From: Brucella tritici
GTDB lineage: Bacteria > Pseudomonadota > Alphaproteobacteria > Rhizobiales > Rhizobiaceae
Assembly: GCF_902825325.1 (NCBI RefSeq)
Contig: NZ_CADEAR010000003.1
Span: forward strand, 1-64,000
Length of the DNA: 64,000 nt
Direction: 5' to 3'
Made by a program: the position numbers and the translations under genes. This document shows positions 1 through 64,000 of the stretch, in pieces. The notes under the pieces are model-generated. The model had not been told where the DNA came from. It did no database searches and saw only the letters and a list, made by a program, of their open reading frames with translations. Each line of letters begins with the position of its first letter. Within the stretch, counting starts at the first letter, position 1.

Positions 1-76
<76 letters not shown>

Positions 77-83
77 AATTAAC

Positions 84-113
84 AAAACCCCGTAGCCTAG
101 GCTGCGGGGTTTT
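84..113 (+). terminator. Rho-independent terminator after tRNA-fMet
   Basis: AAAACCCC at 84-91 pairs with GGGGTTTT at 106-113, and the inner arm also pairs around a small CCTAGG loop. The hairpin lies 7 nt after the tRNA and is symmetric, so it would also work on the other strand. It probably ends the rRNA/tRNA transcript. Confidence 0.85.
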
Positions 114-120
114 GGCGTTT

Positions 121-224
121 AGAGCATAATCCGACCGGAGTGAAACGAGGATCGATAAGATTATGCTTTGGAAAGAAAAGCTTAGAGCGCCGATCTGATC
201 CAATCAGATCGAAACGCGCTCTAA
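121..224. repeat. Bru-RS-like palindromic repeat pair
   Basis: There are two adjacent palindromes. The first, near 122-168, has AGCATAAT and ATTATGCT ends. The second, at 182-224, starts TTAGAGCGC and ends GCGCTCTAA, with an inner GATCTGAT/ATCAGATC stem. The first unit recurs in reverse orientation at 25213-25258, and the second at about 2566-2608 and 5587-5627. It sits between the terminator and the LysR gene. Confidence 0.8.
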
Positions 225-308
225 CCACCCAAAAACTTCCAACCACCCAGAATAGCGACAAACCAGCCCGTTTGAGCTATCAGACACTGTGCTCATCGAA
301 GGAAGACA

Positions 309-1250
309 ATGGTGAACCTCGACCGCTCGATACTGGCTGATCTCAACATATTCGTCACCATCATGCGGCGCCAGAGCATCAAACAGGCCGCTAACGAACT
401 CGGCGTCACAACATCCGCCATAAGCCATCGCTTGCGAAAACTCGAAGCCGAGCTCGGTGTGCGGCTGCTCAATCGCACTAGCCGCTCGCTCACGCCGACC
501 GATGCAGGCGCTGCATTCGCAGCTCAACTCGAAATAGGTCTAAGGGCGATAGGGGAGGCCGTCGAGAGGCTGACCAGCCAGCGCGACTTTCCGTCGGGGC
601 GCATAAGGCTCAACGCGTTACGTGATGCTGCTCGGCTGATTATTGCACCTATCCTGCCACGTTATACGCAAACCTATCCCGATATGCATCTCGATATGAC
701 TATAGATGACCAGATGGTCGATATCGTCGCCGAGGGCTTCGACGCAGGGATTCGTTATGGCGACCGGGTGCCGCAAGATATGATTGGTGTTGCGTTGACC
801 GGTCCCTTGCAATGGATCGTGGTCGGTTCTCCTGCTCTGATATCGAGGGTAGGGCGCCCCGAAACGCCGGATGATCTGCTCCATTTGCCGTGCATAGAGA
901 CGAGGCTCGGGGACAATTCCCGCTACGCGTGGGAGCTCGGAAACGGAGCTTCCTTGCGCCGGGTCGATGTGAAGAGCCCGATTTGTGCCAATGAGACCGA
1001 GCAGGCAGTCGAGGCCGCTCTTGGCGGTATCGGTTTTGCCTATTGTCTGGAGCCATTGGTCCAAAATTACCTGGATACGGGGGCGTTAAAAGCCGTGTTG
1101 CCTGATTGGGCTTCGGAAGGTCCGCCTCTGACCATGTATTATCCAAGCAGACGACAGGTGCCATCCGGTTTGCGGCGGTTGATCGATATTATCCGGGAGG
1201 ATCAGGGTCTTACGAAATTGGTCGTCGCAGAGGAGGTCGCATCGCCCTGA
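309..1250 (+). CDS. LysR-family transcriptional regulator
   Basis: This 313-residue protein has the normal LysR length. An N-terminal winged helix-turn-helix (about residues 8-65) contains QAANELGVTTSAISHRLRKL and the characteristic LLNRTSRSLTPTDAG wing. A periplasmic-binding-like effector domain follows (about 93-295). The ATG is preceded by GAAGGAAG at a suitable distance. The next gene on the same strand is an aldo/keto reductase 161 nt downstream, a possible target, but LysR genes are more often divergent from their targets, so this link is weak. The ligand is unknown. Confidence 0.9.
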   Translation: MVNLDRSILADLNIFVTIMRRQSIKQAANELGVTTSAISHRLRKLEAELGVRLLNRTSRSLTPTDAGAAFAAQLEIGLRAIGEAVERLTSQRDFPSGRIRLNALRDAARLIIAPILPRYTQTYPDMHLDMTIDDQMVDIVAEGFDAGIRYGDRVPQDMIGVALTGPLQWIVVGSPALISRVGRPETPDDLLHLPCIETRLGDNSRYAWELGNGASLRRVDVKSPICANETEQAVEAALGGIGFAYCLEPLVQNYLDTGALKAVLPDWASEGPPLTMYYPSRRQVPSGLRRLIDIIREDQGLTKLVVAEEVASP

Positions 1251-1411
1251 CGGTTTTGTTGAGTATCTGTCATTCTTTCGTTGAGTTGCGGTCAATAGAT
1301 TAGCGTTGCACCAGCTTCCCATCGGGATCAAATATGCGCCACACCTGTTATGCATGGGATTGGCGCTGCCTTCCATGCGTGGTCAAACCATTTCACTCAT
1401 GGAGATGTGTC

Positions 1412-2443
1412 ATGCATTATTCTGCAGCGGCTGATCGTTACCAGTCAGATATGATCTATCGCCGTACCGGCCGGAGCGGCATCGATTTGCCAGCCATATC
1501 GCTTGGCCTTTGGCACAATTTCGGTGGCCGGGATGTCTATGAAAACGGTCGCGCGATTCTCCGTCGCGCCTTCGACCTGGGCGTAACCCACTTCGATCTG
1601 GCGAATAATTATGGGCCGCCTGCCGGGTCTGCCGAAGAAAATTTCGGTCGCATCATGGCCAGTGATTTTCGGCCCTATCGCGATGAGATGATTATTTCGT
1701 CGAAAGCCGGTTGGGATATGTGGCCGGGGCCTTATGGCGGAATTGGCGGCAGCCGTAAATATCTGATCGCCAGTCTCGATCAGTCGCTGAAGCGGATGGG
1801 GCTCGATTATGTCGACATCTTCTATTCGCACCGTGTCGATGCCACGACGCCTCTGGAAGAGACGATGGGAGCGCTTGCGCATCTGCATCGCCAGGGCAAG
1901 GCGCTTTATGTCGGTATTTCGAGCTATTCTCCGGAACTGACGCTGAAGGCGGCGGCGATCCTGAAGGAAGAGCGCGTGCCGCTTTTCATTCACCAGCCGA
2001 ATTACAATATGTTCAATCGCTGGATTGAGAACGGGCTTCTCGATACGCTGGATGAACTGGGCACCGGCTGCATCGTCTTCTCGCCACTGGCTCAGGGTTT
2101 GCTGACATCACGTTATCTGAAGGGCATTCCGGAGGGAGCGCGGGCGAATCAGGGTGGCTCCCTGAAAGCCAGCGCTGAGAACGAAGAGCTATTGGGTCGC
2201 ATCCGCGCATTGAGCGCCATTGCGGAGCGTCGCGGACAGACTTTGGCCCAGATGGCGATTGCCTGGACGCTGCGTGATCCGCGCGTCACCTCTTCGCTCA
2301 TCGGGGCAAGTTCGGTCGCACAGCTTGAAAACTCTTTGGGAGCTCTGAAGGGACTGGAATTCAGCGCTGAGGAACTGGCTGAAATTGACCAATATGCGCA
2401 TGATGGCGGAACCGACTGGTGGAAGAGCTCGACTTCGCTTTGA
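1412..2443 (+). CDS. aldo/keto reductase, YghZ (L-glyceraldehyde-3-phosphate reductase) type
   Basis: This 343-residue NADPH-dependent reductase closely resembles E. coli YghZ/GpR, which reduces L-glyceraldehyde 3-phosphate and helps detoxify methylglyoxal. The AKR tetrad is present: Asp62 (THFDLANNYG), Tyr67, Lys98 (ISSKAG) and His140 (FYSHR). The YghZ-typical stretches LGLWHNFGG and MWPGPYGG are also seen. I chose ATG 1412 because GGAG lies 8 nt upstream and the protein then starts like the family; the reading frame stays open back to 1334. A terminator follows at 2471-2502. A methylglyoxal synthase gene is present elsewhere in the window at 48.2 kb. Confidence 0.9.
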   Translation: MHYSAAADRYQSDMIYRRTGRSGIDLPAISLGLWHNFGGRDVYENGRAILRRAFDLGVTHFDLANNYGPPAGSAEENFGRIMASDFRPYRDEMIISSKAGWDMWPGPYGGIGGSRKYLIASLDQSLKRMGLDYVDIFYSHRVDATTPLEETMGALAHLHRQGKALYVGISSYSPELTLKAAAILKEERVPLFIHQPNYNMFNRWIENGLLDTLDELGTGCIVFSPLAQGLLTSRYLKGIPEGARANQGGSLKASAENEELLGRIRALSAIAERRGQTLAQMAIAWTLRDPRVTSSLIGASSVAQLENSLGALKGLEFSAEELAEIDQYAHDGGTDWWKSSTSL

Positions 2444-2470
2444 ACTATTCAATCTGACTAACAAATTGAT

Positions 2471-2502
2471 AAAGGGTCGTACGCTTTGCGTGCGGCCCTT
2501 TT
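2471..2502 (+). terminator. terminator after aldo/keto reductase gene
   Basis: A 14-bp stem (2471-2484 with 2488-2501, two G:T pairs) closes a TTT loop and ends in a short T-run. It lies 28 nt after the reductase stop codon and just before a palindromic repeat. Confidence 0.75.
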
Positions 2503-2503
2503 G

Positions 2504-2608
2504 CTAGAGCGCATCCCGAAAAGTGTGAAATGGTTTTCGGATATGATGCGCTTTAAAACAAATATTCAGAGCGCCGACCTGATTCAATCAGATCGAAATG
2601 CGCTCTAG
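2504..2608. repeat. Bru-RS-like element, full 105-bp copy
   Basis: The element begins CTAGAGCGCATCCCGAAAAG and ends GAAATGCGCTCTAG, so both ends are the same inverted sequence. The left half is itself a hairpin (GCGCATCC..GGATATGATGCGC) and the right half is the GATCTGAT/ATCAGATC unit. A near-identical copy lies at 5524-5627. From memory, the size and ends match the Bru-RS palindromic elements of Brucella. It carries no coding capacity. Confidence 0.85.
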
Positions 2609-2729
2609 GAATAAGATGCGGCGAAAGCAATTCACGCGGGGAGATGAAATTGCTATAGGCGAGTGGGGTTCACGGCTGGCGCGTTATCGACTGCCAGGTC
2701 TGGCCTTCGGGGGAAGTATATTCGAGAAG

Positions 2730-3776
2730 ATGTCGCTGCGGTCGATAAAGGGCAGTTTGAAATATCCGCTGATCCGTGCAGGGCTGGAGGCTATCGCCTT
2801 TTCCGGCGCGTCGGCGCTTTTCCCTTCTGCCGGTGGGCGCGGCGTCGTCTTCACGATGCATCACGTCAAACCGGAAGATGCGACCGATCAGTCGGACCCG
2901 AACGCCATTCTTTCAATTACGCCGCACACGCTTGAAATGGCGATAGAAGCGGCATTGGAAGCGGGCCTTTTGCCCGTGCAATTGCATGACTTGCCGAGGT
3001 TACTTTCCGAGCAAGCCGATACCCGGAAATATGTCGCTTTCACGCTTGATGACGGTTATCGGAACAATGCTGAATTCGCGGCGCCGGTGTTTGCCCGATA
3101 CAGCATTCCCTACACGATTTTCATCACAACCGGCTTCGTGGAACGCAAGCGGTCCATGTGGTGGCGGACTATTGCGGCTCTGGTGACGGAGGCCAACAGT
3201 TTCCAGTTCGACTTTGGCGGCGGTATTTTGGAGGTCCGCTCTGAAAGCCCGAACCAGAAATCAGCGGCCTTTGCCCGGCTCGTTCAGTTCATGCAGTGTT
3301 TCGATGAAGACGAGGCAGTCGCCCGCATAGATGCAGCAGCACAGACGGTCGGGATCGACGCAATTTCCCTTGTTGATGAATCGGTGATGAACCCATCGGA
3401 GTTGCGCAGCCTTGCGCTTGATCCGCTTGTGCATCTTGGAGCGCACACCGTCACCCACGTTAATCTGCGCCGTGTCGACGACAAGCGGCTGGTAAAGGAA
3501 ATCGCTGATTCGACCGAATCGGTGCAACGCTATGCCGGTTACAGGCCGCGATCCTTTGCCTATCCATATGGATGGAAGGCGGCAGTTGGCGAACGTGAGA
3601 TCGGGGCGGTATCCGCAGCCGGTTTCGATGTGGGTGTGACTACCCAGCCCGGTGTGCTGCAGCAAACGGGCGCGATGCCAGCCGCAGCGATTCCGCGTAT
3701 CTCACTCAACGGCTATTTTCAGAAGAAGCGCTATATAAAAGCGCTTGTTTCGGGCCTGCCGTTCAAGCTGCTCTAG
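2730..3776 (+). CDS. polysaccharide deacetylase family protein (NodB homology domain)
   Basis: This carbohydrate esterase 4-type protein has 348 residues from ATG 2730. The metal and catalytic motif FTLDDGY has Asp107 and Asp108, the two metal-binding histidines are His239 and His243 (HTVTH), and RSFAYPYG follows near residue 275. Such enzymes remove N- or O-acetyl groups from cell-wall or capsular glycans; the substrate is not predictable here. No clear signal peptide is seen. The frame is open back to 2598, but that part is the palindromic repeat, so I prefer 2730 (GGGGGAAG upstream). Confidence 0.85.
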   Translation: MSLRSIKGSLKYPLIRAGLEAIAFSGASALFPSAGGRGVVFTMHHVKPEDATDQSDPNAILSITPHTLEMAIEAALEAGLLPVQLHDLPRLLSEQADTRKYVAFTLDDGYRNNAEFAAPVFARYSIPYTIFITTGFVERKRSMWWRTIAALVTEANSFQFDFGGGILEVRSESPNQKSAAFARLVQFMQCFDEDEAVARIDAAAQTVGIDAISLVDESVMNPSELRSLALDPLVHLGAHTVTHVNLRRVDDKRLVKEIADSTESVQRYAGYRPRSFAYPYGWKAAVGEREIGAVSAAGFDVGVTTQPGVLQQTGAMPAAAIPRISLNGYFQKKRYIKALVSGLPFKLL

Positions 3777-3861
3777 CCATGATCCACATCTAGAAACAGT
3801 GCCCTGAAACACGAAAGGCCGCCTGTCGGCAGCCTTCGTAAAATCTGATTTGAAGAAAAAC

Positions 3862-3936
3862 TGGAGCGGGCGAAGGGATTCGAACCCTCGACCCCAACCT
3901 TGGCAAGGTTGTGCTCTACCCCTGAGCTACACCCGC
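3862..3936 (-). tRNA. tRNA-Gly (GCC)
   Basis: Read on the minus strand, this is a cloverleaf starting GCGGGTGTAGCTCAGGGG, with anticodon loop TTGCCAA, T-arm GGTTCGAATCC, and encoded CCA. The anticodon GCC reads GGC and GGU glycine codons. Confidence 0.97.
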
Positions 3937-4072
3937 TCGCGCCAGTCATTCCGGAAACCGTTCGTTTCCGTCAGGCAGGCGCTATATGGACCAACGCTTC
4001 GGAGATTGCAACAGGGAAATTTGCTTCTTTGTGCAAGATATTTTCCGGCTCTCTCCAAAGCTGTGGATGAAG

Positions 4073-5452
4073 TCAGCGGCCAAGGCGCGTGACGCTGATC
4101 AGCGAGGCAAACAGCGCGAAGCCGGATGCAAAGAAAAGAATATAGGGCGTTCCTTCCACGCCCCATTGCGACAGCAGAAAGGCGACGAAAGCCGCACCCA
4201 GCGATTGGCCGAGAAGGCGGGCCGTGCCCAGCATGCCGCTTGCGGCCCCGCTGCGTGAGCGCGGTGTCGAGGTAATCATCATGCGATTGTTCGGTGCCTG
4301 AAAGAGGCCGAAACCAATTCCGCAAATTGCCATGCGCCAGCATATATCCGAGATTGACGGATGTTCCGGCAGCATGCCGACCAGAGCAAGGCCGATAGCG
4401 AATGTGATGAGGCCAAGCAGGCCCAGAATCGCCGGCGAGTGCTTGTCGGACAGCTTGCCCGAAAGCGGTGCGACGATGGCAAGCGCAATGGGCCAGGGCA
4501 TCATCAGGAAACCGACTTCGATCGGCCTAAAGCCGAAGACGATCTGAAAGAGGAACGGCAGCGAAATGAACGCCATCATCTGCGCCAGAAACGACATGAT
4601 CGAAGTGCAGATGGAAAGCGTGAAAACGGGAATGCGCAAGAGGTCGAGCGGCAGCAGCGGATCGGCCATGCGCAGCGATCGCCGTGTGAGGAGAACAGCT
4701 GCGGCTACACAGCCTACTGCCTGCAAAAGTACGACCGAAGAACCGATTTCGTTGCCTGCACTGTCGATGGTTGTGATCAGAAGGCCAAAGGTGAGTGCTG
4801 ACAGAATGGCGCTGATCACATCGAACTTGCGCGCAGAGCGGTCATTCTCGGGCAGGCTTTTGAGGCCCATCACGACGGCAGCAACGCCGAGTGGGATATT
4901 GATGACGAAGAGCCAGGGCCAACTGAGGGACGACAGCATGACGCCCGCAAGCGTCGGCCCGATGGTCGACGAAACGGCGACGAAGAGTGCATTGAGGCCG
5001 ATGGCCGTGCCGAATTTTGCTTGCGGCACCGTATAGCGCAGAAGGGCGGTGTTGACGCTCATCAGGCCCGCTGCACCCAGCCCCTGTATGATGCGGGCGA
5101 AAGTGAGCGCTTCCAGTGAGCGCGAGAAAACGCAGGCGACGGAAGCGACGGTGAATAATGCCACGCCGCCGAGATAGACGCGCCGGTAGCCATAGATTTC
5201 GCCAAGTGCCGCTAATGGAAGCAGGGTGACCACAATTGCAAGCTGATAGCCGTTGACGATCCAGATCGAGGCTGCAGGACCAGCCGAAAAATCGGCGGCA
5301 ATGGTCGGGAGGGCGACATTTGCGATGGTGCCATCGATCACGGCCAGTGTAAGGCCGACCATCAGGGTTGCCCATGCCCAATAAATTCTCGGCTTGGGCA
5401 AACCGTCCGGAGCGACGGACGTGCCTTGATGAATCGCGGTTTCGTGCTTCAT
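4073..5452 (-). CDS. MFS multidrug exporter, DHA2 (EmrB/QacA) family
   Basis: This 459-residue inner-membrane drug:H+ antiporter has about 14 hydrophobic segments. It shows the family features AVIDGTIANVALPTIAADF in helix 1, an antiporter-type arginine stretch after helix 2 (GYRRVYLGG) and RIIQGLGAAGLMSVNTALL in helix 4. I chose ATG 5452; the frame is open to 5509 but the extra residues do not match the family. No membrane-fusion partner (EmrA) gene is adjacent. The substrate is unknown. Confidence 0.88.
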   Translation of the reverse strand: MKHETAIHQGTSVAPDGLPKPRIYWAWATLMVGLTLAVIDGTIANVALPTIAADFSAGPAASIWIVNGYQLAIVVTLLPLAALGEIYGYRRVYLGGVALFTVASVACVFSRSLEALTFARIIQGLGAAGLMSVNTALLRYTVPQAKFGTAIGLNALFVAVSSTIGPTLAGVMLSSLSWPWLFVINIPLGVAAVVMGLKSLPENDRSARKFDVISAILSALTFGLLITTIDSAGNEIGSSVVLLQAVGCVAAAVLLTRRSLRMADPLLPLDLLRIPVFTLSICTSIMSFLAQMMAFISLPFLFQIVFGFRPIEVGFLMMPWPIALAIVAPLSGKLSDKHSPAILGLLGLITFAIGLALVGMLPEHPSISDICWRMAICGIGFGLFQAPNNRMMITSTPRSRSGAASGMLGTARLLGQSLGAAFVAFLLSQWGVEGTPYILFFASGFALFASLISVTRLGR

Positions 5453-5523
5453 TTTATACCGTACTCGGAACCCGTGCGGTCCTGACGATTCCATGATAGC
5501 TGGAACCACTCCAGGTGCCGCAA

Positions 5524-5627
5524 ATGGAGCGCATCCCGAAAAGTATGAAACGGTTCTCGGATACGATGCGCGTCAAAAAAACAGTTGGAGCGCCGATCTG
5601 ATTCAGCCAGATCGAAACGCGCTCTAA
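5524..5627. repeat. Bru-RS-like element, second full copy
   Basis: This has the same organisation as the copy at 2504-2608: TGGAGCGCATCCCGAAAAG at the left, a hairpin half, then the GATCTGATT..AGCCAGATC unit and GCGCTCTAA at the right. It lies upstream of one MFS gene and downstream of the next, both on the minus strand. Confidence 0.85.
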
Positions 5628-5734
5628 ACGACAATATTGCTGCAACCTTAACCGTATTGGGAAGGTCAGCAAGCTATCTAGCCGAAAATTGCCGGACGAA
5701 AACTGTTTTCAGGCCAAAAACTGGTCGGGTAACG

Positions 5735-6964
5735 CTATTGTGTGCCACTTTCCGCCTGAACCGGTAGTTTCATGACATGCGCATATTTGCGCGGATTGAA
5801 GCTCATATAGAGCGGACAGATGCTTGCGACCAGAATGAGATGCATGATCCAGCCCGACGCGAACGAACCGGTCAAGCTATGTAGAAAAGCGGTCGCGACC
5901 GGGCCGAGAGCTGCGATCAGAAAGCCACCGCCCTGCATCATGGCCGCGAGAGCGCCGGCTTCTTCCGGTCTGGGCAGGTGGTCGAGCGATGTAATCATCG
6001 CAAGGGCGAAGCTGCCGCCGAGACCCGCGCCGCAGATCGCGGACCAGAAGAAGGGCGAAAGCTGCGGCACAAAGGCAAGGCCTGCGAAGCCAATAGCCTG
6101 CATGGCCAATGTCAGCAGCAGCCATGGGCGGCGGTCGGTGCTGTGGCGGGCAACGAGCGGCAGTCCGAAGGCTGCAAGAGCTTGGGCAACTGCCATCGCC
6201 GCGACGAGATTACCGGTGGCGGAGGCCGGAAGACCCAACGACTGGTAATAGGGAGCAAGCCAGGCGACCATAGACGAATAGCCCGCATTGACGAGACCGA
6301 AAGCAGCCATCAGCACCCAGGTACGAGGTCGTCGCAGCAGGTGCCCGGTTATTCCGGATTTTTTGCCCGGCGATGACGTTTCACGGAGGATGGGTATAGC
6401 CGTCAGCAAGGCGAGAACAGCGGGGATTGCAAGGACGGCAAGGGCGAAGCGCCAGTTATGCTGGCTGCCCGCAAGCCATGGCGTCAGCCGCGCGCCGAGA
6501 GCGCCGCCGCCCATGATCATGGCAGAATAGAGCCCGGTCACAGTGGCGATGCTTGACGGGAAATTGGCCTTGATAAGGCCCGGCATCAAGGCCTGAATCA
6601 TTGCAACACCTGCGCCGCACAGTACGGCGGTCAGAACCAGCGAAACGCCGTCCGGCACAAAGCCGCGCAGGAGGGAGCCTGCTGCAAGAATGGCAAGTGC
6701 TGCGAACATGCTGCGCCGGGTGCCGAACCGCGACTGGATGCGCGGAGCCGCGAAAGCGCCAAGCCCCATCAGCATCATTGGCAGGAAGGTGAGCAGGGAA
6801 AGCGCACCAAAGCCCATTCCGGTATCGGCTGCGATATTCGAAAGTACCGGTCCCGGCGCGGTCAGGAACGGACGCAGGTTGAGGCCGATCAGGACGACGA
6901 GCGCGATGAGGGCAACGTTTGCAGCTTGCTTGCTACCGGTTGCCGGATGGGTGGTGGTCTGCAT
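5735..6964 (-). CDS. MFS transporter, cyanate permease/NimT (CynX-YeaN) type
   Basis: This 409-residue protein has 12 predicted membrane helices. The first helix region, LIGLNLRPFLTAPGPVLSNI, is characteristic of the CynX/YeaN group, whose characterised members transport cyanate or export 2-nitroimidazole. The gene ends 282 nt from the upstream MFS gene and begins 3 nt downstream of a deaminase gene on the same strand. The ankyrin gene (8130), deaminase (7438) and transporter (6964) therefore form a tight three-gene unit. The substrate is unknown; a purine- or nitrogen-related one would fit the deaminase neighbour (inference). Confidence 0.85.
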   Translation of the reverse strand: MQTTTHPATGSKQAANVALIALVVLIGLNLRPFLTAPGPVLSNIAADTGMGFGALSLLTFLPMMLMGLGAFAAPRIQSRFGTRRSMFAALAILAAGSLLRGFVPDGVSLVLTAVLCGAGVAMIQALMPGLIKANFPSSIATVTGLYSAMIMGGGALGARLTPWLAGSQHNWRFALAVLAIPAVLALLTAIPILRETSSPGKKSGITGHLLRRPRTWVLMAAFGLVNAGYSSMVAWLAPYYQSLGLPASATGNLVAAMAVAQALAAFGLPLVARHSTDRRPWLLLTLAMQAIGFAGLAFVPQLSPFFWSAICGAGLGGSFALAMITSLDHLPRPEEAGALAAMMQGGGFLIAALGPVATAFLHSLTGSFASGWIMHLILVASICPLYMSFNPRKYAHVMKLPVQAESGTQ

Positions 6965-6967
6965 ATT

Positions 6968-7438
6968 TCAGGCGCCTGCCTTGTTCTTGATGCTCCAGAC
7001 CTCGTAGAGTTCAGGATCTTTTTCCGGCGGGGAATGCTCGAAGCTGATTCCGGTCTGCGCGTTGAGAGGCTTGGCGAGTTCAGCTGCGATTTTCGCGGTC
7101 GAAAGGCCGAATGGTTCGGCCTGTTCATTGGAATAGGCGAAGCGGATTTTTTCAACACCTGCCATGCGCATTGCGGCAAAACACATGGGGCAGGGTTGGC
7201 CGCTGGCATAGACTTCACAGCCATCGAGACGCGGCGATTGCAGCGTCTTGCCCGCTGCGCGCAGCGCCAGCAATTCGGCATGGGCAGTGGGATCGCAATC
7301 GGCCTGCATGCGATTGACGCCTGTAGCGATGACCTTGCCACCCTTGACGACCACGGCACCGAACGGGCGTCCGCCTTGCTCGACATTGTCGAAGGCGAGC
7401 TTGATAGCCTGATCGAGAAATGTGCTGTCGCGGCTCAT
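6968..7438 (-). CDS. nucleoside/guanine deaminase-like zinc enzyme
   Basis: This 156-residue protein belongs to the cytidine-deaminase superfamily, closest in pattern to guanine deaminase (GuaD) and TadA-like enzymes. The zinc ligands and proton donor are His53 and Glu55 in HAE, and Cys83 and Cys86 in PCPMC. Guanine deaminases of this type convert guanine to xanthine in the cytosol. The start overlaps the stop of the ankyrin gene by 4 nt, and the MFS gene follows after 3 nt, so all three are probably translated from one mRNA. Confidence 0.85.
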   Translation of the reverse strand: MSRDSTFLDQAIKLAFDNVEQGGRPFGAVVVKGGKVIATGVNRMQADCDPTAHAELLALRAAGKTLQSPRLDGCEVYASGQPCPMCFAAMRMAGVEKIRFAYSNEQAEPFGLSTAKIAAELAKPLNAQTGISFEHSPPEKDPELYEVWSIKNKAGA

Positions 7439-8130
7439 TTCGCACCCGCCTTTTCCAGCAGGGCCACCATCGGCGCATAGCCACGGCTGCGGGCATGCTG
7501 AAGCGGCGTGACGCCGTCATTATCTGCCAGATTGACGTCGGCCCCGGCATCGATGAGAAGCTTTACGATATCGACATGGCGCTGGCCGCCATCACCGAGC
7601 ATGATGGCTTCGAGAAGCGCCGTCCAGCCAAGATTGTTGACGTGATCGACTTTGACGCCAGCCTCGATCAGCGTGCGCACTGTTTCGACATGTCCGCGTT
7701 CGGAGGCGGGAATGAGTGCCGTTCCGCCATAGCGATTGGTGCTCTTCAGGTCAGCACCGTGCGCAAGCGTCATCTTGAGGATTTCGAGGTGTCCGCGTGC
7801 GCCCGCATAAAGATAGGGGCTGTCCTTGTTGGCATCCTTGGCATTGACGTCGGCGCCTGCATCAATGAGTGCACGGGCGACATCGACGTGGTTGGCATGG
7901 GTTGCGGCAAGAAGTGCCGTCTCGCCATTCTTGCCCCGCGCTTCGAGGTCTGTTCCTGCCTTGATGGCTGCGGTGACCGCAGCCAGATCGCCAGCCGCTG
8001 CGGCCTGAAGAAGAGACGTTTCGGCCTGGGCATGGGCTGCGGCGTTGTGGCCCTGCAATGTCGGTTCGGTCATAACTATCGTTCCTGCAATCAATGCCAA
8101 GGCACTCAAGCTGAATATTGTTTGACGCAT
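7435..8130 (-). CDS. exported ankyrin-repeat protein
   Basis: This 231-residue protein starts at ATG 8130, with AGGAGA 8 nt upstream. A signal peptide (hydrophobic 6-20, likely cleavage after AHA near residue 34) is followed by about five or six ankyrin repeats (residues 38-228) with repeated DAGADVNAKDANKDSPYLYA-type units. It is probably periplasmic and mediates protein binding. A similar periplasmic ankyrin protein (AnkB) sits next to catalase in pseudomonads, but the partner here is unknown. The gene leads the operon with the deaminase and MFS genes. Confidence 0.88.
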   Translation of the reverse strand: MRQTIFSLSALALIAGTIVMTEPTLQGHNAAAHAQAETSLLQAAAAGDLAAVTAAIKAGTDLEARGKNGETALLAATHANHVDVARALIDAGADVNAKDANKDSPYLYAGARGHLEILKMTLAHGADLKSTNRYGGTALIPASERGHVETVRTLIEAGVKVDHVNNLGWTALLEAIMLGDGGQRHVDIVKLLIDAGADVNLADNDGVTPLQHARSRGYAPMVALLEKAGAK

Positions 8131-8141
8131 CGGCTGGTTCT

Positions 8142-8168
8142 CCTGCTTGTTGTGTTCATACAAGCAGG
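8142..8168. promoter_or_regulatory. inverted repeat between divergent ankyrin operon and LysR gene
   Basis: CCTGCTTGT at 8142-8150 is perfectly inverted as ACAAGCAGG at 8160-8168, with a 9-nt spacer. It lies in the 84-nt divergent region and overlaps the ribosome-binding region of the ankyrin gene. It is a good candidate operator for the LysR protein encoded at 8215. Confidence 0.5.
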
Positions 8169-8214
8169 GTGGCATATTCGGAAATTAAATGTTGAACTGA
8201 CAACCAGTGGATTT

Positions 8215-9066
8215 ATGAATACTTCTTTCAATCTCGATCTGTTGCGGGCCTTCATAGCTGTCGTCGACAGCCGCAGTTTTACGGCTGCGGCCTTGCAGTT
8301 GCACTCGACCCAATCGACTATAAGTCAGAAGATCATACGGCTGGAGGAAGCTGCCGGACAGGCGCTTCTGGAACGTGCCCGGCATGATGTGCGCCCGACG
8401 GATGCAGGCGAAAAGCTGCTGGGCTATGCGCGCCGTATCCTGCACCTGCATGACGAGGCCGCGGCCGCGATGACTGGTACGGCGCTTGCTGCCGTGTTTC
8501 GTCTCGGCCTGCCGGAAGATTTCGCCTCACGGCTGGTTACGCCTGCGCTGGCGCGCTTCATGCGCACACATCCGAACACGAAACTCGAGGTGACCAGCGG
8601 CCTCAGCCGAGACCTGCAGAAAGGTTTCGAGACCGGTGAGTTCGACCTTGTCATGGTGAAACAGAAGCGCGGCGAAACGATGGGGACCATGCACTGGCCA
8701 GAACCGCTGTCCTGGCTCGATAGCGCCGATTTTCCCGTTTCCCATGTCGATCCGCTGCCGCTTGTCGTGTTCCCGCCAAACGGGCTTTATCGCAGCGACA
8801 TGATGGAGGCTCTCGATCGTGTAGGCAGGCGCTGGCACGTGGTTTTCACCAGTTCCAGTCTGGCGAGTATTCAAAGTGCGGTCGCTGAGGGGCTGGGTGT
8901 CAGCCTGCTGCCGACGCGTGTAGCACTTCCCGGTCATCAGGTGGTGCCTGTCGCTGCAGGATTGCCGTCCGTCGAGCCGATGGAAATTGTCATCCGGCAT
9001 ATGGACAATGGCCCCGACCAAATCCGTCAGCTTGCCGAGATGCTAGCGGAAACCGTCGGCGGGTGA
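8215..9066 (+). CDS. LysR-family transcriptional regulator, divergent from ankyrin/deaminase/MFS operon
   Basis: This 283-residue LysR protein starts MNTSFNLDLLRAFIAVVDSR. The winged HTH (about 4-62) contains STQSTISQKIIRLEEAAG, and the effector domain is about 88-280. The frame is open upstream to 7420, but that part is antisense to the deaminase and ankyrin genes and unlike LysR, so ATG 8215 is the start. Its divergent position 84 nt from the ankyrin gene, with a perfect 9-bp inverted repeat between, suggests that it controls that operon. Confidence 0.9.
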   Translation: MNTSFNLDLLRAFIAVVDSRSFTAAALQLHSTQSTISQKIIRLEEAAGQALLERARHDVRPTDAGEKLLGYARRILHLHDEAAAAMTGTALAAVFRLGLPEDFASRLVTPALARFMRTHPNTKLEVTSGLSRDLQKGFETGEFDLVMVKQKRGETMGTMHWPEPLSWLDSADFPVSHVDPLPLVVFPPNGLYRSDMMEALDRVGRRWHVVFTSSSLASIQSAVAEGLGVSLLPTRVALPGHQVVPVAAGLPSVEPMEIVIRHMDNGPDQIRQLAEMLAETVGG

Positions 9067-9182
9067 GGGCTCTTCCGAAAGAACACCGATAAACGCCCCA
9101 GATGCATATTCTCGACACGACGCTTTGTATCGTTTTGAGCGCTGTTCACGCAATTTCCGGTCTTTCATTCTCTTTTTAATTT

Positions 9183-9230
9183 CTGAAAAGCACGTTCGTT
9201 TTCAGATTGACTGATTTTGTATCCAGGATA
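9183..9230. promoter_or_regulatory. candidate operators upstream of the GntR-led operon
   Basis: There are two palindromes. CTGAAAA (9183-9189) is inverted as TTTTCAG (9199-9205). TATCCAGGATA (9220-9230) is a perfect 11-bp palindrome 32 nt before the GntR start. FCD-type GntR regulators usually repress their own operon from short palindromes in this position, so either could be the operator (inference). Confidence 0.4.
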
Positions 9231-9261
9231 TTGTGTCCAGAAAAGTTGGGAGGCTTTTCTA

Positions 9262-9942
9262 TTGGCGGCTTTTGAATGGCGCAGTCAGACCCGTTTGCTG
9301 GACGAAGTGGCAGAGGCACTTCGCGAGCGAATCTATGCTGGTGACTATGCGCCAGGCGCGATACTTCGGCAGGAACATATAGCAGCAGAGTTTGGCATCA
9401 GCCGCACGCCCCTGCGTGAAGCCTTGCGCGTTCTGGAGCGTGACGGGCTGGTCATTCACCTGCCGGGCAGGGGGGTGCGTGTCGCATCCGCCGATCTCAC
9501 GCGCCTGATCGATGCCTATGCAGTGCGCGAAGTGCTAGACGGTGTGGCCGCGCGGTTTGCCGCCGAGCGGGCGAGCGATGCGGATATCGCCAGATTGCGT
9601 GCCCATGTTGCAGGTCAGGGCACGGTCGTCGATCCGTGGGATGCCAAAGCCTATACCCAGTCTAATGTCGATTTTCATATGGCGGTGATGAACACGGCGG
9701 GCAACGCCTCGCTGATTGCCTTCGTGCCGCTGTTGCGCATGACATCGCAGGTTTTCGCGCCTTCCTTTTCGCTATCGGTAGATCGTGCACGCGATGCAAT
9801 CCGCGAACATGGCGCGATTGTTGAGGCCATTGCCGCGCGCGATGGCGAGCAGGCTGAGCGGCTGGCGCGGGCGCATATCCGCGCCACCACTGCAAGATTG
9901 GAGGCGGAACAGCCTCTTCGGGAGAATGAAGATGAAGCATGA
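9262..9942 (+). CDS. GntR-family regulator (FadR subfamily, FCD domain)
   Basis: This 226-residue repressor-type regulator has a winged HTH near residues 10-70 with FGISRTPLREALRVLERDGL, followed by an all-helical FCD ligand domain (about 80-210). The start is a TTG at 9262 with GGGAGG 8 nt upstream; an in-frame TTG at 9217 has no ribosome-binding site. It heads the catabolic operon: the dehydrogenase gene begins inside its last codons (11-nt overlap). It probably senses the operon's substrate or a product acid. Confidence 0.88.
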   Translation: MAAFEWRSQTRLLDEVAEALRERIYAGDYAPGAILRQEHIAAEFGISRTPLREALRVLERDGLVIHLPGRGVRVASADLTRLIDAYAVREVLDGVAARFAAERASDADIARLRAHVAGQGTVVDPWDAKAYTQSNVDFHMAVMNTAGNASLIAFVPLLRMTSQVFAPSFSLSVDRARDAIREHGAIVEAIAARDGEQAERLARAHIRATTARLEAEQPLRENEDEA

Positions 9943-11404
9943 GAACCAGACGGGAGGAGCGGGCTTGCTCCGTTACGGCAATTTTATCGCGGGTCAGTGG
10001 CAGGATGCGGCTGGCGGCGAGCATATCACCGTCAAGAATCCGTCCGATGGCAGCGATCTGGCGCTGATTGCGCGCGGCACCAAGGCCGATATCGATCAGG
10101 CTGTAGCAGCAGCCCGCAAGGCGCTTTCCGGCGACTGGGGCAAGCTGACCGCGACCGAGCGCGGTCGCGTGCTGCACCGCATTTCGGAAGAAGTGTTGAA
10201 GAACATCGACCTTCTAACCGATCTGGAATCGAAAGATGTCGGCAAGCCGGTCACACAGGCCCGCGCGGATGTGGTGGCGCTGGCGCGCTATCTCGAATTC
10301 TATGGCGCTTCCGCCGACAAGGTCCATGGCGATACGCTGCCCTATCAGAACGGCTTTACGGTCCTGTCGATCTATGAACCGCATGGTGTCACGGGCCATA
10401 TCATTCCGTGGAACTATCCGATGCAGATTCTGGGCCGGAGCCTTGGCGCAGCGCTTGCCATGGGCAATGCAGCCGTGGTCAAACCTGCTGAGGAAGCCTG
10501 CCTGACCATTTTGGAATTTGCAAAAATTGCCGAAAAGGCCGGTCTGCCGAAGGGTGCGCTCAATGTCGTGACCGGGCTTGGTGCAGAAGCGGGAGCGGCG
10601 CTCTCCGAACATCCAGACGTCAATCACATCTCGTTTACGGGTTCGGTGCGCACGGGCGAGGCTGTGCAGGCCGCAGCAGCCAAGAACACCGTTCCGGTGA
10701 CGCTGGAGCTTGGCGGAAAATCGCCGCAGATCGTTTTCGCCGATGCCGATCTCGACCGCGCTTTGCCGTTTCTGGTCAATGCGGGAATTCAGAATGCCGG
10801 TCAGACCTGTTCGGCGGCATCACGTATTCTGGTCGAGCGCAGCATTTATGAAGATGTTGTGGCGCGTATGAGTGAGCGCTATCGCGCATTGAAGGTTGGT
10901 CCGGCCAGTGCCGATCTGTCTGTTGGCCCAGTGGTGTCGCAGCGCCAGAAGGCGATTGTTGACGGCTATCTGGATCTTGCGAAAGAGAGCGGTCTGGCAA
11001 TTGCTGCGCAAGGCGTTTTGGCGGAAGAAGCGCCGGAAGGCGGGGCCTATGTCCTGCCGACCCTGATCCGCGACGTGCCTGCCAATCATCGTCTGGCGCA
11101 GGAAGAAATCTTCGGCCCGGTGCAGGTCATTCTTCCTTTCGATACCGAAGAAGAAGCCATCGCGATTGCCAATGGCACGTCCTATGGCCTCGTCTGCGGC
11201 ATCTGGACCAATGATGGGGGGCGTCAGTTCCGCTTGGCGCATGCCATTCATTCCGGTCAAGTCTTCATCAACAATTACGGTGCCGGTGGCGGCATCGAGC
11301 TGCCGTTCGGTGGCGTGAAGAAATCCGGCCATGGTCGCGAGAAGGGTTTTGAGGCGCTCTACGGGTTTGCCTCGCTGAAGACCATCTCGGTCTGGCACGG
11401 TTAG
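9932..11404 (+). CDS. NAD(P)-dependent aldehyde dehydrogenase
   Basis: This 490-residue ALDH-superfamily enzyme oxidises an aldehyde to the acid. Visible catalytic residues are Asn161 in PWNYP, Glu259 in LELGGKSP and the nucleophile Cys293 in NAGQTCSA. The Rossmann stretch FTGSVRTGEA is also present. ATG 9932 has GGAG 7 nt upstream and overlaps the GntR gene. The next gene is an SDR dehydrogenase 23 nt on. Together they could oxidise an alcohol to a carboxylate in two steps; the substrate is unknown. Confidence 0.92.
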   Translation: MKHENQTGGAGLLRYGNFIAGQWQDAAGGEHITVKNPSDGSDLALIARGTKADIDQAVAAARKALSGDWGKLTATERGRVLHRISEEVLKNIDLLTDLESKDVGKPVTQARADVVALARYLEFYGASADKVHGDTLPYQNGFTVLSIYEPHGVTGHIIPWNYPMQILGRSLGAALAMGNAAVVKPAEEACLTILEFAKIAEKAGLPKGALNVVTGLGAEAGAALSEHPDVNHISFTGSVRTGEAVQAAAAKNTVPVTLELGGKSPQIVFADADLDRALPFLVNAGIQNAGQTCSAASRILVERSIYEDVVARMSERYRALKVGPASADLSVGPVVSQRQKAIVDGYLDLAKESGLAIAAQGVLAEEAPEGGAYVLPTLIRDVPANHRLAQEEIFGPVQVILPFDTEEEAIAIANGTSYGLVCGIWTNDGGRQFRLAHAIHSGQVFINNYGAGGGIELPFGGVKKSGHGREKGFEALYGFASLKTISVWHG

Positions 11405-11427
11405 AAATAGCATTTGGGAGAATAGCA

Positions 11428-12174
11428 GTGTCGCTTGAAGGTAAGGTCGCGCTCATCACGGGAGCAGGTTCGGGGTTTGGCGAAGGCATGGCGAAGCGAT
11501 TTGCTGACGGCGGCGCGAAGGTCGTCATCGTAGACCGCGACAAGGCAGGCGCTGAGCGCGTCGCAGGCGAAATCGGCGATGCGGCGCTGGCTGTGGCTGC
11601 CGATATTTCCAACGAAGCCGATGTCGATGCAGCGGTGGAAGCTGCTCTGTCGAAATTCGGCAAGGTCGATATTCTGATCAACAATGCCGGGATCGGCCAC
11701 AAGCCGCAAAATGCCGAACTGGTTGAGCCGGACGAGTTCGACCGCATTCTCGGCGTCAATGTACGCGGTGTTTATCTCATGACGCGCAAGCTAATTCCGC
11801 ATTTCAAGGGTAATGGCGAAGGCGTTATTTTGAACGTCGCTTCGACCGGTGCTGGTCGCCCGCGTCCGAATCTCGCCTGGTACAATGCTACCAAGGGCTG
11901 GGTCGTTTCCGTGACCAAAGCGCTGGCTATCGAGCTGGCGCCTGCGAAAATCCGCGTCGTGGCGCTGAACCCTGTTGCAGGTGAAACGCCGCTTCTCACC
12001 ACATTCATGGGCGAGGACACCGAGGAAATCCGCAAGAAGTTCCGCGATTCCATCCCGATGGGCCGCCTGTTGAAACCCGACGATCTGGCTGAAGCTGCGG
12101 CTTTCCTTTGCTCGCCTGCTGCCTCTATGATTACCGGGGTTGCGCTCGACGTGGATGGCGGGCGCTCGATTTAA
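11428..12174 (+). CDS. short-chain dehydrogenase/reductase (SDR)
   Basis: This 248-residue classical SDR has the cofactor motif TGAGSGFG near residue 11, Asp37 after the second strand (favours NAD), NNAG at 85-88, and the catalytic residues Ser139, Tyr152 and Lys156. It resembles 3-oxoacyl-ACP reductase (FabG)-annotated and glucose-dehydrogenase-like SDRs, but sits in a catabolic operon. It starts at GTG 11428 with GGGAG 7 nt upstream. It likely acts on an alcohol whose aldehyde feeds the adjacent ALDH (inference). Confidence 0.9.
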   Translation: MSLEGKVALITGAGSGFGEGMAKRFADGGAKVVIVDRDKAGAERVAGEIGDAALAVAADISNEADVDAAVEAALSKFGKVDILINNAGIGHKPQNAELVEPDEFDRILGVNVRGVYLMTRKLIPHFKGNGEGVILNVASTGAGRPRPNLAWYNATKGWVVSVTKALAIELAPAKIRVVALNPVAGETPLLTTFMGEDTEEIRKKFRDSIPMGRLLKPDDLAEAAAFLCSPAASMITGVALDVDGGRSI

Positions 12175-12204
12175 AAAAGAGGCAAGGGGAGCCAAAGAGG
12201 AACA

Positions 12205-13683
12205 ATGGGTAAACTGCTGAAAGCCGGGCTGATAACAGCCGCGATGCTGGCATCGATCAACGGTGCATTCGCAAAAGATACGCTGGTGGTCGGCGAAGTG
12301 CTGGAGCCGCCGGGTCTGGACCCGACTGCCAATGCCGCCGCCGGTATCCGGCAGGTTACCTATGCCAACCTTTATGAAGGTCTGGTGCGCATTGTTGAGG
12401 ACGGCACGGTGAAGCCGCTTCTGGCCGAAAGCTGGACCGTTTCCGACGACAAGAAGACCTATACGTTCAAGCTGCGTGAAGGCGTGAAGTTTCATGACGG
12501 CACGCCGTTTGACTGCTCGGTCGTGAAGTTCTCCTATGAACGCGCCGTCGCTCCGGATTCCACCAATGCGCAAAAGGGGCTGTTTGAACCGATTGCGAGC
12601 ACAGAGTGTCCTGATCCCGCAACCGCCGTTGTCACGCTGAAGCGCCCAACCTCGAACTTTCTGTTCAATATGGGCTGGGGCGATGCGGTCATGGTCGCGC
12701 CGAATTCGGCTGGAGACAACAAGACCAAGCCGGTTGGCACGGGGCCGTTCAAGTTCAAGCGCTGGGTGCAGGGCGATCGCGTTGAGCTGGAGCGTAACGC
12801 GGATTACTGGGGCGAGCCTGCAAAGCTCTCCGCTGTTACGTTCCGCTTCGTCAGCGATCCGTCGGCTGCTGCCGCTGCGATCCTTGCCGGTGACATCGAC
12901 GTGTTCCCGATGTTCCAGGCGCCGGAGCTGATCAGCCGCTTCAAGAGCGACGACAAGCTTCAGGTCGAAGTGGGCGATACGGCAGGCAAGGTTCTGCTGT
13001 CGCTCAACAATGCCAAGGCGCCTTTCGATAATCTGAAGGTGCGTCAGGCGCTGGCCCATGCCATCGACAGCAAAGCGCTGATCGAAGGCGTTTATTCCGG
13101 TTTCGGTACGCCAATCGGCTCGCATTATGCGCCGGTTGATCCGGGCTATATCGATCTGTCGGAAACCTATCCGTATGATCCGGCCAAGGCCAAGCAGCTT
13201 CTGGAAGAAGCTGGCGTTCCGGCGGGCACGTCGATCACCATCACGCTTCCGCCACCGGCCTATGCGCGCCGCGGCGGCGAGATCATTGCAGCCATGCTGG
13301 CCGAGGTCGGCATTCAGGCCAATCTCGTACCGATCGAGTTTGCGCAGTGGCTGGACCAGGTGTTCAAGCGGTCGGATTTCGATGCGACGATCATCGCTCA
13401 TACCGAAGCGCGCGATCTCGATATCTATGCCCGCGACAAATACTACTTCAACTACAACAACCCGGAATATAAGGCGCTCTACAAGGCCTATGCCGAGGCC
13501 GGAAGCGACGAGGAACAGCTCGAACTCGTAAAGAAGCTGCAGGAAAAACTTGCTGCTGACGAGCCGAACATCTTCCTCTATGCGCTGCCGAAAATCGGTG
13601 TGTGGAACAAGAACGTCAAGGGTCTGTGGAAGAACATGCCGATCCCGGCTGATGATCTGACGCAAGCCTATTGGGCTGAATAA
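12205..13683 (+). CDS. ABC transporter periplasmic substrate-binding protein (peptide/opine/nickel family 5)
   Basis: This 492-residue solute-binding protein has a signal peptide (cleavage near AFA at residue 23) and SBP family 5 structure: early EPPGLDPTANAAAG, LYEGLVRI and LREGVKFHDGTPF. Family members deliver di- and oligopeptides, opines, glutathione or other amide-linked solutes to DppBCDF-like importers. Two permease and two ATPase genes follow. A hairpin after its stop (13692-13719) may raise its mRNA level relative to the downstream genes. Confidence 0.93.
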   Translation: MGKLLKAGLITAAMLASINGAFAKDTLVVGEVLEPPGLDPTANAAAGIRQVTYANLYEGLVRIVEDGTVKPLLAESWTVSDDKKTYTFKLREGVKFHDGTPFDCSVVKFSYERAVAPDSTNAQKGLFEPIASTECPDPATAVVTLKRPTSNFLFNMGWGDAVMVAPNSAGDNKTKPVGTGPFKFKRWVQGDRVELERNADYWGEPAKLSAVTFRFVSDPSAAAAAILAGDIDVFPMFQAPELISRFKSDDKLQVEVGDTAGKVLLSLNNAKAPFDNLKVRQALAHAIDSKALIEGVYSGFGTPIGSHYAPVDPGYIDLSETYPYDPAKAKQLLEEAGVPAGTSITITLPPPAYARRGGEIIAAMLAEVGIQANLVPIEFAQWLDQVFKRSDFDATIIAHTEARDLDIYARDKYYFNYNNPEYKALYKAYAEAGSDEEQLELVKKLQEKLAADEPNIFLYALPKIGVWNKNVKGLWKNMPIPADDLTQAYWAE

Positions 13684-13691
13684 AAAGAACT

Positions 13692-13719
13692 CCGCCCCGG
13701 CGCGCAGGCAAAGGGGCGG
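13692..13719 (+). promoter_or_regulatory. intra-operon hairpin after the binding-protein gene
   Basis: CCGCCCC (13692-13698) pairs with GGGGCGG (13713-13719) with no T-run. GC-rich hairpins between a binding-protein gene and its permease genes commonly protect the upstream mRNA. The permease start lies 100 nt further on. Confidence 0.5.
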
Positions 13720-13819
13720 GAAACAACACGAATGGCCGTGCACCCCATAAAGATAAGGGGAGGGCGTGCGGCGAGTTGGAATGTGGAAAGCGGATATCCG
13801 TCTTTTCAAGGAGGTCGCT

Positions 13820-14773
13820 TTGCTGGCTTACATATCCGGGCGATTGGTCTCGCTCTTGCTGACGACGCTTGCGGCTTCCGTCATCGTCTTTCTGCTGATG
13901 CAGGTGCTGCCGGGTGATCCCGCAGCAGTTATCCTCGGCATCAATGCGCAGCCTGAAACGCTGGCAGCACTTCACAAGCAGCTCGGCCTCGATCAGCCGC
14001 TCTGGTGGCGCTATCTTTCGTGGATTGGCGGCTTTCTGAAAGGCGATTTCGGCACGAGCTACACATACTCCGTGCCGATCAGCGAATTGCTCGGACCACG
14101 CATCATGGTCACGCTGCCGCTGGCGCTTCTGTCCATGGTGCTGTCGGTCGCGGTCGCCATTCCGGTCGGTGTCTACGCCGCTTCCAAGCGCGGCAAGACA
14201 GGCGATGTGCTCTCCATGGGTGTGGCACAGGTCGGTGTCGCCATCCCGAATTTCTGGCTCGGTCTGCTTTTGATCCTGCTCTTCGCCTTGCAGCTCGGCT
14301 GGTTCCCGGCTTCGGGTTTCGCGGGCTGGGAAGGTGGTTTCTGGAATGGCATCCGTTCGCTGTTCCTGCCAGCACTGGCGCTTGCGCTGCCGCTTGCCGC
14401 CATTCTGGCCCGTGTAACCCGATCCGCCGTCATCGAAACGCTGGGTGAGGACTTCGTACGGACCGCGCGCGCCAAGGGCCTGACACGCAAAGCCGCGCTC
14501 TGGCGTCATGCGGTGCCTAATGCACTGATCCCGGTTGTCACCATCATCGGCCTGCAATTCTCCTTTCTGCTGGCGGGAACCATCATCATCGAAAATGTCT
14601 TCAATCTGCCCGGCGTTGGAAGGCTGGTGTTTCAGGCCATCGCGCAACGCGATCTCGTCACTGTGCAGTCACTGGTGACGCTGCTTGCCGCTTCCGTGAT
14701 TGCCGTCAATTTCATTGTCGATCTTGTGTATGGCTTCATCGATCCGCGCCTTTCGACGGGAGGCAGCCGATGA
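13820..14773 (+). CDS. ABC transporter permease, DppB/GsiC type
   Basis: This 317-residue inner-membrane subunit has six predicted helices. Its N-terminus LAYISGRLVSLLLTTLAAS is typical of DppB-like permeases, and the cytoplasmic EAA loop GEDFVRTARAKGLTRKAALW contacts the ATPases. I chose TTG 13820 because AAGGAGGT lies 4-5 nt upstream and the protein then starts where the family starts; the frame is open to 13766, with an ATG at 13781. It overlaps the next permease gene by 4 nt. Confidence 0.9.
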   Translation: MLAYISGRLVSLLLTTLAASVIVFLLMQVLPGDPAAVILGINAQPETLAALHKQLGLDQPLWWRYLSWIGGFLKGDFGTSYTYSVPISELLGPRIMVTLPLALLSMVLSVAVAIPVGVYAASKRGKTGDVLSMGVAQVGVAIPNFWLGLLLILLFALQLGWFPASGFAGWEGGFWNGIRSLFLPALALALPLAAILARVTRSAVIETLGEDFVRTARAKGLTRKAALWRHAVPNALIPVVTIIGLQFSFLLAGTIIIENVFNLPGVGRLVFQAIAQRDLVTVQSLVTLLAASVIAVNFIVDLVYGFIDPRLSTGGSR

Positions 14774-15630
14774 GCGAAACGCAGGTTCTCCCGAAACCAG
14801 GCGTGTTCAGAACGATGTTGAGCAGCCGCAGCCTGACGGTCGGCTCTCTCATCACGATCATTCTGGTTGCGATGGCCGTCATCTCCTATGTCTGGACGCC
14901 TTATTCGCCAACCGCCATGAACTTCCGTGACAAGCTGCAGGGGCCGAGTTTCAGCCATCTGTTCGGTACGGATAATTTCGGGCGGGACGTGTTTTCCATG
15001 ATTATGGTCGGCGCGCGCAACTCCATCGCGGTGTCAATTATCGCTGTACTGGTTGGTGCCGGGATCGGCATTCCGCTTGGCGCTTTCGCGGCTGCGCGCG
15101 GCGGCATGGTGGACGGCTTTGTTATGCGCATGACCGATCTGGCTTTCGCCTTTCCTGCACTTTTGACGGCGGTAATCATCACGGCGGTTTTCGGCCCCGG
15201 CGCGGTGAATGCGATGATCGCCATCGGCATCTTCAATATCCCGGTCTTTGCGCGTGTGACGCGTGGCGCATCGCTGGGCTTGTGGAAGCGGGAGTATGTG
15301 CAGGCAGCCCGTTGTGCTGGGCGTGGCGATGTGTCGATCACGCTTCTGCATGTGCTGCCCAACATCAACCATGTGCTGATCGTGCAGGCGACGATCCAGT
15401 TCGCGCTCGCCATCGTTGCCGAGGCGGGCCTTTCCTATGTCGGGCTTGGCACCCAGCCGCCGATGCCGAGCTGGGGCAAGATGCTCAACGATGCACAGAC
15501 CTTCATCTATGACGCGCCATGGCTCGCCATTTTCCCTGGCCTCGCCATTACGCTGGCCGTGCTCGGCCTCAATATGTTGGGCGACGGATTGCGCGATGTG
15601 CTTGATCCGCGCGTCAGGAGGCAGAGATGA
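14770..15630 (+). CDS. ABC transporter permease, DppC type
   Basis: This 286-residue partner permease has the DppC-type N-terminal helix and the domain start HLFGTDNFGRDVFSMIMVGA. The EAA loop is KREYVQAARCAGRGDVSITL. Translation is coupled to the upstream permease (ATGA overlap) and to the downstream ATPase (ATGA overlap), which indicates a single transport complex. Confidence 0.93.
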   Translation: MSETQVLPKPGVFRTMLSSRSLTVGSLITIILVAMAVISYVWTPYSPTAMNFRDKLQGPSFSHLFGTDNFGRDVFSMIMVGARNSIAVSIIAVLVGAGIGIPLGAFAAARGGMVDGFVMRMTDLAFAFPALLTAVIITAVFGPGAVNAMIAIGIFNIPVFARVTRGASLGLWKREYVQAARCAGRGDVSITLLHVLPNINHVLIVQATIQFALAIVAEAGLSYVGLGTQPPMPSWGKMLNDAQTFIYDAPWLAIFPGLAITLAVLGLNMLGDGLRDVLDPRVRRQR

Positions 15631-16636
15631 CGACACCCCTGCTCGAAATGGACAATATGTCCGTTGAATTGCCTATCGGTCTCAAGGTTGCGGATATCGT
15701 GTCCGATATTACGCTGACGCTCAATCGCGGTGAACGCCTCGGAGTGGTGGGTGAGTCCGGCAGTGGCAAGTCGATTACCGCCCTTGCCGCCATGGGGTTG
15801 CTGCCTGACCGGATGCGCGTGCGCGGTACGCTGCGTTTCGACGGTGAAGATCTGGCAAGCAAGCCGGAAGCCGAACTGTGCAGGATGCGCGGACGGCGCA
15901 TGGCGATGATCTTCCAGGAACCGATGACCGCGCTCAATCCGGTCAAGACTATCGGTGCGCAGATTGCCGAAGGTCGTCGTCTGCATTTGGGCGAAAGCCG
16001 TGTCGATGCCGAACGCAAGGCACGTGAGTTGCTGGATCGCGTGGGGCTGCCTACACCGCGTTTCAATCTCGATCTCTACCCGCACCAGCTTTCCGGCGGG
16101 CAACGCCAGCGCGTGATGATCGCCATGGCGATTGCCTGCGAACCTGATTTGTTGATCGCCGATGAGCCGACAACCGCGCTCGATGTCACCGTTCAGGCGC
16201 AGATTCTCGATCTCATGGATGAGTTGATCGACGAAACCGGCACAGCTCTGATGCTCATCACCCATGACCTCGGCGTGGTGTCAGAAATGACTGATCGCAT
16301 CGCGGTCATGTATGCTGGTCGCATCGTCGAGACCGGACGCACGGAAGCGGTGTTTAATCGTATGGCGCATCCTTATGCCCGCGGGCTGTTCCAGGCTTCG
16401 CCGCACGGTGCAGCGCTGGTGCGCAGCCACGGCACGGGACGCCAGCGCCTTGCTGCCATTCCTGGTGTCGTGCCCGATCCGCTGGCGCGCCCGCCTTATT
16501 GCACCTTTGCCGACCGCTGCGCCTTCGTGCAGGACGATTGCCGAAGGGCGATACCGGGGCTGGATTTCATCGCCGACAATGACGGCGTTGCGCATCGCGC
16601 CGCCTGTATTCACCCGCGAGACGGTGAGGTGGTGTT

Positions 16637-16640
<4 letters not shown>
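15627..16640 (+). CDS. ABC transporter ATPase, DppD type
   Basis: This 337-residue ATPase has Walker A GESGSGKS, signature LSGGQRQR and Walker [13 protein letters not shown]. The C-terminal oligopeptide-transporter extension has the cysteine cluster ([19 protein letters not shown]) typical of DppD/OppD proteins, which often bind an Fe-S cluster. Both its start and stop overlap neighbours by 4 nt. Confidence 0.93.
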
Positions 16641-17485
<845 letters not shown>

Positions 17486-17501
17486 TTTGAGGAAATATCC
17501 A

Positions 17502-18890
17502 ATGTCGAATCTAGCCGATTTGTCAGCCGTCGAACTCGTGTCCGCCTATCAGGCGAAGTCGCTTTCGCCGGTCGAGGTCACGGAAGCTGTCATCACGCGC
17601 ATCGAAGCCTATGAGCCGAAGCTGAATGCGCTTTGGGCTTATGATCCAGATGCGGCACGGGCGGCAGCCGAGGCTTCGGAAGCACGCTGGGCGAAGGGTG
17701 AGCCCGCCGGTCCCATCGATGGTGTGCCGCTGACGATCAAGGAGAATATCGCGACCGAAGGGACAGCTGTTCCGCTTGGCTGCGCGGCGCTGCCGCTGAA
17801 GCCTGCCGCCGCTGATGCACCGCCAGCGGCGCGCACCCGCGAGGCTGGCGGCGTGCTGCTCGCCAAGACGACCATGCCCGATCTCGGCATGTTGTCGTCG
17901 GGCCTGTCGAGCTTTCATAAGCTTGCGCGCAACCCGTGGGACCTCAACACCAATCCGGGCGGTTCAAGTGCCGGTGCTGGCAGCGCCGGTGCGGCCGGTT
18001 ATGGCCCGTTGCACATTGGCACCGACATTGGCGGCTCCATTCGCCTGCCTGCCGGCTGGTGCGGTCTTGTCGGCCTAAAACCGTCCTTCGGGCGCATTCC
18101 GATTGATCCGCCATTCCTTGGTCGCGTTGCCGGGCCGATGACCCGCACGGTTGCCGATAGCGCGCTTTATATGTCGGTTCTGTCGAGACCGGATCGCCGC
18201 GACGGCATGAGCCTGCCCCCGCAGGATATCGACTGGATGAACCTCGATATCGACGTCAAGGGCCTGAAGATCGGTCTATGGCTTGATGCCGGTTTCGGCG
18301 AGCCGACGGGGGATGAAACCCGCGCTGCCGTAGAAGCCGCAGCCAAGCTTTTTGCTGATGCAGGCGCGATTATCGAGCCGGTGGCGCCGTTCGTGAACCG
18401 TACCATGATCGACGGTCTGGATCGCTTCTGGCGTGCGCGTTCATGGTCGGACATCAAGAAGATGACGCCGGAAAACCGTGCGAAGATTCTGCCTTACATC
18501 TATCAATGGACCGAGACGGCGGAAGGACTTTCCGGCGAGGAAGTTTATCTCGGCTTCGCGCAGATGGACGCGATGCGCAATGCGGCGCTCGCCGCATCGA
18601 AGGATTTCGACTTCATCATTTCGCCGACTGCTCCAATGCCGACCTATCCGGCGGAATGGGCGTCTCCGATCAATGATCCGCAGCGTCCGTTCGAGCATAT
18701 TGCTTTCACCGTGGCGATGAACATGTCGGAACAGCCTGCGATCTCGATCAATTGCGGTTATACGTCGACGGGCCTGCCGATCGGCTTGCAGATTTTCGGC
18801 CAGCGTTTCGATGATCTGGGTGTGTTGCGCCTCGCCAAAGCTTATGAAGATATGCGGCCAGCGCAGAAGCCATGGCCGGTTCTCGCCTGA
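17502..18890 (+). CDS. amidase (amidase-signature family)
   Basis: This 462-residue cytosolic amide hydrolase carries the Ser-cisSer-Lys triad: Lys80 (LTIKEN), cis-Ser156 in GGSSAG and nucleophile Ser179 in GTDIGGSIR. ATG 17502 has GAGGA 8 nt upstream. It is not GatA: there are no gatB or gatC neighbours, and it ends a transport and oxidation operon. It probably hydrolyses the imported amide, giving a part that the SDR and ALDH oxidise (inference). The substrate is unknown. Confidence 0.92.
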   Translation: MSNLADLSAVELVSAYQAKSLSPVEVTEAVITRIEAYEPKLNALWAYDPDAARAAAEASEARWAKGEPAGPIDGVPLTIKENIATEGTAVPLGCAALPLKPAAADAPPAARTREAGGVLLAKTTMPDLGMLSSGLSSFHKLARNPWDLNTNPGGSSAGAGSAGAAGYGPLHIGTDIGGSIRLPAGWCGLVGLKPSFGRIPIDPPFLGRVAGPMTRTVADSALYMSVLSRPDRRDGMSLPPQDIDWMNLDIDVKGLKIGLWLDAGFGEPTGDETRAAVEAAAKLFADAGAIIEPVAPFVNRTMIDGLDRFWRARSWSDIKKMTPENRAKILPYIYQWTETAEGLSGEEVYLGFAQMDAMRNAALAASKDFDFIISPTAPMPTYPAEWASPINDPQRPFEHIAFTVAMNMSEQPAISINCGYTSTGLPIGLQIFGQRFDDLGVLRLAKAYEDMRPAQKPWPVLA

Positions 18891-18898
18891 TCGCCAAA

Positions 18899-19044
18899 CG
18901 CATCCCTCATCCTGAGGAGGCGCGAAGCGCCGTCTCGAAGGGCGAGGGGTGCGAGCGGTAAGGTTAGAGTTTTGTCCCACCTTCTCCTCACCCTTCGAGA
19001 CGGTGACCTTCGACAAGCTCAGGGTCACCTCCTCAGGATGGGGG
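18899..19044. repeat. pair of inverted REP-like repeats between convergent genes
   Basis: CCTCATCCTGAGGAGGCGCG at about 18905-18924, then GCGCCGTCTCGAAGG, is matched in inverse orientation by CCTTCGAGACGGTGACC (from about 18982) and CACCTCCTCAGGATG (to about 19040). The pair could form a long hairpin and end both the amidase and exonuclease transcripts. A third copy lies at 59346-59408. Confidence 0.75.
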
Positions 19045-19076
19045 AGATGGGGCGGGCGCTCGGGATGTGGGAGCTG

Positions 19077-20075
19077 TTATTTCTTCGGGCGAAGCGGCGT
19101 ACGTTCCTTGTAACGGTCCATGGCGGTGAGCTTCTGGATCAGCGGATCGGCATCGCGCCATCCATAAATCTCGGTGCGAAGATATTCGAGTTCGGCTTCG
19201 AGCTCCTCTTCGCCGATTTCCGTCCACCATGATTTCGGGCGTCCGTCAGTGCCATCCGACCAGCGATAGCCGCGTGCCTTCAGGTGATCCTTCATTTCGA
19301 ACGGGCTGTTTTCAGCATAGATGCGCATCCGCGCGCGCTGACTTGCCTTCAGCAATTCGGCAAAGGGCGTGGTTTCGGCCGACTGCTCCTTCAGCACCGC
19401 GAGCAGGGCCTGACAGTCATCTTCGGCCCGGTGTCCGTTGTGGAAATAGCCGCTCTGGCCGATCAGGTAGCCAAGCTTGGTGCCTTCAAAACCACGTGCG
19501 GTCCAGTCGATCTCCTTGACTGAACAGGCCCAAGGCTTGTTGGCGAAAGCGATTGAGAAACGCTCGAGAAACGGGCGGTCGAAACCTGCATTGTGCGCAA
19601 TGATAATATCGGCTTCGGCGATGAGTGCGTCCAGCTTTTCCCGCGGGATCGTCTGGCCTTTCACCATCTCGTCGGTAATGCCGGTGATGCGGGTAATGTC
19701 GGCGGGGATCGGCTTGGAGGGTTGTTGTAGCGCGCCGAATGTGGCGCAGACATCGCCGATGGAACCGTCGTCCGCATAGCGGAAGGCAACCGCACCGATC
19801 TCGATGATTTCTTCCTGCGCGGGATTGAGGCCGGTTGTTTCCGTGTCGACGACGACGCCCAGTCGCGGAAAGGCGATCCGGTCGGCATCCGGTATTGTCG
19901 GTGGTGGATCGAGCCGCTGCAAGATGCGGTAACGCCCGCTGTCCTTCAGTCGCTTCACCATCTCCGCTTCATCGATGCCGGTCGTCTTGCCGGGTTTGGT
20001 GCGGGCAGAGCGCAGTTCTGCCCGTTCCTCTCCTTCCGCTGGGGAAAGAGCAAAAAGGTCGAACTGATGGCGCAT
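19077..20075 (-). CDS. 3'-5' exonuclease, DEDDh family (DNA polymerase III epsilon-like)
   Basis: This 332-residue protein has an exonuclease domain at about 70-240. Asp77 and Glu79 are in VVVDTETTGL, the second motif is in IIAHNAGFDRPFLE, and His and Asp in HRAEDDCQALL complete DEDDh. A C-terminal extension (FEMKDHLKARGYRWSDG) occurs in related alphaproteobacterial proteins. It is not the replicative DnaQ, which is shorter and lacks this tail. ATG 20075 is preceded by GGAGAAG; the frame is open to 20216. It likely works in DNA repair or degradation. Confidence 0.85.
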   Translation of the reverse strand: MRHQFDLFALSPAEGEERAELRSARTKPGKTTGIDEAEMVKRLKDSGRYRILQRLDPPPTIPDADRIAFPRLGVVVDTETTGLNPAQEEIIEIGAVAFRYADDGSIGDVCATFGALQQPSKPIPADITRITGITDEMVKGQTIPREKLDALIAEADIIIAHNAGFDRPFLERFSIAFANKPWACSVKEIDWTARGFEGTKLGYLIGQSGYFHNGHRAEDDCQALLAVLKEQSAETTPFAELLKASQRARMRIYAENSPFEMKDHLKARGYRWSDGTDGRPKSWWTEIGEEELEAELEYLRTEIYGWRDADPLIQKLTAMDRYKERTPLRPKK

Positions 20076-20230
20076 GGAGCTTCTCCGCATGGGGGAACGG
20101 GTTTGACAAAGAATGCCATTTTGCGGTGCTGTAACCAAGGCCGCATTCGTATAAGTAACAGGTAATGATCCTGTCGAGTGGTAGCAAGGCAGGGCGCTTG
20201 CGCCGGGAAAGGGCATGAGGAGGGGATTTC

Positions 20231-21445
20231 GTGGCGGATTATGATTATTGCGTCATCGGCGGCGGCATTGTCGGACTGGCGACAGCAAAAGCCATGCAGG
20301 AAGCGGAGCCGGGCGCCAGGATCATCCTGCTGGAGAAGGAAAGCGATTTCGCGCGCCATCAGACCGGACACAATAGCGGCGTCATCCATGCCGGTATCTA
20401 TTACCAACCGGGTTCATTGAAGGCGCAATTGTGCCGGGCAGGTGCCGAGGCCACGAAAGCCTTTTGCAGGCAATATTCCATTGCTTTTGAAACATGCGGC
20501 AAGCTTCTGGTGGCAACCTCTCCGCAGGAAGTCGAACGCATGGAGGCGCTCGCCAGTCGCGCAATCCAGAATGACATCACCTTCCAGCATGTGGATCGGC
20601 AGGCGCTACGCGAGGTTGAGCCAGCGGTCGCTGGGATGGGGGCGCTCCTCGTTCCGGCGACAGGCATTGTCGATTATGCGAAAGTATCGCGGGCGATGGC
20701 TGCGGAAATCATCGAGCGCGGCGGTGTTGTGCGGCTTAATGCGCCCGTCACGGCAATCCGGGAGGATGGCAAAGGCGTAACGGTAGCGGTGAATGGCGAG
20801 ACCGTACACGCTTCCAAGCTTGTTGCCTGTGCTGGCCTGCAGTCAGACCGCATTGCGCGGCTTGCCGGACTGGATATAAGCCATCGCATCGTGCCGTTTC
20901 GCGGTGAATACTATACCCTGCCGCAATCGAAGGCGAACATCGTCAAGCACCTGATTTATCCGATCCCCGATCCCGACCTGCCATTTCTCGGCATCCACCT
21001 GACGCGAACGATTGACGGCGGTGTCACGGTCGGTCCGAATGCCGTTCTGGGTTTTTCGCGCGAAGGCTACGACAAAGGCAGTTTCCGTGCAGCTGATGTC
21101 GCGGATATGTCGACATTTCCTGGCTTTTGGAAGATGGCGATGAAGAACTGGCGTTCGGCATTATCCGAGTTCAGCAATTCTGCATCTCGCGCGCGCTATC
21201 TGAAGGAGTGCCGCAAATATTGTCCGACGCTGGAGCTTGCCGATCTTGGTGCGCCCGGAGCCGGAATACGGGCGCAAGCCGTTCTTGATGACGGCACATT
21301 GGTGCATGATTTTCTCTTCAAGGAAACGGAGAGAATGCTGCATGTTTGTAACGCACCGTCACCGGCGGCGACATCTTCGATTCCGATCGGCCGTATGATC
21401 GCCGAAAAGCTTCTGGGGATAAATTTAAAGGTCAAATCTGCGTGA
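20231..21445 (+). CDS. lhgO: L-2-hydroxyglutarate oxidase/dehydrogenase
   Basis: This 404-residue FAD enzyme oxidises L-2-hydroxyglutarate to 2-oxoglutarate and passes electrons to oxygen or quinone. The N-terminal FAD motif is VIGGGIVGLATA, followed by the LhgO-typical HNSGVIHAGIYYQPGSLKA. Later motifs include RGEYYTLP and GVTVGPNAVLGFSREGY. The GTG start at 20231 has AGGAGGGG upstream. No csiD-gab operon is adjacent, so it may act alone in metabolite repair. Confidence 0.93.
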   Translation: MADYDYCVIGGGIVGLATAKAMQEAEPGARIILLEKESDFARHQTGHNSGVIHAGIYYQPGSLKAQLCRAGAEATKAFCRQYSIAFETCGKLLVATSPQEVERMEALASRAIQNDITFQHVDRQALREVEPAVAGMGALLVPATGIVDYAKVSRAMAAEIIERGGVVRLNAPVTAIREDGKGVTVAVNGETVHASKLVACAGLQSDRIARLAGLDISHRIVPFRGEYYTLPQSKANIVKHLIYPIPDPDLPFLGIHLTRTIDGGVTVGPNAVLGFSREGYDKGSFRAADVADMSTFPGFWKMAMKNWRSALSEFSNSASRARYLKECRKYCPTLELADLGAPGAGIRAQAVLDDGTLVHDFLFKETERMLHVCNAPSPAATSSIPIGRMIAEKLLGINLKVKSA

Positions 21446-21645
21446 AAAAGGATTTTCGTCGAATGATGTTGTTTTCAATTTATTTTTAGCAATCGCTTAT
21501 TCTCTGTATTGCTACTTTAGGATTTAGTGCTCATCAATATTGCAAGCTGACAACTTGACTTTGATCCTGGTTTGTAATTGCACATCAGGTTCAATTTGAA
21601 ATAGCGTTTTTGCATTCTCATTTTCAACCGATTTAGGGCCTGTTC

Positions 21646-22815
21646 GTGAAGTTTGTGCCGCCGCTGGTAGTATTGCTGTTTGCTGCGACGATGTTGGGCA
21701 TCTGGATGCTCGACACGAAGCGCAGGCATCTTTTGCTTTTCGGCCTGAGCTTTGCCAGCTTTGCTTTCGGGCTTCTGGTTCCCATATCGCTGATCTCAAA
21801 CAGCCTCACCCTAACCTCGCCGATTGCCACCGCGTTCCATTTTATGGGTGGCTGGCTGCTCTGCGAAGGCGTGATGATACGCATGGGCGGGCGCTATTCC
21901 CGCTTGGCGTCTGGCCTCATCGGGCTTGGCCTTCTCGGTGCCATGATTTGTTTCATTGCGAATGATACGAGCTATTCGCGGATTGCGCCTGCGGTCCAGC
22001 TGACCCTGGGCAGCCTGGTAGCTGTTCTTTGCATTCAGGCACGTGATCTCGCACGCCGAAGCTGGATCGAGCGCGTGCTGTTCGGCGCCTTGGTGTTGTT
22101 GACGGTGCATTTTTATGTGCAGACTGGAATGGCACTGGGGCTTTCCCCCGAAGTTTCGCGACCGTCCGAGCTGATACATTCGCGCTATTGGCAGGGCATC
22201 ATGATATTCGGTGCCTTTGCCGGTGTCTTTGCCGGTCTCGTTCTTCTGGTGGTGACGACCTCCGATGTGGTGAAGGAATTGCAGGCGGAGCGTGACTCCG
22301 ATCCCCTGACCGGTGTTTTCAATCGTCGCGGACTTGAGCGTCATGCGCATCTGCGTTTGACCGAGGCCCAGCGCGGTGATTATGGGGTCATCATCGCGGA
22401 TATAGACCACTTCAAGTCGATCAATGACGACCTGGGCCATGCGACCGGTGATCAGGTTCTGGTAGAGTTTGCCCGCATCCTGCAAATGGCCGCAGCAAAT
22501 ACAACAATTGTTGGCCGTGTCGGCGGCGAGGAGTTCGTTCTTCTGGTCCAGGGGGATGCCGAGACGTGCGAGCGATTGGGCAGCAGGCTTTGCGGGCGTG
22601 TAGCCCGACACAGTTTTTCCATGTTGCCAGCGGATCGCCAGATGACGTGCAGTTTTGGTGTCGCTATGGTGCGCGGTGGTGAAACACTATGGGAAACGGC
22701 GGCCCGTGCCGATCTTGCTCTCATGCGGGTCAAGCATCGTGGGCGCAATCGTGTGGCGGTAGAGGGGCTGGAGTTTCCAAGTGCCAAACAGAGCGCTTAT
22801 CTGCTGACGGCCTAA
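21646..22815 (+). CDS. membrane-anchored GGDEF protein (probable diguanylate cyclase)
   Basis: This 389-residue protein has about six or seven N-terminal membrane helices (1-205, MASE-like) and a C-terminal GGDEF domain (about 212-375). DSDPLTGVFNRRGL, ADIDHFKSINDDLGH and the active-site GGEEF are intact, so c-di-GMP synthesis is likely. The residues five places before GGEEF are not RxxD, so the usual product-inhibition site is absent. It starts at GTG 21646; the upstream 200 nt are AT-rich and without genes. Confidence 0.88.
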   Translation: MKFVPPLVVLLFAATMLGIWMLDTKRRHLLLFGLSFASFAFGLLVPISLISNSLTLTSPIATAFHFMGGWLLCEGVMIRMGGRYSRLASGLIGLGLLGAMICFIANDTSYSRIAPAVQLTLGSLVAVLCIQARDLARRSWIERVLFGALVLLTVHFYVQTGMALGLSPEVSRPSELIHSRYWQGIMIFGAFAGVFAGLVLLVVTTSDVVKELQAERDSDPLTGVFNRRGLERHAHLRLTEAQRGDYGVIIADIDHFKSINDDLGHATGDQVLVEFARILQMAAANTTIVGRVGGEEFVLLVQGDAETCERLGSRLCGRVARHSFSMLPADRQMTCSFGVAMVRGGETLWETAARADLALMRVKHRGRNRVAVEGLEFPSAKQSAYLLTA

Positions 22816-22993
22816 GCTGGCTCCAACGAATTGCGAACCGGAATTATTCACCCTGTAAAGGATTTGGTTACCATAATTAGCGATGCTGGAGGCGACCTTC
22901 CAGTCACCGCCTTGCCATATCTTGTTCGTCTTTTTGCCGAACTGACATGCAAGGCGGTGCCGTGAAAGTTGTTTTCCACTCGGATTTTGTATC

Positions 22994-24268
22994 ATGGCGT
23001 GTGTAACAGAAGTGTATGGCTGCGCGGCCCCGCGCAGCAAAGGCATTAGAATTCCATTCGGTTTCAAGGGTTTTACGCGCGTTGCGGTGTTTGCCGCAAC
23101 GGGACTGGTCGCCGGAAGCTGGATGATGACCGCGCTCGGTACGCTGGAAACGGTTGTGCCGGCCTTTGCACCTGTTGCACCGATCATGCGCCGCGTTTCC
23201 ATGACCGCGCCGCAGGCGCTTGCCGTCGTCGATCACAATATCGCGCCATCGCGCCGCATCAGGCAGGGTTTCATCAATGCCTATACGACGGATACCGCCT
23301 ATTCCAACCTCGATTGGCGCCGAACCAAAAACACGAGCGGTGAACCGATCATCGCCGATATCGGTCCAGATTCCGTAATCGAGGACAAGCCCGTCGATAC
23401 GGCTTCTCTTATCGAATTGCGCGCTGATCGCGTCCGTCGCGAAGAGCCCGTTGTGGCGAATGTTCAGCCAGAGCAACCTGCTGCGGAGGCTGGCGCGACT
23501 GTGGTCGCCTATGCGCCAGTGCCTTCTGCGTCGGACGCAACGGCTGCATTCAAACAGATTGAGCCGCTTTCGCAAGCCGAAGAAATGGATGCCGCTGAGA
23601 AGCAGGCACACCTTCCCACCGGCAACGCCGTTCCCGTTCCGCAGCTCGCTCCGGATCAGAAGACGGATATGGCCGCAGAGGACGAAGCCACCCAAGACGC
23701 ATTCCTGCCCGATGATGTGCCGCTGCCGGGCGCCAAGCCTTCGCTGCGCCGTTCCCGCATGCATGACAAGACCGAGCTTGCCTATGCGCCGGAAAGCGGT
23801 GCAACCGAAGAACCGCGCCCTGGTCTGTTCAGTCCGCTTTTCAATCAGTCCGCACGTAGCAAGGTTGCTATCTATGACATCTCCGCAGCCACTGTGTACC
23901 TCCCGAGTGGCGAGCGCCTTGAAGCCCATTCGGGTCTCGGCCCGATGCGCGACAATCCGCGCTACGTAAACCAGAAGAACCGGGGACCCACGCCGCCTCA
24001 CACCTATGATCTGCGCATGCGCGAGGCGCTGTTCCACGGCGTGGAGGCGATCCGCCTCACGCCTGTCGACGGCAACAACCGCTATAATCGCGATGGTCTT
24101 CTGGCGCATACTTTCATGCTGGGACGCCGCGGCGATTCCAACGGCTGCGTGGTATTCAAGGACTATCCGCGCTTCCTGCGTGCATTCAAGCGCGGCGAGT
24201 TCAACAAGATGGTTGTCGTCACGCGAATGCAGTCTTCGAAGCCCGCGCGGATCGCATCGCTTTTCTGA
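22994..24268 (+). CDS. DUF2778 (Tlde1-like L,D-transpeptidase fold) protein with N-terminal anchor
   Basis: This 424-residue protein has one membrane segment at about 27-50 and then a long Ala/Pro/Glu-rich linker (about 60-290). The C-terminal DUF2778 domain spans about 290-415. The catalytic signature is present: His372 and Cys385 in HTFMLGRRGDSNGCVVF. DUF2778 includes the Salmonella type VI effector Tlde1, which cuts and edits peptidoglycan, but here the anchor and the lack of secretion genes favour a housekeeping periplasmic wall enzyme (inference). Confidence 0.8.
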   Translation: MACVTEVYGCAAPRSKGIRIPFGFKGFTRVAVFAATGLVAGSWMMTALGTLETVVPAFAPVAPIMRRVSMTAPQALAVVDHNIAPSRRIRQGFINAYTTDTAYSNLDWRRTKNTSGEPIIADIGPDSVIEDKPVDTASLIELRADRVRREEPVVANVQPEQPAAEAGATVVAYAPVPSASDATAAFKQIEPLSQAEEMDAAEKQAHLPTGNAVPVPQLAPDQKTDMAAEDEATQDAFLPDDVPLPGAKPSLRRSRMHDKTELAYAPESGATEEPRPGLFSPLFNQSARSKVAIYDISAATVYLPSGERLEAHSGLGPMRDNPRYVNQKNRGPTPPHTYDLRMREALFHGVEAIRLTPVDGNNRYNRDGLLAHTFMLGRRGDSNGCVVFKDYPRFLRAFKRGEFNKMVVVTRMQSSKPARIASLF

Positions 24269-24302
24269 CAAACCGCGCGTCGTGAGACGATCTTTCGAAT
24301 AA

Positions 24303-24998
<696 letters not shown>

Positions 24999-25005
24999 AA
25001 ACAAC

Positions 25006-25034
25006 AGCCGGAGGCACAAACCTCCGGCTTTTTT
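25006..25034 (+). terminator. terminator after GST gene
   Basis: AGCCGGAGG (25006-25014) pairs with CCTCCGGCT (25021-25029) over a CACAAA loop and runs into TTTTTT. Confidence 0.9.
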
Positions 25035-25055
25035 GTTGCCAGAGGTGTGGATGCA

Positions 25056-25258
25056 GTAACTGGTCAGTTACGCGTCCGTTTATAATCGATTGGCAGCCCC
25101 CATGCCCTTTCAGGTTCCGTTCAGGTGGGGCAACATCCGTGTAATTGATGGTTGACAGCTCTCCCGATCATCGACGGATGGATAAGATCGTGTTCCATCT
25201 TCTCCTATTTCAAGCATAATCTTATCGATCCTCGTTTAACTCAGGTCGTGTTATGCTC
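25056..25258. repeat. intergenic stretch with small palindrome and Bru-RS-like unit
   Basis: The 250 nt between the GST terminator and the split ligase gene hold no plausible gene. GTAACTG (25056-25062) is perfectly inverted as CAGTTAC (25065-25071). At 25213-25258, AGCATAATCTTATCGATCCT.. is a reverse-orientation copy of the unit at 122-168. Confidence 0.65.
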
Positions 25259-25286
25259 TAGCAAGAAAATATCTGGAGGGTCGCCC

Positions 25287-26668
25287 TCAATATTTCTGTG
25301 CTTCGTTGAATGAAAAATTTTCGTTCTCGGAAGATACTCTTGCGGATCTTGCTAAAATGTACATCGTTGCAAATAGTATTTCAAAAGCAGGTGTTAGGAC
25401 TATTATTTCAACGGTGCTCCATGCCAGTAACGCCATAAGTCCGATAAGAACTCCGGTCCACAGATTTGAGTGACGAGCGGCTTTTCCAATTTCTTTCAGC
25501 ACAATCCACACGTATGCAAAGTATGTGACAACTCCAATAATTCCAAAATTAACGGCGATCCATAATACAGAACTATGAGGGCTCCAAGTAATGCTTTTAC
25601 CAAGATCGACTAAAAAGACAGAACGTGGAGAGCCAATAATCGGATGTAAAGAAAGAGCGCCGATACCACTCCGCCAGTATTCTATTCGCGATGTTATGGA
25701 AGCTGTGCCGGGTATGGGCAGGCTTCCCCACAAGAAAATAGCGAGAACAGCAACGCAGAAAACGATGCCTATCATAGCCATTGCTTTTATAGCGTTTAAA
25801 TTTGACCGAAAAAAATAAACAAATGTAATAAATGAAATAAAAATGATCGAAAAACGAGATAGCGTAATAAATGTTATTGCAGCAAACATTACGGAAATAA
25901 ATGTCGATCCGGAAAAAAGTGTAGCTGCAAATATAAAAGTGGTAAATACCGCAATGTAATTGGAATTTCTAGGAAATTCTTTGATTTCTTCTTAAGATCA
26001 TAAAATATCTTTTCAGTGTTATTTATGAGTACGAATTCTCTTCCCGCGGGAGGCGCGGGTTGATGAGCATTGATTGCGGGCACTGTGATTGGAGTTTCAA
26101 CGGTGGTGGGTGTTGTAATATTGGATGATGATGTTGGCTCTGATGGCGTGGGTTTTTTCTGAAGTGGTTTAGTAACAATTGGTGTCATGTGGTCATTCGC
26201 CAAGGTTTTCGCATATGTCTCTTCCACTTGCGCTGCATCCTGTCCCGGAAAAAGAAACATATTACTTGGCGCGAAAATTATCATCGCCAGCATTATGATT
26301 GAAGTAAGTAATCCACCGACAGTAAGTGCACGAAGCAGCAATATTCTTGCCATCTTGATGTTTTGCAATGCAAGTATGGTTATGCCTGCGTATGTTAGCG
26401 GTAGCCAAGTGGCTAAATCAGATTTGAATTTGAACGCAGGATTATTGCGATAGATTATACATTGTATTGCTATAATTGTCCCTAGGCATAGAAGTGGGAT
26501 CGCCGCTTCAGGAATCGGTAATATAAATCGCGATCTTTTCAATAAAATTAGTGGTACTAAGAGCATGCTCAAGGGTAAAGTAATTTTGATAAGCCAAACA
26601 TCGCCCCAAAATATGAACACGATAAAGAGTGCGGCCAGTAGTGACGACGTTTCAATTGTTTTATTCAT
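25287..26668 (-). pseudogene. O-antigen ligase/Wzy-like membrane protein gene split by a frameshift
   Basis: Two minus-strand frames together make one polytopic protein. The upstream part (from ATG 26668 to TAA 25889) has about five hydrophobic helices and a long hydrophilic loop rich in Pro/Thr/Ser (residues about 160-215). The downstream part (ATG 25889 to 25287) has about six helices and the ligase-like ITSRIEYWRSGIGALSLHPI and SPHSSVLWIAVNFGIIG. In the second frame, coding-like hydrophobic sequence (NYIAVFTTFIFAATLFSGS) continues upstream of its ATG to about 25966, so the frames belong to one gene. The join is TAATG, so coupled translation is possible. The region is clearly AT-richer than its neighbours, suggesting transfer. 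Confidence 0.7.
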
Positions 26669-26824
26669 TTTTTCAATACGATCGCGTTTAAATTCTATCG
26701 TAATATATAGATAGCAAATTTTTGTAAATCCATCTTTATTAAGCAAAGATGGAGGAGAAAACGATGATTTGTTACATAAGTATATTATGTATTGCTATTG
26801 TATATAAATTGAAAGGAAGTGTTC

Positions 26825-26914
26825 TGGCGGAGAGAGAGGGATTCGAACCCTCGATACGGTTTCCCGTATACACGCGTTCCAGGCGTGCGCCTTCAACCAC
26901 TCGGCCACCTCTCC
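26825..26914 (-). tRNA. tRNA-Ser (GGA)
   Basis: The minus strand reads GGAGAGGTGGCCGAGTGGTT, anticodon loop CTGGAAC (GGA), a long variable arm (GTATACGGGAAACCGTAT), T-arm GGTTCGAATCC and CCA. It lies immediately upstream of the AT-rich split ligase gene. Confidence 0.97.
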
Positions 26915-27287
26915 GTCTGCCTTGCTGTCGGGGAACCGTGTCTCACGGTGAAACTGACTGCAAACGTGACACCGCTTTTCGAAACAGGCGCTGGTTAATC
27001 GCCAACTAGCGGGTGCGGCGCGAATATAGCCAGAAAATGCATATGTTCAACAGCTATTTGCAAGTTTTTGCGTGTAAATCGACGAACCTGTGCAAAGAAC
27101 GATATTTGCGACATAACTATCTGAAAATATTGCGCTTTATTTAGATCGAGCAATTGTGTGCCAGCCTGGCTTTGAGCCTGACGGGTTCTGTGTGCTATGC
27201 TTTAGCAACATCAAAAAGACAAATCTTCGGGTGATCGGACTCAAAACCGACACCGAAATCAGGGTAGGAAATCCGGGGCAGAGAATC
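26915..27287. other. gene-free stretch between tRNA-Ser and the small membrane-protein gene
   Basis: No convincing gene is visible. A possible promoter for the next gene is TTGAGC (27172-27177), 18 nt, TATGCT (27196-27201). The part at 27040-27150 is AT-rich and may carry the tRNA-Ser promoter on the minus strand. Confidence 0.5.
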
Positions 27288-27611
27288 GTGATCCGATTTG
27301 TATTGCGTAGTTTTGCGGTTGTTTTTCTGGCTTTCGCGGTGATTTTCGCGGTTCTTGACGGCGCGCGGTCCGTCGGCGCGTCGCAGTTCATTGCAAAGCC
27401 GCTTTTGTCCATGTGGTCGCGTAACGCGCCCGAAACATTGGTCGATGCAGAAACCTTCGTGACACACTATATAGGGGCAGGAGCCTGGAATGCCGTCTGC
27501 ATCCCTTTGCTTGAGCAGCCGGGCTGGCTTCTTTTCGGCATTCTCGCCCTTTTATTCTATGCAATCGGTCATCGTCGGGAGCGCCCTCTGGGACGCTTCA
27601 CCGCTCGATAA
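27288..27611 (+). CDS. small two-helix membrane protein, unknown function
   Basis: This 107-residue protein starts at GTG 27288. There are two hydrophobic segments (about 3-23, LRSFAVVFLAFAVIFAVL, and 81-97, WLLFGILALLFYAIG) separated by about 55 residues, and a basic C-terminus HRRERPLGRFTAR. I do not recognise a family. It ends 16 nt before msrA, so it may be co-transcribed with it. The frame is open upstream to 27156, but that part lacks a ribosome-binding site. Confidence 0.65.
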   Translation: MIRFVLRSFAVVFLAFAVIFAVLDGARSVGASQFIAKPLLSMWSRNAPETLVDAETFVTHYIGAGAWNAVCIPLLEQPGWLLFGILALLFYAIGHRRERPLGRFTAR

Positions 27612-27627
27612 TTAGGAGGTGGATACC

Positions 27628-28284
27628 ATGAGTTTCTTGGACAGCTATCGCAAGAAGACGCAGATGCCTTCGACGGATGAGGCTTTGCCGGGACGGGCAC
27701 AACCGATTCCGACATCCGCGACCCACTTCGTCAATGGTCGCCCGTTGAAAGGACCGTGGCCGGAAGGCTACAAGAAGGTTCTGTTCGGGATGGGCTGTTT
27801 CTGGGGCGCCGAGCGTCTGTTCTGGCAGGTGCCAGGCGTATATGTAACGGCTGTCGGTTATGCGGGCGGGGTTACGCCCAACCCGACCTATGAGGAAACC
27901 TGCACGGGCCTCACCGGTCATGCGGAAGTTGTGCTGGTCGTCTATGACCCGAAGGTCGTGAGTCTTGATGAACTGCTGACCCTTTTCTGGGAAGAGCACG
28001 ATCCGACGCAGGGCATGCGGCAGGGCAACGATATTGGCACGACCTATCGTTCGGTCATCTATACTTTCGACAAGGCTGATCGTGAAGTGGCGGAAAAGAG
28101 CCGGGAAGCCTATTCGCAGGCGCTTGCCGCTCGCGGTCTCGGTCCAATTACGACTGAGATCGAGGATGCGCCGGAGCTCTATTATGCTGAAGACTACCAC
28201 CAGCAATATCTGGCGAAAAACCCGAACGGTTATTGCGGATTGCGCGGCACTGGCGTGAGCTGTCCGATCCCGCTGGCACAATAA
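27628..28284 (+). CDS. msrA: peptide methionine-S-sulfoxide reductase
   Basis: This 218-residue enzyme reduces methionine-S-sulfoxide in oxidised proteins. The catalytic motif GCFWGAE has Cys57 and Glu62, and the resolving cysteines lie in the tail ([14 protein letters not shown]). [11 protein letters not shown] is the conserved substrate region. ATG 27628 follows TAGGAGGT by 7 nt. No msrB gene is adjacent. Confidence 0.96.
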
Positions 28285-28298
28285 GCGGGCTGTAATTT

Positions 28299-28399
28299 GA
28301 AGCGTGTCGCATTTTATCGTAATTCTACGATACGCTTTAAGCCTATGTTTTCATACATGTCTTTATCCCAAAACCGGTTCCCACTTTTGGGAGACATGC
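28299..28399. repeat. palindromic repeats downstream of msrA
   Basis: One hairpin lies at about 28299-28341 (AAGCGTGTCG..CGATACGCTT). It is followed at 28356-28399 by CATGTCTTTATCCCAAAACC..TTTTGGGAGACATG, a unit that recurs at 42735-42777 and 48041-48082. It lies between convergent msrA and the acetyltransferase gene and may serve as a terminator. Confidence 0.75.
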
Positions 28400-28418
28400 A
28401 ATAAAGATCGCGCGGTCT

Positions 28419-28880
28419 TTACCGCGCGATTTTCTTTTTCAGGATCAGCATCCCGGCATAGTCGCCTTTCAGATGCTCGAAATCGCTCCAGCCGATCTGC
28501 CGGTATAGGTCGGGCTTGTCGGTGTAAAGATAGGCTTCCGCATAGCCGAGCTCCTGCGCAGCGTCCTCGATAGCGCCGACAAGACCTTTGGCAATGCCTT
28601 TGCCGCGACAGTCAGGCGCGACGAAAACACTTGCCACCCAAGGCTTCAGATGCGGATGTGTTTCCAGATCGCTGTGGATCAGAAGGGCAAGGCCGGCGGG
28701 TTGCCCGTTCCAGAGCGCGACTCGCGCCACCTGTCCGTCGTCTTCACGGGAAATATCGCTAAATGCCTCGGCGGTTTGTGCGAGGGACGAGCCGGTAAAC
28801 TCGCCCCATTCCGCATGGTTCCATGCGGCGCAGACCGGTATAAGGTCGGGGCGGTCGGCAAGGGAGACGATCTGAAGCAT
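28419..28880 (-). CDS. GNAT-family N-acetyltransferase
   Basis: This 153-residue acetyltransferase has the acetyl-CoA motif VFVAPDCRGKGIAKGLVGAI (about residues 85-104). Strands before it (ARVALWNGQPAGLALL) and the C-terminal EAYLYTDKPDLYRQIGW complete the fold. The target is unknown. It starts 4 nt after slyX and is probably the last gene of that unit. Confidence 0.85.
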   Translation of the reverse strand: MLQIVSLADRPDLIPVCAAWNHAEWGEFTGSSLAQTAEAFSDISREDDGQVARVALWNGQPAGLALLIHSDLETHPHLKPWVASVFVAPDCRGKGIAKGLVGAIEDAAQELGYAEAYLYTDKPDLYRQIGWSDFEHLKGDYAGMLILKKKIAR

Positions 28881-28884
28881 GGTG

Positions 28885-29091
28885 TTACCAGTGCGGCGGT
28901 TTGGTGACCGGGACGTCCGGCGCGGTCTGTTCTTCCAGTTCCAGAAAGCGGTCGGTCAATGCGCCGAGCTTTTTGGAAAGCTGGTCAATGGTTTTCCATT
29001 GTTCGGCCAGAACGGATGACAACTCGTCGATTGTCTTTTCCTGTTCGGCTACACGAATTTCGAGCTCGGTCAGGCGCTGGTCCGGTGTCAT
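28885..29091 (-). CDS. slyX: SlyX-family protein
   Basis: This 68-residue, almost wholly coiled-coil protein (heptads from about 5 to 50) ends in the SlyX hallmark PPHW. The function is unknown in all species. ATG 29091 has GGAAG upstream; the frame is open to 29172. The acetyltransferase gene follows 4 nt later and a retropepsin-like gene precedes it by 82 nt. Confidence 0.85.
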   Translation of the reverse strand: MTPDQRLTELEIRVAEQEKTIDELSSVLAEQWKTIDQLSKKLGALTDRFLELEEQTAPDVPVTKPPHW

Positions 29092-29173
29092 GGCTGGCTT
29101 CCATTGGTATTTGGGCGTCGGTGGTCGGCGGGGTTTAACCGCTTTCGATCCATATCGGAAGTACGGTATCACA

Positions 29174-29698
29174 TCATTGCGTCAGCACGAGTACGCCGTT
29201 TGAAACTTCATAATGACGCAGACGCTTCAGAAAGCTCATGCCGAGGAGCGTATCGGACAGGGCGTCGTCACGAAGAACCATGGCCTCCACATTCTCCACC
29301 CGAACGCGCCCGATTTCGATGCTTGGCAGTATGGCGGACGCAGCGACAGTCTCGCCATTGGCGGTCGAGACACGATATTTGAAATCATCGGGTTTGAGCG
29401 ACAGGCCGATGCGCCGTGCGGCGTTTGCGTTGATCGCAACCACGCTCGCCCCCGTATCCACCATTGCACGAAAGGATTGCCCGGCGACTTTTATGCCTGT
29501 GATGAAATGGCCGCGACTGTCCGGCGCGATCTGCGTGCGGCGTCCGCTATAGGCGGTGGGGGGGTGCGACGGAGCAGTTGAAGCTTTCGCTGACGTGCTT
29601 GAACCGGGTTCCGGCTGTTGCCCGAATTTTTCAAACAGAAGCGGGAAGGCAATGGCCAGTCCCGCAAATATCAGAAGGATCGTAAAAACCCGCGCCAT
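29174..29698 (-). CDS. membrane-anchored retropepsin-like aspartic protease (TIGR02281 type)
   Basis: This 174-residue protein has an N-terminal membrane segment (about 4-22), a Ser/Pro/Ala-rich linker (28-60) and a single clan AA aspartic protease domain with Asp81 in MVDTGASVVAIN. A flap (VSTANGETVAAS) and the second half ending in LLGMSFLKRL are visible. Such proteins act as dimers with one Asp each; SpoIIGA-unrelated homologues such as Rickettsia APRc are active. It is probably periplasm-facing; the substrate is unknown. Confidence 0.85.
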   Translation of the reverse strand: MARVFTILLIFAGLAIAFPLLFEKFGQQPEPGSSTSAKASTAPSHPPTAYSGRRTQIAPDSRGHFITGIKVAGQSFRAMVDTGASVVAINANAARRIGLSLKPDDFKYRVSTANGETVAASAILPSIEIGRVRVENVEAMVLRDDALSDTLLGMSFLKRLRHYEVSNGVLVLTQ

Positions 29699-29760
29699 GC
29701 TGCCCCCGCGTTTCGCGAGATGATAGCAGGTGCGGGCCGCTCTGCGTTGTTTATTTTAGC

Positions 29761-29803
29761 GCGCATCTGGCCCGAAAACCGCTTCACACTTTTCGGGATG
29801 CGC
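29761..29803. repeat. Bru-RS-like hairpin unit
   Basis: GCGCATCTGGCCCGAAAACC.. is inverted as ..TTTTCGGGATGCGC. It is the left-half hairpin of the 105-bp element alone, placed 9 nt after the upp stop codon on the minus strand. Confidence 0.75.
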
Positions 29804-29811
29804 GCTGGTGC

Positions 29812-30438
29812 TTACTTCGTACCGTACATACGGTCGCCGGCATCGCCGAGACCAGGAACGATATAGCCCTTTTCGTCGAGGCGTTCGTCGATGGAAGCCG
29901 TGAACACGTCGACATCCGGATGGGCTTCGGTAAAGCGCTTGATGCCTTCCGGAGCCGCCAGCAGGCAGAGGAAGCGGATATTGGTAGCGCCGCGTTCCTT
30001 CAGCTTGTCGATGGCTGCAATTGCCGAATGCCCGGTGGCCAGCATCGGGTCGACCACGATGATGAGGCGGTTGACGATATCTTCGGGGGCCTTGAAGTAA
30101 TATTCGACCGGCTGCAGCGTGTCATGATCGCGATAAAGGCCGATATGGGCGACGCGCGCGGCGGGCACCAGATCGAGCATGCCTTCCAGAAGGCCATTGC
30201 CTGCACGCAGGATCGAGGCGAAGACAAGCTTCTTGCCTTCGAGCACCGGCGCATCCATTGGCATCAACGGGGTTTCGATCGGCATGGTGGTCAGTTCGAG
30301 ATCGCGCGTCACTTCATAGCAGAGCAACAGCGATATTTCCTTCAGCAGCCGCCGAAAGCTGGCTGTGGACGTTTCCTTCTTGCGCATGATGGTGAGCTTG
30401 TGCTGGACAAGCGGATGGCTGACGACTGTAACGCCCAT
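29812..30438 (-). CDS. upp: uracil phosphoribosyltransferase
   Basis: This 208-residue enzyme makes UMP from uracil and PRPP (pyrimidine salvage). Signatures are the N-terminal [17 protein letters not shown], the PRPP loop [12 protein letters not shown] and the uracil-binding C-terminus [17 protein letters not shown]. Length is normal. It is a single gene, divergent from ubiE across 247 nt. Confidence 0.97.
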
Positions 30439-30685
30439 GATCTTTCCACTTTTCTTGTTATCTTTTTGACTTTAGCGGCAGTTTGCGCCGGAGAAAACGC
30501 GTGGCGAGCGCGCACGCACAGTTTTATGTCTCTTTGGCCATTTTTCGGCGTCAACGCAAGACGGTTCGCAAGGTCCCTTCACAAAAGGGGTAGTGGGGGG
30601 CGGTCTCTGCTTGTATCGTCCAGCACAAGCTTTATATGCATTACGGAAATCGTTTTCGTCTTAATATTCAAAAGCAGGATGAGCT

Positions 30686-31477
30686 ATGAGCCAGCAGAAC
30701 GGCAATGCGGACCGCGTGGGCGCACAAGGTGGCATGGAGCATTCATTCGGCTTCAAGGCGGTGGACGAAAGCGAAAAGCAGGGGCTGGTCAACGACGTTT
30801 TCCATAAGGTCGCCAGCAAGTACGACGTGATGAACGATCTCATGTCGGCGGGTATGCACCGCGTCTGGAAAGATGCGATGATTGCATGGCTGGCACCGTC
30901 GAAGCGCCCCGGCTGGACCTCCCTCGACGTTGCAGGCGGCACCGGCGATATTGCTTTCCGTATTGTCGAGGCCTCAGGTCGTCAGGCCCATGTCACCATT
31001 CTCGATATCAATGGCTCGATGCTTGGCGTGGGGCGTGAACGGGCGATCAAGAAGGGCCTTGCCGACAATCTCGAATTTGTTGAAGCCAGTGCCGAAGAGT
31101 TGCCATTTGAAGATGCAAGCTTCGATGCTTACACGATTTCGTTCGGCATTCGCAATGTTCCCCATATCGACAAGGCGCTGTCCGAAGCCTATCGCGTGCT
31201 GAAGCCGGGCGGTCGTTTCCTCTGCCTCGAATTTTCAGAAGTTGAACTCCCGGTTCTCGACAAGGTCTACGACCAGTGGTCGTTCCACGCTATTCCGCGC
31301 ATCGGCAAGATGATTACAGGCGATGCCGATTCCTACAGCTATCTGGTTGAATCGATCCGCAAATTCCCCAAGCAGCAGGATTTTGCCGCGATGATCGAGA
31401 AGGCTGGTTTCGAGCGCGTGAGCTATCGCAATTTCACTGGCGGCATTGCCGCGCTGCATTCCGGCTGGAAGCTTTGA
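30686..31477 (+). CDS. ubiE: ubiquinone/menaquinone biosynthesis C-methyltransferase
   Basis: This 263-residue SAM-dependent methyltransferase carries out the C-methylation of the quinone ring. Motifs are [20 protein letters not shown], the SAM-binding [12 protein letters not shown] and the UbiE signature [22 protein letters not shown] region ([16 protein letters not shown]). The ubiB gene starts 43 nt downstream on the same strand. Confidence 0.96.
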
Positions 31478-31520
31478 TTGTGCCTGTGATGAATTGGGGT
31501 CAGGAACGGGGCATCGAGGC

Positions 31521-33104
31521 ATGAGCAATCTATCCGCCGCTTTCCGGTTGATGCGGGCCGGATGGATATTGACGCGCGAAGGCGTTATCAGCGCCTTGCC
31601 GGTGGAAGGGCTTTCCGGCCTCCCGGCGTTCGGGCACAAGATTGCAGGCATTCTGGCGCGTCCGCGCGCACGCCACATGCAGCGTTCCGAGCGCATGTCG
31701 CGAGCCATGAACAAGCTGGGTCCGTCCTATGTGAAGCTCGGCCAGTTTCTGGCGACGCGGCCTGATATTGTCGGTCGCGATGTTGCTGCCGATCTCGAAC
31801 TTTTGCAGGACAGGCTCGACTTCTTCCCGCAGGCCGACGCGGTTTCCGCTATCGAAGGGTCGCTTGGCCGCAAGATCGATGATCTTTACCTGCATTTCGA
31901 TGCACCGATAGCGGCAGCGTCGATGGCGCAGGTTCATCCAGCCGAAATCATGAAGGACGGGTCGCGCCAGAAAGTGGCGGTCAAGGTCATTCGTCCGGGC
32001 GTTCGCCACCGCTTTGCCCGCGACCTTGAAGGCTTCTATATGGTTGCGCGCATGCAGGAGCGTCACGTTCCCTTCACGCGCCGCCTGCGCCCGGTGCAGG
32101 TTGTCGAGACACTGCAGCAGACTACGCGTATCGAGATGGATCTCCGTCTGGAAGCGGCGGCACTTTCCGAGATCGCCGAGAACATCAAGGGCGATACGGG
32201 CTTCCGCGTTCCTAATGTCGATTGGGAACGTACAGGTCGCGATGTGCTGACGCTCGAATGGATCGACGGCATCAAGATGTCCGATGTTTCGGCGCTTGAA
32301 GCCGCGGGTTTCGATCTCAAGAAGCTTGCGGAAACGCTGATCCAATCCTTCCTGCGCCATACGCTGCGCGACGGCTTTTTCCATGCCGACATGCATCCGG
32401 GAAACCTGTTCGTCGATCATCAGGGGCTGATTGTTGCGGTTGATTTCGGTATCACCGGGCGGCTCAATAAGCAGCAGCGGCGCTTCCTTGCAGAAATTCT
32501 CTACGGCTTCATTACCCGCGACTACATGCGCGTGGCGGAAGTGCATTTCGAGGCAGGTTATGTGCCGCACACGCATGATGTGGCGAGCTTTGCGCAAGCC
32601 ATTCGCGCCATTGGCGAACCAATCCACGGCCAGCCTGCCGAAACTATTTCCATGGCCAAGCTTCTGACGCTGCTGTTCGAAGTGACCGAGCTTTTCGATA
32701 TGGAAACCCGGCCGGAACTTTTGATGCTCCAGAAAACAATGGTCGTCGTGGAAGGGGTATCGCGTACGCTCGATCCGCATTTCAATATGTGGAAAGCAGC
32801 GGAGCCAGTCGTCGGCGACTGGATCGCCAAGAATCTCGGGCCGCAAGGCATGCTTCTCGACGCGAAGGATAGCGCTTATTCGCTGCTGCATTTCACGCGA
32901 AAGACGCCGGAACTTATCGCACGTGTCGAGCGTGTTTCCGTTGCGCTGGACGACATGGCCGCCAAGGGCTTGCGTTTTGACGAGGCGACAGCGGAGGCTA
33001 TCGGTCGCGCCGAAGCCAAGTATTCGCGCTGGGGTCGCATCGCGCAAGTGGTGATTGCGATCTCGCTCGCAGCGATAGCGATCAAGCTATATCTTTGGCT
33101 CTAA
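31521..33104 (+). CDS. ubiB: ubiquinone biosynthesis ADCK-family protein UbiB
   Basis: This 527-residue atypical kinase-like ATPase is needed for ubiquinone synthesis. The KxGQ motif is in GPSYVKLGQFLATRPDIV, with an A-rich nucleotide loop (APIAAASMAQVH), HADMHPGNLF and the metal-binding VDFG. A C-terminal membrane helix (VVIAISLAAIAIKLYLWL) anchors it. ATG 31521 gives the family start; the frame is open to 31446, inside ubiE. It forms the usual alphaproteobacterial ubiE-ubiB-coaBC cluster. Confidence 0.95.
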   Translation: MSNLSAAFRLMRAGWILTREGVISALPVEGLSGLPAFGHKIAGILARPRARHMQRSERMSRAMNKLGPSYVKLGQFLATRPDIVGRDVAADLELLQDRLDFFPQADAVSAIEGSLGRKIDDLYLHFDAPIAAASMAQVHPAEIMKDGSRQKVAVKVIRPGVRHRFARDLEGFYMVARMQERHVPFTRRLRPVQVVETLQQTTRIEMDLRLEAAALSEIAENIKGDTGFRVPNVDWERTGRDVLTLEWIDGIKMSDVSALEAAGFDLKKLAETLIQSFLRHTLRDGFFHADMHPGNLFVDHQGLIVAVDFGITGRLNKQQRRFLAEILYGFITRDYMRVAEVHFEAGYVPHTHDVASFAQAIRAIGEPIHGQPAETISMAKLLTLLFEVTELFDMETRPELLMLQKTMVVVEGVSRTLDPHFNMWKAAEPVVGDWIAKNLGPQGMLLDAKDSAYSLLHFTRKTPELIARVERVSVALDDMAAKGLRFDEATAEAIGRAEAKYSRWGRIAQVVIAISLAAIAIKLYLWL

Positions 33105-33147
33105 GTCACTTTTAGGGTGACATCTACCTTCTAAAGTGATTTCAATG

Positions 33148-33174
33148 ATTGCACTTGTAACAAGCAGGTGCAAT
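33148..33174. promoter_or_regulatory. inverted repeat overlapping the coaBC leader
   Basis: ATTGCAC (33148-33154) is perfectly inverted as GTGCAAT (33168-33174), with CTTGTAACAAG, itself a palindrome, at 33154-33164 inside. It ends 3 nt before the coaBC start codon. Spaced inverted repeats of this form are the operators of FitA-type antitoxins, and the encoded protein starts with such a domain. Confidence 0.45.
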
Positions 33175-33177
33175 CAA

Positions 33178-34554
33178 ATGGCCAGCATTACTATCCGGAA
33201 TCTCGACGATGACGCCAAGGAACGGCTGCGTATAAGGGCAGCACAGAACGGGCGCTCCATGGAAGAGGAAGCGCGCATTCTGCTGGCCGGGCAGGATATA
33301 GCTCCACAGGCTGTTGCAGTGTCTCCCGGTGCAGTGGTTTCACTGGCCGGAAAACGCATTCTTCTTATCATCGGTGGTGGCATCGCCGCTTATAAGACGC
33401 CCGACCTCATCCGCCGCTTGCGTGAGCGCGGTGCACAGGTTCGCCCATTGATGACGGCGGCAGCGCAGCAATTCGTGACACCACTGACCATCGGTGCGGT
33501 TTCCGCCGATCATGTTTTCACCGATCTGTTTTCGCGCGAGGATGAGCAGGATGTCGGGCATATAAGGCTGGCGCGCGATGCGGACCTGATCGTCGTCGCG
33601 CCCGCGACTGCTGACCTGATGGCGAAGATGGCCAATGGGCTTGCCGATGATCTTGCGAGCGCGGTGTTGTTGGCCCGCAAAGTTCCAGTGCTTATTGCGC
33701 CTGCCATGAACCCGGCCATGTGGGAAAATCCCGCGACCAGACGCAACCGCCTGACGCTTGAAAAAGACGGCGTTCGTTTCATCGGCCCGGAGAAGGGCGA
33801 GATGGCGGAAAGCGGCGAGGCGGGAACGGGACGCATGAGCGAGCCGCTGGCGATTGTCGCGGCCATCGAGACCCTGCTCGCGCCGCAGGCAAAGCCGCTT
33901 GCGGGCAAAACCATTGTCATGACGTCCGGCCCCACGCACGAGCCGATTGATCCGGTTCGCTATATAGCCAATCGTTCGTCGGGCAAGCAGGGCCATGCTA
34001 TTGCGGCAGCGCTGGCGCGACTTGGCGCTACGGTGCATCTGGTGTCTGGTCCGGTCACGATCCCGGACCCCGAAGGCGTCGACGTCATTCATGTCGAGAC
34101 GGCACGTGAAATGCAGGGGGCTGTCGAGCGACATCTCCCCGCCGATGCGGCGGTGATGGTCGCGGCGGTTGCCGATTGGCGCACGGCCAATGAAGCCGGA
34201 CAGAAGATCAAGAAGAAGCCGGGTGAAAGCGCTCCGACGCTTGCCATGGTTGAGAACCCGGACATTCTGGCTGGTGTCGGCCATAGCGACAAGCGCCCCG
34301 GTCTTGTGGTGGGCTTTGCAGCGGAAACGCAGGACGTGGCTGAAAACGCGCTGCGCAAGCTTGAAAAGAAAGGTGCGGACTGGATCGTCGCTAACGATGT
34401 TTCGCATGCTCCGGATGGCAGCAGCGTCATGGGTGGCGACCGTAATCATGTCCGCATTCTAAGCCGGACCGGCATTGAGGAATGGCCGGAAATGAGCAAG
34501 GAACAAGTGGCTAAAAAGCTGGCAGCGAAGATTGCCGCCAGCCTTATGGGTTAG
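33178..34554 (+). CDS. coaBC: CoaBC (phosphopantothenoylcysteine synthetase/decarboxylase) with N-terminal ribbon-helix-helix domain
   Basis: This 458-residue protein makes 4'-phosphopantetheine on the way to coenzyme A. Residues 1-36 (MASITIRNLDDDAKERLRIR..GRSMEEEARILL) look like a FitA/VapB-type antitoxin DNA-binding domain. A linker (37-55) leads to the FMN-binding CoaC decarboxylase (56-230) with His128 in VGHIRLA and PAMNPAMW. The CoaB synthetase domain (about 240-455) has GPTHEPIDPVRYIANRSSGK. The residue matching E. coli CoaC Cys158 appears to be Ser212 (ESGEAGTGRM). ATG 33178 has GCAGGTG 8 nt upstream; no good internal start is seen near residue 53. Confidence 0.92.
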   Translation: MASITIRNLDDDAKERLRIRAAQNGRSMEEEARILLAGQDIAPQAVAVSPGAVVSLAGKRILLIIGGGIAAYKTPDLIRRLRERGAQVRPLMTAAAQQFVTPLTIGAVSADHVFTDLFSREDEQDVGHIRLARDADLIVVAPATADLMAKMANGLADDLASAVLLARKVPVLIAPAMNPAMWENPATRRNRLTLEKDGVRFIGPEKGEMAESGEAGTGRMSEPLAIVAAIETLLAPQAKPLAGKTIVMTSGPTHEPIDPVRYIANRSSGKQGHAIAAALARLGATVHLVSGPVTIPDPEGVDVIHVETAREMQGAVERHLPADAAVMVAAVADWRTANEAGQKIKKKPGESAPTLAMVENPDILAGVGHSDKRPGLVVGFAAETQDVAENALRKLEKKGADWIVANDVSHAPDGSSVMGGDRNHVRILSRTGIEEWPEMSKEQVAKKLAAKIAASLMG

Positions 34555-34561
34555 CCCCGCA

Positions 34562-36139
34562 TCACACCTTGTCGCGGACCTGATAGTCCTTGACGGTGGC
34601 AAAACGGATATTTTTCCAGCGTTCGGCTTCGTAATTGAGCGAAAAGCCGTTCTGCGCCAGGAAGACCGGATCGTGATCGAGGTCGTGAGCGATGTCGGCG
34701 CGATGTGAGGCGATGAAACGGTCGAGTTCGACCGGATCGTCCGCAGTAATCCACCGGCAGACCGAGAAGCGCGACATTTCAAAGCCGACCGGCAGCGAAT
34801 ATTCCACTTTCAGACGCTCGGTCAGAACGTCGATCTGGAGCGCGCCAACGACACCGACAATCGCCGGAGAACCATCATCGGGCACAAACAGCTGCACGAC
34901 GCCTTCTTCGGCCATCTGTTGCAGCGCTTCGCGCAGCTTCTTGGCCTTCATTGCATCGTCAAGACGCACGCGGCGCAGAATTTCCGGCGCGAAGTTCGGC
35001 ACGCCGCGGAACAGGATATCTTCACCCTCGGTCAATGTGTCGCCGATGCGCAGCGTGCCATGGTTTGGAATTCCGACCACATCGCCCGCAAAGGCTTCGT
35101 CGGCAATCTGGCGCGAACGGGCAAAGAAGAATTGCGGCGCGGACAGGCTCATCGGTTTGCCGGTGCGCACCAGTTTTGCCTTCATGCCGCGCGACAGCTT
35201 GCCGGAACAAACGCGCAGGAATGCGATGCGGTCGCGGTGGTTCGGGTCCATATTGGCCTGAATCTTGAACACGAAGCCAGTCATCTTGTCTTCGGTTGAA
35301 CCGACCATTCGCGTATCGGCCTGCTGGTCACGCGGGGAGGGGCCGAAATCGCAGAAGGCTTCAATCAGGTCGCGCACGCCATAATTCTTCAGCGCCGAAC
35401 CGAAATAAACCGGGGTCATATGGCCTTCGCGGAAAGAGGCGAGATCGAACGGACGGCAGACGCCGCGTGCCAGTTCCACGCTTTCCAGCCAGGCTTCGCG
35501 TTCGTTTTCAGGCAGCAGTGCTGCAGCTTCTTCAGGACCGCTGACCTTGGTTGGCTGCTCTTCACTGTCCTGGCGGCGCATCGTATTTTTATGCAGGTCG
35601 AATGTGCCTGCAAAGCTCTTGCCTGAGCCGATAGGCCAGGTGATGGGAGCCGTGTCGAGCGCCAGCTTTTCTTCGATCTCGTCGAGGATCTCGAGCGGGT
35701 CACGCGCTTCGCGGTCCATCTTGTTGACGAAGGTGACGATCGGAATGTCGCGCATGCGGCAGACTTCGAACAGCTTGAGCGTCCGTGGCTCGATACCCTT
35801 TGCGGCGTCGATGACCATGACGGCTGAGTCCACCGCGGTCAGCGTGCGGTAGGTGTCGTCGGCGAAGTCTTCGTGGCCCGGCGTGTCGAGCAGGTTGAAG
35901 ATGCAATCCTTGTATTCGAAGGTCATCACCGACGTGACGACCGAGATGCCGCGGTCGCGCTCGATGTTCATCCAGTCTGAGCGGGTCTGGATGCGATCCT
36001 TCTTGGCCTTCACCTCACCGGCGAGCTGGATGGCGCCGCCAAACAGTAGCAGCTTTTCGGTCAGCGTGGTCTTGCCGGCGTCCGGATGCGCGATGATCGC
36101 GAATGTGCGGCGCTTGGAAACGGGATGGTCAGCGGGCAT
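34562..36139 (-). CDS. prfC: peptide chain release factor 3
   Basis: This 525-residue translational GTPase removes RF1 and RF2 from the ribosome. GTPase motifs are AHPDAGKTTLTE (G1), DTPGHEDF (G3) and NKMDRE (G4). LAGEVKAKKDRIQTRSDWM is the RF3-specific switch region, followed by domains II and III. It is convergent with coaBC (7-nt gap). Confidence 0.97.
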   Translation of the reverse strand: MPADHPVSKRRTFAIIAHPDAGKTTLTEKLLLFGGAIQLAGEVKAKKDRIQTRSDWMNIERDRGISVVTSVMTFEYKDCIFNLLDTPGHEDFADDTYRTLTAVDSAVMVIDAAKGIEPRTLKLFEVCRMRDIPIVTFVNKMDREARDPLEILDEIEEKLALDTAPITWPIGSGKSFAGTFDLHKNTMRRQDSEEQPTKVSGPEEAAALLPENEREAWLESVELARGVCRPFDLASFREGHMTPVYFGSALKNYGVRDLIEAFCDFGPSPRDQQADTRMVGSTEDKMTGFVFKIQANMDPNHRDRIAFLRVCSGKLSRGMKAKLVRTGKPMSLSAPQFFFARSRQIADEAFAGDVVGIPNHGTLRIGDTLTEGEDILFRGVPNFAPEILRRVRLDDAMKAKKLREALQQMAEEGVVQLFVPDDGSPAIVGVVGALQIDVLTERLKVEYSLPVGFEMSRFSVCRWITADDPVELDRFIASHRADIAHDLDHDPVFLAQNGFSLNYEAERWKNIRFATVKDYQVRDKV

Positions 36140-36268
36140 GAAGAAACTCGTGATGGCGAAACGTTGGGCTGCGCGTGAAAGCGCGCCGCGAAGATGTTGG
36201 GGAGCATCTAGCAGGACTTGGCCTGAATCTCAACAAGCGCTGCGTTACAAGTCTGGCTTCGAAATGAA

Positions 36269-36293
36269 AAAGCGGCGCAGTGAGCGCCGCTTT
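36269..36293 (-). terminator. terminator after HdeD-like gene
   Basis: AAAGCGGCGC (36269-36278) pairs with GCGCCGCTTT (36284-36293) over a 5-nt loop. On the minus strand it runs into a TTTTT stretch, 19 nt after the HdeD-like stop. Confidence 0.85.
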
Positions 36294-36311
36294 GCCAGTG
36301 ATGCGTTATGA

Positions 36312-36875
36312 TTATCGGCTCTTGATGCCAAGTCCGAAAGCGATGAAGGACCAGCCCTGGAAGATCAAGTCGATCGCCAGGAAGAGGCCAAGAATGAACA
36401 GGCTGTTGACTGGCCATTTGATGGCGATGATGAGACCGAGCAGCAGGGTGATGACGCCGCCTGCGACGATCCAGCCCCAACCGGCGGATGGTTTCGACTT
36501 GAAGCCGAGCCAGATGCGGAAGGCACCGGAACCGATTAGCGCTGCCGCGAGAAGGAAGGTCAGTACACCGGCTGCCAGCACCGGATTGATGAAGGCGACA
36601 ATGCCGGCTGCCGTATAAAGCAGGCCGCTCAGGAGCCAGAAGAAGAAGCTGCCCCAGGTTTTGACGCCGAAGGAGTGGATGATCTCGATGACGCCGCCGA
36701 TCAGCATCATCAGGCCGACATAGTAGACCGAGACCACAGTGGCCAGAACGAGATTACCGAAGGCAATGCCTCCGAGGATTAGCAGTGCGACCCCAAGGGC
36801 GACGAACCACCCCCACTTGCTGGAAAGTTCCTTCGGAAAGGTCGGGCGGTCGAAATCATTGTGAGCTGTTGCCAT
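36312..36875 (-). CDS. HdeD/DUF308 family membrane protein
   Basis: This 187-residue inner-membrane protein has six predicted helices forming three DUF308 repeats, for example WFVALGVALLILGGIAFGNL and INPVLAAGVLTFLLAAALIG. E. coli HdeD contributes to acid resistance at high cell density; the role here is only inferred from the family. It starts MATAHNDFDRPTFPKELSSK and stands alone. Confidence 0.85.
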   Translation of the reverse strand: MATAHNDFDRPTFPKELSSKWGWFVALGVALLILGGIAFGNLVLATVVSVYYVGLMMLIGGVIEIIHSFGVKTWGSFFFWLLSGLLYTAAGIVAFINPVLAAGVLTFLLAAALIGSGAFRIWLGFKSKPSAGWGWIVAGGVITLLLGLIIAIKWPVNSLFILGLFLAIDLIFQGWSFIAFGLGIKSR

Positions 36876-37192
36876 GAGACGTCCCTCAAATTGTCATGCC
36901 TCGTGAACAATATAAGGCATCTCTAGAATTTGACCAGCTTATCACAACAGGTGCATTCTTCGTGATGCCGGGCTGCAAAGAGCAATTTTCTGCGCTCCAG
37001 TGCTCACGTACCTTCAAGTACGCTCCGCTCCGGTGCTCGCTAATCACTCTTTTCGCCACGGCCTGACGAATCCGCACCTGCTGTGTTCATGCGCAGAGCA
37101 CACCGGATCGTTATTGGGCCCACTGTTCGTTTAGTCTGCTTCGCATTATATCTCTTTGCTATTGCAGTTGTTTTTCGTTTAAAGTTCATGTG
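36876..37192. repeat. non-coding stretch with a dispersed repeat
   Basis: No real gene is seen in these 317 nt. At about 36960-37070 there is a repeat-like sequence with the imperfect palindrome CTCACGTACCTTCAAGTACG and two copies of a GCTCCxGTGCTC motif (36996-37006 and 37030-37040). From memory, similar sequence is dispersed in related genomes. The stretch before 37193 is AT-rich and may hold the cls promoter. Confidence 0.5.
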
Positions 37193-38653
37193 ATGCTCGA
37201 TCTCGTTTCCCACTACTGGCCGCATATCCTGTTCGTCCTGTCGATCGTTCTCGGAGCGATTGCCGCCATTCATGCGACCATGACAAAGGAGGAGGTGCGC
37301 ACCGCCATTGGTTGGGTCGGCGTGATCGTGCTGTCGCCTATCGTGGGGGCGGTGGTCTATGCTATCGCGGGCGTGAACCGCATCCGCCGTTCGACGCTTA
37401 CCCACCAGCGTGCCAATATGGGCAAGATCGCGCTCTATCACCTGTCGCATTTCGATACGACAAACGATCTGGTGCGAGCTGCCTTCGGACGCCAGTTCGG
37501 TGCGATGAAGATATTGGGTGATGCCGTCAGCCTGTATGACTTCACCAGTGGCAACAGCATCGAAATGCTGGAAACGGGCGACGAAGCTTATGCCGCAATG
37601 CTCGATGCGATAGGCAATGCCCAGCGCAGCATCATGCTGGAAACCTATATCTTTGATCGGGATGCCATTGGCGAAAAATTTGCCGATGCTCTGGGTGACG
37701 CGGTCAGGCGTGGCGTGGAAGTGCGTGTGCTGGTCGATGCGGTCGGTGCACGCTATTCCTTTCCGAGCATCGTGAAGCTTTTGAAGGACAAGGGTGTTGC
37801 CGTCGATGTGTTCAACGGCAATATCATCATCGGGCTGCGCCTGCCTTATGCGAACTTGCGCACTCACCGCAAAATCCTCATCGTCGACGGCAAAACAGCC
37901 TTTACCGGCGGTATGAATATTCGTGCGGGTTTCGTACGCGCGATAGCGGGCGACGCAGTTGCCTTCGATACGCATTTCAAGTTGAAAGGTCCGGCGATTG
38001 CCGATCTCTTTCACATCGCATCCGAAGACTGGCGCTTTGCGACCGGCGAGCTTCTGACGGGTGAAGCCTGGAAGATAGCGCCGCCGGAAAACCCGCCGGG
38101 GACAGGAACGCTGGTGCGTGTCGTCGGGTCAGGCCCCGACAAGAATGTGGAAACCAACCAGCGCATGATGATGGGGGCCTTCTCGATTGCCGAGCAGCAT
38201 ATTCTCATCATGACGCCTTATCTTCTGCCGGATCGCGAATTGATCAGTGCGCTGGTGACAGCGGCGCGGCGCGGCGTGTCAGTCGATATCGTCGTGCCGG
38301 GCGTCAACAATCTGAAGCTGGTGGATCGCGCCATGCGCGCGCAGTTTGACCAGTTGTTGAAGGATGGCTGCCGCATCTGGCGGGCGGGTGGGGCTTTCAA
38401 TCATTCGAAGCTGATGACCATCGACGGCGCATGGTCCTATGTCGGGTCGTCCAACATCGATCCACGCTCGCTGCGGCTGAATTTCGAGGTCGATCTGGAA
38501 ATCCTCGACCGCGATGTGGCCCGTCAGGTGGAAGAGCGCATCGGCAAGGTGATAGAGGAGAGCCGCGAGGTCAATCTTGCGCGCCTCAAGAACCGGCCAT
38601 TTCTGGAACGGCTTCTGGACCGGATAATCTGGCTGGGTTCGCCCTATCTATAA
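37193..38653 (+). CDS. cls: cardiolipin synthase (phospholipase D family)
   Basis: This 486-residue membrane enzyme has two N-terminal helices (about 5-25 and 36-58) and two PLD active sites: HRKILIVDGKTAFTGG and HSKLMTIDGAWSYVGSSNID. It condenses two phosphatidylglycerols to cardiolipin, or makes it from PE and PG in ClsB/ClsC-type enzymes. ATG 37193 and GTG 37190 are both in frame. A YbhP-like phosphodiesterase gene faces it 3 nt away. Confidence 0.93.
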   Translation: MLDLVSHYWPHILFVLSIVLGAIAAIHATMTKEEVRTAIGWVGVIVLSPIVGAVVYAIAGVNRIRRSTLTHQRANMGKIALYHLSHFDTTNDLVRAAFGRQFGAMKILGDAVSLYDFTSGNSIEMLETGDEAYAAMLDAIGNAQRSIMLETYIFDRDAIGEKFADALGDAVRRGVEVRVLVDAVGARYSFPSIVKLLKDKGVAVDVFNGNIIIGLRLPYANLRTHRKILIVDGKTAFTGGMNIRAGFVRAIAGDAVAFDTHFKLKGPAIADLFHIASEDWRFATGELLTGEAWKIAPPENPPGTGTLVRVVGSGPDKNVETNQRMMMGAFSIAEQHILIMTPYLLPDRELISALVTAARRGVSVDIVVPGVNNLKLVDRAMRAQFDQLLKDGCRIWRAGGAFNHSKLMTIDGAWSYVGSSNIDPRSLRLNFEVDLEILDRDVARQVEERIGKVIEESREVNLARLKNRPFLERLLDRIIWLGSPYL

Positions 38654-38656
38654 GCA

Positions 38657-39514
38657 TTACCCCGTCCGGCTCGTGAATATTTCCGGGCTGTATTCTTCCA
38701 GAAGGTTCGTTGCCGATTTGAGATCGAGATGCGCCTTGATGGGCAGATGATCGGATGCCAGACGCGCAAGCGGCGTATTGTGGACTTCAACCGATGTAAC
38801 CAGATTGTGCGGGGCACCTAACACGCGATCCAGCGCAAAAACCGGGAAACGTGACGGGAAACTCGGGACTGCCGTGGCGACATGGTTGAATGTCGGCATC
38901 AGGGCTGCAAGCGACGAGCGTTTGCCGATGCGCCATTCATTAAGGTCGCCGATCAGCAGGGTCGGCAGTGTGTCGGCCTCCTGTAAGGCGGTGAGAATGC
39001 TTTCGGCCTGCTGTTCGCGGGAACGTTTCAAGAGACCAAGATGCGCGGCAATCACCCGGAGAGGTCCTGCCGGAAACTGCAGGTCCGCGACCAGAGCGCC
39101 GCGCGGCTCGATGCCAGGAAGCTTGAGCTGCTGCACATTGCGCACCACGCCTTCGCGGAACAGAAGCACGTTGCCATGCCAGCCATGCCCCTTTGGCATT
39201 GTTGCGGTGATGGGAATTGGGACGAGCCCATGGCGGCGTTCAAGCAGACCCAGATCGAGCAGGCCGGAACGCTCGCCGAAACGCCTGTCGGCTTCCTGCA
39301 ACGCGATCACATCCGCATCGATTTCACTGATGACCTCGGCCGTTCGCTGCGGATTGAATTGTTTGTCGATGCCAATGCATTTGTGAACATTGTAGGATGC
39401 AATGACGATATCACCGCCGGTAATATTGGCGTTGAGCGGCCTGTAACCCGGCCTGTTCCGGATGGCAGTCAGGATGGATTTCGATATCCGGTTTGGTTCT
39501 TTCTTTTTCAGCAC
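38657..39514 (-). CDS. endonuclease/exonuclease/phosphatase-family protein, YbhP-like
   Basis: This 285-residue metal-dependent phosphodiesterase has IASYNVHKCIG (catalytic Asn), VIALQEAD (metal-binding Glu), VIAAHLGLL, LIGDLNEWRIG (Asp and Asn) and the C-terminal ASDHLPI (Asp-His). In E. coli, ybhP lies next to the cardiolipin synthase gene clsB and aids its activity. Here the homologues are convergent, 3 nt apart, supporting a shared lipid role (inference). Confidence 0.85.
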   Translation of the reverse strand: MLKKKEPNRISKSILTAIRNRPGYRPLNANITGGDIVIASYNVHKCIGIDKQFNPQRTAEVISEIDADVIALQEADRRFGERSGLLDLGLLERRHGLVPIPITATMPKGHGWHGNVLLFREGVVRNVQQLKLPGIEPRGALVADLQFPAGPLRVIAAHLGLLKRSREQQAESILTALQEADTLPTLLIGDLNEWRIGKRSSLAALMPTFNHVATAVPSFPSRFPVFALDRVLGAPHNLVTSVEVHNTPLARLASDHLPIKAHLDLKSATNLLEEYSPEIFTSRTG

Positions 39515-39687
39515 CCGTTTGTCACCTGTCAGGTATTCGGTTCCGAAAGACTATGACATCTGCCTGTGCGATAAACTGGCATCCATCTCTATATAGTCAA
39601 ATTGTACATCTGTTTGAATAGCTATTCCCTACACAATTGGGCGACCTCTGGAGCTAAACGCGATCTCTTTCCGTGCAGTTCCCTGAC

Positions 39688-41085
39688 TCATCTCGCAATG
39701 AAACGGATCAACCGGTCGGTGAGGCCGGTATAGGGCGGCTTGATGATATCACTCGGAGCCGGGACGTATTTGGTCAGGACCGGCATGGCCTTGGAAAAGG
39801 TTAGAAAACCGTCGTGGCCATGATATTGGCCCATGCCACTTGCACCCACGCCGCCGAATGGCAGGTTAGTGCAGGCGAAATGGTAGAGCGTGTCGTTGAC
39901 GCAGACACCGCCAGCCACGATGCTGCTGAGCATCATTTCAATCTCTGCCGTATTGTCGCTGAAACAGTAAAGGGCCAGCGGACGATCAAGTTTCAGAACA
40001 AAATCGATCGCATCGTCGAGCAGGTGATAGCTGACGATTGGCAGAAGCGGGCCGAAAATCTCCTCCTGCATGATCGCGCTGTCTGTGGCAGGTTCCAGCA
40101 CGAGTGCGGGCGCCATTGATCGCGGCTGATTAGAGCCCACCGGAAGATCGATGACGGCCTCGCTCCCGTTTGCGGCATCGGCCAGCAGTTTCGACAGTCG
40201 CGCTTCCTGAGCATCGTTGATGATTGTCGTGCGGTCTTTTTCCGCTGATGCGCTGCCGTAACGCATCTGCATTTCCGCACGCAGAAGGTTCACGAATTCG
40301 TCGCGCTTGCTGTGATGGATCAGAACATAGTCCGGCGCGATACAGGTTTGCCCTGCATTGAAGAATTTTCCTGTGGCGATTGCGTGGGCGGCACGCTTGA
40401 GGTTGGCATTTTCGCTGACAATGGCGGGCGACTTGCCGCCAAGCTCCAGCGTTACCGGCGTCAGGTTCGGCGCAGCGGCTGCCATGATCTTGCGCCCGAC
40501 GGCGGTGGAGCCGGTGAAAAAGAGATGGTCGAATGGCAGCGACGCAAATTGTGCGGAAAGCGATGCGTCGCCAAGTGCCACGGCAACACGATCATCTGGA
40601 AAAACATCGGCAAGCAGGCTCTGCAGGAATTCGGCGGTGCGCGGTGTGTGTTCGGATGGTTTCAGGAAAACGTGGTTTCCGGCTGCGATTGCCGCGACAA
40701 GCGGCGCCAGCGCCAGATTGACCGGATAGTTCCACGGTGCGATGATCCCCACCACGCCCAGCGGAACATAGCGAATTTCGGCTTTGGCAGGCCACATTTT
40801 CCAGCCCGCCTTGCGGCGTTTCGGTTTCATCCAGCGTTTGAGATTGTGTAGGGCGTCGTCGATTTCGGCAAAAACGACGCTGGCCTCACCGAGCAATGTT
40901 TCGTGCAGCGACCGATTGCCGAAATCTGTGCTGATGGCTTTCGCCATTTCATCCAGTCTCGCTTCGAGCCTTTCACGCAGACGCTTCAGGTCGTCCAGAC
41001 GCTGTTCATAGGCAGGCCGATCTTCGAGCCACGCGTGACGCAGGCGTTCGAATGAGCGCTGCAATGCCTGTTCTTCAGTCGCCAT
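39688..41085 (-). CDS. aldehyde dehydrogenase, coniferyl-aldehyde type
   Basis: This 465-residue ALDH lacks the C-terminal extension of longer members and matches coniferyl aldehyde dehydrogenase (CalB) and class 3 ALDHs. It shows APWNYPVNLALAPLVAAIAA, catalytic Glu in LELGGKSP and catalytic Cys in NAGQTCIAPDYVL. ATG 41085 has GAGGA 8 nt upstream and lies inside the end of the YhhN gene (11-nt overlap), so the two are co-translated. The physiological aldehyde is unknown. Confidence 0.9.
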   Translation of the reverse strand: MATEEQALQRSFERLRHAWLEDRPAYEQRLDDLKRLRERLEARLDEMAKAISTDFGNRSLHETLLGEASVVFAEIDDALHNLKRWMKPKRRKAGWKMWPAKAEIRYVPLGVVGIIAPWNYPVNLALAPLVAAIAAGNHVFLKPSEHTPRTAEFLQSLLADVFPDDRVAVALGDASLSAQFASLPFDHLFFTGSTAVGRKIMAAAAPNLTPVTLELGGKSPAIVSENANLKRAAHAIATGKFFNAGQTCIAPDYVLIHHSKRDEFVNLLRAEMQMRYGSASAEKDRTTIINDAQEARLSKLLADAANGSEAVIDLPVGSNQPRSMAPALVLEPATDSAIMQEEIFGPLLPIVSYHLLDDAIDFVLKLDRPLALYCFSDNTAEIEMMLSSIVAGGVCVNDTLYHFACTNLPFGGVGASGMGQYHGHDGFLTFSKAMPVLTKYVPAPSDIIKPPYTGLTDRLIRFIAR

Positions 41086-41794
41086 TGGCAAAATCCTCGG
41101 TCGAGCGGGCAAAGAGGAATTGCGCGGCATAATAAGTTGCAAGCACCCAGAGGCCGTTCAGCGGAATGTCGAGGCTGAACCGTCCATAGGCGAGTAGCGT
41201 GTCGCTTGCCATGAAGAAGAGGCCGCCCACCGCAGCAAGCCAGGCGGCATAGCGCTGCGGCGTTTTCGGTTCGGTGCCGAGCGCGCGGCTCATCGCCTGT
41301 GCCGCCATGATGCCAAGTGCAGCGGCATAGATGATGACAGGGATTTTCAGGGGCGTCGGCAGCGATGACCAGAGGCCCGTTATGATAGCGAGGGCTGCGA
41401 TGGTAAAAAGGATGAATACGCCCTTGTGCGCTGCAAAGCGTGTTTTGCGGCAAAGCGCATAGATATAGGCACAATGGGTGATGAGAAAGCAGATCAGGCC
41501 CGCCATGAAATAATCGCCGGGCAGCATCAGAAACAAGTCGCCGAGTGCGGCAAAAGCCAGGCCAAAGGCGACCGCGAAACCATAGGATTTCGATTTGGGT
41601 CGCCCGGCGCAAAGCACGGCGGCGAGCAGCAGCAAGGTCGCCGTCGGCTTGGTCAGATAATGCAGCCAGCGCCATGCGGAATCCTCGCCACTATAGCTCA
41701 TGAGACTGCCTGCAATGGCGCAGACCGCGCAGAACAGAAACAGGCCGTAAAGCGTTCTGTTCCCTTCAAACTCCAGCAAGCCTCTTCGGCGCAT
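41075..41794 (-). CDS. YhhN-family membrane protein (lysoplasmalogenase-like)
   Basis: This 239-residue protein has about eight membrane helices. The family acidic motifs are visible in FAALGDLFLM and GGLFFMASDTLLA. Vertebrate TMEM86 members cleave lysoplasmalogens into an aldehyde and a glycerophospholipid. Its overlap with an aldehyde dehydrogenase gene fits disposal of a fatty aldehyde (inference). Bacterial YhhN function is largely unproven. Confidence 0.85.
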   Translation of the reverse strand: MRRRGLLEFEGNRTLYGLFLFCAVCAIAGSLMSYSGEDSAWRWLHYLTKPTATLLLLAAVLCAGRPKSKSYGFAVAFGLAFAALGDLFLMLPGDYFMAGLICFLITHCAYIYALCRKTRFAAHKGVFILFTIAALAIITGLWSSLPTPLKIPVIIYAAALGIMAAQAMSRALGTEPKTPQRYAAWLAAVGGLFFMASDTLLAYGRFSLDIPLNGLWVLATYYAAQFLFARSTEDFANGD

Positions 41795-41957
41795 ATTGGC
41801 TCCCCGTTATTATAATTGTAAGCAAATGAATTAAGGACGCGGGATTGTGCCGCCAATTGCGATATCAGCGCAATAGGCACAATTCATCGGGTTGTTGACA
41901 AAGCCTTGCCGGAGAAGCCGGGCACTCTGCTCCAGTGGTTCGGAAGCCTGGCTGAAA
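41795..41957. other. short gap with an open minus-strand tail
   Basis: A minus-strand frame ends at 41831 with NPMNCAYCADIAIGGTIPRP. It begins inside the reductase gene in another frame and has no start signal of its own, so it is not called as a gene. It could be the remnant of a lost gene end. Confidence 0.3.
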
Positions 41958-42644
41958 TCAGGAAAGGTTCTTGCGTCGCTCGATTTCTTCTTCCGAAGGG
42001 TGGTCCATCGCGAAAGAACCAGTCTTGAGTTCGTCTGAACGCTGATAATTGGCAATGATGACGCCGCTGGGCGATGTGGTGGAACTGACTAGCTTGAATG
42101 CCGATGGCATGGATTGCCCGTCGAACAGTCGCTTACCCCTGCCAAGGACGACCGGATAGATCAACAGCCGCAATTCGTCGACGAGATCGCTGGCAAGCAA
42201 CTGATGAACCAGTTCGCTGCTGCCCGAGACTGACAGGTCAGGGCCTTCGGTGGCCTTGATGGCTCTCAATGAGGCGATGATATCGTCGCCCAGCAGTTCA
42301 CTGTTCTGCCAGTTCAGGCTTTCCGGCCTGTGCGTCGCGACATATTTCGTCACTTCGTTGAACATTCTGGCAATCTCGCCTTCACCAGGTACAAAACCGG
42401 GGTCGTTTGGGTCTGTTACCTGATGCGGCCAATGGGCAGCAAAAATATCATAGGTGCGCCTGCCCAAAAGCAGGTCGAACGGCTTGGAAAAGCTTTCGCC
42501 CATGGCTCCGGCAATCACATCGTCCCAATAGGGTACTGTCCAGCCGCCATATTCGAATTGGCCTGTTTGATCCTCTTCCGGTCCACCCGGCGCCTGCATT
42601 ACACCGTCGAGGCTCAGAAACGTTCCAACAATGATCCGTCGCAT
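41958..42644 (-). CDS. dihydrofolate-reductase-like protein (RibD C-terminal domain family)
   Basis: This 228-residue protein begins MRRIIVGTFLSLDGVMQAPG and carries LLLGRRTYDIFAAHWP and the NADPH-binding SGSSELVHQLL, typical of stand-alone YyaP/YwjB-like RibD-C proteins. Their reaction is mostly unknown. ATG 42644 has GGGAGGA 6 nt upstream. Confidence 0.88.
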   Translation of the reverse strand: MRRIIVGTFLSLDGVMQAPGGPEEDQTGQFEYGGWTVPYWDDVIAGAMGESFSKPFDLLLGRRTYDIFAAHWPHQVTDPNDPGFVPGEGEIARMFNEVTKYVATHRPESLNWQNSELLGDDIIASLRAIKATEGPDLSVSGSSELVHQLLASDLVDELRLLIYPVVLGRGKRLFDGQSMPSAFKLVSSTTSPSGVIIANYQRSDELKTGSFAMDHPSEEEIERRKNLS

Positions 42645-42678
42645 GATTTTCCTCCCAGAAAGCCCGCCACGCGGGGCG

Positions 42679-42780
42679 TAGAGCGGTTCTGGTAAAAACA
42701 GAGCCGCTGGAACCACTCTATCTATTTTCACGCATATCTTTATCCCGAAACCGGTTCCCACTTTCGGGAGACATGCTCCA
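42679..42780. repeat. composite palindromic repeat
   Basis: TAGAGCGGTTCTGG..CCGCTGGAACCACTCTA (42679-42720) is followed by CATATCTTTATCCCGAAACC..TTTCGGGAGACATG (about 42732-42776). The second part matches the units at 28356 and 48041. It lies upstream of the RibD-C gene. Confidence 0.75.
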
Positions 42781-42800
42781 GCTTACAGGCTGGGAGCGGA

Positions 42801-42980
42801 TCAGGATAGTCGCGGGCTGTCAGGAGGTATTTCTGCCGCCTTGCGCCTTTTGCGGTCTATGCGCTCGGCGCGGGTGGAAAGCTCCGTATTGCCTTCGAGG
42901 TCTGTTTGCAGAATCAGGCCTTCCTGTTTCAGCCAGCGGATGATTTCGCCAAAGTCCCGATCATAATCCGGTTGTTGCAT
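42801..42980 (-). CDS. small hypothetical protein, 59 residues
   Basis: A complete short gene runs from ATG 42980 to TGA 42801, with GGAGG 11 nt upstream. The protein starts MQQPDYDRDFGEIIRWLKQE and is charged and helical, with a basic segment (ERIDRKRRKAAEI) and no membrane helix. Codon use resembles neighbouring genes. I do not recognise a family. Confidence 0.55.
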   Translation of the reverse strand: MQQPDYDRDFGEIIRWLKQEGLILQTDLEGNTELSTRAERIDRKRRKAAEIPPDSPRLS

Positions 42981-43121
42981 GGCTCATCTCGCCTCCGATT
43001 TGCGTATGACAAGAATGCGCGGAACGACGACCCGTTGCAACAGGGGCAGGAAAAGCGGGGAGCCTCGGAAAGGGGAAATCAGTTCGGACGGCGGTTCAGC
43101 CGGAACAATCCGCCAGAAAGC

Positions 43122-43147
43122 AAAAAAGCCCGCTTGCGCGGGCTTTT
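43122..43147 (-). terminator. terminator after tRNA-Leu
   Basis: AAAAAGCCCGC pairs with GCGGGCTTTTT over a TTGC loop, 44 nt downstream of tRNA-Leu on the minus strand. It is symmetric, so it can work in both directions. Confidence 0.85.
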
Positions 43148-43190
43148 TGGAATGCTTCTGAACCTTGGTAGTGGTCCGAAGACTTGGAAA

Positions 43191-43277
43191 TGGTGCCCAG
43201 AAGAGGACTCGAACCTCCACGCCCTTGCGAGCGCCAGCACCTGAAGCTGGTGCGTCTACCAATTCCGCCATCTGGGC
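43191..43277 (-). tRNA. tRNA-Leu (CAG)
   Basis: The minus strand reads GCCCAGATGGCGGAATTGGT, anticodon stem CCAGC, loop TTCAGGT (CAG), a long variable arm, T-arm GGTTCGAGTCC and CCA. Confidence 0.97.
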
Positions 43278-43423
43278 GACGAGGACCCATCTAAGGGGTC
43301 GACCTGCCTCTGTCAATCGCGTTTTCGACATTCAGCCAGCTTTTTTTCAGCCAATGCTTTTTTCGCGTTGAAAAGAGGGACGGGCGCGCTGACGCGCCCG
43401 ATAAATTCACAGCCAGACAGCTA

Positions 43424-44044
43424 TCAGGCTTCGAGAATTTCCTTCGAAGCGACAGTCGAATCGGCGTTAAGCCGGTAAACGACCGGAACACCGGTGTTGA
43501 GTTCCTGCTTGAGAATCTGTTCCGGCGTCAGGCCGTCGAGCGCCATGATGAGTGCGCGGAGTGAATTACCGTGTGCGGCAACCAGAACCGTCTCGCCGCG
43601 CAGCACGTGCGGCTGCACCGTGTGCAGATAATAGGGCCACACGCGCGCGCCGGTGTCCTTCAGGCTCTCGCCACCCGGAGGCGGGACGTCATAGGAGCGG
43701 CGCCAGATATGGACCTGTTCTTCACCCCATTTGATGCGGGCATCATCCTTGTTGAGGCCGGACAGATCGCCATAGTCGCGTTCATTCAGGGCCTGATCAC
43801 GGATCGTCTGGAGATCGGACTGGCCGAGTTCATCAAGAATGTGCTGGCAGGTCACCTGCGCACGCGACAGTGCAGACGTATAGGCGATGTCGAACTTCAG
43901 ACCGGCAGCTTTCAGGCGCTGGCCAGCGGCCTTGGCTTCGGCATGGCCCTGTTCGGTCAGGCCCGGATCGCGCCATCCGGTGAAAAGATTCTTGAGGTTC
44001 CATTCGCTTTGACCATGGCGGACCAGGACGAGAGTACGAGACAT
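43424..44044 (-). CDS. gpmA: 2,3-bisphosphoglycerate-dependent phosphoglycerate mutase
   Basis: This 206-residue glycolytic mutase carries the phosphohistidine His10 in [23 protein letters not shown] and the second catalytic His in [10 protein letters not shown]. It is shorter than E. coli GpmA (about 250), as is usual in alphaproteobacteria. ATG 44044 has GGAG 8 nt upstream. It follows dapB by 26 nt in an ABC-dapB-gpmA unit. Confidence 0.95.
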
Positions 44045-44070
44045 ATGCAACGCTCCGTTAATAAAGATAA

Positions 44071-44904
44071 TCAGTCATTCAGCCCGAGAACGTCGAGCAT
44101 GGAATAGAGGCCGGGCTTTTTGCCATAGGCCCAGAGTGCGGCCTTGATGGCGCCGCGCGCGAAGATCGAACGGTCCTCGGCATGATGCGAGAGAACGACG
44201 CGTTCACCGGGGCCGGCCAGGATGATCGAATGTTCGCCGATGACCGAACCGCCGCGCAATGTTGCAAAGCCGATGGAACCGGTTTCGCGTGGGCCGGTAT
44301 AGCCGTCGCGCACGCGAACACTGTTTTCCGTCAGCGCGATATCGCGTCCCCTGGCTGCCGCTTCTCCGAGAAGCAGCGCGGTGCCGGACGGTGCATCGAC
44401 CTTGTGCTTGTGGTGCATTTCGAGAATTTCGATGTCGAAATCTGCTGGATCGAGTGCTTGCGCCGCCTTCTGCACAAGAACGGACAGAAGATTGACGCCG
44501 AGGCTCATATTGCCGGATTTGACGATGGTTGCGTGCCGGGCGGCGGCGCGGATTTTCTCGTCATCTTCCGTCGAGCAGCCCGTCGTGCCGATGACGTGCA
44601 CGATGCGCGCCTGCGCGGCAAGCCCTGCAAATTCCACGCTTGCCGTAGGGCTTGTGAAATCGAGGACGCCCTGCGCCTTGGCGAAGACCGGCAGCGGATC
44701 GTCTGTGATTGTCACGCCCAGTGGGCCTATGCCGGTGACTTCGCCTGCATCCCTGCCCAGAAGGTGAGAGCTGGAGCGTTCGATGGCGCCGACCAGTTTC
44801 GCACCTTCAATGGTCTGGATTGTACGGATCAAGGTCTGTCCCATACGCCCGCCAGCACCGACGACGACAAGACCCATTTCGCTGTTCTGCGTTTCTCCGC
44901 TCAT
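44071..44904 (-). CDS. dapB: 4-hydroxy-tetrahydrodipicolinate reductase
   Basis: This 277-residue enzyme of lysine and diaminopimelate synthesis has the NAD(P) motif [21 protein letters not shown], the catalytic [16 protein letters not shown] and [17 protein letters not shown] lies 6 nt before ATG 44904; a second Met nine residues later (MGLVVVG) has a weaker signal. The start overlaps the stop of the ABC exporter gene by 4 nt. Confidence 0.96.
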
Positions 44905-46730
44905 CGGGGTTCTCCTGTCCGCAATTCTTTTGCCGTCGTTTCGGTGATGATATCGCCATTGCCGCTCTGCAATTGATAGAAGCGCGCATAGACGCCATTC
45001 TGGATGGCTATCAGATCGTCGTGACGACCTTCCTCCACCACGCGACCGGCTTCCATCACCACGATGCGGTCCGCATTGACCACCGTGGAAAGGCGATGCG
45101 CAATCACGATTGTGGTGCGGTTTTGCATGATGCCTTCCAGCGCCTGCTGGACCCGTTTTTCCGATTCGTTGTCGAGCGCGGAAGTCGCCTCGTCGAGCAG
45201 GAGAACCGGCGCATTGCGCACGATGGCGCGGGCGATGGAAACGCGCTGTCGCTGGCCGCCGGACAGCGTCACACCATTTTCGCCGACCGGTGTATCGTAG
45301 CCCTGTGGCTGCTGCAGGATAAACTCATGCGCATGGGCGAGCTTGGCCGCCTCAATGATTTCCTCGTCCGTCGCATCCGGGCGGCCATAGCGGATATTGT
45401 CGGCAATGGTGCCTTCGAACAGATAGGGCTGTTGCGAAACATAGGCGATGCCATGGCGCAGCGAGCGCTTCTTGACCTGCGCAATATCCTGTCCGTCGAA
45501 CAGAATCTTGCCGCTGTCGAGATCGTAGAAGCGCTGGACGAGATTGATGAGCGTCGACTTGCCCGCGCCCGAAGCGCCAACCACGGCGGTGGTTTCGCCC
45601 GCTTTGGCGACAAAGCTGACGCCATGCAGGACCGGAGCGGTCTCGTTATAGGAGAAGTAAATATCCTCGAAGCGGATTTCACCGGGACCCGCCTTCAGTT
45701 CCACGGCGCTTGGAAGATCGCGCTGGCGCGGCTCTATATCCAGCACCTCATAGATCATGCGTGCATTGACGAGCGCTTTTTCCAGCCCGACCTGAAGGCG
45801 GGCGAGGCGGCGAGCCGGATCGTAGGCGAGCAGCATTGCAGTGATGAAGGCGAAGGTTGCGCCGGGGGGCTGTTGCTCGAGAATTGCACGATAGCCGCTA
45901 TAGGCCAGCACGCCCGCCACAGCAAAACCCGCCAGCATTTCTGAAATGGGCGTCGTGCGCTCGGAGACCTTGGCGATCTTGTTGCTGCGGCCCTCAGACT
46001 GGTCGATGAGCTTGCCGATCTTGGCGCGCAGCTGATCTTCCATCGTAAAGGCCTTGACGATGGCAATGCCCTGAATCGATTCCTGCATCGCACCCAGCAA
46101 ATGGGAGTTGAGATGCACGAGATCGCGGGTGACGGAGCGAATGCGGCGCGAAATATAGGCAACGGCCAGAATGAGCGGCGGGCCGATCAGGAAAATCGCA
46201 ACGGACAGTATAGGGTCCATATAGAACATCGTGCCGACGAGACCGATAAGCGAAATGAGATCGCGTGCGATCGACGAAATCGTCATGTTGAGAAGGTCGC
46301 GAATCCCAGAAACATTCTGGTTGATCTGCGCTGCCAGATGACCTGAACGCGTATCGTTGTAGAAATCGAGACCGAGCTTCATCAGATGGTCGAAAATGCG
46401 CTTCTGATAGCGCGCGACCAGATTGTTGCCGATCTTGGCAAGTTCGACAGCCTGTATGTAGCCGGAAAAGCCGCGCAAGATGAAAATGACCAGCAATGTG
46501 CCGCAAATGACCCAGACCAGACCGAGATTCTGCTCGTAGAAGATCTTGTCGATCATCGGCTTCATCAGATAGGCCAGCGCGCCATTCGATCCGCCGACGA
46601 TGAGCGATGCGAGGATGGCGATAATGTAATTCTTCTTATATTCGCGGATGTTTTCCGACATCATGCGCCGGATTACGCGGGTGGCTTCGCCCGTATCGAT
46701 CTTCTTGTTTTTCTTCTTGAATAGACTCAC
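44901..46730 (-). CDS. ABC exporter, MsbA-like (membrane domain fused to ATPase)
   Basis: This 609-residue half-transporter has six helices (about 25-320) followed by an ATPase with Walker [11 protein letters not shown], signature LSGGQRQR, Walker [12 protein letters not shown] and H-loop IAHRLSTV. Length and gene order fit the MsbA-type lipid exporter of this group; lipid A-core flipping is inferred. The start is uncertain: GTG 46730 (SLFKKKNKK) was chosen, though its ribosome-binding site is weak. Confidence 0.85.
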
Positions 46731-46800
46731 GTGCAAAAGCGCTTTTTGTCTCTTAGCCCTCCGGCAGGCCCGGCGGCTATCGTTGAAAAATACGACTTCC

Positions 46801-46863
46801 CATATGGCGCCCATATGAAAACGCTGCACTGAAAAAGCCATCGGCAATTTCAGTGCAGCGTTT
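46801..46863. terminator. long hairpin between glk and the ABC exporter gene
   Basis: AAACGCTGCACTGAAA (46819-46834) is perfectly inverted as TTTCAGTGCAGCGTTT (46848-46863). Next to it, CATATGG (46801-46807) is inverted as CCATATG (46811-46817). The long stem probably terminates the mgsA-glk transcript; the second palindrome may be regulatory. Confidence 0.65.
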
Positions 46864-46910
46864 CTATAACGTTATCTGTGCGGCTTGACCATCCTCAAGC
46901 TTTGCCGGTC

Positions 46911-47010
46911 AGAGCGGGATGTTTTTAAGCTGAACCATCATCCCGCTCTAAATTTTTGTTTGAGCATGATTTTACCCGAAAACCGGTTCCCACTTTTCGG
47001 AATCATGCTC
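46911..47010. repeat. composite palindromic repeat containing the glk stop codon
   Basis: AGAGCGGGATG..CATCCCGCTCT (46911-46949) is followed by GAGCATGATTTTACCCGAAA..TTTTCGGAATCATGCTC (46962-47010). The glk stop TGA (47005-47003) lies within the second unit. Confidence 0.8.
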
Positions 47011-48043
47011 CAATGCACCAGCGGCGTCCTTCGGTCGAGACTTCGAAACGGGCAGGGGCCTGCGCAAAGGTCGAAAGCCCGGTGAGGGCTGCAAGCTGGT
47101 GCGTGATTACGCGGACAGGAATGTCGCGCATGATGGCCTTGTGCGGGGCCTTGTCTTCGAAGGCTTCACGGAAAGCGCCTGCCTTGAGTGCGGAAAGGAT
47201 GCGCTGCGGAATGCCGCCCGAAAGATAGACGCCACCATGCGCCATGAAGATCAGCGCCAGATCGCCCGCAAGGCGTCCGAGATAGGTGACGAACAGATGC
47301 AGGGTTTCCTCTGCCTGTACATTGCTGCCATCGAGCCCGGCTGATGTGATGTCGGCGGGTGTCTCGAGCGTTGGTGTCACCTTGTCGGCGGCGCATATGG
47401 CGAGATAGAGATTACGCAGGCCGCGTCCGCACAGGATCTGCTCGCCTGCGACGCGGCCTTCGATACGTTCGATATGCGGGAAGACCTGATAGTCGCGTGT
47501 CGTGCGCGGGCCGATATCGATATGGCCGCCTTCGCCCGGCACCGGCACCCATGCATGGCGCGTGCGCACAAGACCGGCCACGCCAAGGCCTGTGCCCGGC
47601 CCAAGCACGACGCGGGTGGCGATCACTTCTTCCGGCCTGCCACCGATCTGTTCCAGATGATCGCTGCCGAGAGACACGACGGCGAGCGCCTGCGCCTCGA
47701 AATCGTTGAGCACAGTCACGTCCTCGAACCCGAGGTCGGCGATCATCTTCTTTGGGCGCACGACCCAGTCGCAATTGGTGAGGTCGATCTCGTCACCGTC
47801 GACCGGACCAGCCACAGCAAGAATGGCGGAACGTGGCTGGATCGAGGTGTGATCGAGAATGGCGCTCTGTATCGCCTCGTCGATGGTTACATAATCCGCC
47901 GTCTGGAGAACGGGAAACTCCTTCGGCTCGGCATTGGAATCCACCAGGATAGCAAAGCGGGCATTGGTACCGCCGATATCGCCGACGAGTACCGGAAACC
48001 GAAAACTCTGTTCGGTCCGCTCTATCTCTTTGTTTTCATGCAT
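47003..48043 (-). CDS. glk: glucokinase
   Basis: This 346-residue ATP-dependent glucokinase has the phosphate loop [15 protein letters not shown] near residue 20, [19 protein letters not shown] and [11 protein letters not shown]. The start ATG 48043 and the stop TGA 47005 both lie in palindromic repeats, so the first residue and the last two come from repeat sequence, and the N-terminus ([11 protein letters not shown]) is unlike the core. It follows mgsA by 120 nt on the same strand. Confidence 0.94.
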
Positions 48044-48082
48044 GTCTTTGTCCAAAACCGGTTCCCACTTTTGGGAGACATG
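48041..48082. repeat. palindromic repeat containing the glk start codon
   Basis: CATGTCTTTGTCCAAAACCG..TTTTGGGAGACATG is the same unit as at 28356-28399. Its left CAT is the glk start codon on the minus strand. Confidence 0.8.
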
Positions 48083-48163
48083 CTGTAGCCGCCGGCATGT
48101 CCTCTCCCTAGTTATGTCTTCCCCCGCAGTGGTCTTCTGCGGGCGAGCCTGTCTTGTGCAGGA

Positions 48164-48541
48164 TTAATCAAGCGCCTTGATCAGCTTTTCCGCTGTCGCG
48201 CGATTGAGCGCCATTGGAATATCATAGACGCTGCCGAGGCGTGTCAGCGCCTTCACATCGACATCGTGCGGAAGCGGGGACAGCGGGTCGATGAAGAAGA
48301 TGAGTACTTCCACCGTGCCTTCCGCGATCATCGCGCCGATCTGCTGGTCTCCGCCCAGCGGCCCGCTTTTCACACGCTGAATGCTGAGTGAAGGGCAGGC
48401 ATCCAGAATGAGGCCGCCGGTCGTGCCCGTCGCCACGATGTCATAGCGGGCCAAAGCCTGCTCATGCGCTTTTGCGAAGGAGACCATGTCATCCTTCTTC
48501 TGGTCGTGGGCAATCAATGCGATGCGCAGGCGTTCCGTCAT
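48164..48541 (-). CDS. mgsA: methylglyoxal synthase
   Basis: This 125-residue enzyme converts dihydroxyacetone phosphate to methylglyoxal, a bypass used when phosphate is short. Signatures are [36 protein letters not shown] and the catalytic [15 protein letters not shown]. It is about 25 residues shorter than E. coli MgsA, as usual in this group. glk follows on the same strand. Confidence 0.95.
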
Positions 48542-48579
48542 GAATGAGCAACCTTACGAGTTGATAACCTTGTCATTAG

Positions 48580-48681
48580 AACATTTCCAGCAAAAGTGTG
48601 AAACGATTTTGCGTAGGAAAATGTGGTGAAACAAGCTGGAGCAGTTCCAGCGACACTGTAAAAACAGGAACCGCTCCGGCG
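48580..48681. repeat. composite palindromic repeat between mepA and mgsA
   Basis: ACATTTCCAGCAAAAGTGTG..TAGGAAAATGT (48580-48623) is followed by TGGAGCAGTTCCAGCG..AGGAACCGCTCCG (48638-48680). It resembles the other two-part elements in the window. Confidence 0.65.
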
Positions 48682-48740
48682 TTTTAAATCGTTTTAAACC
48701 TATAGCGAAGTGCCGACAACGTGAAAAGCGCTAAAAGCCT

Positions 48741-49673
48741 TTATTGCACTCCATAGGTAACATCAGCGACCGAATTCGGCGCAGGACCGTTGAGGACCGC
48801 GGCACAGGCCTTCGGCAGATCGGACACCATCACCGGGCGCGGCTTTTTCGGCGGTTCCTTTGAAGGCTTTGCAGGCTTCCATGGCTCGTCGGTGAACCAC
48901 CAGGCAAGCGACTTGTCACAACCGTCGCCAGCAGCCACTTTCGGTTGCGGCTTGCATTGGGGCGAGCCGGGCTGGCAGGTCAGGCGCACATGGAAATGGT
49001 AGAAGTGACCCCAATAGGGGCGAACCTTGCCGAGCCAGCTTCGATCACCCGTCACCGTGTCGCAAAGCTGCTTCTTGATGCCCGGATGCACGAAGATGCG
49101 CTCGACTTCCGGATAGCTTGCGGCATGTCTGATGAGGGCCGTGCGGGCAGGGGTCCACTTCTTCGGGTCCACATAAAGCGAATCCGGCTTCAGCATCGAG
49201 ACGGCGGAAACGCTTTCGCGTTCGGCGTCGCTAAACCGCTTTTTCGGCATCGGCGTCAGCCAGATGTCAGCATCGAGGCCGACCTGATGCGAGGCATGGC
49301 CGGTCAGCATCGGACCGCCGCGCGGCTGCGAGATGTCACCGACGAGCAGACCGGGCCAGCCGTCCTTTGCCGCGTCGCGGGACAGTTTTTCCAGAAGGCC
49401 GATCATGCGCGGATGGCCCCAGCGTCGGTTGCGCGAAAGGCGCATGACCTGCCAGTTCGGTCCGTCCGTCGGCAGCGCCACGGCACCGGCGAGGCATCCC
49501 TTGGCATAAAAGCCGATGGATTGCGGCTGCTGTGCCAGCACGGGAAGCGCTTCGCCACCGAAGGCCTGTTTGGCGGGCATGTCCTCCGCCATGGCCATTG
49601 GCACGAAGTCGGGCGCGATCATTGCGGCCAGCGAGGCTGCGAGAACGATCTTCTTCAATCTGTTTGCAATCAT
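48741..49673 (-). CDS. mepA: penicillin-insensitive murein endopeptidase
   Basis: This 310-residue periplasmic LAS-type metallopeptidase cuts peptidoglycan cross-links. It has a signal peptide (LKKIVLAASLAAMIAPDFVP, about residues 5-28). Zinc-site motifs are GHASHQVGLDADIW and YHFHVRL, with disulfide-type cysteines in the C-terminal part. ATG 49673 gives a clean signal peptide; the frame is open to 49793. Confidence 0.94.
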   Translation of the reverse strand: MIANRLKKIVLAASLAAMIAPDFVPMAMAEDMPAKQAFGGEALPVLAQQPQSIGFYAKGCLAGAVALPTDGPNWQVMRLSRNRRWGHPRMIGLLEKLSRDAAKDGWPGLLVGDISQPRGGPMLTGHASHQVGLDADIWLTPMPKKRFSDAERESVSAVSMLKPDSLYVDPKKWTPARTALIRHAASYPEVERIFVHPGIKKQLCDTVTGDRSWLGKVRPYWGHFYHFHVRLTCQPGSPQCKPQPKVAAGDGCDKSLAWWFTDEPWKPAKPSKEPPKKPRPVMVSDLPKACAAVLNGPAPNSVADVTYGVQ

Positions 49674-49798
49674 GGGGCAATTCCAGTTTTGCCGGGGCTT
49701 CGGTTGCGAATCAAGCAACCGGATTGCGGGCATTATGCTGTGTGATTGGCAGGGCTTCAATGGCGGTCGACCGTTTGCGCTGCCGACCGCCATTTCCC

Positions 49799-50992
49799 TC
49801 AGCTCTTTCGTAGCCTCACAAGCATGGCCAGAACCAGAAACGGCATGAATGTGCAGAAGGTGATCAATGGCCAGGCAGTGTCGCCCGGCAGGAAAATGAC
49901 CAGTGCGGTTCCTGCGAGACTGACGATCAGGCTTTGAATGCAGAAGTAGACTGCGACCGCCATACCTGCACTATCATCAAAGGCTGCAAGCGCGCCATTT
50001 GCTGTCATCGATGCGGTGAAAACAATCCCGACAGCGGCAAGCCACATCGGGACGATGAGGCTTGTGAATGATGGTTGCATCAGTTTCTCACCCGCCAGAA
50101 GCAGGAGCGCGCTGGCAAGGAGCACGGCCATGCCAAGGGCTACGCTTTTACGGGCACCCCATTTCTGCGTATGGCGTGGCAGGATGCGCGTGGCGGCGAT
50201 CATGACGACGGCAACACTTGCGAAGGCAAGGCTGAAGCCGGCTTCGCCGAAACCGCCGCGTTCGATCAGAATGCGTGGTGCCGTGGAAAAGAACACGAAA
50301 AACGTGCCCATCGCCGTCGCAAAGCCGAGCGTATAGGTCCAGAAGCGGAAGTCCTCCATGATCCGGCCCAGACTGCCAGCGCTTGGTGCATTGTTGGCCG
50401 GACGCGTTTCGTGCCAGTGGCGCCAGGCGCGCGATGTTGCGACGAGACTGAAAACGCCCAGCAATGCGAAGATTGTCCGCCATCCGAAACCTTTTGCAAT
50501 CAGGGCGCCTGCAATCGGCCCAAGCGCAGGGACGAAGGAAAGCATGGCGCTGAAAAGCCCGTAGATCGTCGCGCCTTCGGGACGAGTCGCATAGACGTCG
50601 CGGACCGTTGCGAAAGTGGCGACAAGTGCCGCCGAGGCGCCCATTGCCTGTACGAAACGAAGCAACACGAAAACTGTGGCATCGTTGGTGATCGCCAGAG
50701 CGAAAGACGAGAGGGCGAAAACCAATCCACCGCCAAGCAGGATGGGCCTGCGTCCGAAACGGTCCGACAACGGGCCGAACAGCAGTTGACCGACACCCAG
50801 CATCACCATGTAGAGGCTGAGCGTCAGTTGCACCATGGCGGGTGTCGTTTGCAGGATGGCGGGCATGGACGGTACGACCGGCAGATAGATGTCCATGGCC
50901 AGCGAGGCGAGAATGTCGAAGGGAGCCATCAACGCGAGCGCAAATGGCAGGGAATAACTCCAGCGTGGAGTTTGTTTGTTATCAAAAGGCAT
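49799..50992 (-). CDS. MFS exporter resembling CmlA/FloR phenicol exporters (Bcr/CflA family)
   Basis: This 397-residue drug:H+ antiporter has 12 helices. The stretch PFDILASLAMDIYLPVVPSM, GQLLFGPLSDRFGRRPILLG and SALVATFATVRDVYA closely match what I recall of CmlA and FloR. It therefore probably exports chloramphenicol-type drugs, though it sits among core genes without a resistance cassette. It is a single gene. Confidence 0.85.
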   Translation of the reverse strand: MPFDNKQTPRWSYSLPFALALMAPFDILASLAMDIYLPVVPSMPAILQTTPAMVQLTLSLYMVMLGVGQLLFGPLSDRFGRRPILLGGGLVFALSSFALAITNDATVFVLLRFVQAMGASAALVATFATVRDVYATRPEGATIYGLFSAMLSFVPALGPIAGALIAKGFGWRTIFALLGVFSLVATSRAWRHWHETRPANNAPSAGSLGRIMEDFRFWTYTLGFATAMGTFFVFFSTAPRILIERGGFGEAGFSLAFASVAVVMIAATRILPRHTQKWGARKSVALGMAVLLASALLLLAGEKLMQPSFTSLIVPMWLAAVGIVFTASMTANGALAAFDDSAGMAVAVYFCIQSLIVSLAGTALVIFLPGDTAWPLITFCTFMPFLVLAMLVRLRKS

Positions 50993-51040
50993 GACGAAGC
51001 ATCCGCTCGAGAAAGAATTCGGGCGGCGATCTGCCTTCTT

Positions 51041-51092
51041 TAAAACGCGCGTCTCATCCGAAAACCGTCACACGCTTTTCGGGATGCGCTTT
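51041..51092. repeat. Bru-RS-like hairpin unit
   Basis: AACGCGCGTCTCATCCGAAA..TTTTCGGGATGCGCTTT is the left-half hairpin seen in the 105-bp element, here upstream of the CmlA-like gene. The remainder of 50993-51227 shows no gene. Confidence 0.7.
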
Positions 51093-51227
51093 AAGGGAAA
51101 TTGGTCCGGGGCAGATGCCGCAACAGGTCGGAAAGGCTGTTGCGGCTTATCTGGTTGCGAGTTCGGTGCTGCTCATTCTGTGTTGTCCCGGTTCGATTGC
51201 AGGCCTGCTTTTAGCACTGGCGCGACT

Positions 51228-52097
51228 TCAGCGCCAGCTATCGTCGCGCCACATGGCCGAGAAGGCCGTCTTGTAGTCGGGATAGACGAATTCGTAGCCA
51301 AGATCCCTGATATACTGGTTGGAGACACGCTTGTTCTCGCCATAGAAGGAACGCGCCATCGGCGTCATGTCGGCTTCAGCGAAGGGGACTTCCGGTGGTG
51401 GCGTCGCGCCCATCAGTTCGGCTGCAAAGGTGACGACATCCTGCGGCGGGCTTGGTTCATTGTCGGTGATATTGAAGATGCCGCCCGTGTTGGTTCCCGC
51501 CAGAAAGCGCAGGCTACCGGCAATGTCATCGACATGGATGCGGTTGAAAACCTGATTGTCTTTGATGATACACCGTGCAGTACCGCGTTCCAGATTAATG
51601 AAGGCGTTGCGGCCCGGTCCATAGATACCTGAGAGGCGCAGGACCGCGAGCGGCGTTCCATGCCGTTCGCTCAATTGTCCCCATGCCTCTTCGGCTTTGA
51701 CGCGTTCCAGACTGCGACGGGATGCTGGCTTGCAGGGTGCCGTCTCGTCCACCCACTCGCCCTGACGGTCGCCATAGACGCCAACCGTCGACAGATAGCC
51801 GATCCAGCGAATGGTGTTGTCGGGACGGCGAAGCGCTTCTTCTACAACGGCGACTGCCGGATCGCCGCTTTCGCCGGGAGAGATTGAAACAACCACATGG
51901 GTCGATTGGGCAAGCCGGTCCAGAAGGTCGGGCGAAGGTGTCTCACCGTCAAAGAGCATCGGCTTTATGCCTGCCTGTTCAAGGAGCGGGAATTTCTGCT
52001 CGTGCCGCGTGGTCCCGTCGATGCGTTCCGCCTCACTGGTCATCCTTTGAGCAAAGGCCTGGGCAGAATAACCGGCTCCGAACAGAAATATGCGCAT
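51228..52097 (-). CDS. NAD(P)-binding SDR/epimerase-like protein (YeeZ type)
   Basis: This 289-residue extended SDR without a clear function begins MRIFLFGAGYSAQAFAQ with a GxGxxA-type cofactor loop. It shows YLSTVGVYGDRQGEWVDE and GIYGPGRNAFINL. It resembles E. coli YeeZ. GGAGG, 8 nt before ATG 52097, lies inside the end of queG, so translation is coupled. Confidence 0.85.
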   Translation of the reverse strand: MRIFLFGAGYSAQAFAQRMTSEAERIDGTTRHEQKFPLLEQAGIKPMLFDGETPSPDLLDRLAQSTHVVVSISPGESGDPAVAVVEEALRRPDNTIRWIGYLSTVGVYGDRQGEWVDETAPCKPASRRSLERVKAEEAWGQLSERHGTPLAVLRLSGIYGPGRNAFINLERGTARCIIKDNQVFNRIHVDDIAGSLRFLAGTNTGGIFNITDNEPSPPQDVVTFAAELMGATPPPEVPFAEADMTPMARSFYGENKRVSNQYIRDLGYEFVYPDYKTAFSAMWRDDSWR

Positions 52098-52098
52098 A

Positions 52099-53244
52099 TC
52101 AGATTGCCTCCGTATTCCATTCCGCCTGCACCGTAGCATCCTCTTCCGATGAGGCCAGACGTTTCTGCATTTCAGCCACACGGTCAGGATTGGCCAATTG
52201 CTTCAAGGCCCATATAGCTGCACCGCGCACGACAGGCGCTTCGTCTTCCAGCAATCGTTCGACATCTGGCAGAAGAGCCGCATCACCGGAATTACCGGTA
52301 GCGATCAGCACATTACGAATAAAGCGGTCGCGCCCGATACGCTTCACCGGGGAGCCGGAAAACAAAGTGCGGAACGCGGGGTCATCCAGTATCAGCAGAT
52401 CGGCCAGACGCGGCGCTTTCAGGTCCTCGCGGGCTTTCAACTTCATTTCGCTGGTCGCTTGCGCAAACTTGTTCCACGGGCAGACGGAAAGGCAGTCGTC
52501 GCAGCCATAGATGCGGTTGCCCATGACTTTCCGGAATTCGTGCGGGATCGGCCCCTTGTTCTCGATGGTGAGATAGGAAATGCAGCGCCTTGCGTCGATG
52601 CGATAGGGCGAGGGGAAGGCCTTGGTCGGGCAGGCGTCGAGACAGGCGCGGCAGGAGCCGCAATGGTCGCGTTCAGGCTTGTCGGGCGGGATCTCCGCCG
52701 TGGTGAAGATCGAGCCGAGGAACAGCCACGAACCAAGCTCGCGGCTCACCAGATTGGTGTGCTTGCCCTGCCAGCCAAGACCGGCGGCCTCAGCCAGCGG
52801 CTTTTCCATGACGGGCGCTGTATCGACGAAGACTTTGACGTCCTGCCCGGCACGCGCGGCGAAACGGCTTGCCACATGCTTCAGCTTGCCCTTGATGATA
52901 TCATGATAGTCGCGGTTCTGCGCATAGACCGAGATGGCCGCGCGATCTCGTTTTTCCAGAATGGCAAGCGGATTGGCATCCGGCCCGTAATTCATCGCCA
53001 GCATCATGATGGAACGGACTTCCGGCCACAGCACGCTTGGATCGCTACGGCGCGCCTCGGTTTCCTCCATCCATTCCATATCGGCATGGTGGCCATCGGC
53101 AATATATTGGCGCAACCGTTCAGGCGCTTGCGGAATTGCATCCGGCGTGGTGAAGGCGACGGCATCGAAACCGACCGCCTTCGCCTCTTCGATCAGGAAG
53201 CGCTTCAGCTTGTCTGTCTTCGAATTAGAAGTCGAGGTCGCCAT
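52099..53244 (-). CDS. queG: epoxyqueuosine reductase
   Basis: This 381-residue cobalamin-dependent enzyme makes queuosine in tRNA. Two [4Fe-4S] clusters are bound by [12 protein letters not shown] and [34 protein letters not shown] is the cobalamin-region signature, and HEAT-like repeats near the C-terminus bind tRNA. ATG 53244 overlaps the end of the GST gene by 20 nt. The gst-queG-SDR unit is translationally linked. Confidence 0.96.
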
Positions 53245-53917
53245 AATGGGCCACCGGGGCAAGCCCGCGCACGCGGTCAGAAAGCAATGGGCGGAAAGCC
53301 GGGCGCGATTTCATGCGTGCATACCAGTCACGCGCCGCTTTGGTTTCGCCCCATTCGATTTCGCCCAGATAGTCTAGCACGGAAATGCATGCTGCCGCAG
53401 CCATGTCGGCATAGCTTGGATGCGCGCCGCCAAGCCAGTCGCGCGTCGCGGCCAGCCAGTCGATATATTTCATGTGCTGGCGGATATTGGTGCGGGCGGC
53501 ACGGATAGCGGTTGAATCCGGCGCGCTACCGCCCATTTCGGCAGCCATTTGCAGCTTGAACACACGTTCGCGGGCGATGTGGCGCGTCACTTCATTTTCA
53601 AATTTCAGCAGGAACCAGTCAACGAGGCGGCGCACTTCGGCGCGCTCCATCGGACTTTCCGGCAGAAGTCGGCGGCTGCGTTTCAGGGCGCCGCGCGTTT
53701 CGTCCAGATATTCGGCAATCACCGTCGCGCCGACGACCGGGAGGTCGTTTTCAGCCAGAAGAACAGGCAGGGTGCCCGCCGGATTCAATGCCAGAAATTC
53801 CTTGCGACGCGACCACGGTCGTTCCTCGATCAATTCCGCTTCAACGCCATATTCGCCAAGGATGAGCCGCACATAGCGCGAACCCGAAGACATGGGATGA
53901 TGAAAAAGCGTAAGCAT
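53225..53917 (-). CDS. glutathione S-transferase family protein
   Basis: This 230-residue protein has the thioredoxin-fold N-terminus [20 protein letters not shown] (Ser near residue 10-12), GTLPVLL and [15 protein letters not shown], and a helical C-terminal domain. It leads the unit containing queG. The substrate is unknown. Confidence 0.88.
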
Positions 53918-54159
53918 GATCGACGCGATACTCTCGACTGAAGCTTGAATTGAACGTCCGGAGATAGCACGGCGGCTGGCGTTTGCGCATGCAGCAGGCT
54001 ATTCCTGCTACCGAGCGATTCGACGCCGCCTCAACGGAATATAAAGTCTATAAGGGCTATGTCTGCGTGAGACAAGCAATCGCTGCAAGTGCCCGTTTTA
54101 GTCGCCATAACCGCTAATGCGAGCCGGTTCAGATACCATCATCGTGCCCACTATTCTAA

Positions 54160-54978
<819 letters not shown>

Positions 54979-55028
54979 ACGTCGTCAAATTTCGACAAAG
55001 CTTGGCGCATAAAAGCCAGGCAAAAGAA

Positions 55029-55050
55029 AAGGGGCCTTTCGGCCCCTTGT
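55029..55050 (+). terminator. terminator after uppP
   Basis: AAGGGGCC pairs with GGCCCCTT over TTTC and is followed by GTTCATTT. It lies between convergent uppP and the NDUFA9-like gene. Confidence 0.75.
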
Positions 55051-55073
55051 TCATTTCCGTTGAATGGAATGTC

Positions 55074-56060
55074 TCATGCGAAGCCGGTCTTGGTGTATTG
55101 GCCAGCCACGCGGTAGCGCCAGAGATAGGATGGCAGCACGGCGTCAACACCTTCCGGCGTGATGCCCATGCCTTCCAGCGTGCGGCCTTCCTTGATGGCC
55201 TTTTCGGAAACGACATTGTCGAATTTCAACAGCGTCACCTGATCATTGGTGAGCATCGGGTTCGGCAGCAGGCCGAGGATCGATGCCTGGAGGCGAGCAA
55301 CCCACCACGGCATGGAGACGATCATGCGCTTGCGCCCGATGACCTTGAGCATGTCCTTCATCCAGTTTTTGAACGGCTGCACATCCGGGCCACCGAGTTC
55401 GTAGACACCGCCCGGCATCAGCTTGCCATCGACGGCGCGGGCGACGGCTTCCGCCACGTCACCGACATAGACCGGCTGGAGCTTCGTTTCGCCGCCGCCG
55501 ATAGCTGGCAGGAACGGCGAGAAGCGCGCCATGTTGGCGAAGCGGTTGAAGAAGCGGTCTTCCGGGCCAAAAATGATCGAGGGGCGCAGGATGACGCTTT
55601 CCGGCAGAACGGAAAGAACGGCGTTTTCGCCTTCGCCCTTGGTGCGTGCATAATCCGATGGCGAATTGACGTCGGCGGCCAACGAGGACACATGCGTCAT
55701 GCGAATTCCTGCGGCCTTGGCGGCTTCGGCGATGTTCTTCGCGCCCAGCACCTGAACAGTGTTGAAACGCTGACGTCCGCTTTCGGCAAGAATGCCGACG
55801 AGGTTCACGACATGGTCGGAGCCCTTGACGATGTGCTCGACGGAGCCACGATGGCGCACATTGGCCTGCACCATCTGAATCTGGCCGACATTGCCGAGCG
55901 GAGCCATGTAATAGGCAACTTCCGGCTTGCGAACGGCAACGCGCACACGGTAGCCTCGCTTGGTGAGAGCCGCCACGACCGCGCGCCCGACAAAGCCGGA
56001 GCCGCCGAAAACGGTGACGAGTTTCGGCCTGTTGTGGACTTCGTTCGGTTCGGTCTTCAT
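55074..56060 (-). CDS. NAD-dependent epimerase-like protein, complex I NDUFA9 family
   Basis: This 328-residue atypical SDR has the cofactor loop VTVFGGSGFVGRAVV and YARTKGEGENAVL (Tyr-x-x-x-Lys). Alphaproteobacterial members copurify with or resemble the NDUFA9 subunit of NADH:quinone oxidoreductase, so a respiratory or quinone role is plausible. ATG 56060 has AGGAG 6 nt upstream. It is divergent from lepA. Confidence 0.88.
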   Translation of the reverse strand: MKTEPNEVHNRPKLVTVFGGSGFVGRAVVAALTKRGYRVRVAVRKPEVAYYMAPLGNVGQIQMVQANVRHRGSVEHIVKGSDHVVNLVGILAESGRQRFNTVQVLGAKNIAEAAKAAGIRMTHVSSLAADVNSPSDYARTKGEGENAVLSVLPESVILRPSIIFGPEDRFFNRFANMARFSPFLPAIGGGETKLQPVYVGDVAEAVARAVDGKLMPGGVYELGGPDVQPFKNWMKDMLKVIGRKRMIVSMPWWVARLQASILGLLPNPMLTNDQVTLLKFDNVVSEKAIKEGRTLEGMGITPEGVDAVLPSYLWRYRVAGQYTKTGFA

Positions 56061-56223
56061 CCTAAACTCCTGCATGAAAGCACGCTATTCGAGCGGTGAT
56101 TTATCGCCTTTTTGCCACAAGGCAAAGGGGACTTGTTGTCACGATTGCGAAAGCTGCCGGTTTTCCCGCCTTTTGGCGCGAATACTCCTTTGAAATTTGG
56201 CGGCTTGCTGTTAAATCGCGCGC

Positions 56224-58032
<1,809 letters not shown>

Positions 58033-58162
58033 TCGTCTTTGTGTTGCCGTATTGAAGCGGTAGGATAATTTTACATTTGATGCTAGATTTTCTGCCGAAT
58101 TCGATCAACTATTGACAAGTGATTTGGCTAATACAGTTTGTTGAAGCATCAGGGGGTTGGTC

Positions 58163-58339
58163 ATGACAGATGAACTAAAAACTCTTATAGAAGCTGCTAA
58201 AGCTATAAAGCAATCTGCGCAAGAAAAAGAGCAGCAAAGGCGTAGCTTTGCTTATGGTAATACTAAATTTGAGAATGATTTAATCACTAGAGCTATGATT
58301 GATGATCAAGCGGAAAAGTTAAAATCAATAGCGAGATAA
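58163..58339 (+). CDS. small protein upstream of Fic, candidate antitoxin
   Basis: This 58-residue helical protein starts at ATG 58163 with AGGGGG 6 nt upstream. The centre reads RRSFAYGNTKFENDLITR. Class I Fic antitoxins inhibit through (S/T)xxxE(G/N). NTKFEN has the E-N pair but Asn in place of Ser/Thr, so this is only a near match. It ends 18 nt before fic, and its base composition is AT-rich like that gene. Antitoxin function is inferred from position. Confidence 0.65.
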   Translation: MTDELKTLIEAAKAIKQSAQEKEQQRRSFAYGNTKFENDLITRAMIDDQAEKLKSIAR

Positions 58340-58357
58340 GTTGGGGAGCTTTTTGCT

Positions 58358-59020
58358 ATGAGTGGGGGAGCAGAAAGCCAGCGTCACAGTGTGGCTTTGG
58401 AAGCAGAGATCATAACGGATCCTCAGAAAAAAGCAGAAACGGAAGCCAGAAATGGTCTTCGTCAGTTTGACATTGCAATGCAAGCCGTGGCTCAGGCAAT
58501 CGAACGTAAGCAGTTCAAGCTTCGCGTATCTTTGATCTTGAGTCTGCAACGTGAAGCACTGATAGAACTAAGCGGATATGCTGGAAATTTTCGGCCATCT
58601 GGCGTCGAGATTCACGGTAGTAATCATCAACCAGTTGCAGCGCATCTGGTGGCGGAGCTAGTTGAAGACCTGTGCGAATATGTGAATGCCAATTGGGAAA
58701 CGGCCACACCAATTCATTTAGCTGCATATGTAATGTGGCGTTTAAATTGGATACATCCTTTTTCTGATGGAAATGGTCGTACTTCCAGAACGCTTTCCTA
58801 TCTAATATTATGCATTAAACTGGATGCAATTCTTCCAGGTTTTCCGGCTATTCCAGACCAAATTGTGGAAAATAGGACTCCTTATTTTAAAGCCTTGGAT
58901 GCGGCTGACGCTGCATATGCTGAGGGGCGAATTGATGTTTCGGAAATGGAAAAACTTTTGTCCGGTATGTTGGCAGCACAACTGATAAGCGCTTTCGAAC
59001 GTGCAGGTGGTAGGAGTTGA
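58358..59020 (+). CDS. Fic-domain protein (predicted AMP-transferase)
   Basis: This 220-residue protein has the complete Fic motif HPFSDGNGRTSR (about residues 131-142; His, Asp and both Arg present) and the preceding flap FRPSGVEIHGSNHQP (about 78-92). Fic enzymes typically attach AMP to Ser, Thr or Tyr of target proteins. With the small gene upstream it resembles a toxin-antitoxin pair. The stop overlaps the next gene's TTG start. The region is AT-richer than lepA and rmuC around it. Confidence 0.88.
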   Translation: MSGGAESQRHSVALEAEIITDPQKKAETEARNGLRQFDIAMQAVAQAIERKQFKLRVSLILSLQREALIELSGYAGNFRPSGVEIHGSNHQPVAAHLVAELVEDLCEYVNANWETATPIHLAAYVMWRLNWIHPFSDGNGRTSRTLSYLILCIKLDAILPGFPAIPDQIVENRTPYFKALDAADAAYAEGRIDVSEMEKLLSGMLAAQLISAFERAGGRS

Positions 59021-59328
59021 GCATCGAAGGTGCGGTTGGAATCTCCATCACCTACTGCACCCAATGCAACTGGCTGCTGCGTGCTGCGTGGATGGCGCAG
59101 GAACTGTTGCAGACTTTCGGGCAGGATTTAGGCGAAGTGGCGTTGCGTCCAGGCACCGGCGGGGTCTTTGAAATCCGCGTTCATATGCCGGACGGCAGCG
59201 AGGAACTCATCTGGGAACGCAAGCGCGATGGCGGTTTTCCTGAAGCCAAGGTTCTCAAACAGCGCGTGCGCGATCTGGTCTGGCCGGAGCGCGATCTGGG
59301 TCATTCGGACCGGCCAGTCAATACTTGA
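59017..59328 (+). CDS. SelT/SelW/SelH (Rdx) family protein, cysteine form
   Basis: This 103-residue thioredoxin-like-fold protein has ITYCTQCNWLLRAAWMAQEL, in which the redox CxxC replaces the selenocysteine form. The family stretches RPGTGGVFEI and RKRDGGFPEAKVLKQRVRD are present. The start is a TTG at 59017 with GCAGGTGG 8 nt upstream; it overlaps the fic stop by 4 nt. The redox partner is unknown. Confidence 0.82.
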   Translation: MSIEGAVGISITYCTQCNWLLRAAWMAQELLQTFGQDLGEVALRPGTGGVFEIRVHMPDGSEELIWERKRDGGFPEAKVLKQRVRDLVWPERDLGHSDRPVNT

Positions 59329-59345
59329 TAGGGCCTGCGCGCTTC

Positions 59346-59408
59346 CCTCATCCTGAGGAGGTGCGAAGCACCGTCTCGAAGGATCGAAGGATCGAAGGAT
59401 CGAAGGAC
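59346..59408. repeat. REP-like hairpin followed by a four-unit 8-bp tandem repeat
   Basis: CCTCATCCTGAGGAGGTGCG..CACCGTCTCGAAGG matches the repeats at 18.9-19.0 kb. It runs into four tandem CGAAGGAT units (59377-59408, the last ending AC). It lies between convergent genes and ends 20 nt before the rmuC stop. Confidence 0.75.
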
Positions 59409-59427
59409 GAGGGAAGGGGAAGCATGG

Positions 59428-60657
59428 TCAATCCTCATCCACCACGCGCAAGCGCATTTGGGTGGGGGCGCTTTCCGCCTGTCGTGATTGCGGGCGGGAT
59501 GCTTCCTCGGCGGGCGTGGGGCCGAATTCCAGCGCCTCGATCTTCGCGCCGCGCTTGGTGACCTTGCTGGAAGATACGAGAATATCGTCAATATCCTTGT
59601 TGGCCTGCACGAAGTGGGTCTGCAGCTTGCGCACGCGCTCATCGAGGCGGCCGACATCTTCCATCAGCCGGATCACTTCGCCCTGAATCACATGCGCCTG
59701 CTCGCGCATGCGGGCATCTTTCAGGATCGCCTGAATAACCTGAATGGACAGCATCAGCAGCGAGGGTGAGACGATGACCACCCGTGCCCGGTGCGCACGC
59801 TGGATCAGCGCCTCGAAATGCTCGTGAATATCGGCAAAGATCGACTCCGATGGCACGAACAGAAAAGCTGTATCCTGCGTTTCGCCGGGGATCAGATATT
59901 TGTCTGAGACATCCTTGATATGCACTTCCATGTCGCGGCGGAACTGGGCGACTGCTGCCTTGCGCGCCTCCGGCTGTTCCGTTTCGCGCATCGAATTCCA
60001 GGCTTCGAGCGGGAATTTGGCGTCGATCACCAAAGAGGGCGCATTGTTCGGCATCCGTACAAGGCAATCCGGACGGGTGCTGTTGGAAAGCGTTGCCTGA
60101 AACTCGTAGGCGCCCTGCGGCAGACCGTCGGCAATGATCGCTTCCATGCGCGACTGGCCGAAAGCGCCACGCGTCTGCTTGTTGGCGAGGATCGCCTGTA
60201 ACTGCACCACCTGTCCGGCGAGCGACTGGATATTGTTCTGCGCCGTGTCGATGACGGCGAGACGCTCCTGCAATTTGGCGAGGTTTTCATGCGTCGAACG
60301 GGTCTGTTCGGTCATGGTCTGGCCGATGCGATGCGTCATGCCGTCGAGCCGTTCGCGGATCGACTGGTTGAGTTCCGCCTGTCGCGAACCGAACACTTCC
60401 GCCATGGTCTGCATTCGGCCCTGCATCTCGGCTTGCGCTTTGAGGATTTCCGCCATGCGATATTCGGCATCGCGGGCACGGTCTTCGGCCTGCGCTTCCG
60501 CGACTGCGCGAAGCCGGGCAGAGCGTGTTGCCGCGATTAGAAAAAGGGCAAGGCACAGCACCAGCACGACGATGCCCGCCAGCAGGATATTCCCGAGCGT
60601 GAACGACGTGGCGCCGAGCTGCAGAAGCGGCTCATTCAAGAGATTCTGGTTTTCCAT
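59428..60657 (-). CDS. rmuC: DNA recombination protein RmuC
   Basis: This 409-residue protein has an N-terminal membrane anchor (ILLAGIVVLVLCLALFLI, about 25-42), a coiled coil (45-150) and the RmuC nuclease-like domain (about 170-370) with VIDAKFPLEAW and DTAFLFVPSESIFADIHEH. It limits recombination-linked inversions and contributes to phage restriction in some bacteria. It is divergent from def. Confidence 0.94.
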   Translation of the reverse strand: MENQNLLNEPLLQLGATSFTLGNILLAGIVVLVLCLALFLIAATRSARLRAVAEAQAEDRARDAEYRMAEILKAQAEMQGRMQTMAEVFGSRQAELNQSIRERLDGMTHRIGQTMTEQTRSTHENLAKLQERLAVIDTAQNNIQSLAGQVVQLQAILANKQTRGAFGQSRMEAIIADGLPQGAYEFQATLSNSTRPDCLVRMPNNAPSLVIDAKFPLEAWNSMRETEQPEARKAAVAQFRRDMEVHIKDVSDKYLIPGETQDTAFLFVPSESIFADIHEHFEALIQRAHRARVVIVSPSLLMLSIQVIQAILKDARMREQAHVIQGEVIRLMEDVGRLDERVRKLQTHFVQANKDIDDILVSSSKVTKRGAKIEALEFGPTPAEEASRPQSRQAESAPTQMRLRVVDED

Positions 60658-60759
60658 GAAGGCAGCTTAGCTGATTCGTGTCGCCTTGATGAGATCAAAA
60701 CGGGAACATTTTGCAAAGTGTAATTGACGATTCCCGCGTGAGCCATTACGTGAAAGCGC

Positions 60760-61287
60760 ATGTCAGTAAAACCGCTTGTCATCCTTCCCGATCCCGTCCT
60801 GCGCCAGGTTTCCAAGCCTGTGGAGCGCTTTGACGACCAGCTGCGCAAATTCGCCGGCGACATGTTCGACACCATGTATGATGCGCCGGGCATTGGTCTT
60901 GCCGCCATTCAGGTGGGCGAGCCGATCCGTATGCTCGTCATCGACCTTGCCAAGGAAGGTGAACCGAAAGCGCCGCATGTCTTCATCAATCCCGAGATCA
61001 TCGGCGTGACGGATGAAGCCAGCACCTATGAGGAAGGCTGCCTTTCGATCCCGGATTATTATGCCGAGGTCGAACGGCCAGCCGCTATCAAGGTCAATTA
61101 CTTCGATGCTGACGGCAAGCCGCATTCGATGGAAGCCGACGGGCTGATGGCCACCTGCCTGCAGCATGAGATCGACCATCTGAACGGTGTGCTTTTCATC
61201 GATCATATTTCCAAGTTGAAGCGCGATATGGTCATCAAGAAGTTCAAGAAGCTCGCCAGCCAGCGCGCGCCGGGGAAAGTGCTTTAA
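60760..61287 (+). CDS. def: peptide deformylase
   Basis: This 175-residue Fe-metallohydrolase removes the formyl group from new proteins. The three motifs are [10 protein letters not shown] (44-53), EGCLSIP with Cys94, and QHEIDH with His136, Glu137 and His140. fmt begins at the last base of its stop codon, the usual def-fmt pair. Confidence 0.98.
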
Positions 61288-62207
61288 TGCGTGTCGTTTT
61301 CATGGGGACGCCGGAATTTTCCGTGCCGATCCTCACCGCCATTATCGGTCACGGTTATGAGGTTGTTGCCGTCTATACGCAGCCTCCGCGCCCGGCTGGC
61401 CGTCGCGGGCTGGAGCTGACCAAGTCGCCAGTGCATGAAAAAGCCGAGCAGTTTGGCATTCCGGTGTTCACGCCGAAAAGCCTCAAGGGCGCGGAAGAGC
61501 AGGAAGTCTTTGCAAGTCTTGAAGCCGATGTCGCCATCGTCGTGGCCTATGGGCTTTTGTTGCCCAAGGCCATTCTCGATGCGCCACGGCTCGGCTGCTA
61601 TAATGGTCATGCCTCGCTTTTGCCGCGCTGGCGCGGGGCCGCGCCGATCCAGCGCGCCATCATGGCGGGCGATGCGGAAACCGGCATGATGATCATGAAA
61701 ATGGATGCCGGGCTTGATACCGGTCCTGTTGCCATGGCGGAAAAGGTTGCAATCACGCCTGACATGACTGCGGGCGAACTGCATGATCGTCTGAGTATGA
61801 TCGGCGCCGACCTGATGATCCGCGCGCTGGGTGCGCTGGAGCGTGAAAGCCTTGCCTTGCAGCCGCAGGCGGAAGAAGGCGTCACCTATGCCGCCAAGAT
61901 CGACAAGGCCGAGGCGCGTATCGACTGGTCGAAGTCGGCGCAAGAGGTACACAACACCATTCGTGGTCTGTCGCCCTTTCCAGGTGCCTGGTGCGAAATG
62001 GAAATCAACGGCGCTGTCGAGCGCGTGAAGCTTCAGCGCTCAACGCTGGGTGAGGGTAAGGGCGAGCCGGGCACGGTGCTGGATGATCGCCTGACGGTTG
62101 CCTGCGGTGAAGGTGCCGTGAGGCTCGTCACGCTGCAGCGTTCCGGCGGCAAGCCATTGCCTGCGCAGGAGTTTCTGCGTGGTGCACAGGTCACGAAGGT
62201 TCTGTAG
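61287..62207 (+). CDS. fmt: methionyl-tRNA formyltransferase
   Basis: This 306-residue enzyme formylates initiator Met-tRNA. The formyltransferase core has [20 protein letters not shown] (catalytic Asn-His) and [11 protein letters not shown], followed by the C-terminal tRNA-binding domain. It overlaps def by one base and is followed by truA after 3 nt. The initiator tRNA variant at window start would be its substrate. Confidence 0.98.
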
Positions 62208-62210
62208 GCG

Positions 62211-62966
62211 GTGCCGCGCTACAAGCTCACTGTCGAATATGACGGCACGCCCTATGTCGGCTGGCAGCGGCAGGAAAACGGCCATGCGGTGCAGAATGCC
62301 ATTGAACTGGCATTCAAGAAATTCTGCGGCGAAGACCTGACGTTAAGCGCTGCGGGCCGCACCGATGCAGGCGTTCATGCGACAGCACAAGTTGTCCATG
62401 TCGATCTCACCAAGGATTGGGATGCAGGCAAGGTGCGCGATGCGGTCAATGCGCATCTGGTCATGGCGGATGAGCGCATCAGTATCCTGAATGTCGAGAA
62501 GACGACGGACACGTTCGACGCGCGTTTTTCCGCACGTGCACGGCATTATCTCTACCGCATCCATAATCGTCGTGCGCCTCTGGCGATTGATTATCAGCGC
62601 GCATGGTGGGTGCAGAAGCGACTTGATGCTGAAGCGATGCACGAAGCAGCAAAGCGGCTTCTGGGAGAGCACGACTTCACCACGTTCCGCGCCACGCAAT
62701 GCCAGGCCAAGAGCCCAATCAAGACGCTCGACCGGCTCGATGTCATCCGCAACGGCGATTACGTGGAAATGCGCGTTTCGGCGCGGTCCTTCCTGCACAA
62801 TCAGGTCAGGTCCTTCGCAGGCAGCCTGATGGAAGTGGGTGTTGGCCGCTGGACGGCGGATGATCTGCAAGCGGCTTTGGAAGCCAAAGATCGCAAGGCC
62901 TGCGGGCAGGTTGCCCCGCCCTATGGGCTTTATCTGATTGGTGTGGACTACGCCTTTCCGTACTGA
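62211..62966 (+). CDS. truA: tRNA pseudouridine(38-40) synthase
   Basis: This 251-residue enzyme has the catalytic Asp52 in [11 protein letters not shown] and the family motifs RARHYLYRI and [10 protein letters not shown]. The GTG start at 62211 lies 3 nt after fmt. The order def-fmt-truA is typical of Rhizobiales. Confidence 0.97.
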
Positions 62967-62981
62967 GACCCGAAGCGCGCT

Positions 62982-63956
62982 CTAGGGAATCAAGAGCAAA
63001 CTTCCGGATGATTTTCCCGTTTCCAGCGCACGATGGGCCTGTGCTGCCTCGCTCAGCGGATAGGTTGCCCCAATCGTTCCAGTCAGTCCCTTTTCCATGA
63101 TGTCGAAAAGCTTGGAAGCGGAGTTTCGGTAGTTATCCAGATCGTTGATGTAAGCGATCACGCTTGGCCGGACGAAAGAAAGATCTGCTTGATTGCCGAG
63201 TGCATCAATGACGGTCTGGGAGATTTTTCCACCGGCCTGACCAATGCTCGCCAGAGTTCCAAACGGGCGCACGCATTGTGCCGTTTTGGCCAGAGTTTCA
63301 CCGCCGATCCCGTCATAGGCGACGTGAACGCCCTGTTCGTCCGTGAGACGCCGGGTGGCTGTGACGAAATCGCAATCGCGTCCAACGAGCACATGATCGG
63401 CACCATTTTTGCGCGCCATTTCGGCCTTGTCTTCCGAGCTGACGGTTCCGATCACTGTTGCTCCAAGAGCCTTGCCCCAGCGGGTCAGCAAAGTGCCCAG
63501 TCCGCCTGCGGCTGCATGCACCAGCATGATTGTATCCGGGCCAACGGGAAATGTATTGGTCAGGAGCATGTGGGTCGTAAGACCGCGCAGCATGGTCGCT
63601 GCCGCCGACTGCGACGAAATTGTGCCGGGCAGTAGCAGTGCTCTTTGGGCCGGTAGAAGCCGGGTTGAGGCATATGCCCCCACTGGCAAGCCTGCATAAG
63701 CCACTCTGTCACCCGGTTTGAGGTCGGTTACATCTGATCCGACTGCTTCCACAACGCCTGCACCTTCGACACCGAGCACAGCCGGAAAGAACGGCAGCGG
63801 ATAGAGGCCGGTCCGATGGTATATGTCGACAAAATTCACGCCGATTGCCTCGTGGCGAATGCGTATCTCGCCTGCACCGGGGCTTCGGGGTGTGTGTTGG
63901 ACTGTCTGAAGCAGCCCTGCTTCACCGGTCGCGTTCAGAATGATCTCGTAGTCCAT
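62982..63956 (-). CDS. qor: NADPH:quinone oxidoreductase (zeta-crystallin type)
   Basis: This 324-residue medium-chain reductase of the zinc-free quinone oxidoreductase group has GVNFVDIYHRTGLYP near the start and the NADPH motif VHAAAGGLGTLL near residue 150. It is convergent with truA. The last 44 nt of the window carry its leader. Confidence 0.92.
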   Translation of the reverse strand: MDYEIILNATGEAGLLQTVQHTPRSPGAGEIRIRHEAIGVNFVDIYHRTGLYPLPFFPAVLGVEGAGVVEAVGSDVTDLKPGDRVAYAGLPVGAYASTRLLPAQRALLLPGTISSQSAAATMLRGLTTHMLLTNTFPVGPDTIMLVHAAAGGLGTLLTRWGKALGATVIGTVSSEDKAEMARKNGADHVLVGRDCDFVTATRRLTDEQGVHVAYDGIGGETLAKTAQCVRPFGTLASIGQAGGKISQTVIDALGNQADLSFVRPSVIAYINDLDNYRNSASKLFDIMEKGLTGTIGATYPLSEAAQAHRALETGKSSGSLLLIP

Positions 63957-64000
63957 CAGTCAGCCTCCGTTGCAATCCGGGGCAGTATCGAGGATAGAGA

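What the first reader, a model, noticed from the sequence alone, without database searches (positions are those of the whole stretch)
33178..34554. Ribbon-helix-helix antitoxin-like domain fused to CoaBC
The first ~36 residues (MASITIRNLDDDAKERLRIR..GRSMEEEARILL) match the FitA/VapB-type DNA-binding pattern and are in frame with a full-length CoaBC after a short linker. Other rhizobial CoaBC proteins, as I recall them, begin directly at the LAGKRILLI-type strand. This may be a metabolic enzyme that binds DNA, perhaps sensing FMN or pathway intermediates, or a captured antitoxin remnant whose toxin gene is lost (no PIN-domain gene is adjacent).
Basis: partly seen in the sequence, partly recalled or inferred. 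Interest (0 to 1): 0.72.

Follow-up and report, generated by a model that had tools for sequence, protein, structure and literature searches.

The report
Coenzyme-A enzyme likely repressing itself
A coenzyme-A-making enzyme (CoaBC) of Brucella/Ochrobactrum-group bacteria carries at its front the DNA-binding domain of a toxin-antitoxin antitoxin, and an array of short DNA sites that precedes most relatives with this domain, and none of those examined without it, suggests that the enzyme likely turns down its own gene.

Summary
Residues 2-37 of the 458-aa protein match Pfam FitA-like_RHH (E 5e-18), followed by a complete CoaBC. The fusion is conserved: 33 of 35 genomes of the genus, many other Hyphomicrobiales, none seen outside that order. 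The RHH codons are about as constrained as the enzyme's.

(1) An operator. Octads TGNNNNCA lie upstream: two on a 9-bp period, one against the start codon. A 9-bp pair precedes 82 of 97 fused genes and 9 of 9 antitoxin-toxin-coaBC operons, but 0 of 35 coaBC genes without RHH; held-out loci gave 16 of 19, 8 of 10 and 0 of 7. In the genus 32 of the pair's 35 hits lie at coaBC. (2) An origin. In 19 distinct relatives coaBC is third in a tight antitoxin-PIN toxin-coaBC operon; some fusions keep an antitoxin-like tail, and two loci keep only a toxin's end.

Best reading: a toxin-antitoxin operon controlling coaBC repeatedly lost its toxin, and the antitoxin became CoaBC's own DNA-binding domain, likely an autorepressor as in PutA. 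DNA binding and repression are untested.

The parts
33137..33144 (.). operator octad 1, TGATTTCA (-41 to -34 from the ATG)
   Evidence: same place in the genus; with octad 2 the only 9-bp TGNNNNCA pair in the 64-kb window
33146..33153 (.). operator octad 2, TGATTGCA (-32 to -25); left arm of the inverted repeat 33146-33157 / 33165-33176
   Evidence: exact in 20 of 21 window-clade loci, one mismatch in L052
33169..33176 (.). operator octad 3, TGCAATCA (-9 to -2), inverted, one base before the start codon
   Evidence: exact in 21 of 21 window-clade loci, while the spacer to octad 2 is about 70% consensus
33178..33285 (+). FitA-type ribbon-helix-helix domain, codons 1-36
   Evidence: PF22513 E 5e-18; dN/dS 0.043 in the window clade; fold
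33286..33342 (+). linker, codons 37-55, fast-evolving, predicted disordered in part
   Evidence: pN/pS 0.57 for equal-length pairs; pLDDT under 50 at residues 42-53
33343..34554 (+). CoaBC: flavoprotein (CoaC) domain at residues 59-230, DFP (CoaB) domain at residues 241-427, stop at 34552-34554
   Evidence: PF02441 and PF04127; TIGR00521
31446..33104 (+). upstream neighbour, ABC1/UbiB-type gene (longest frame shown, start not settled); the octads lie in the 73-bp gap behind it
   Evidence: PF03109 E 5e-73

Best explanation
The gene encodes a full CoaBC with a FitA-type ribbon-helix-helix domain in front and is preceded by an array of conserved octads, and the enzyme likely binds these octads and represses its own gene. 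Shown: the fusion, its conservation, the octad array, the co-occurrence of array and RHH at coaBC, and relatives in which the same kind of array precedes an antitoxin-PIN toxin-coaBC operon. Inferred: in such operons the toxin-antitoxin repressor set coaBC expression; deletion of the toxin gene joined the antitoxin's RHH to CoaBC, several times over; the CoaBC oligomer then took the toxin's place as the scaffold that tethers RHH dimers, so that rising CoaBC would occupy the octads and shut down its own transcription. Untested: DNA binding, repression, the promoter, and whether CoA, acyl-CoA, FMN or substrates change the binding.
For: (a) RHH and CoaBC both far above cut-offs. (b) dN/dS for RHH / core: 0.043/0.064 (18 window-clade sequences), 0.084/0.083 (14 Phyllobacterium-clade), 0.127/0.151 (14 of family f35); linkers looser, pN/pS 0.42-0.92. 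T5 and R7, on the strand that would face DNA, are invariant in 71 of 71 fused representatives, S3 kept in 64. (c) Pair TG....CA.TG....CA within 150 bp upstream: fused 82 of 97, antitoxin-toxin operons 9 of 9, no RHH 0 of 35; dinucleotide shuffles of the fused set 0.5 of 97. Criterion then frozen, held-out loci: 16 of 19, 8 of 10, 0 of 7. Fisher p 1e-21 and 9e-5, ignoring kinship. (d) On the tree (124 rows: RHH with pair 74, RHH without 16, neither 34, pair without RHH 0) there are 7 independent RHH+/RHH- pairs on supported branches; the octad pair goes the same way in 5.9 on average, the other way in 0, median p 0.03. (e) In 35 genomes of the genus TGATTKCAWTGATTGC has 35 hits, 32 of them at coaBC; G029, the genome whose CoaBC lacks the RHH, has none. 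(f) Octad 3 exact in 21 of 21 and octad 2 in 20 of 21 window-clade loci. (g) Octad 3 stays at -9 while the pair moves from about -41/-32 (Brucella group) to about -51/-42 (Phyllobacterium, Paramesorhizobium and others), near one helical turn. (h) Free-standing antitoxins with the closest RHH, away from coaBC, show the same octads before their own genes: strict pair in 5 of the 9 closest. (i) 19 distinct antitoxin-toxin-coaBC loci; toxin stop overlaps the coaBC start by 4 nt in 7 and lies 9-25 nt before it in 12.
Against: No DNA-binding or expression data. No sigma-70-like promoter found at 33000-33300. The strict pair is missing in 15 of 97 and 3 of 19 fused loci and 2 of 10 held-out operons; many of these carry octads with one mismatch, but L067 and L068 (Pseudochrobactrum-type) show none within 150 bp. 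G034 has the RHH but no exact hit of the genus pattern. Fisher tests are inflated by kinship; the kinship-aware test rests on 7 pairs. The octad rule was formed after reading the first set. One non-coaBC hit (G021) lies in an intergenic stretch and was not followed further. The tree is quick, SH-aLRT support only. The RHH in the full-length model has low confidence (block pLDDT 47-71 over residues 1-40).
Confidence: 0.77

Rival explanations
1. Captured remnant: toxin loss left the antitoxin's promoter, start codon and RHH in place because coaBC depends on them; the RHH is tolerated and has no regulatory task.
For: Origin by toxin deletion is well supported, and the start codon belongs to the antitoxin part. 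The RHH is absent from CoaBC in B. daejeonensis (L054/L111) and Paenochrobactrum (L066, L090), so it can be done without.
Against: RHH dN/dS is about as low as the enzyme's while linkers drift; octads are mostly kept where the RHH is kept and absent where it is absent.
Confidence: 0.08
2. Working antitoxin: the fused RHH, with its tail where kept, still neutralises PIN toxins made elsewhere, tying an essential-pathway enzyme to toxin immunity.
For: Fusions in Hoeflea (L069, L070, L075) and L212 keep sequence that aligns with antitoxin tails; L071 has a full antitoxin-toxin pair next to a fusion.
Against: The window protein has only a 19-residue loose linker after the RHH and no PIN stretch in the window; in FitA the RHH is the DNA-binding fold (PMC3920265, passages).
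Confidence: 0.05
3. Late start: the enzyme is translated from a start near residue 52-55, and the upstream frame is not made as protein.
For: A published flavoproteome table places the B. ovis CoaBC flavoprotein domain at residues 7-180 rather than 59-230, so that record starts about 52 residues later (PMC9045290, passages). A GTG codon stands at residue 52.
Against: Codon-level selection in the RHH is that of a protein; only 22 of 71 fused representatives have an ATG in the linker; the RHH reading is shared across three families of the order.
Confidence: 0.04

Closest known systems
Trifunctional PutA (proline utilization A)
   Same: A flavoenzyme with an N-terminal RHH domain that represses its own gene (PMC5293562, abstract and passages); PutA RHH chains are among the top structural matches.
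   Different: PutA is a proline-catabolic enzyme and also represses putP; here the enzyme belongs to CoA synthesis, the RHH is of the FitA antitoxin family, and 32 of 35 octad-pair hits in the genus are at its own gene.
FitAB / VapBC type II toxin-antitoxin modules
   Same: Same RHH family (PF22513); same octads before free-standing antitoxins; PIN toxin genes between antitoxin and coaBC in relatives. FitA-FitB sits on a 36-bp operator (PMC3920265, passages), the length of four 9-bp octad steps as in L089 and L103.
   Different: In the window there is no toxin and no recognisable antitoxin tail; the RHH is part of a CoA-synthesis enzyme.
Ordinary bacterial CoaBC (Dfp)
   Same: Both catalytic domains are complete; mycobacterial CoaBC is a dodecamer inhibited by CoA thioesters (PMC7794376, abstract and passages).
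   Different: The CoaBC proteins seen outside this order had no RHH in front. [quoted passage not shown]

Membership tests
CoaBC (TIGR00521) | Full-length match above the equivalog cut-off, both domains present | tested here: met
   407 bits against 219.7, model 1-391/392; PF02441 and PF04127
CoaBC (TIGR00521) | Catalytic activity and oligomer | not testable with these tools
   needs biochemistry
FitA-like RHH domain (PF22513) | Profile match above the gathering score | tested here: met
   65.2 bits against 27
FitA-like RHH domain (PF22513) | RHH fold most like FitA among solved structures | tested here: inconclusive
FitAB/VapBC toxin-antitoxin system | PIN toxin gene adjacent to the antitoxin | tested here: not met
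   no PIN hit in the 64-kb window with the profile built here; met in 19 relatives
FitAB/VapBC toxin-antitoxin system | Toxin-binding C-terminal tail on the antitoxin | tested here: inconclusive
   residues 37-55 show no tail resemblance by eye; no alignment of the window linker to tails was run; tails are visible in L069/L070/L075 and L212
PutA-like autogenous enzyme-repressor | DNA-binding domain fused to a metabolic enzyme, with operator-like sites at its own gene | tested here: met
   (sites by sequence, not by binding)
PutA-like autogenous enzyme-repressor | Shown repression, relieved by substrate or cofactor state | not testable with these tools
   needs DNA-binding and expression assays

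The most novel reading that the evidence does not exclude
A toxin-antitoxin operon was repeatedly turned into a metabolic feedback device: the antitoxin became the DNA-reading head of CoaBC, the CoaBC oligomer replaced the toxin as co-repressor scaffold, and its CoA or acyl-CoA load sets how tightly it clamps its own promoter, making CoaBC a self-repressing CoA sensor across a large part of Hyphomicrobiales.
Probability: 0.35. Interest if true: 0.88.

Novelty: new variant of a known kind. Interest (0 to 1): 0.74.

Why it matters
Control of CoaBC expression was not described in any paper that my searches turned up, and this gives a concrete, cheap-to-test repressor and operator for it. It also lays out stages between a toxin-antitoxin module and a host regulator: operon, operon next to a fusion, fusion with an antitoxin-like tail, fusion with a trimmed linker, toxin scar. 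That bears on the open question of why chromosomal toxin-antitoxin modules are kept. Annotations that start CoaBC at the flavoprotein domain would hide the domain.

Tried and rejected
Chance palindrome: rejected, since 9-bp octad pairs are far above shuffles and absent from no-RHH loci. Wider regulon: in 35 genomes of the genus 3 of 35 hits are not at coaBC. Two of them (G000 and G017) are the same place inside a coding frame; the third (G021) lies in an intergenic stretch between what I read as a minus-strand start and a hairpin-like stretch, in one genome only, and was not followed. Looser patterns in the own genome gave further hits with larger gaps or 2 mismatches; their genes were not examined (L118-L126, L230, L231). 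Sigma-70 promoter: none found. Fusion outside the order: in a class sample of 96 genomes 70 had any match, own included, and no CoaBC match outside the order began before residue 37; other classes were not sampled. The listings are capped, so fusion counts there are lower bounds. For the sister pairs L141/L216, L145/L096 and L148/L149 the fused linker and the antitoxin tail do not align well beyond the RHH, so the tail gives no support there. Structure: Foldseek E-values are weak for so short a domain, and the second aligner does not single FitA out. Conservation table: octads 99%, spacer 70% in 18 distinct sequences, but octad 3 and six bases of octad 2 were used to choose the sequences (20 of 21 kept; L043 is shifted by one base), so only octad 1 is a free test there.

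Papers: no held paper has CoaBC with ribbon-helix-helix; some searches listed 3, 2, 4, 0, 0 and 7 papers, none about this fusion by title and abstract start; of these I opened only PMC9045290. Subscription papers are mostly not held. The domain combination is already visible as precomputed Pfam domains. I recall, unchecked, that the half-sites of the Neisseria fitAB operator look like these octads.

Rows dropped: one search left out loci with under 150 bp upstream and identical upstream sequences (141 used); one search set aside 4 duplicates of 40 loci and kept five operons with only 95-126 bp upstream; the tree used 124 of 210 loci after thinning near-copies. The first no-RHH set spans several families, the held-out one only family f1. 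Free-standing antitoxins: 11 of the 17 listed, two and one of the own genome (14 loci) were examined.

Full report
What is there. The frame 33178-34554 encodes 458 residues. Residues 2-37 match FitA-like_RHH (PF22513) at E 5e-18 and residues 56-452 match CoaBC (TIGR00521) at E 8e-122. The gene lies 73 bp behind an ABC1/UbiB-type gene, with ubiE before that and prfC convergent behind it. No PIN-type stretch was found in the window, and the genome gave one CoaBC match.

How widespread. In the genus 33 of 35 genomes have a match reaching residue 1, two of these (G001, G011) in broken frames; G029 lacks the RHH, and G006, a poor assembly, has no match before residue 55. A protein search with residues 1-60 gave 454 proteins; of the 120 listed all carry the RHH Pfam domain, 119 with both CoaBC domains and one with the flavoprotein domain alone. 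Named carriers include Brucella/Ochrobactrum species, Falsochrobactrum, Phyllobacterium, Pseudochrobactrum, Paramesorhizobium, Hoeflea, Nitratireductor, Mesorhizobium and Zhengella. Two more families of the order carry it: f35 (16 listed genomes fused, G400 and G629 not; Bradyrhizobium-like is my guess from genome size) and f16 (G579) (listing capped). In a class-wide sample of 96 genomes no CoaBC match outside the order began before residue 37.

It is a protein domain under selection. Nei-Gojobori counts give RHH dN/dS 0.043 against 0.064 for the enzyme in 18 window-clade sequences, with near parity in two other clades, while linkers drift. T5 and R7 are invariant in 71 of 71 fused representatives. 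A GTG lies upstream in frame at 33136, but the recurring protein start MAS-T-R begins at the ATG.

The operator. Reading the upstream DNA of relatives showed octads TGNNNNCA, mostly TGATTGCA or its complement, spaced by 9 bp. In the window they are at 33137-33144, 33146-33153 and, inverted, 33169-33176. The strict pair TG....CA.TG....CA within 150 bp was present in 82 of 97 fused, 9 of 9 antitoxin-toxin-coaBC and 0 of 35 no-RHH upstream sequences; shuffles of the fused set gave 0.5 of 97. In 36 loci fetched afterwards and not duplicates of earlier ones it was present in 16 of 19, 8 of 10 and 0 of 7. Among octad distances in fused loci 9 bp stands out (82 loci; the next most frequent are 32 bp with 37 and 23 bp with 34); the nine operons have 9 and 18 bp throughout and 27 bp in seven. 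In the Brucella group the three octads stand at about -41/-32/-9, in Phyllobacterium and others at about -51/-42/-9, a shift of about one helical turn. Across 35 genomes of the genus the pair pattern has 35 hits, 32 at coaBC; two of the other three are one place inside a coding frame in two genomes and the third is intergenic in one genome. G029, without RHH, has none; G034, with RHH, and G006 have none either. On the tree, 7 independent pairs of rows that differ in RHH agree with octad-pair presence in 5.9 on average and disagree in 0.

The octads belong to the antitoxin family. Of 14 free-standing antitoxin loci examined away from coaBC, 6 carry the strict pair upstream, among them 5 of the 9 whose RHH is closest; of the other four of those nine, three show a pair with one mismatch and one (L232) with two, by my reading. 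The sixth is the window genome's own distant antitoxin, whose octads do not resemble the common ones.

The origin. In 19 distinct loci coaBC follows an RHH antitoxin gene and a PIN toxin gene; the toxin stop overlaps the coaBC start by 4 nt in 7 loci and lies 9-25 nt before it in 12. Pfam PIN was checked for six of these toxins and for that of L071; the others rest on a profile built from those seven. L071 has the whole pair in front of a fusion. L212 has an 85-residue antitoxin-like part, RHH and tail, joined in frame to CoaBC, while its supported sister L108 has the operon. Hoeflea fusions L069, L070 and L075 keep an antitoxin-like tail in the linker; L175 and L186 keep only a toxin's C-terminal end. 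On the tree the fused label needs 16 changes, at least 10 forced by supported branches (quick tree). So gains and losses happened repeatedly; the direction of each is inferred.

How it would work. FitB toxins do not touch DNA but tether FitA dimers, and FitA-FitB sits on a 36-bp operator (PMC3920265, passages). Mycobacterial CoaBC is a dodecamer inhibited by CoA thioesters (PMC7794376, abstract and passages). I infer that the CoaBC oligomer plays the tethering part, that the octad pair and the start-proximal octad can be held by one oligomer, and that transcription of coaBC falls as CoaBC rises. Whether metabolite load tunes this is open. PutA is the precedent for an RHH flavoenzyme repressing its own gene (PMC5293562, abstract and passages).

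Limits. The domain combination is already visible in precomputed Pfam annotation, but the searches listed under Tried and rejected turned up no paper on it.

Noticed in passing
L086, L089, L096, L100, L103, L108, L149, L173, L184, L209, L213, L216-L220, L224-L226: coaBC as third gene of an antitoxin-PIN toxin-coaBC operon, so a toxin-antitoxin promoter would set coaBC expression in these bacteria.
   Followed up: partly
L175 and L186, upstream of coaBC: Only the C-terminal end of a PIN toxin is left in front of coaBC, a scar of a lost toxin-antitoxin module.
   Followed up: partly
L054/L111 (Brucella daejeonensis), L066/L171 and L090 (Paenochrobactrum): RHH and octad pair are both absent from coaBC in lineages nested among carriers.
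   Followed up: partly
Published B. ovis CoaBC record, table of PMC9045290: Domain coordinates imply an annotated start about 52 residues downstream, which would leave out the RHH.
   Followed up: no
L068: A record titled Bacillus subtilis strain SK6B4 encodes a Pseudochrobactrum-like RHH-CoaBC, so the contig looks mislabelled or contaminated.
   Followed up: no
L081, L088, L142, L148, L181-L183: These fusions share a different linker motif (about QIExxLRxL) that may be another antitoxin's tail or a helix of its own.
   Followed up: no
L228, about 2513-2535: In one genome (G021) a window-type octad pair lies in an intergenic stretch away from coaBC, possibly a second target or chance.
   Followed up: no
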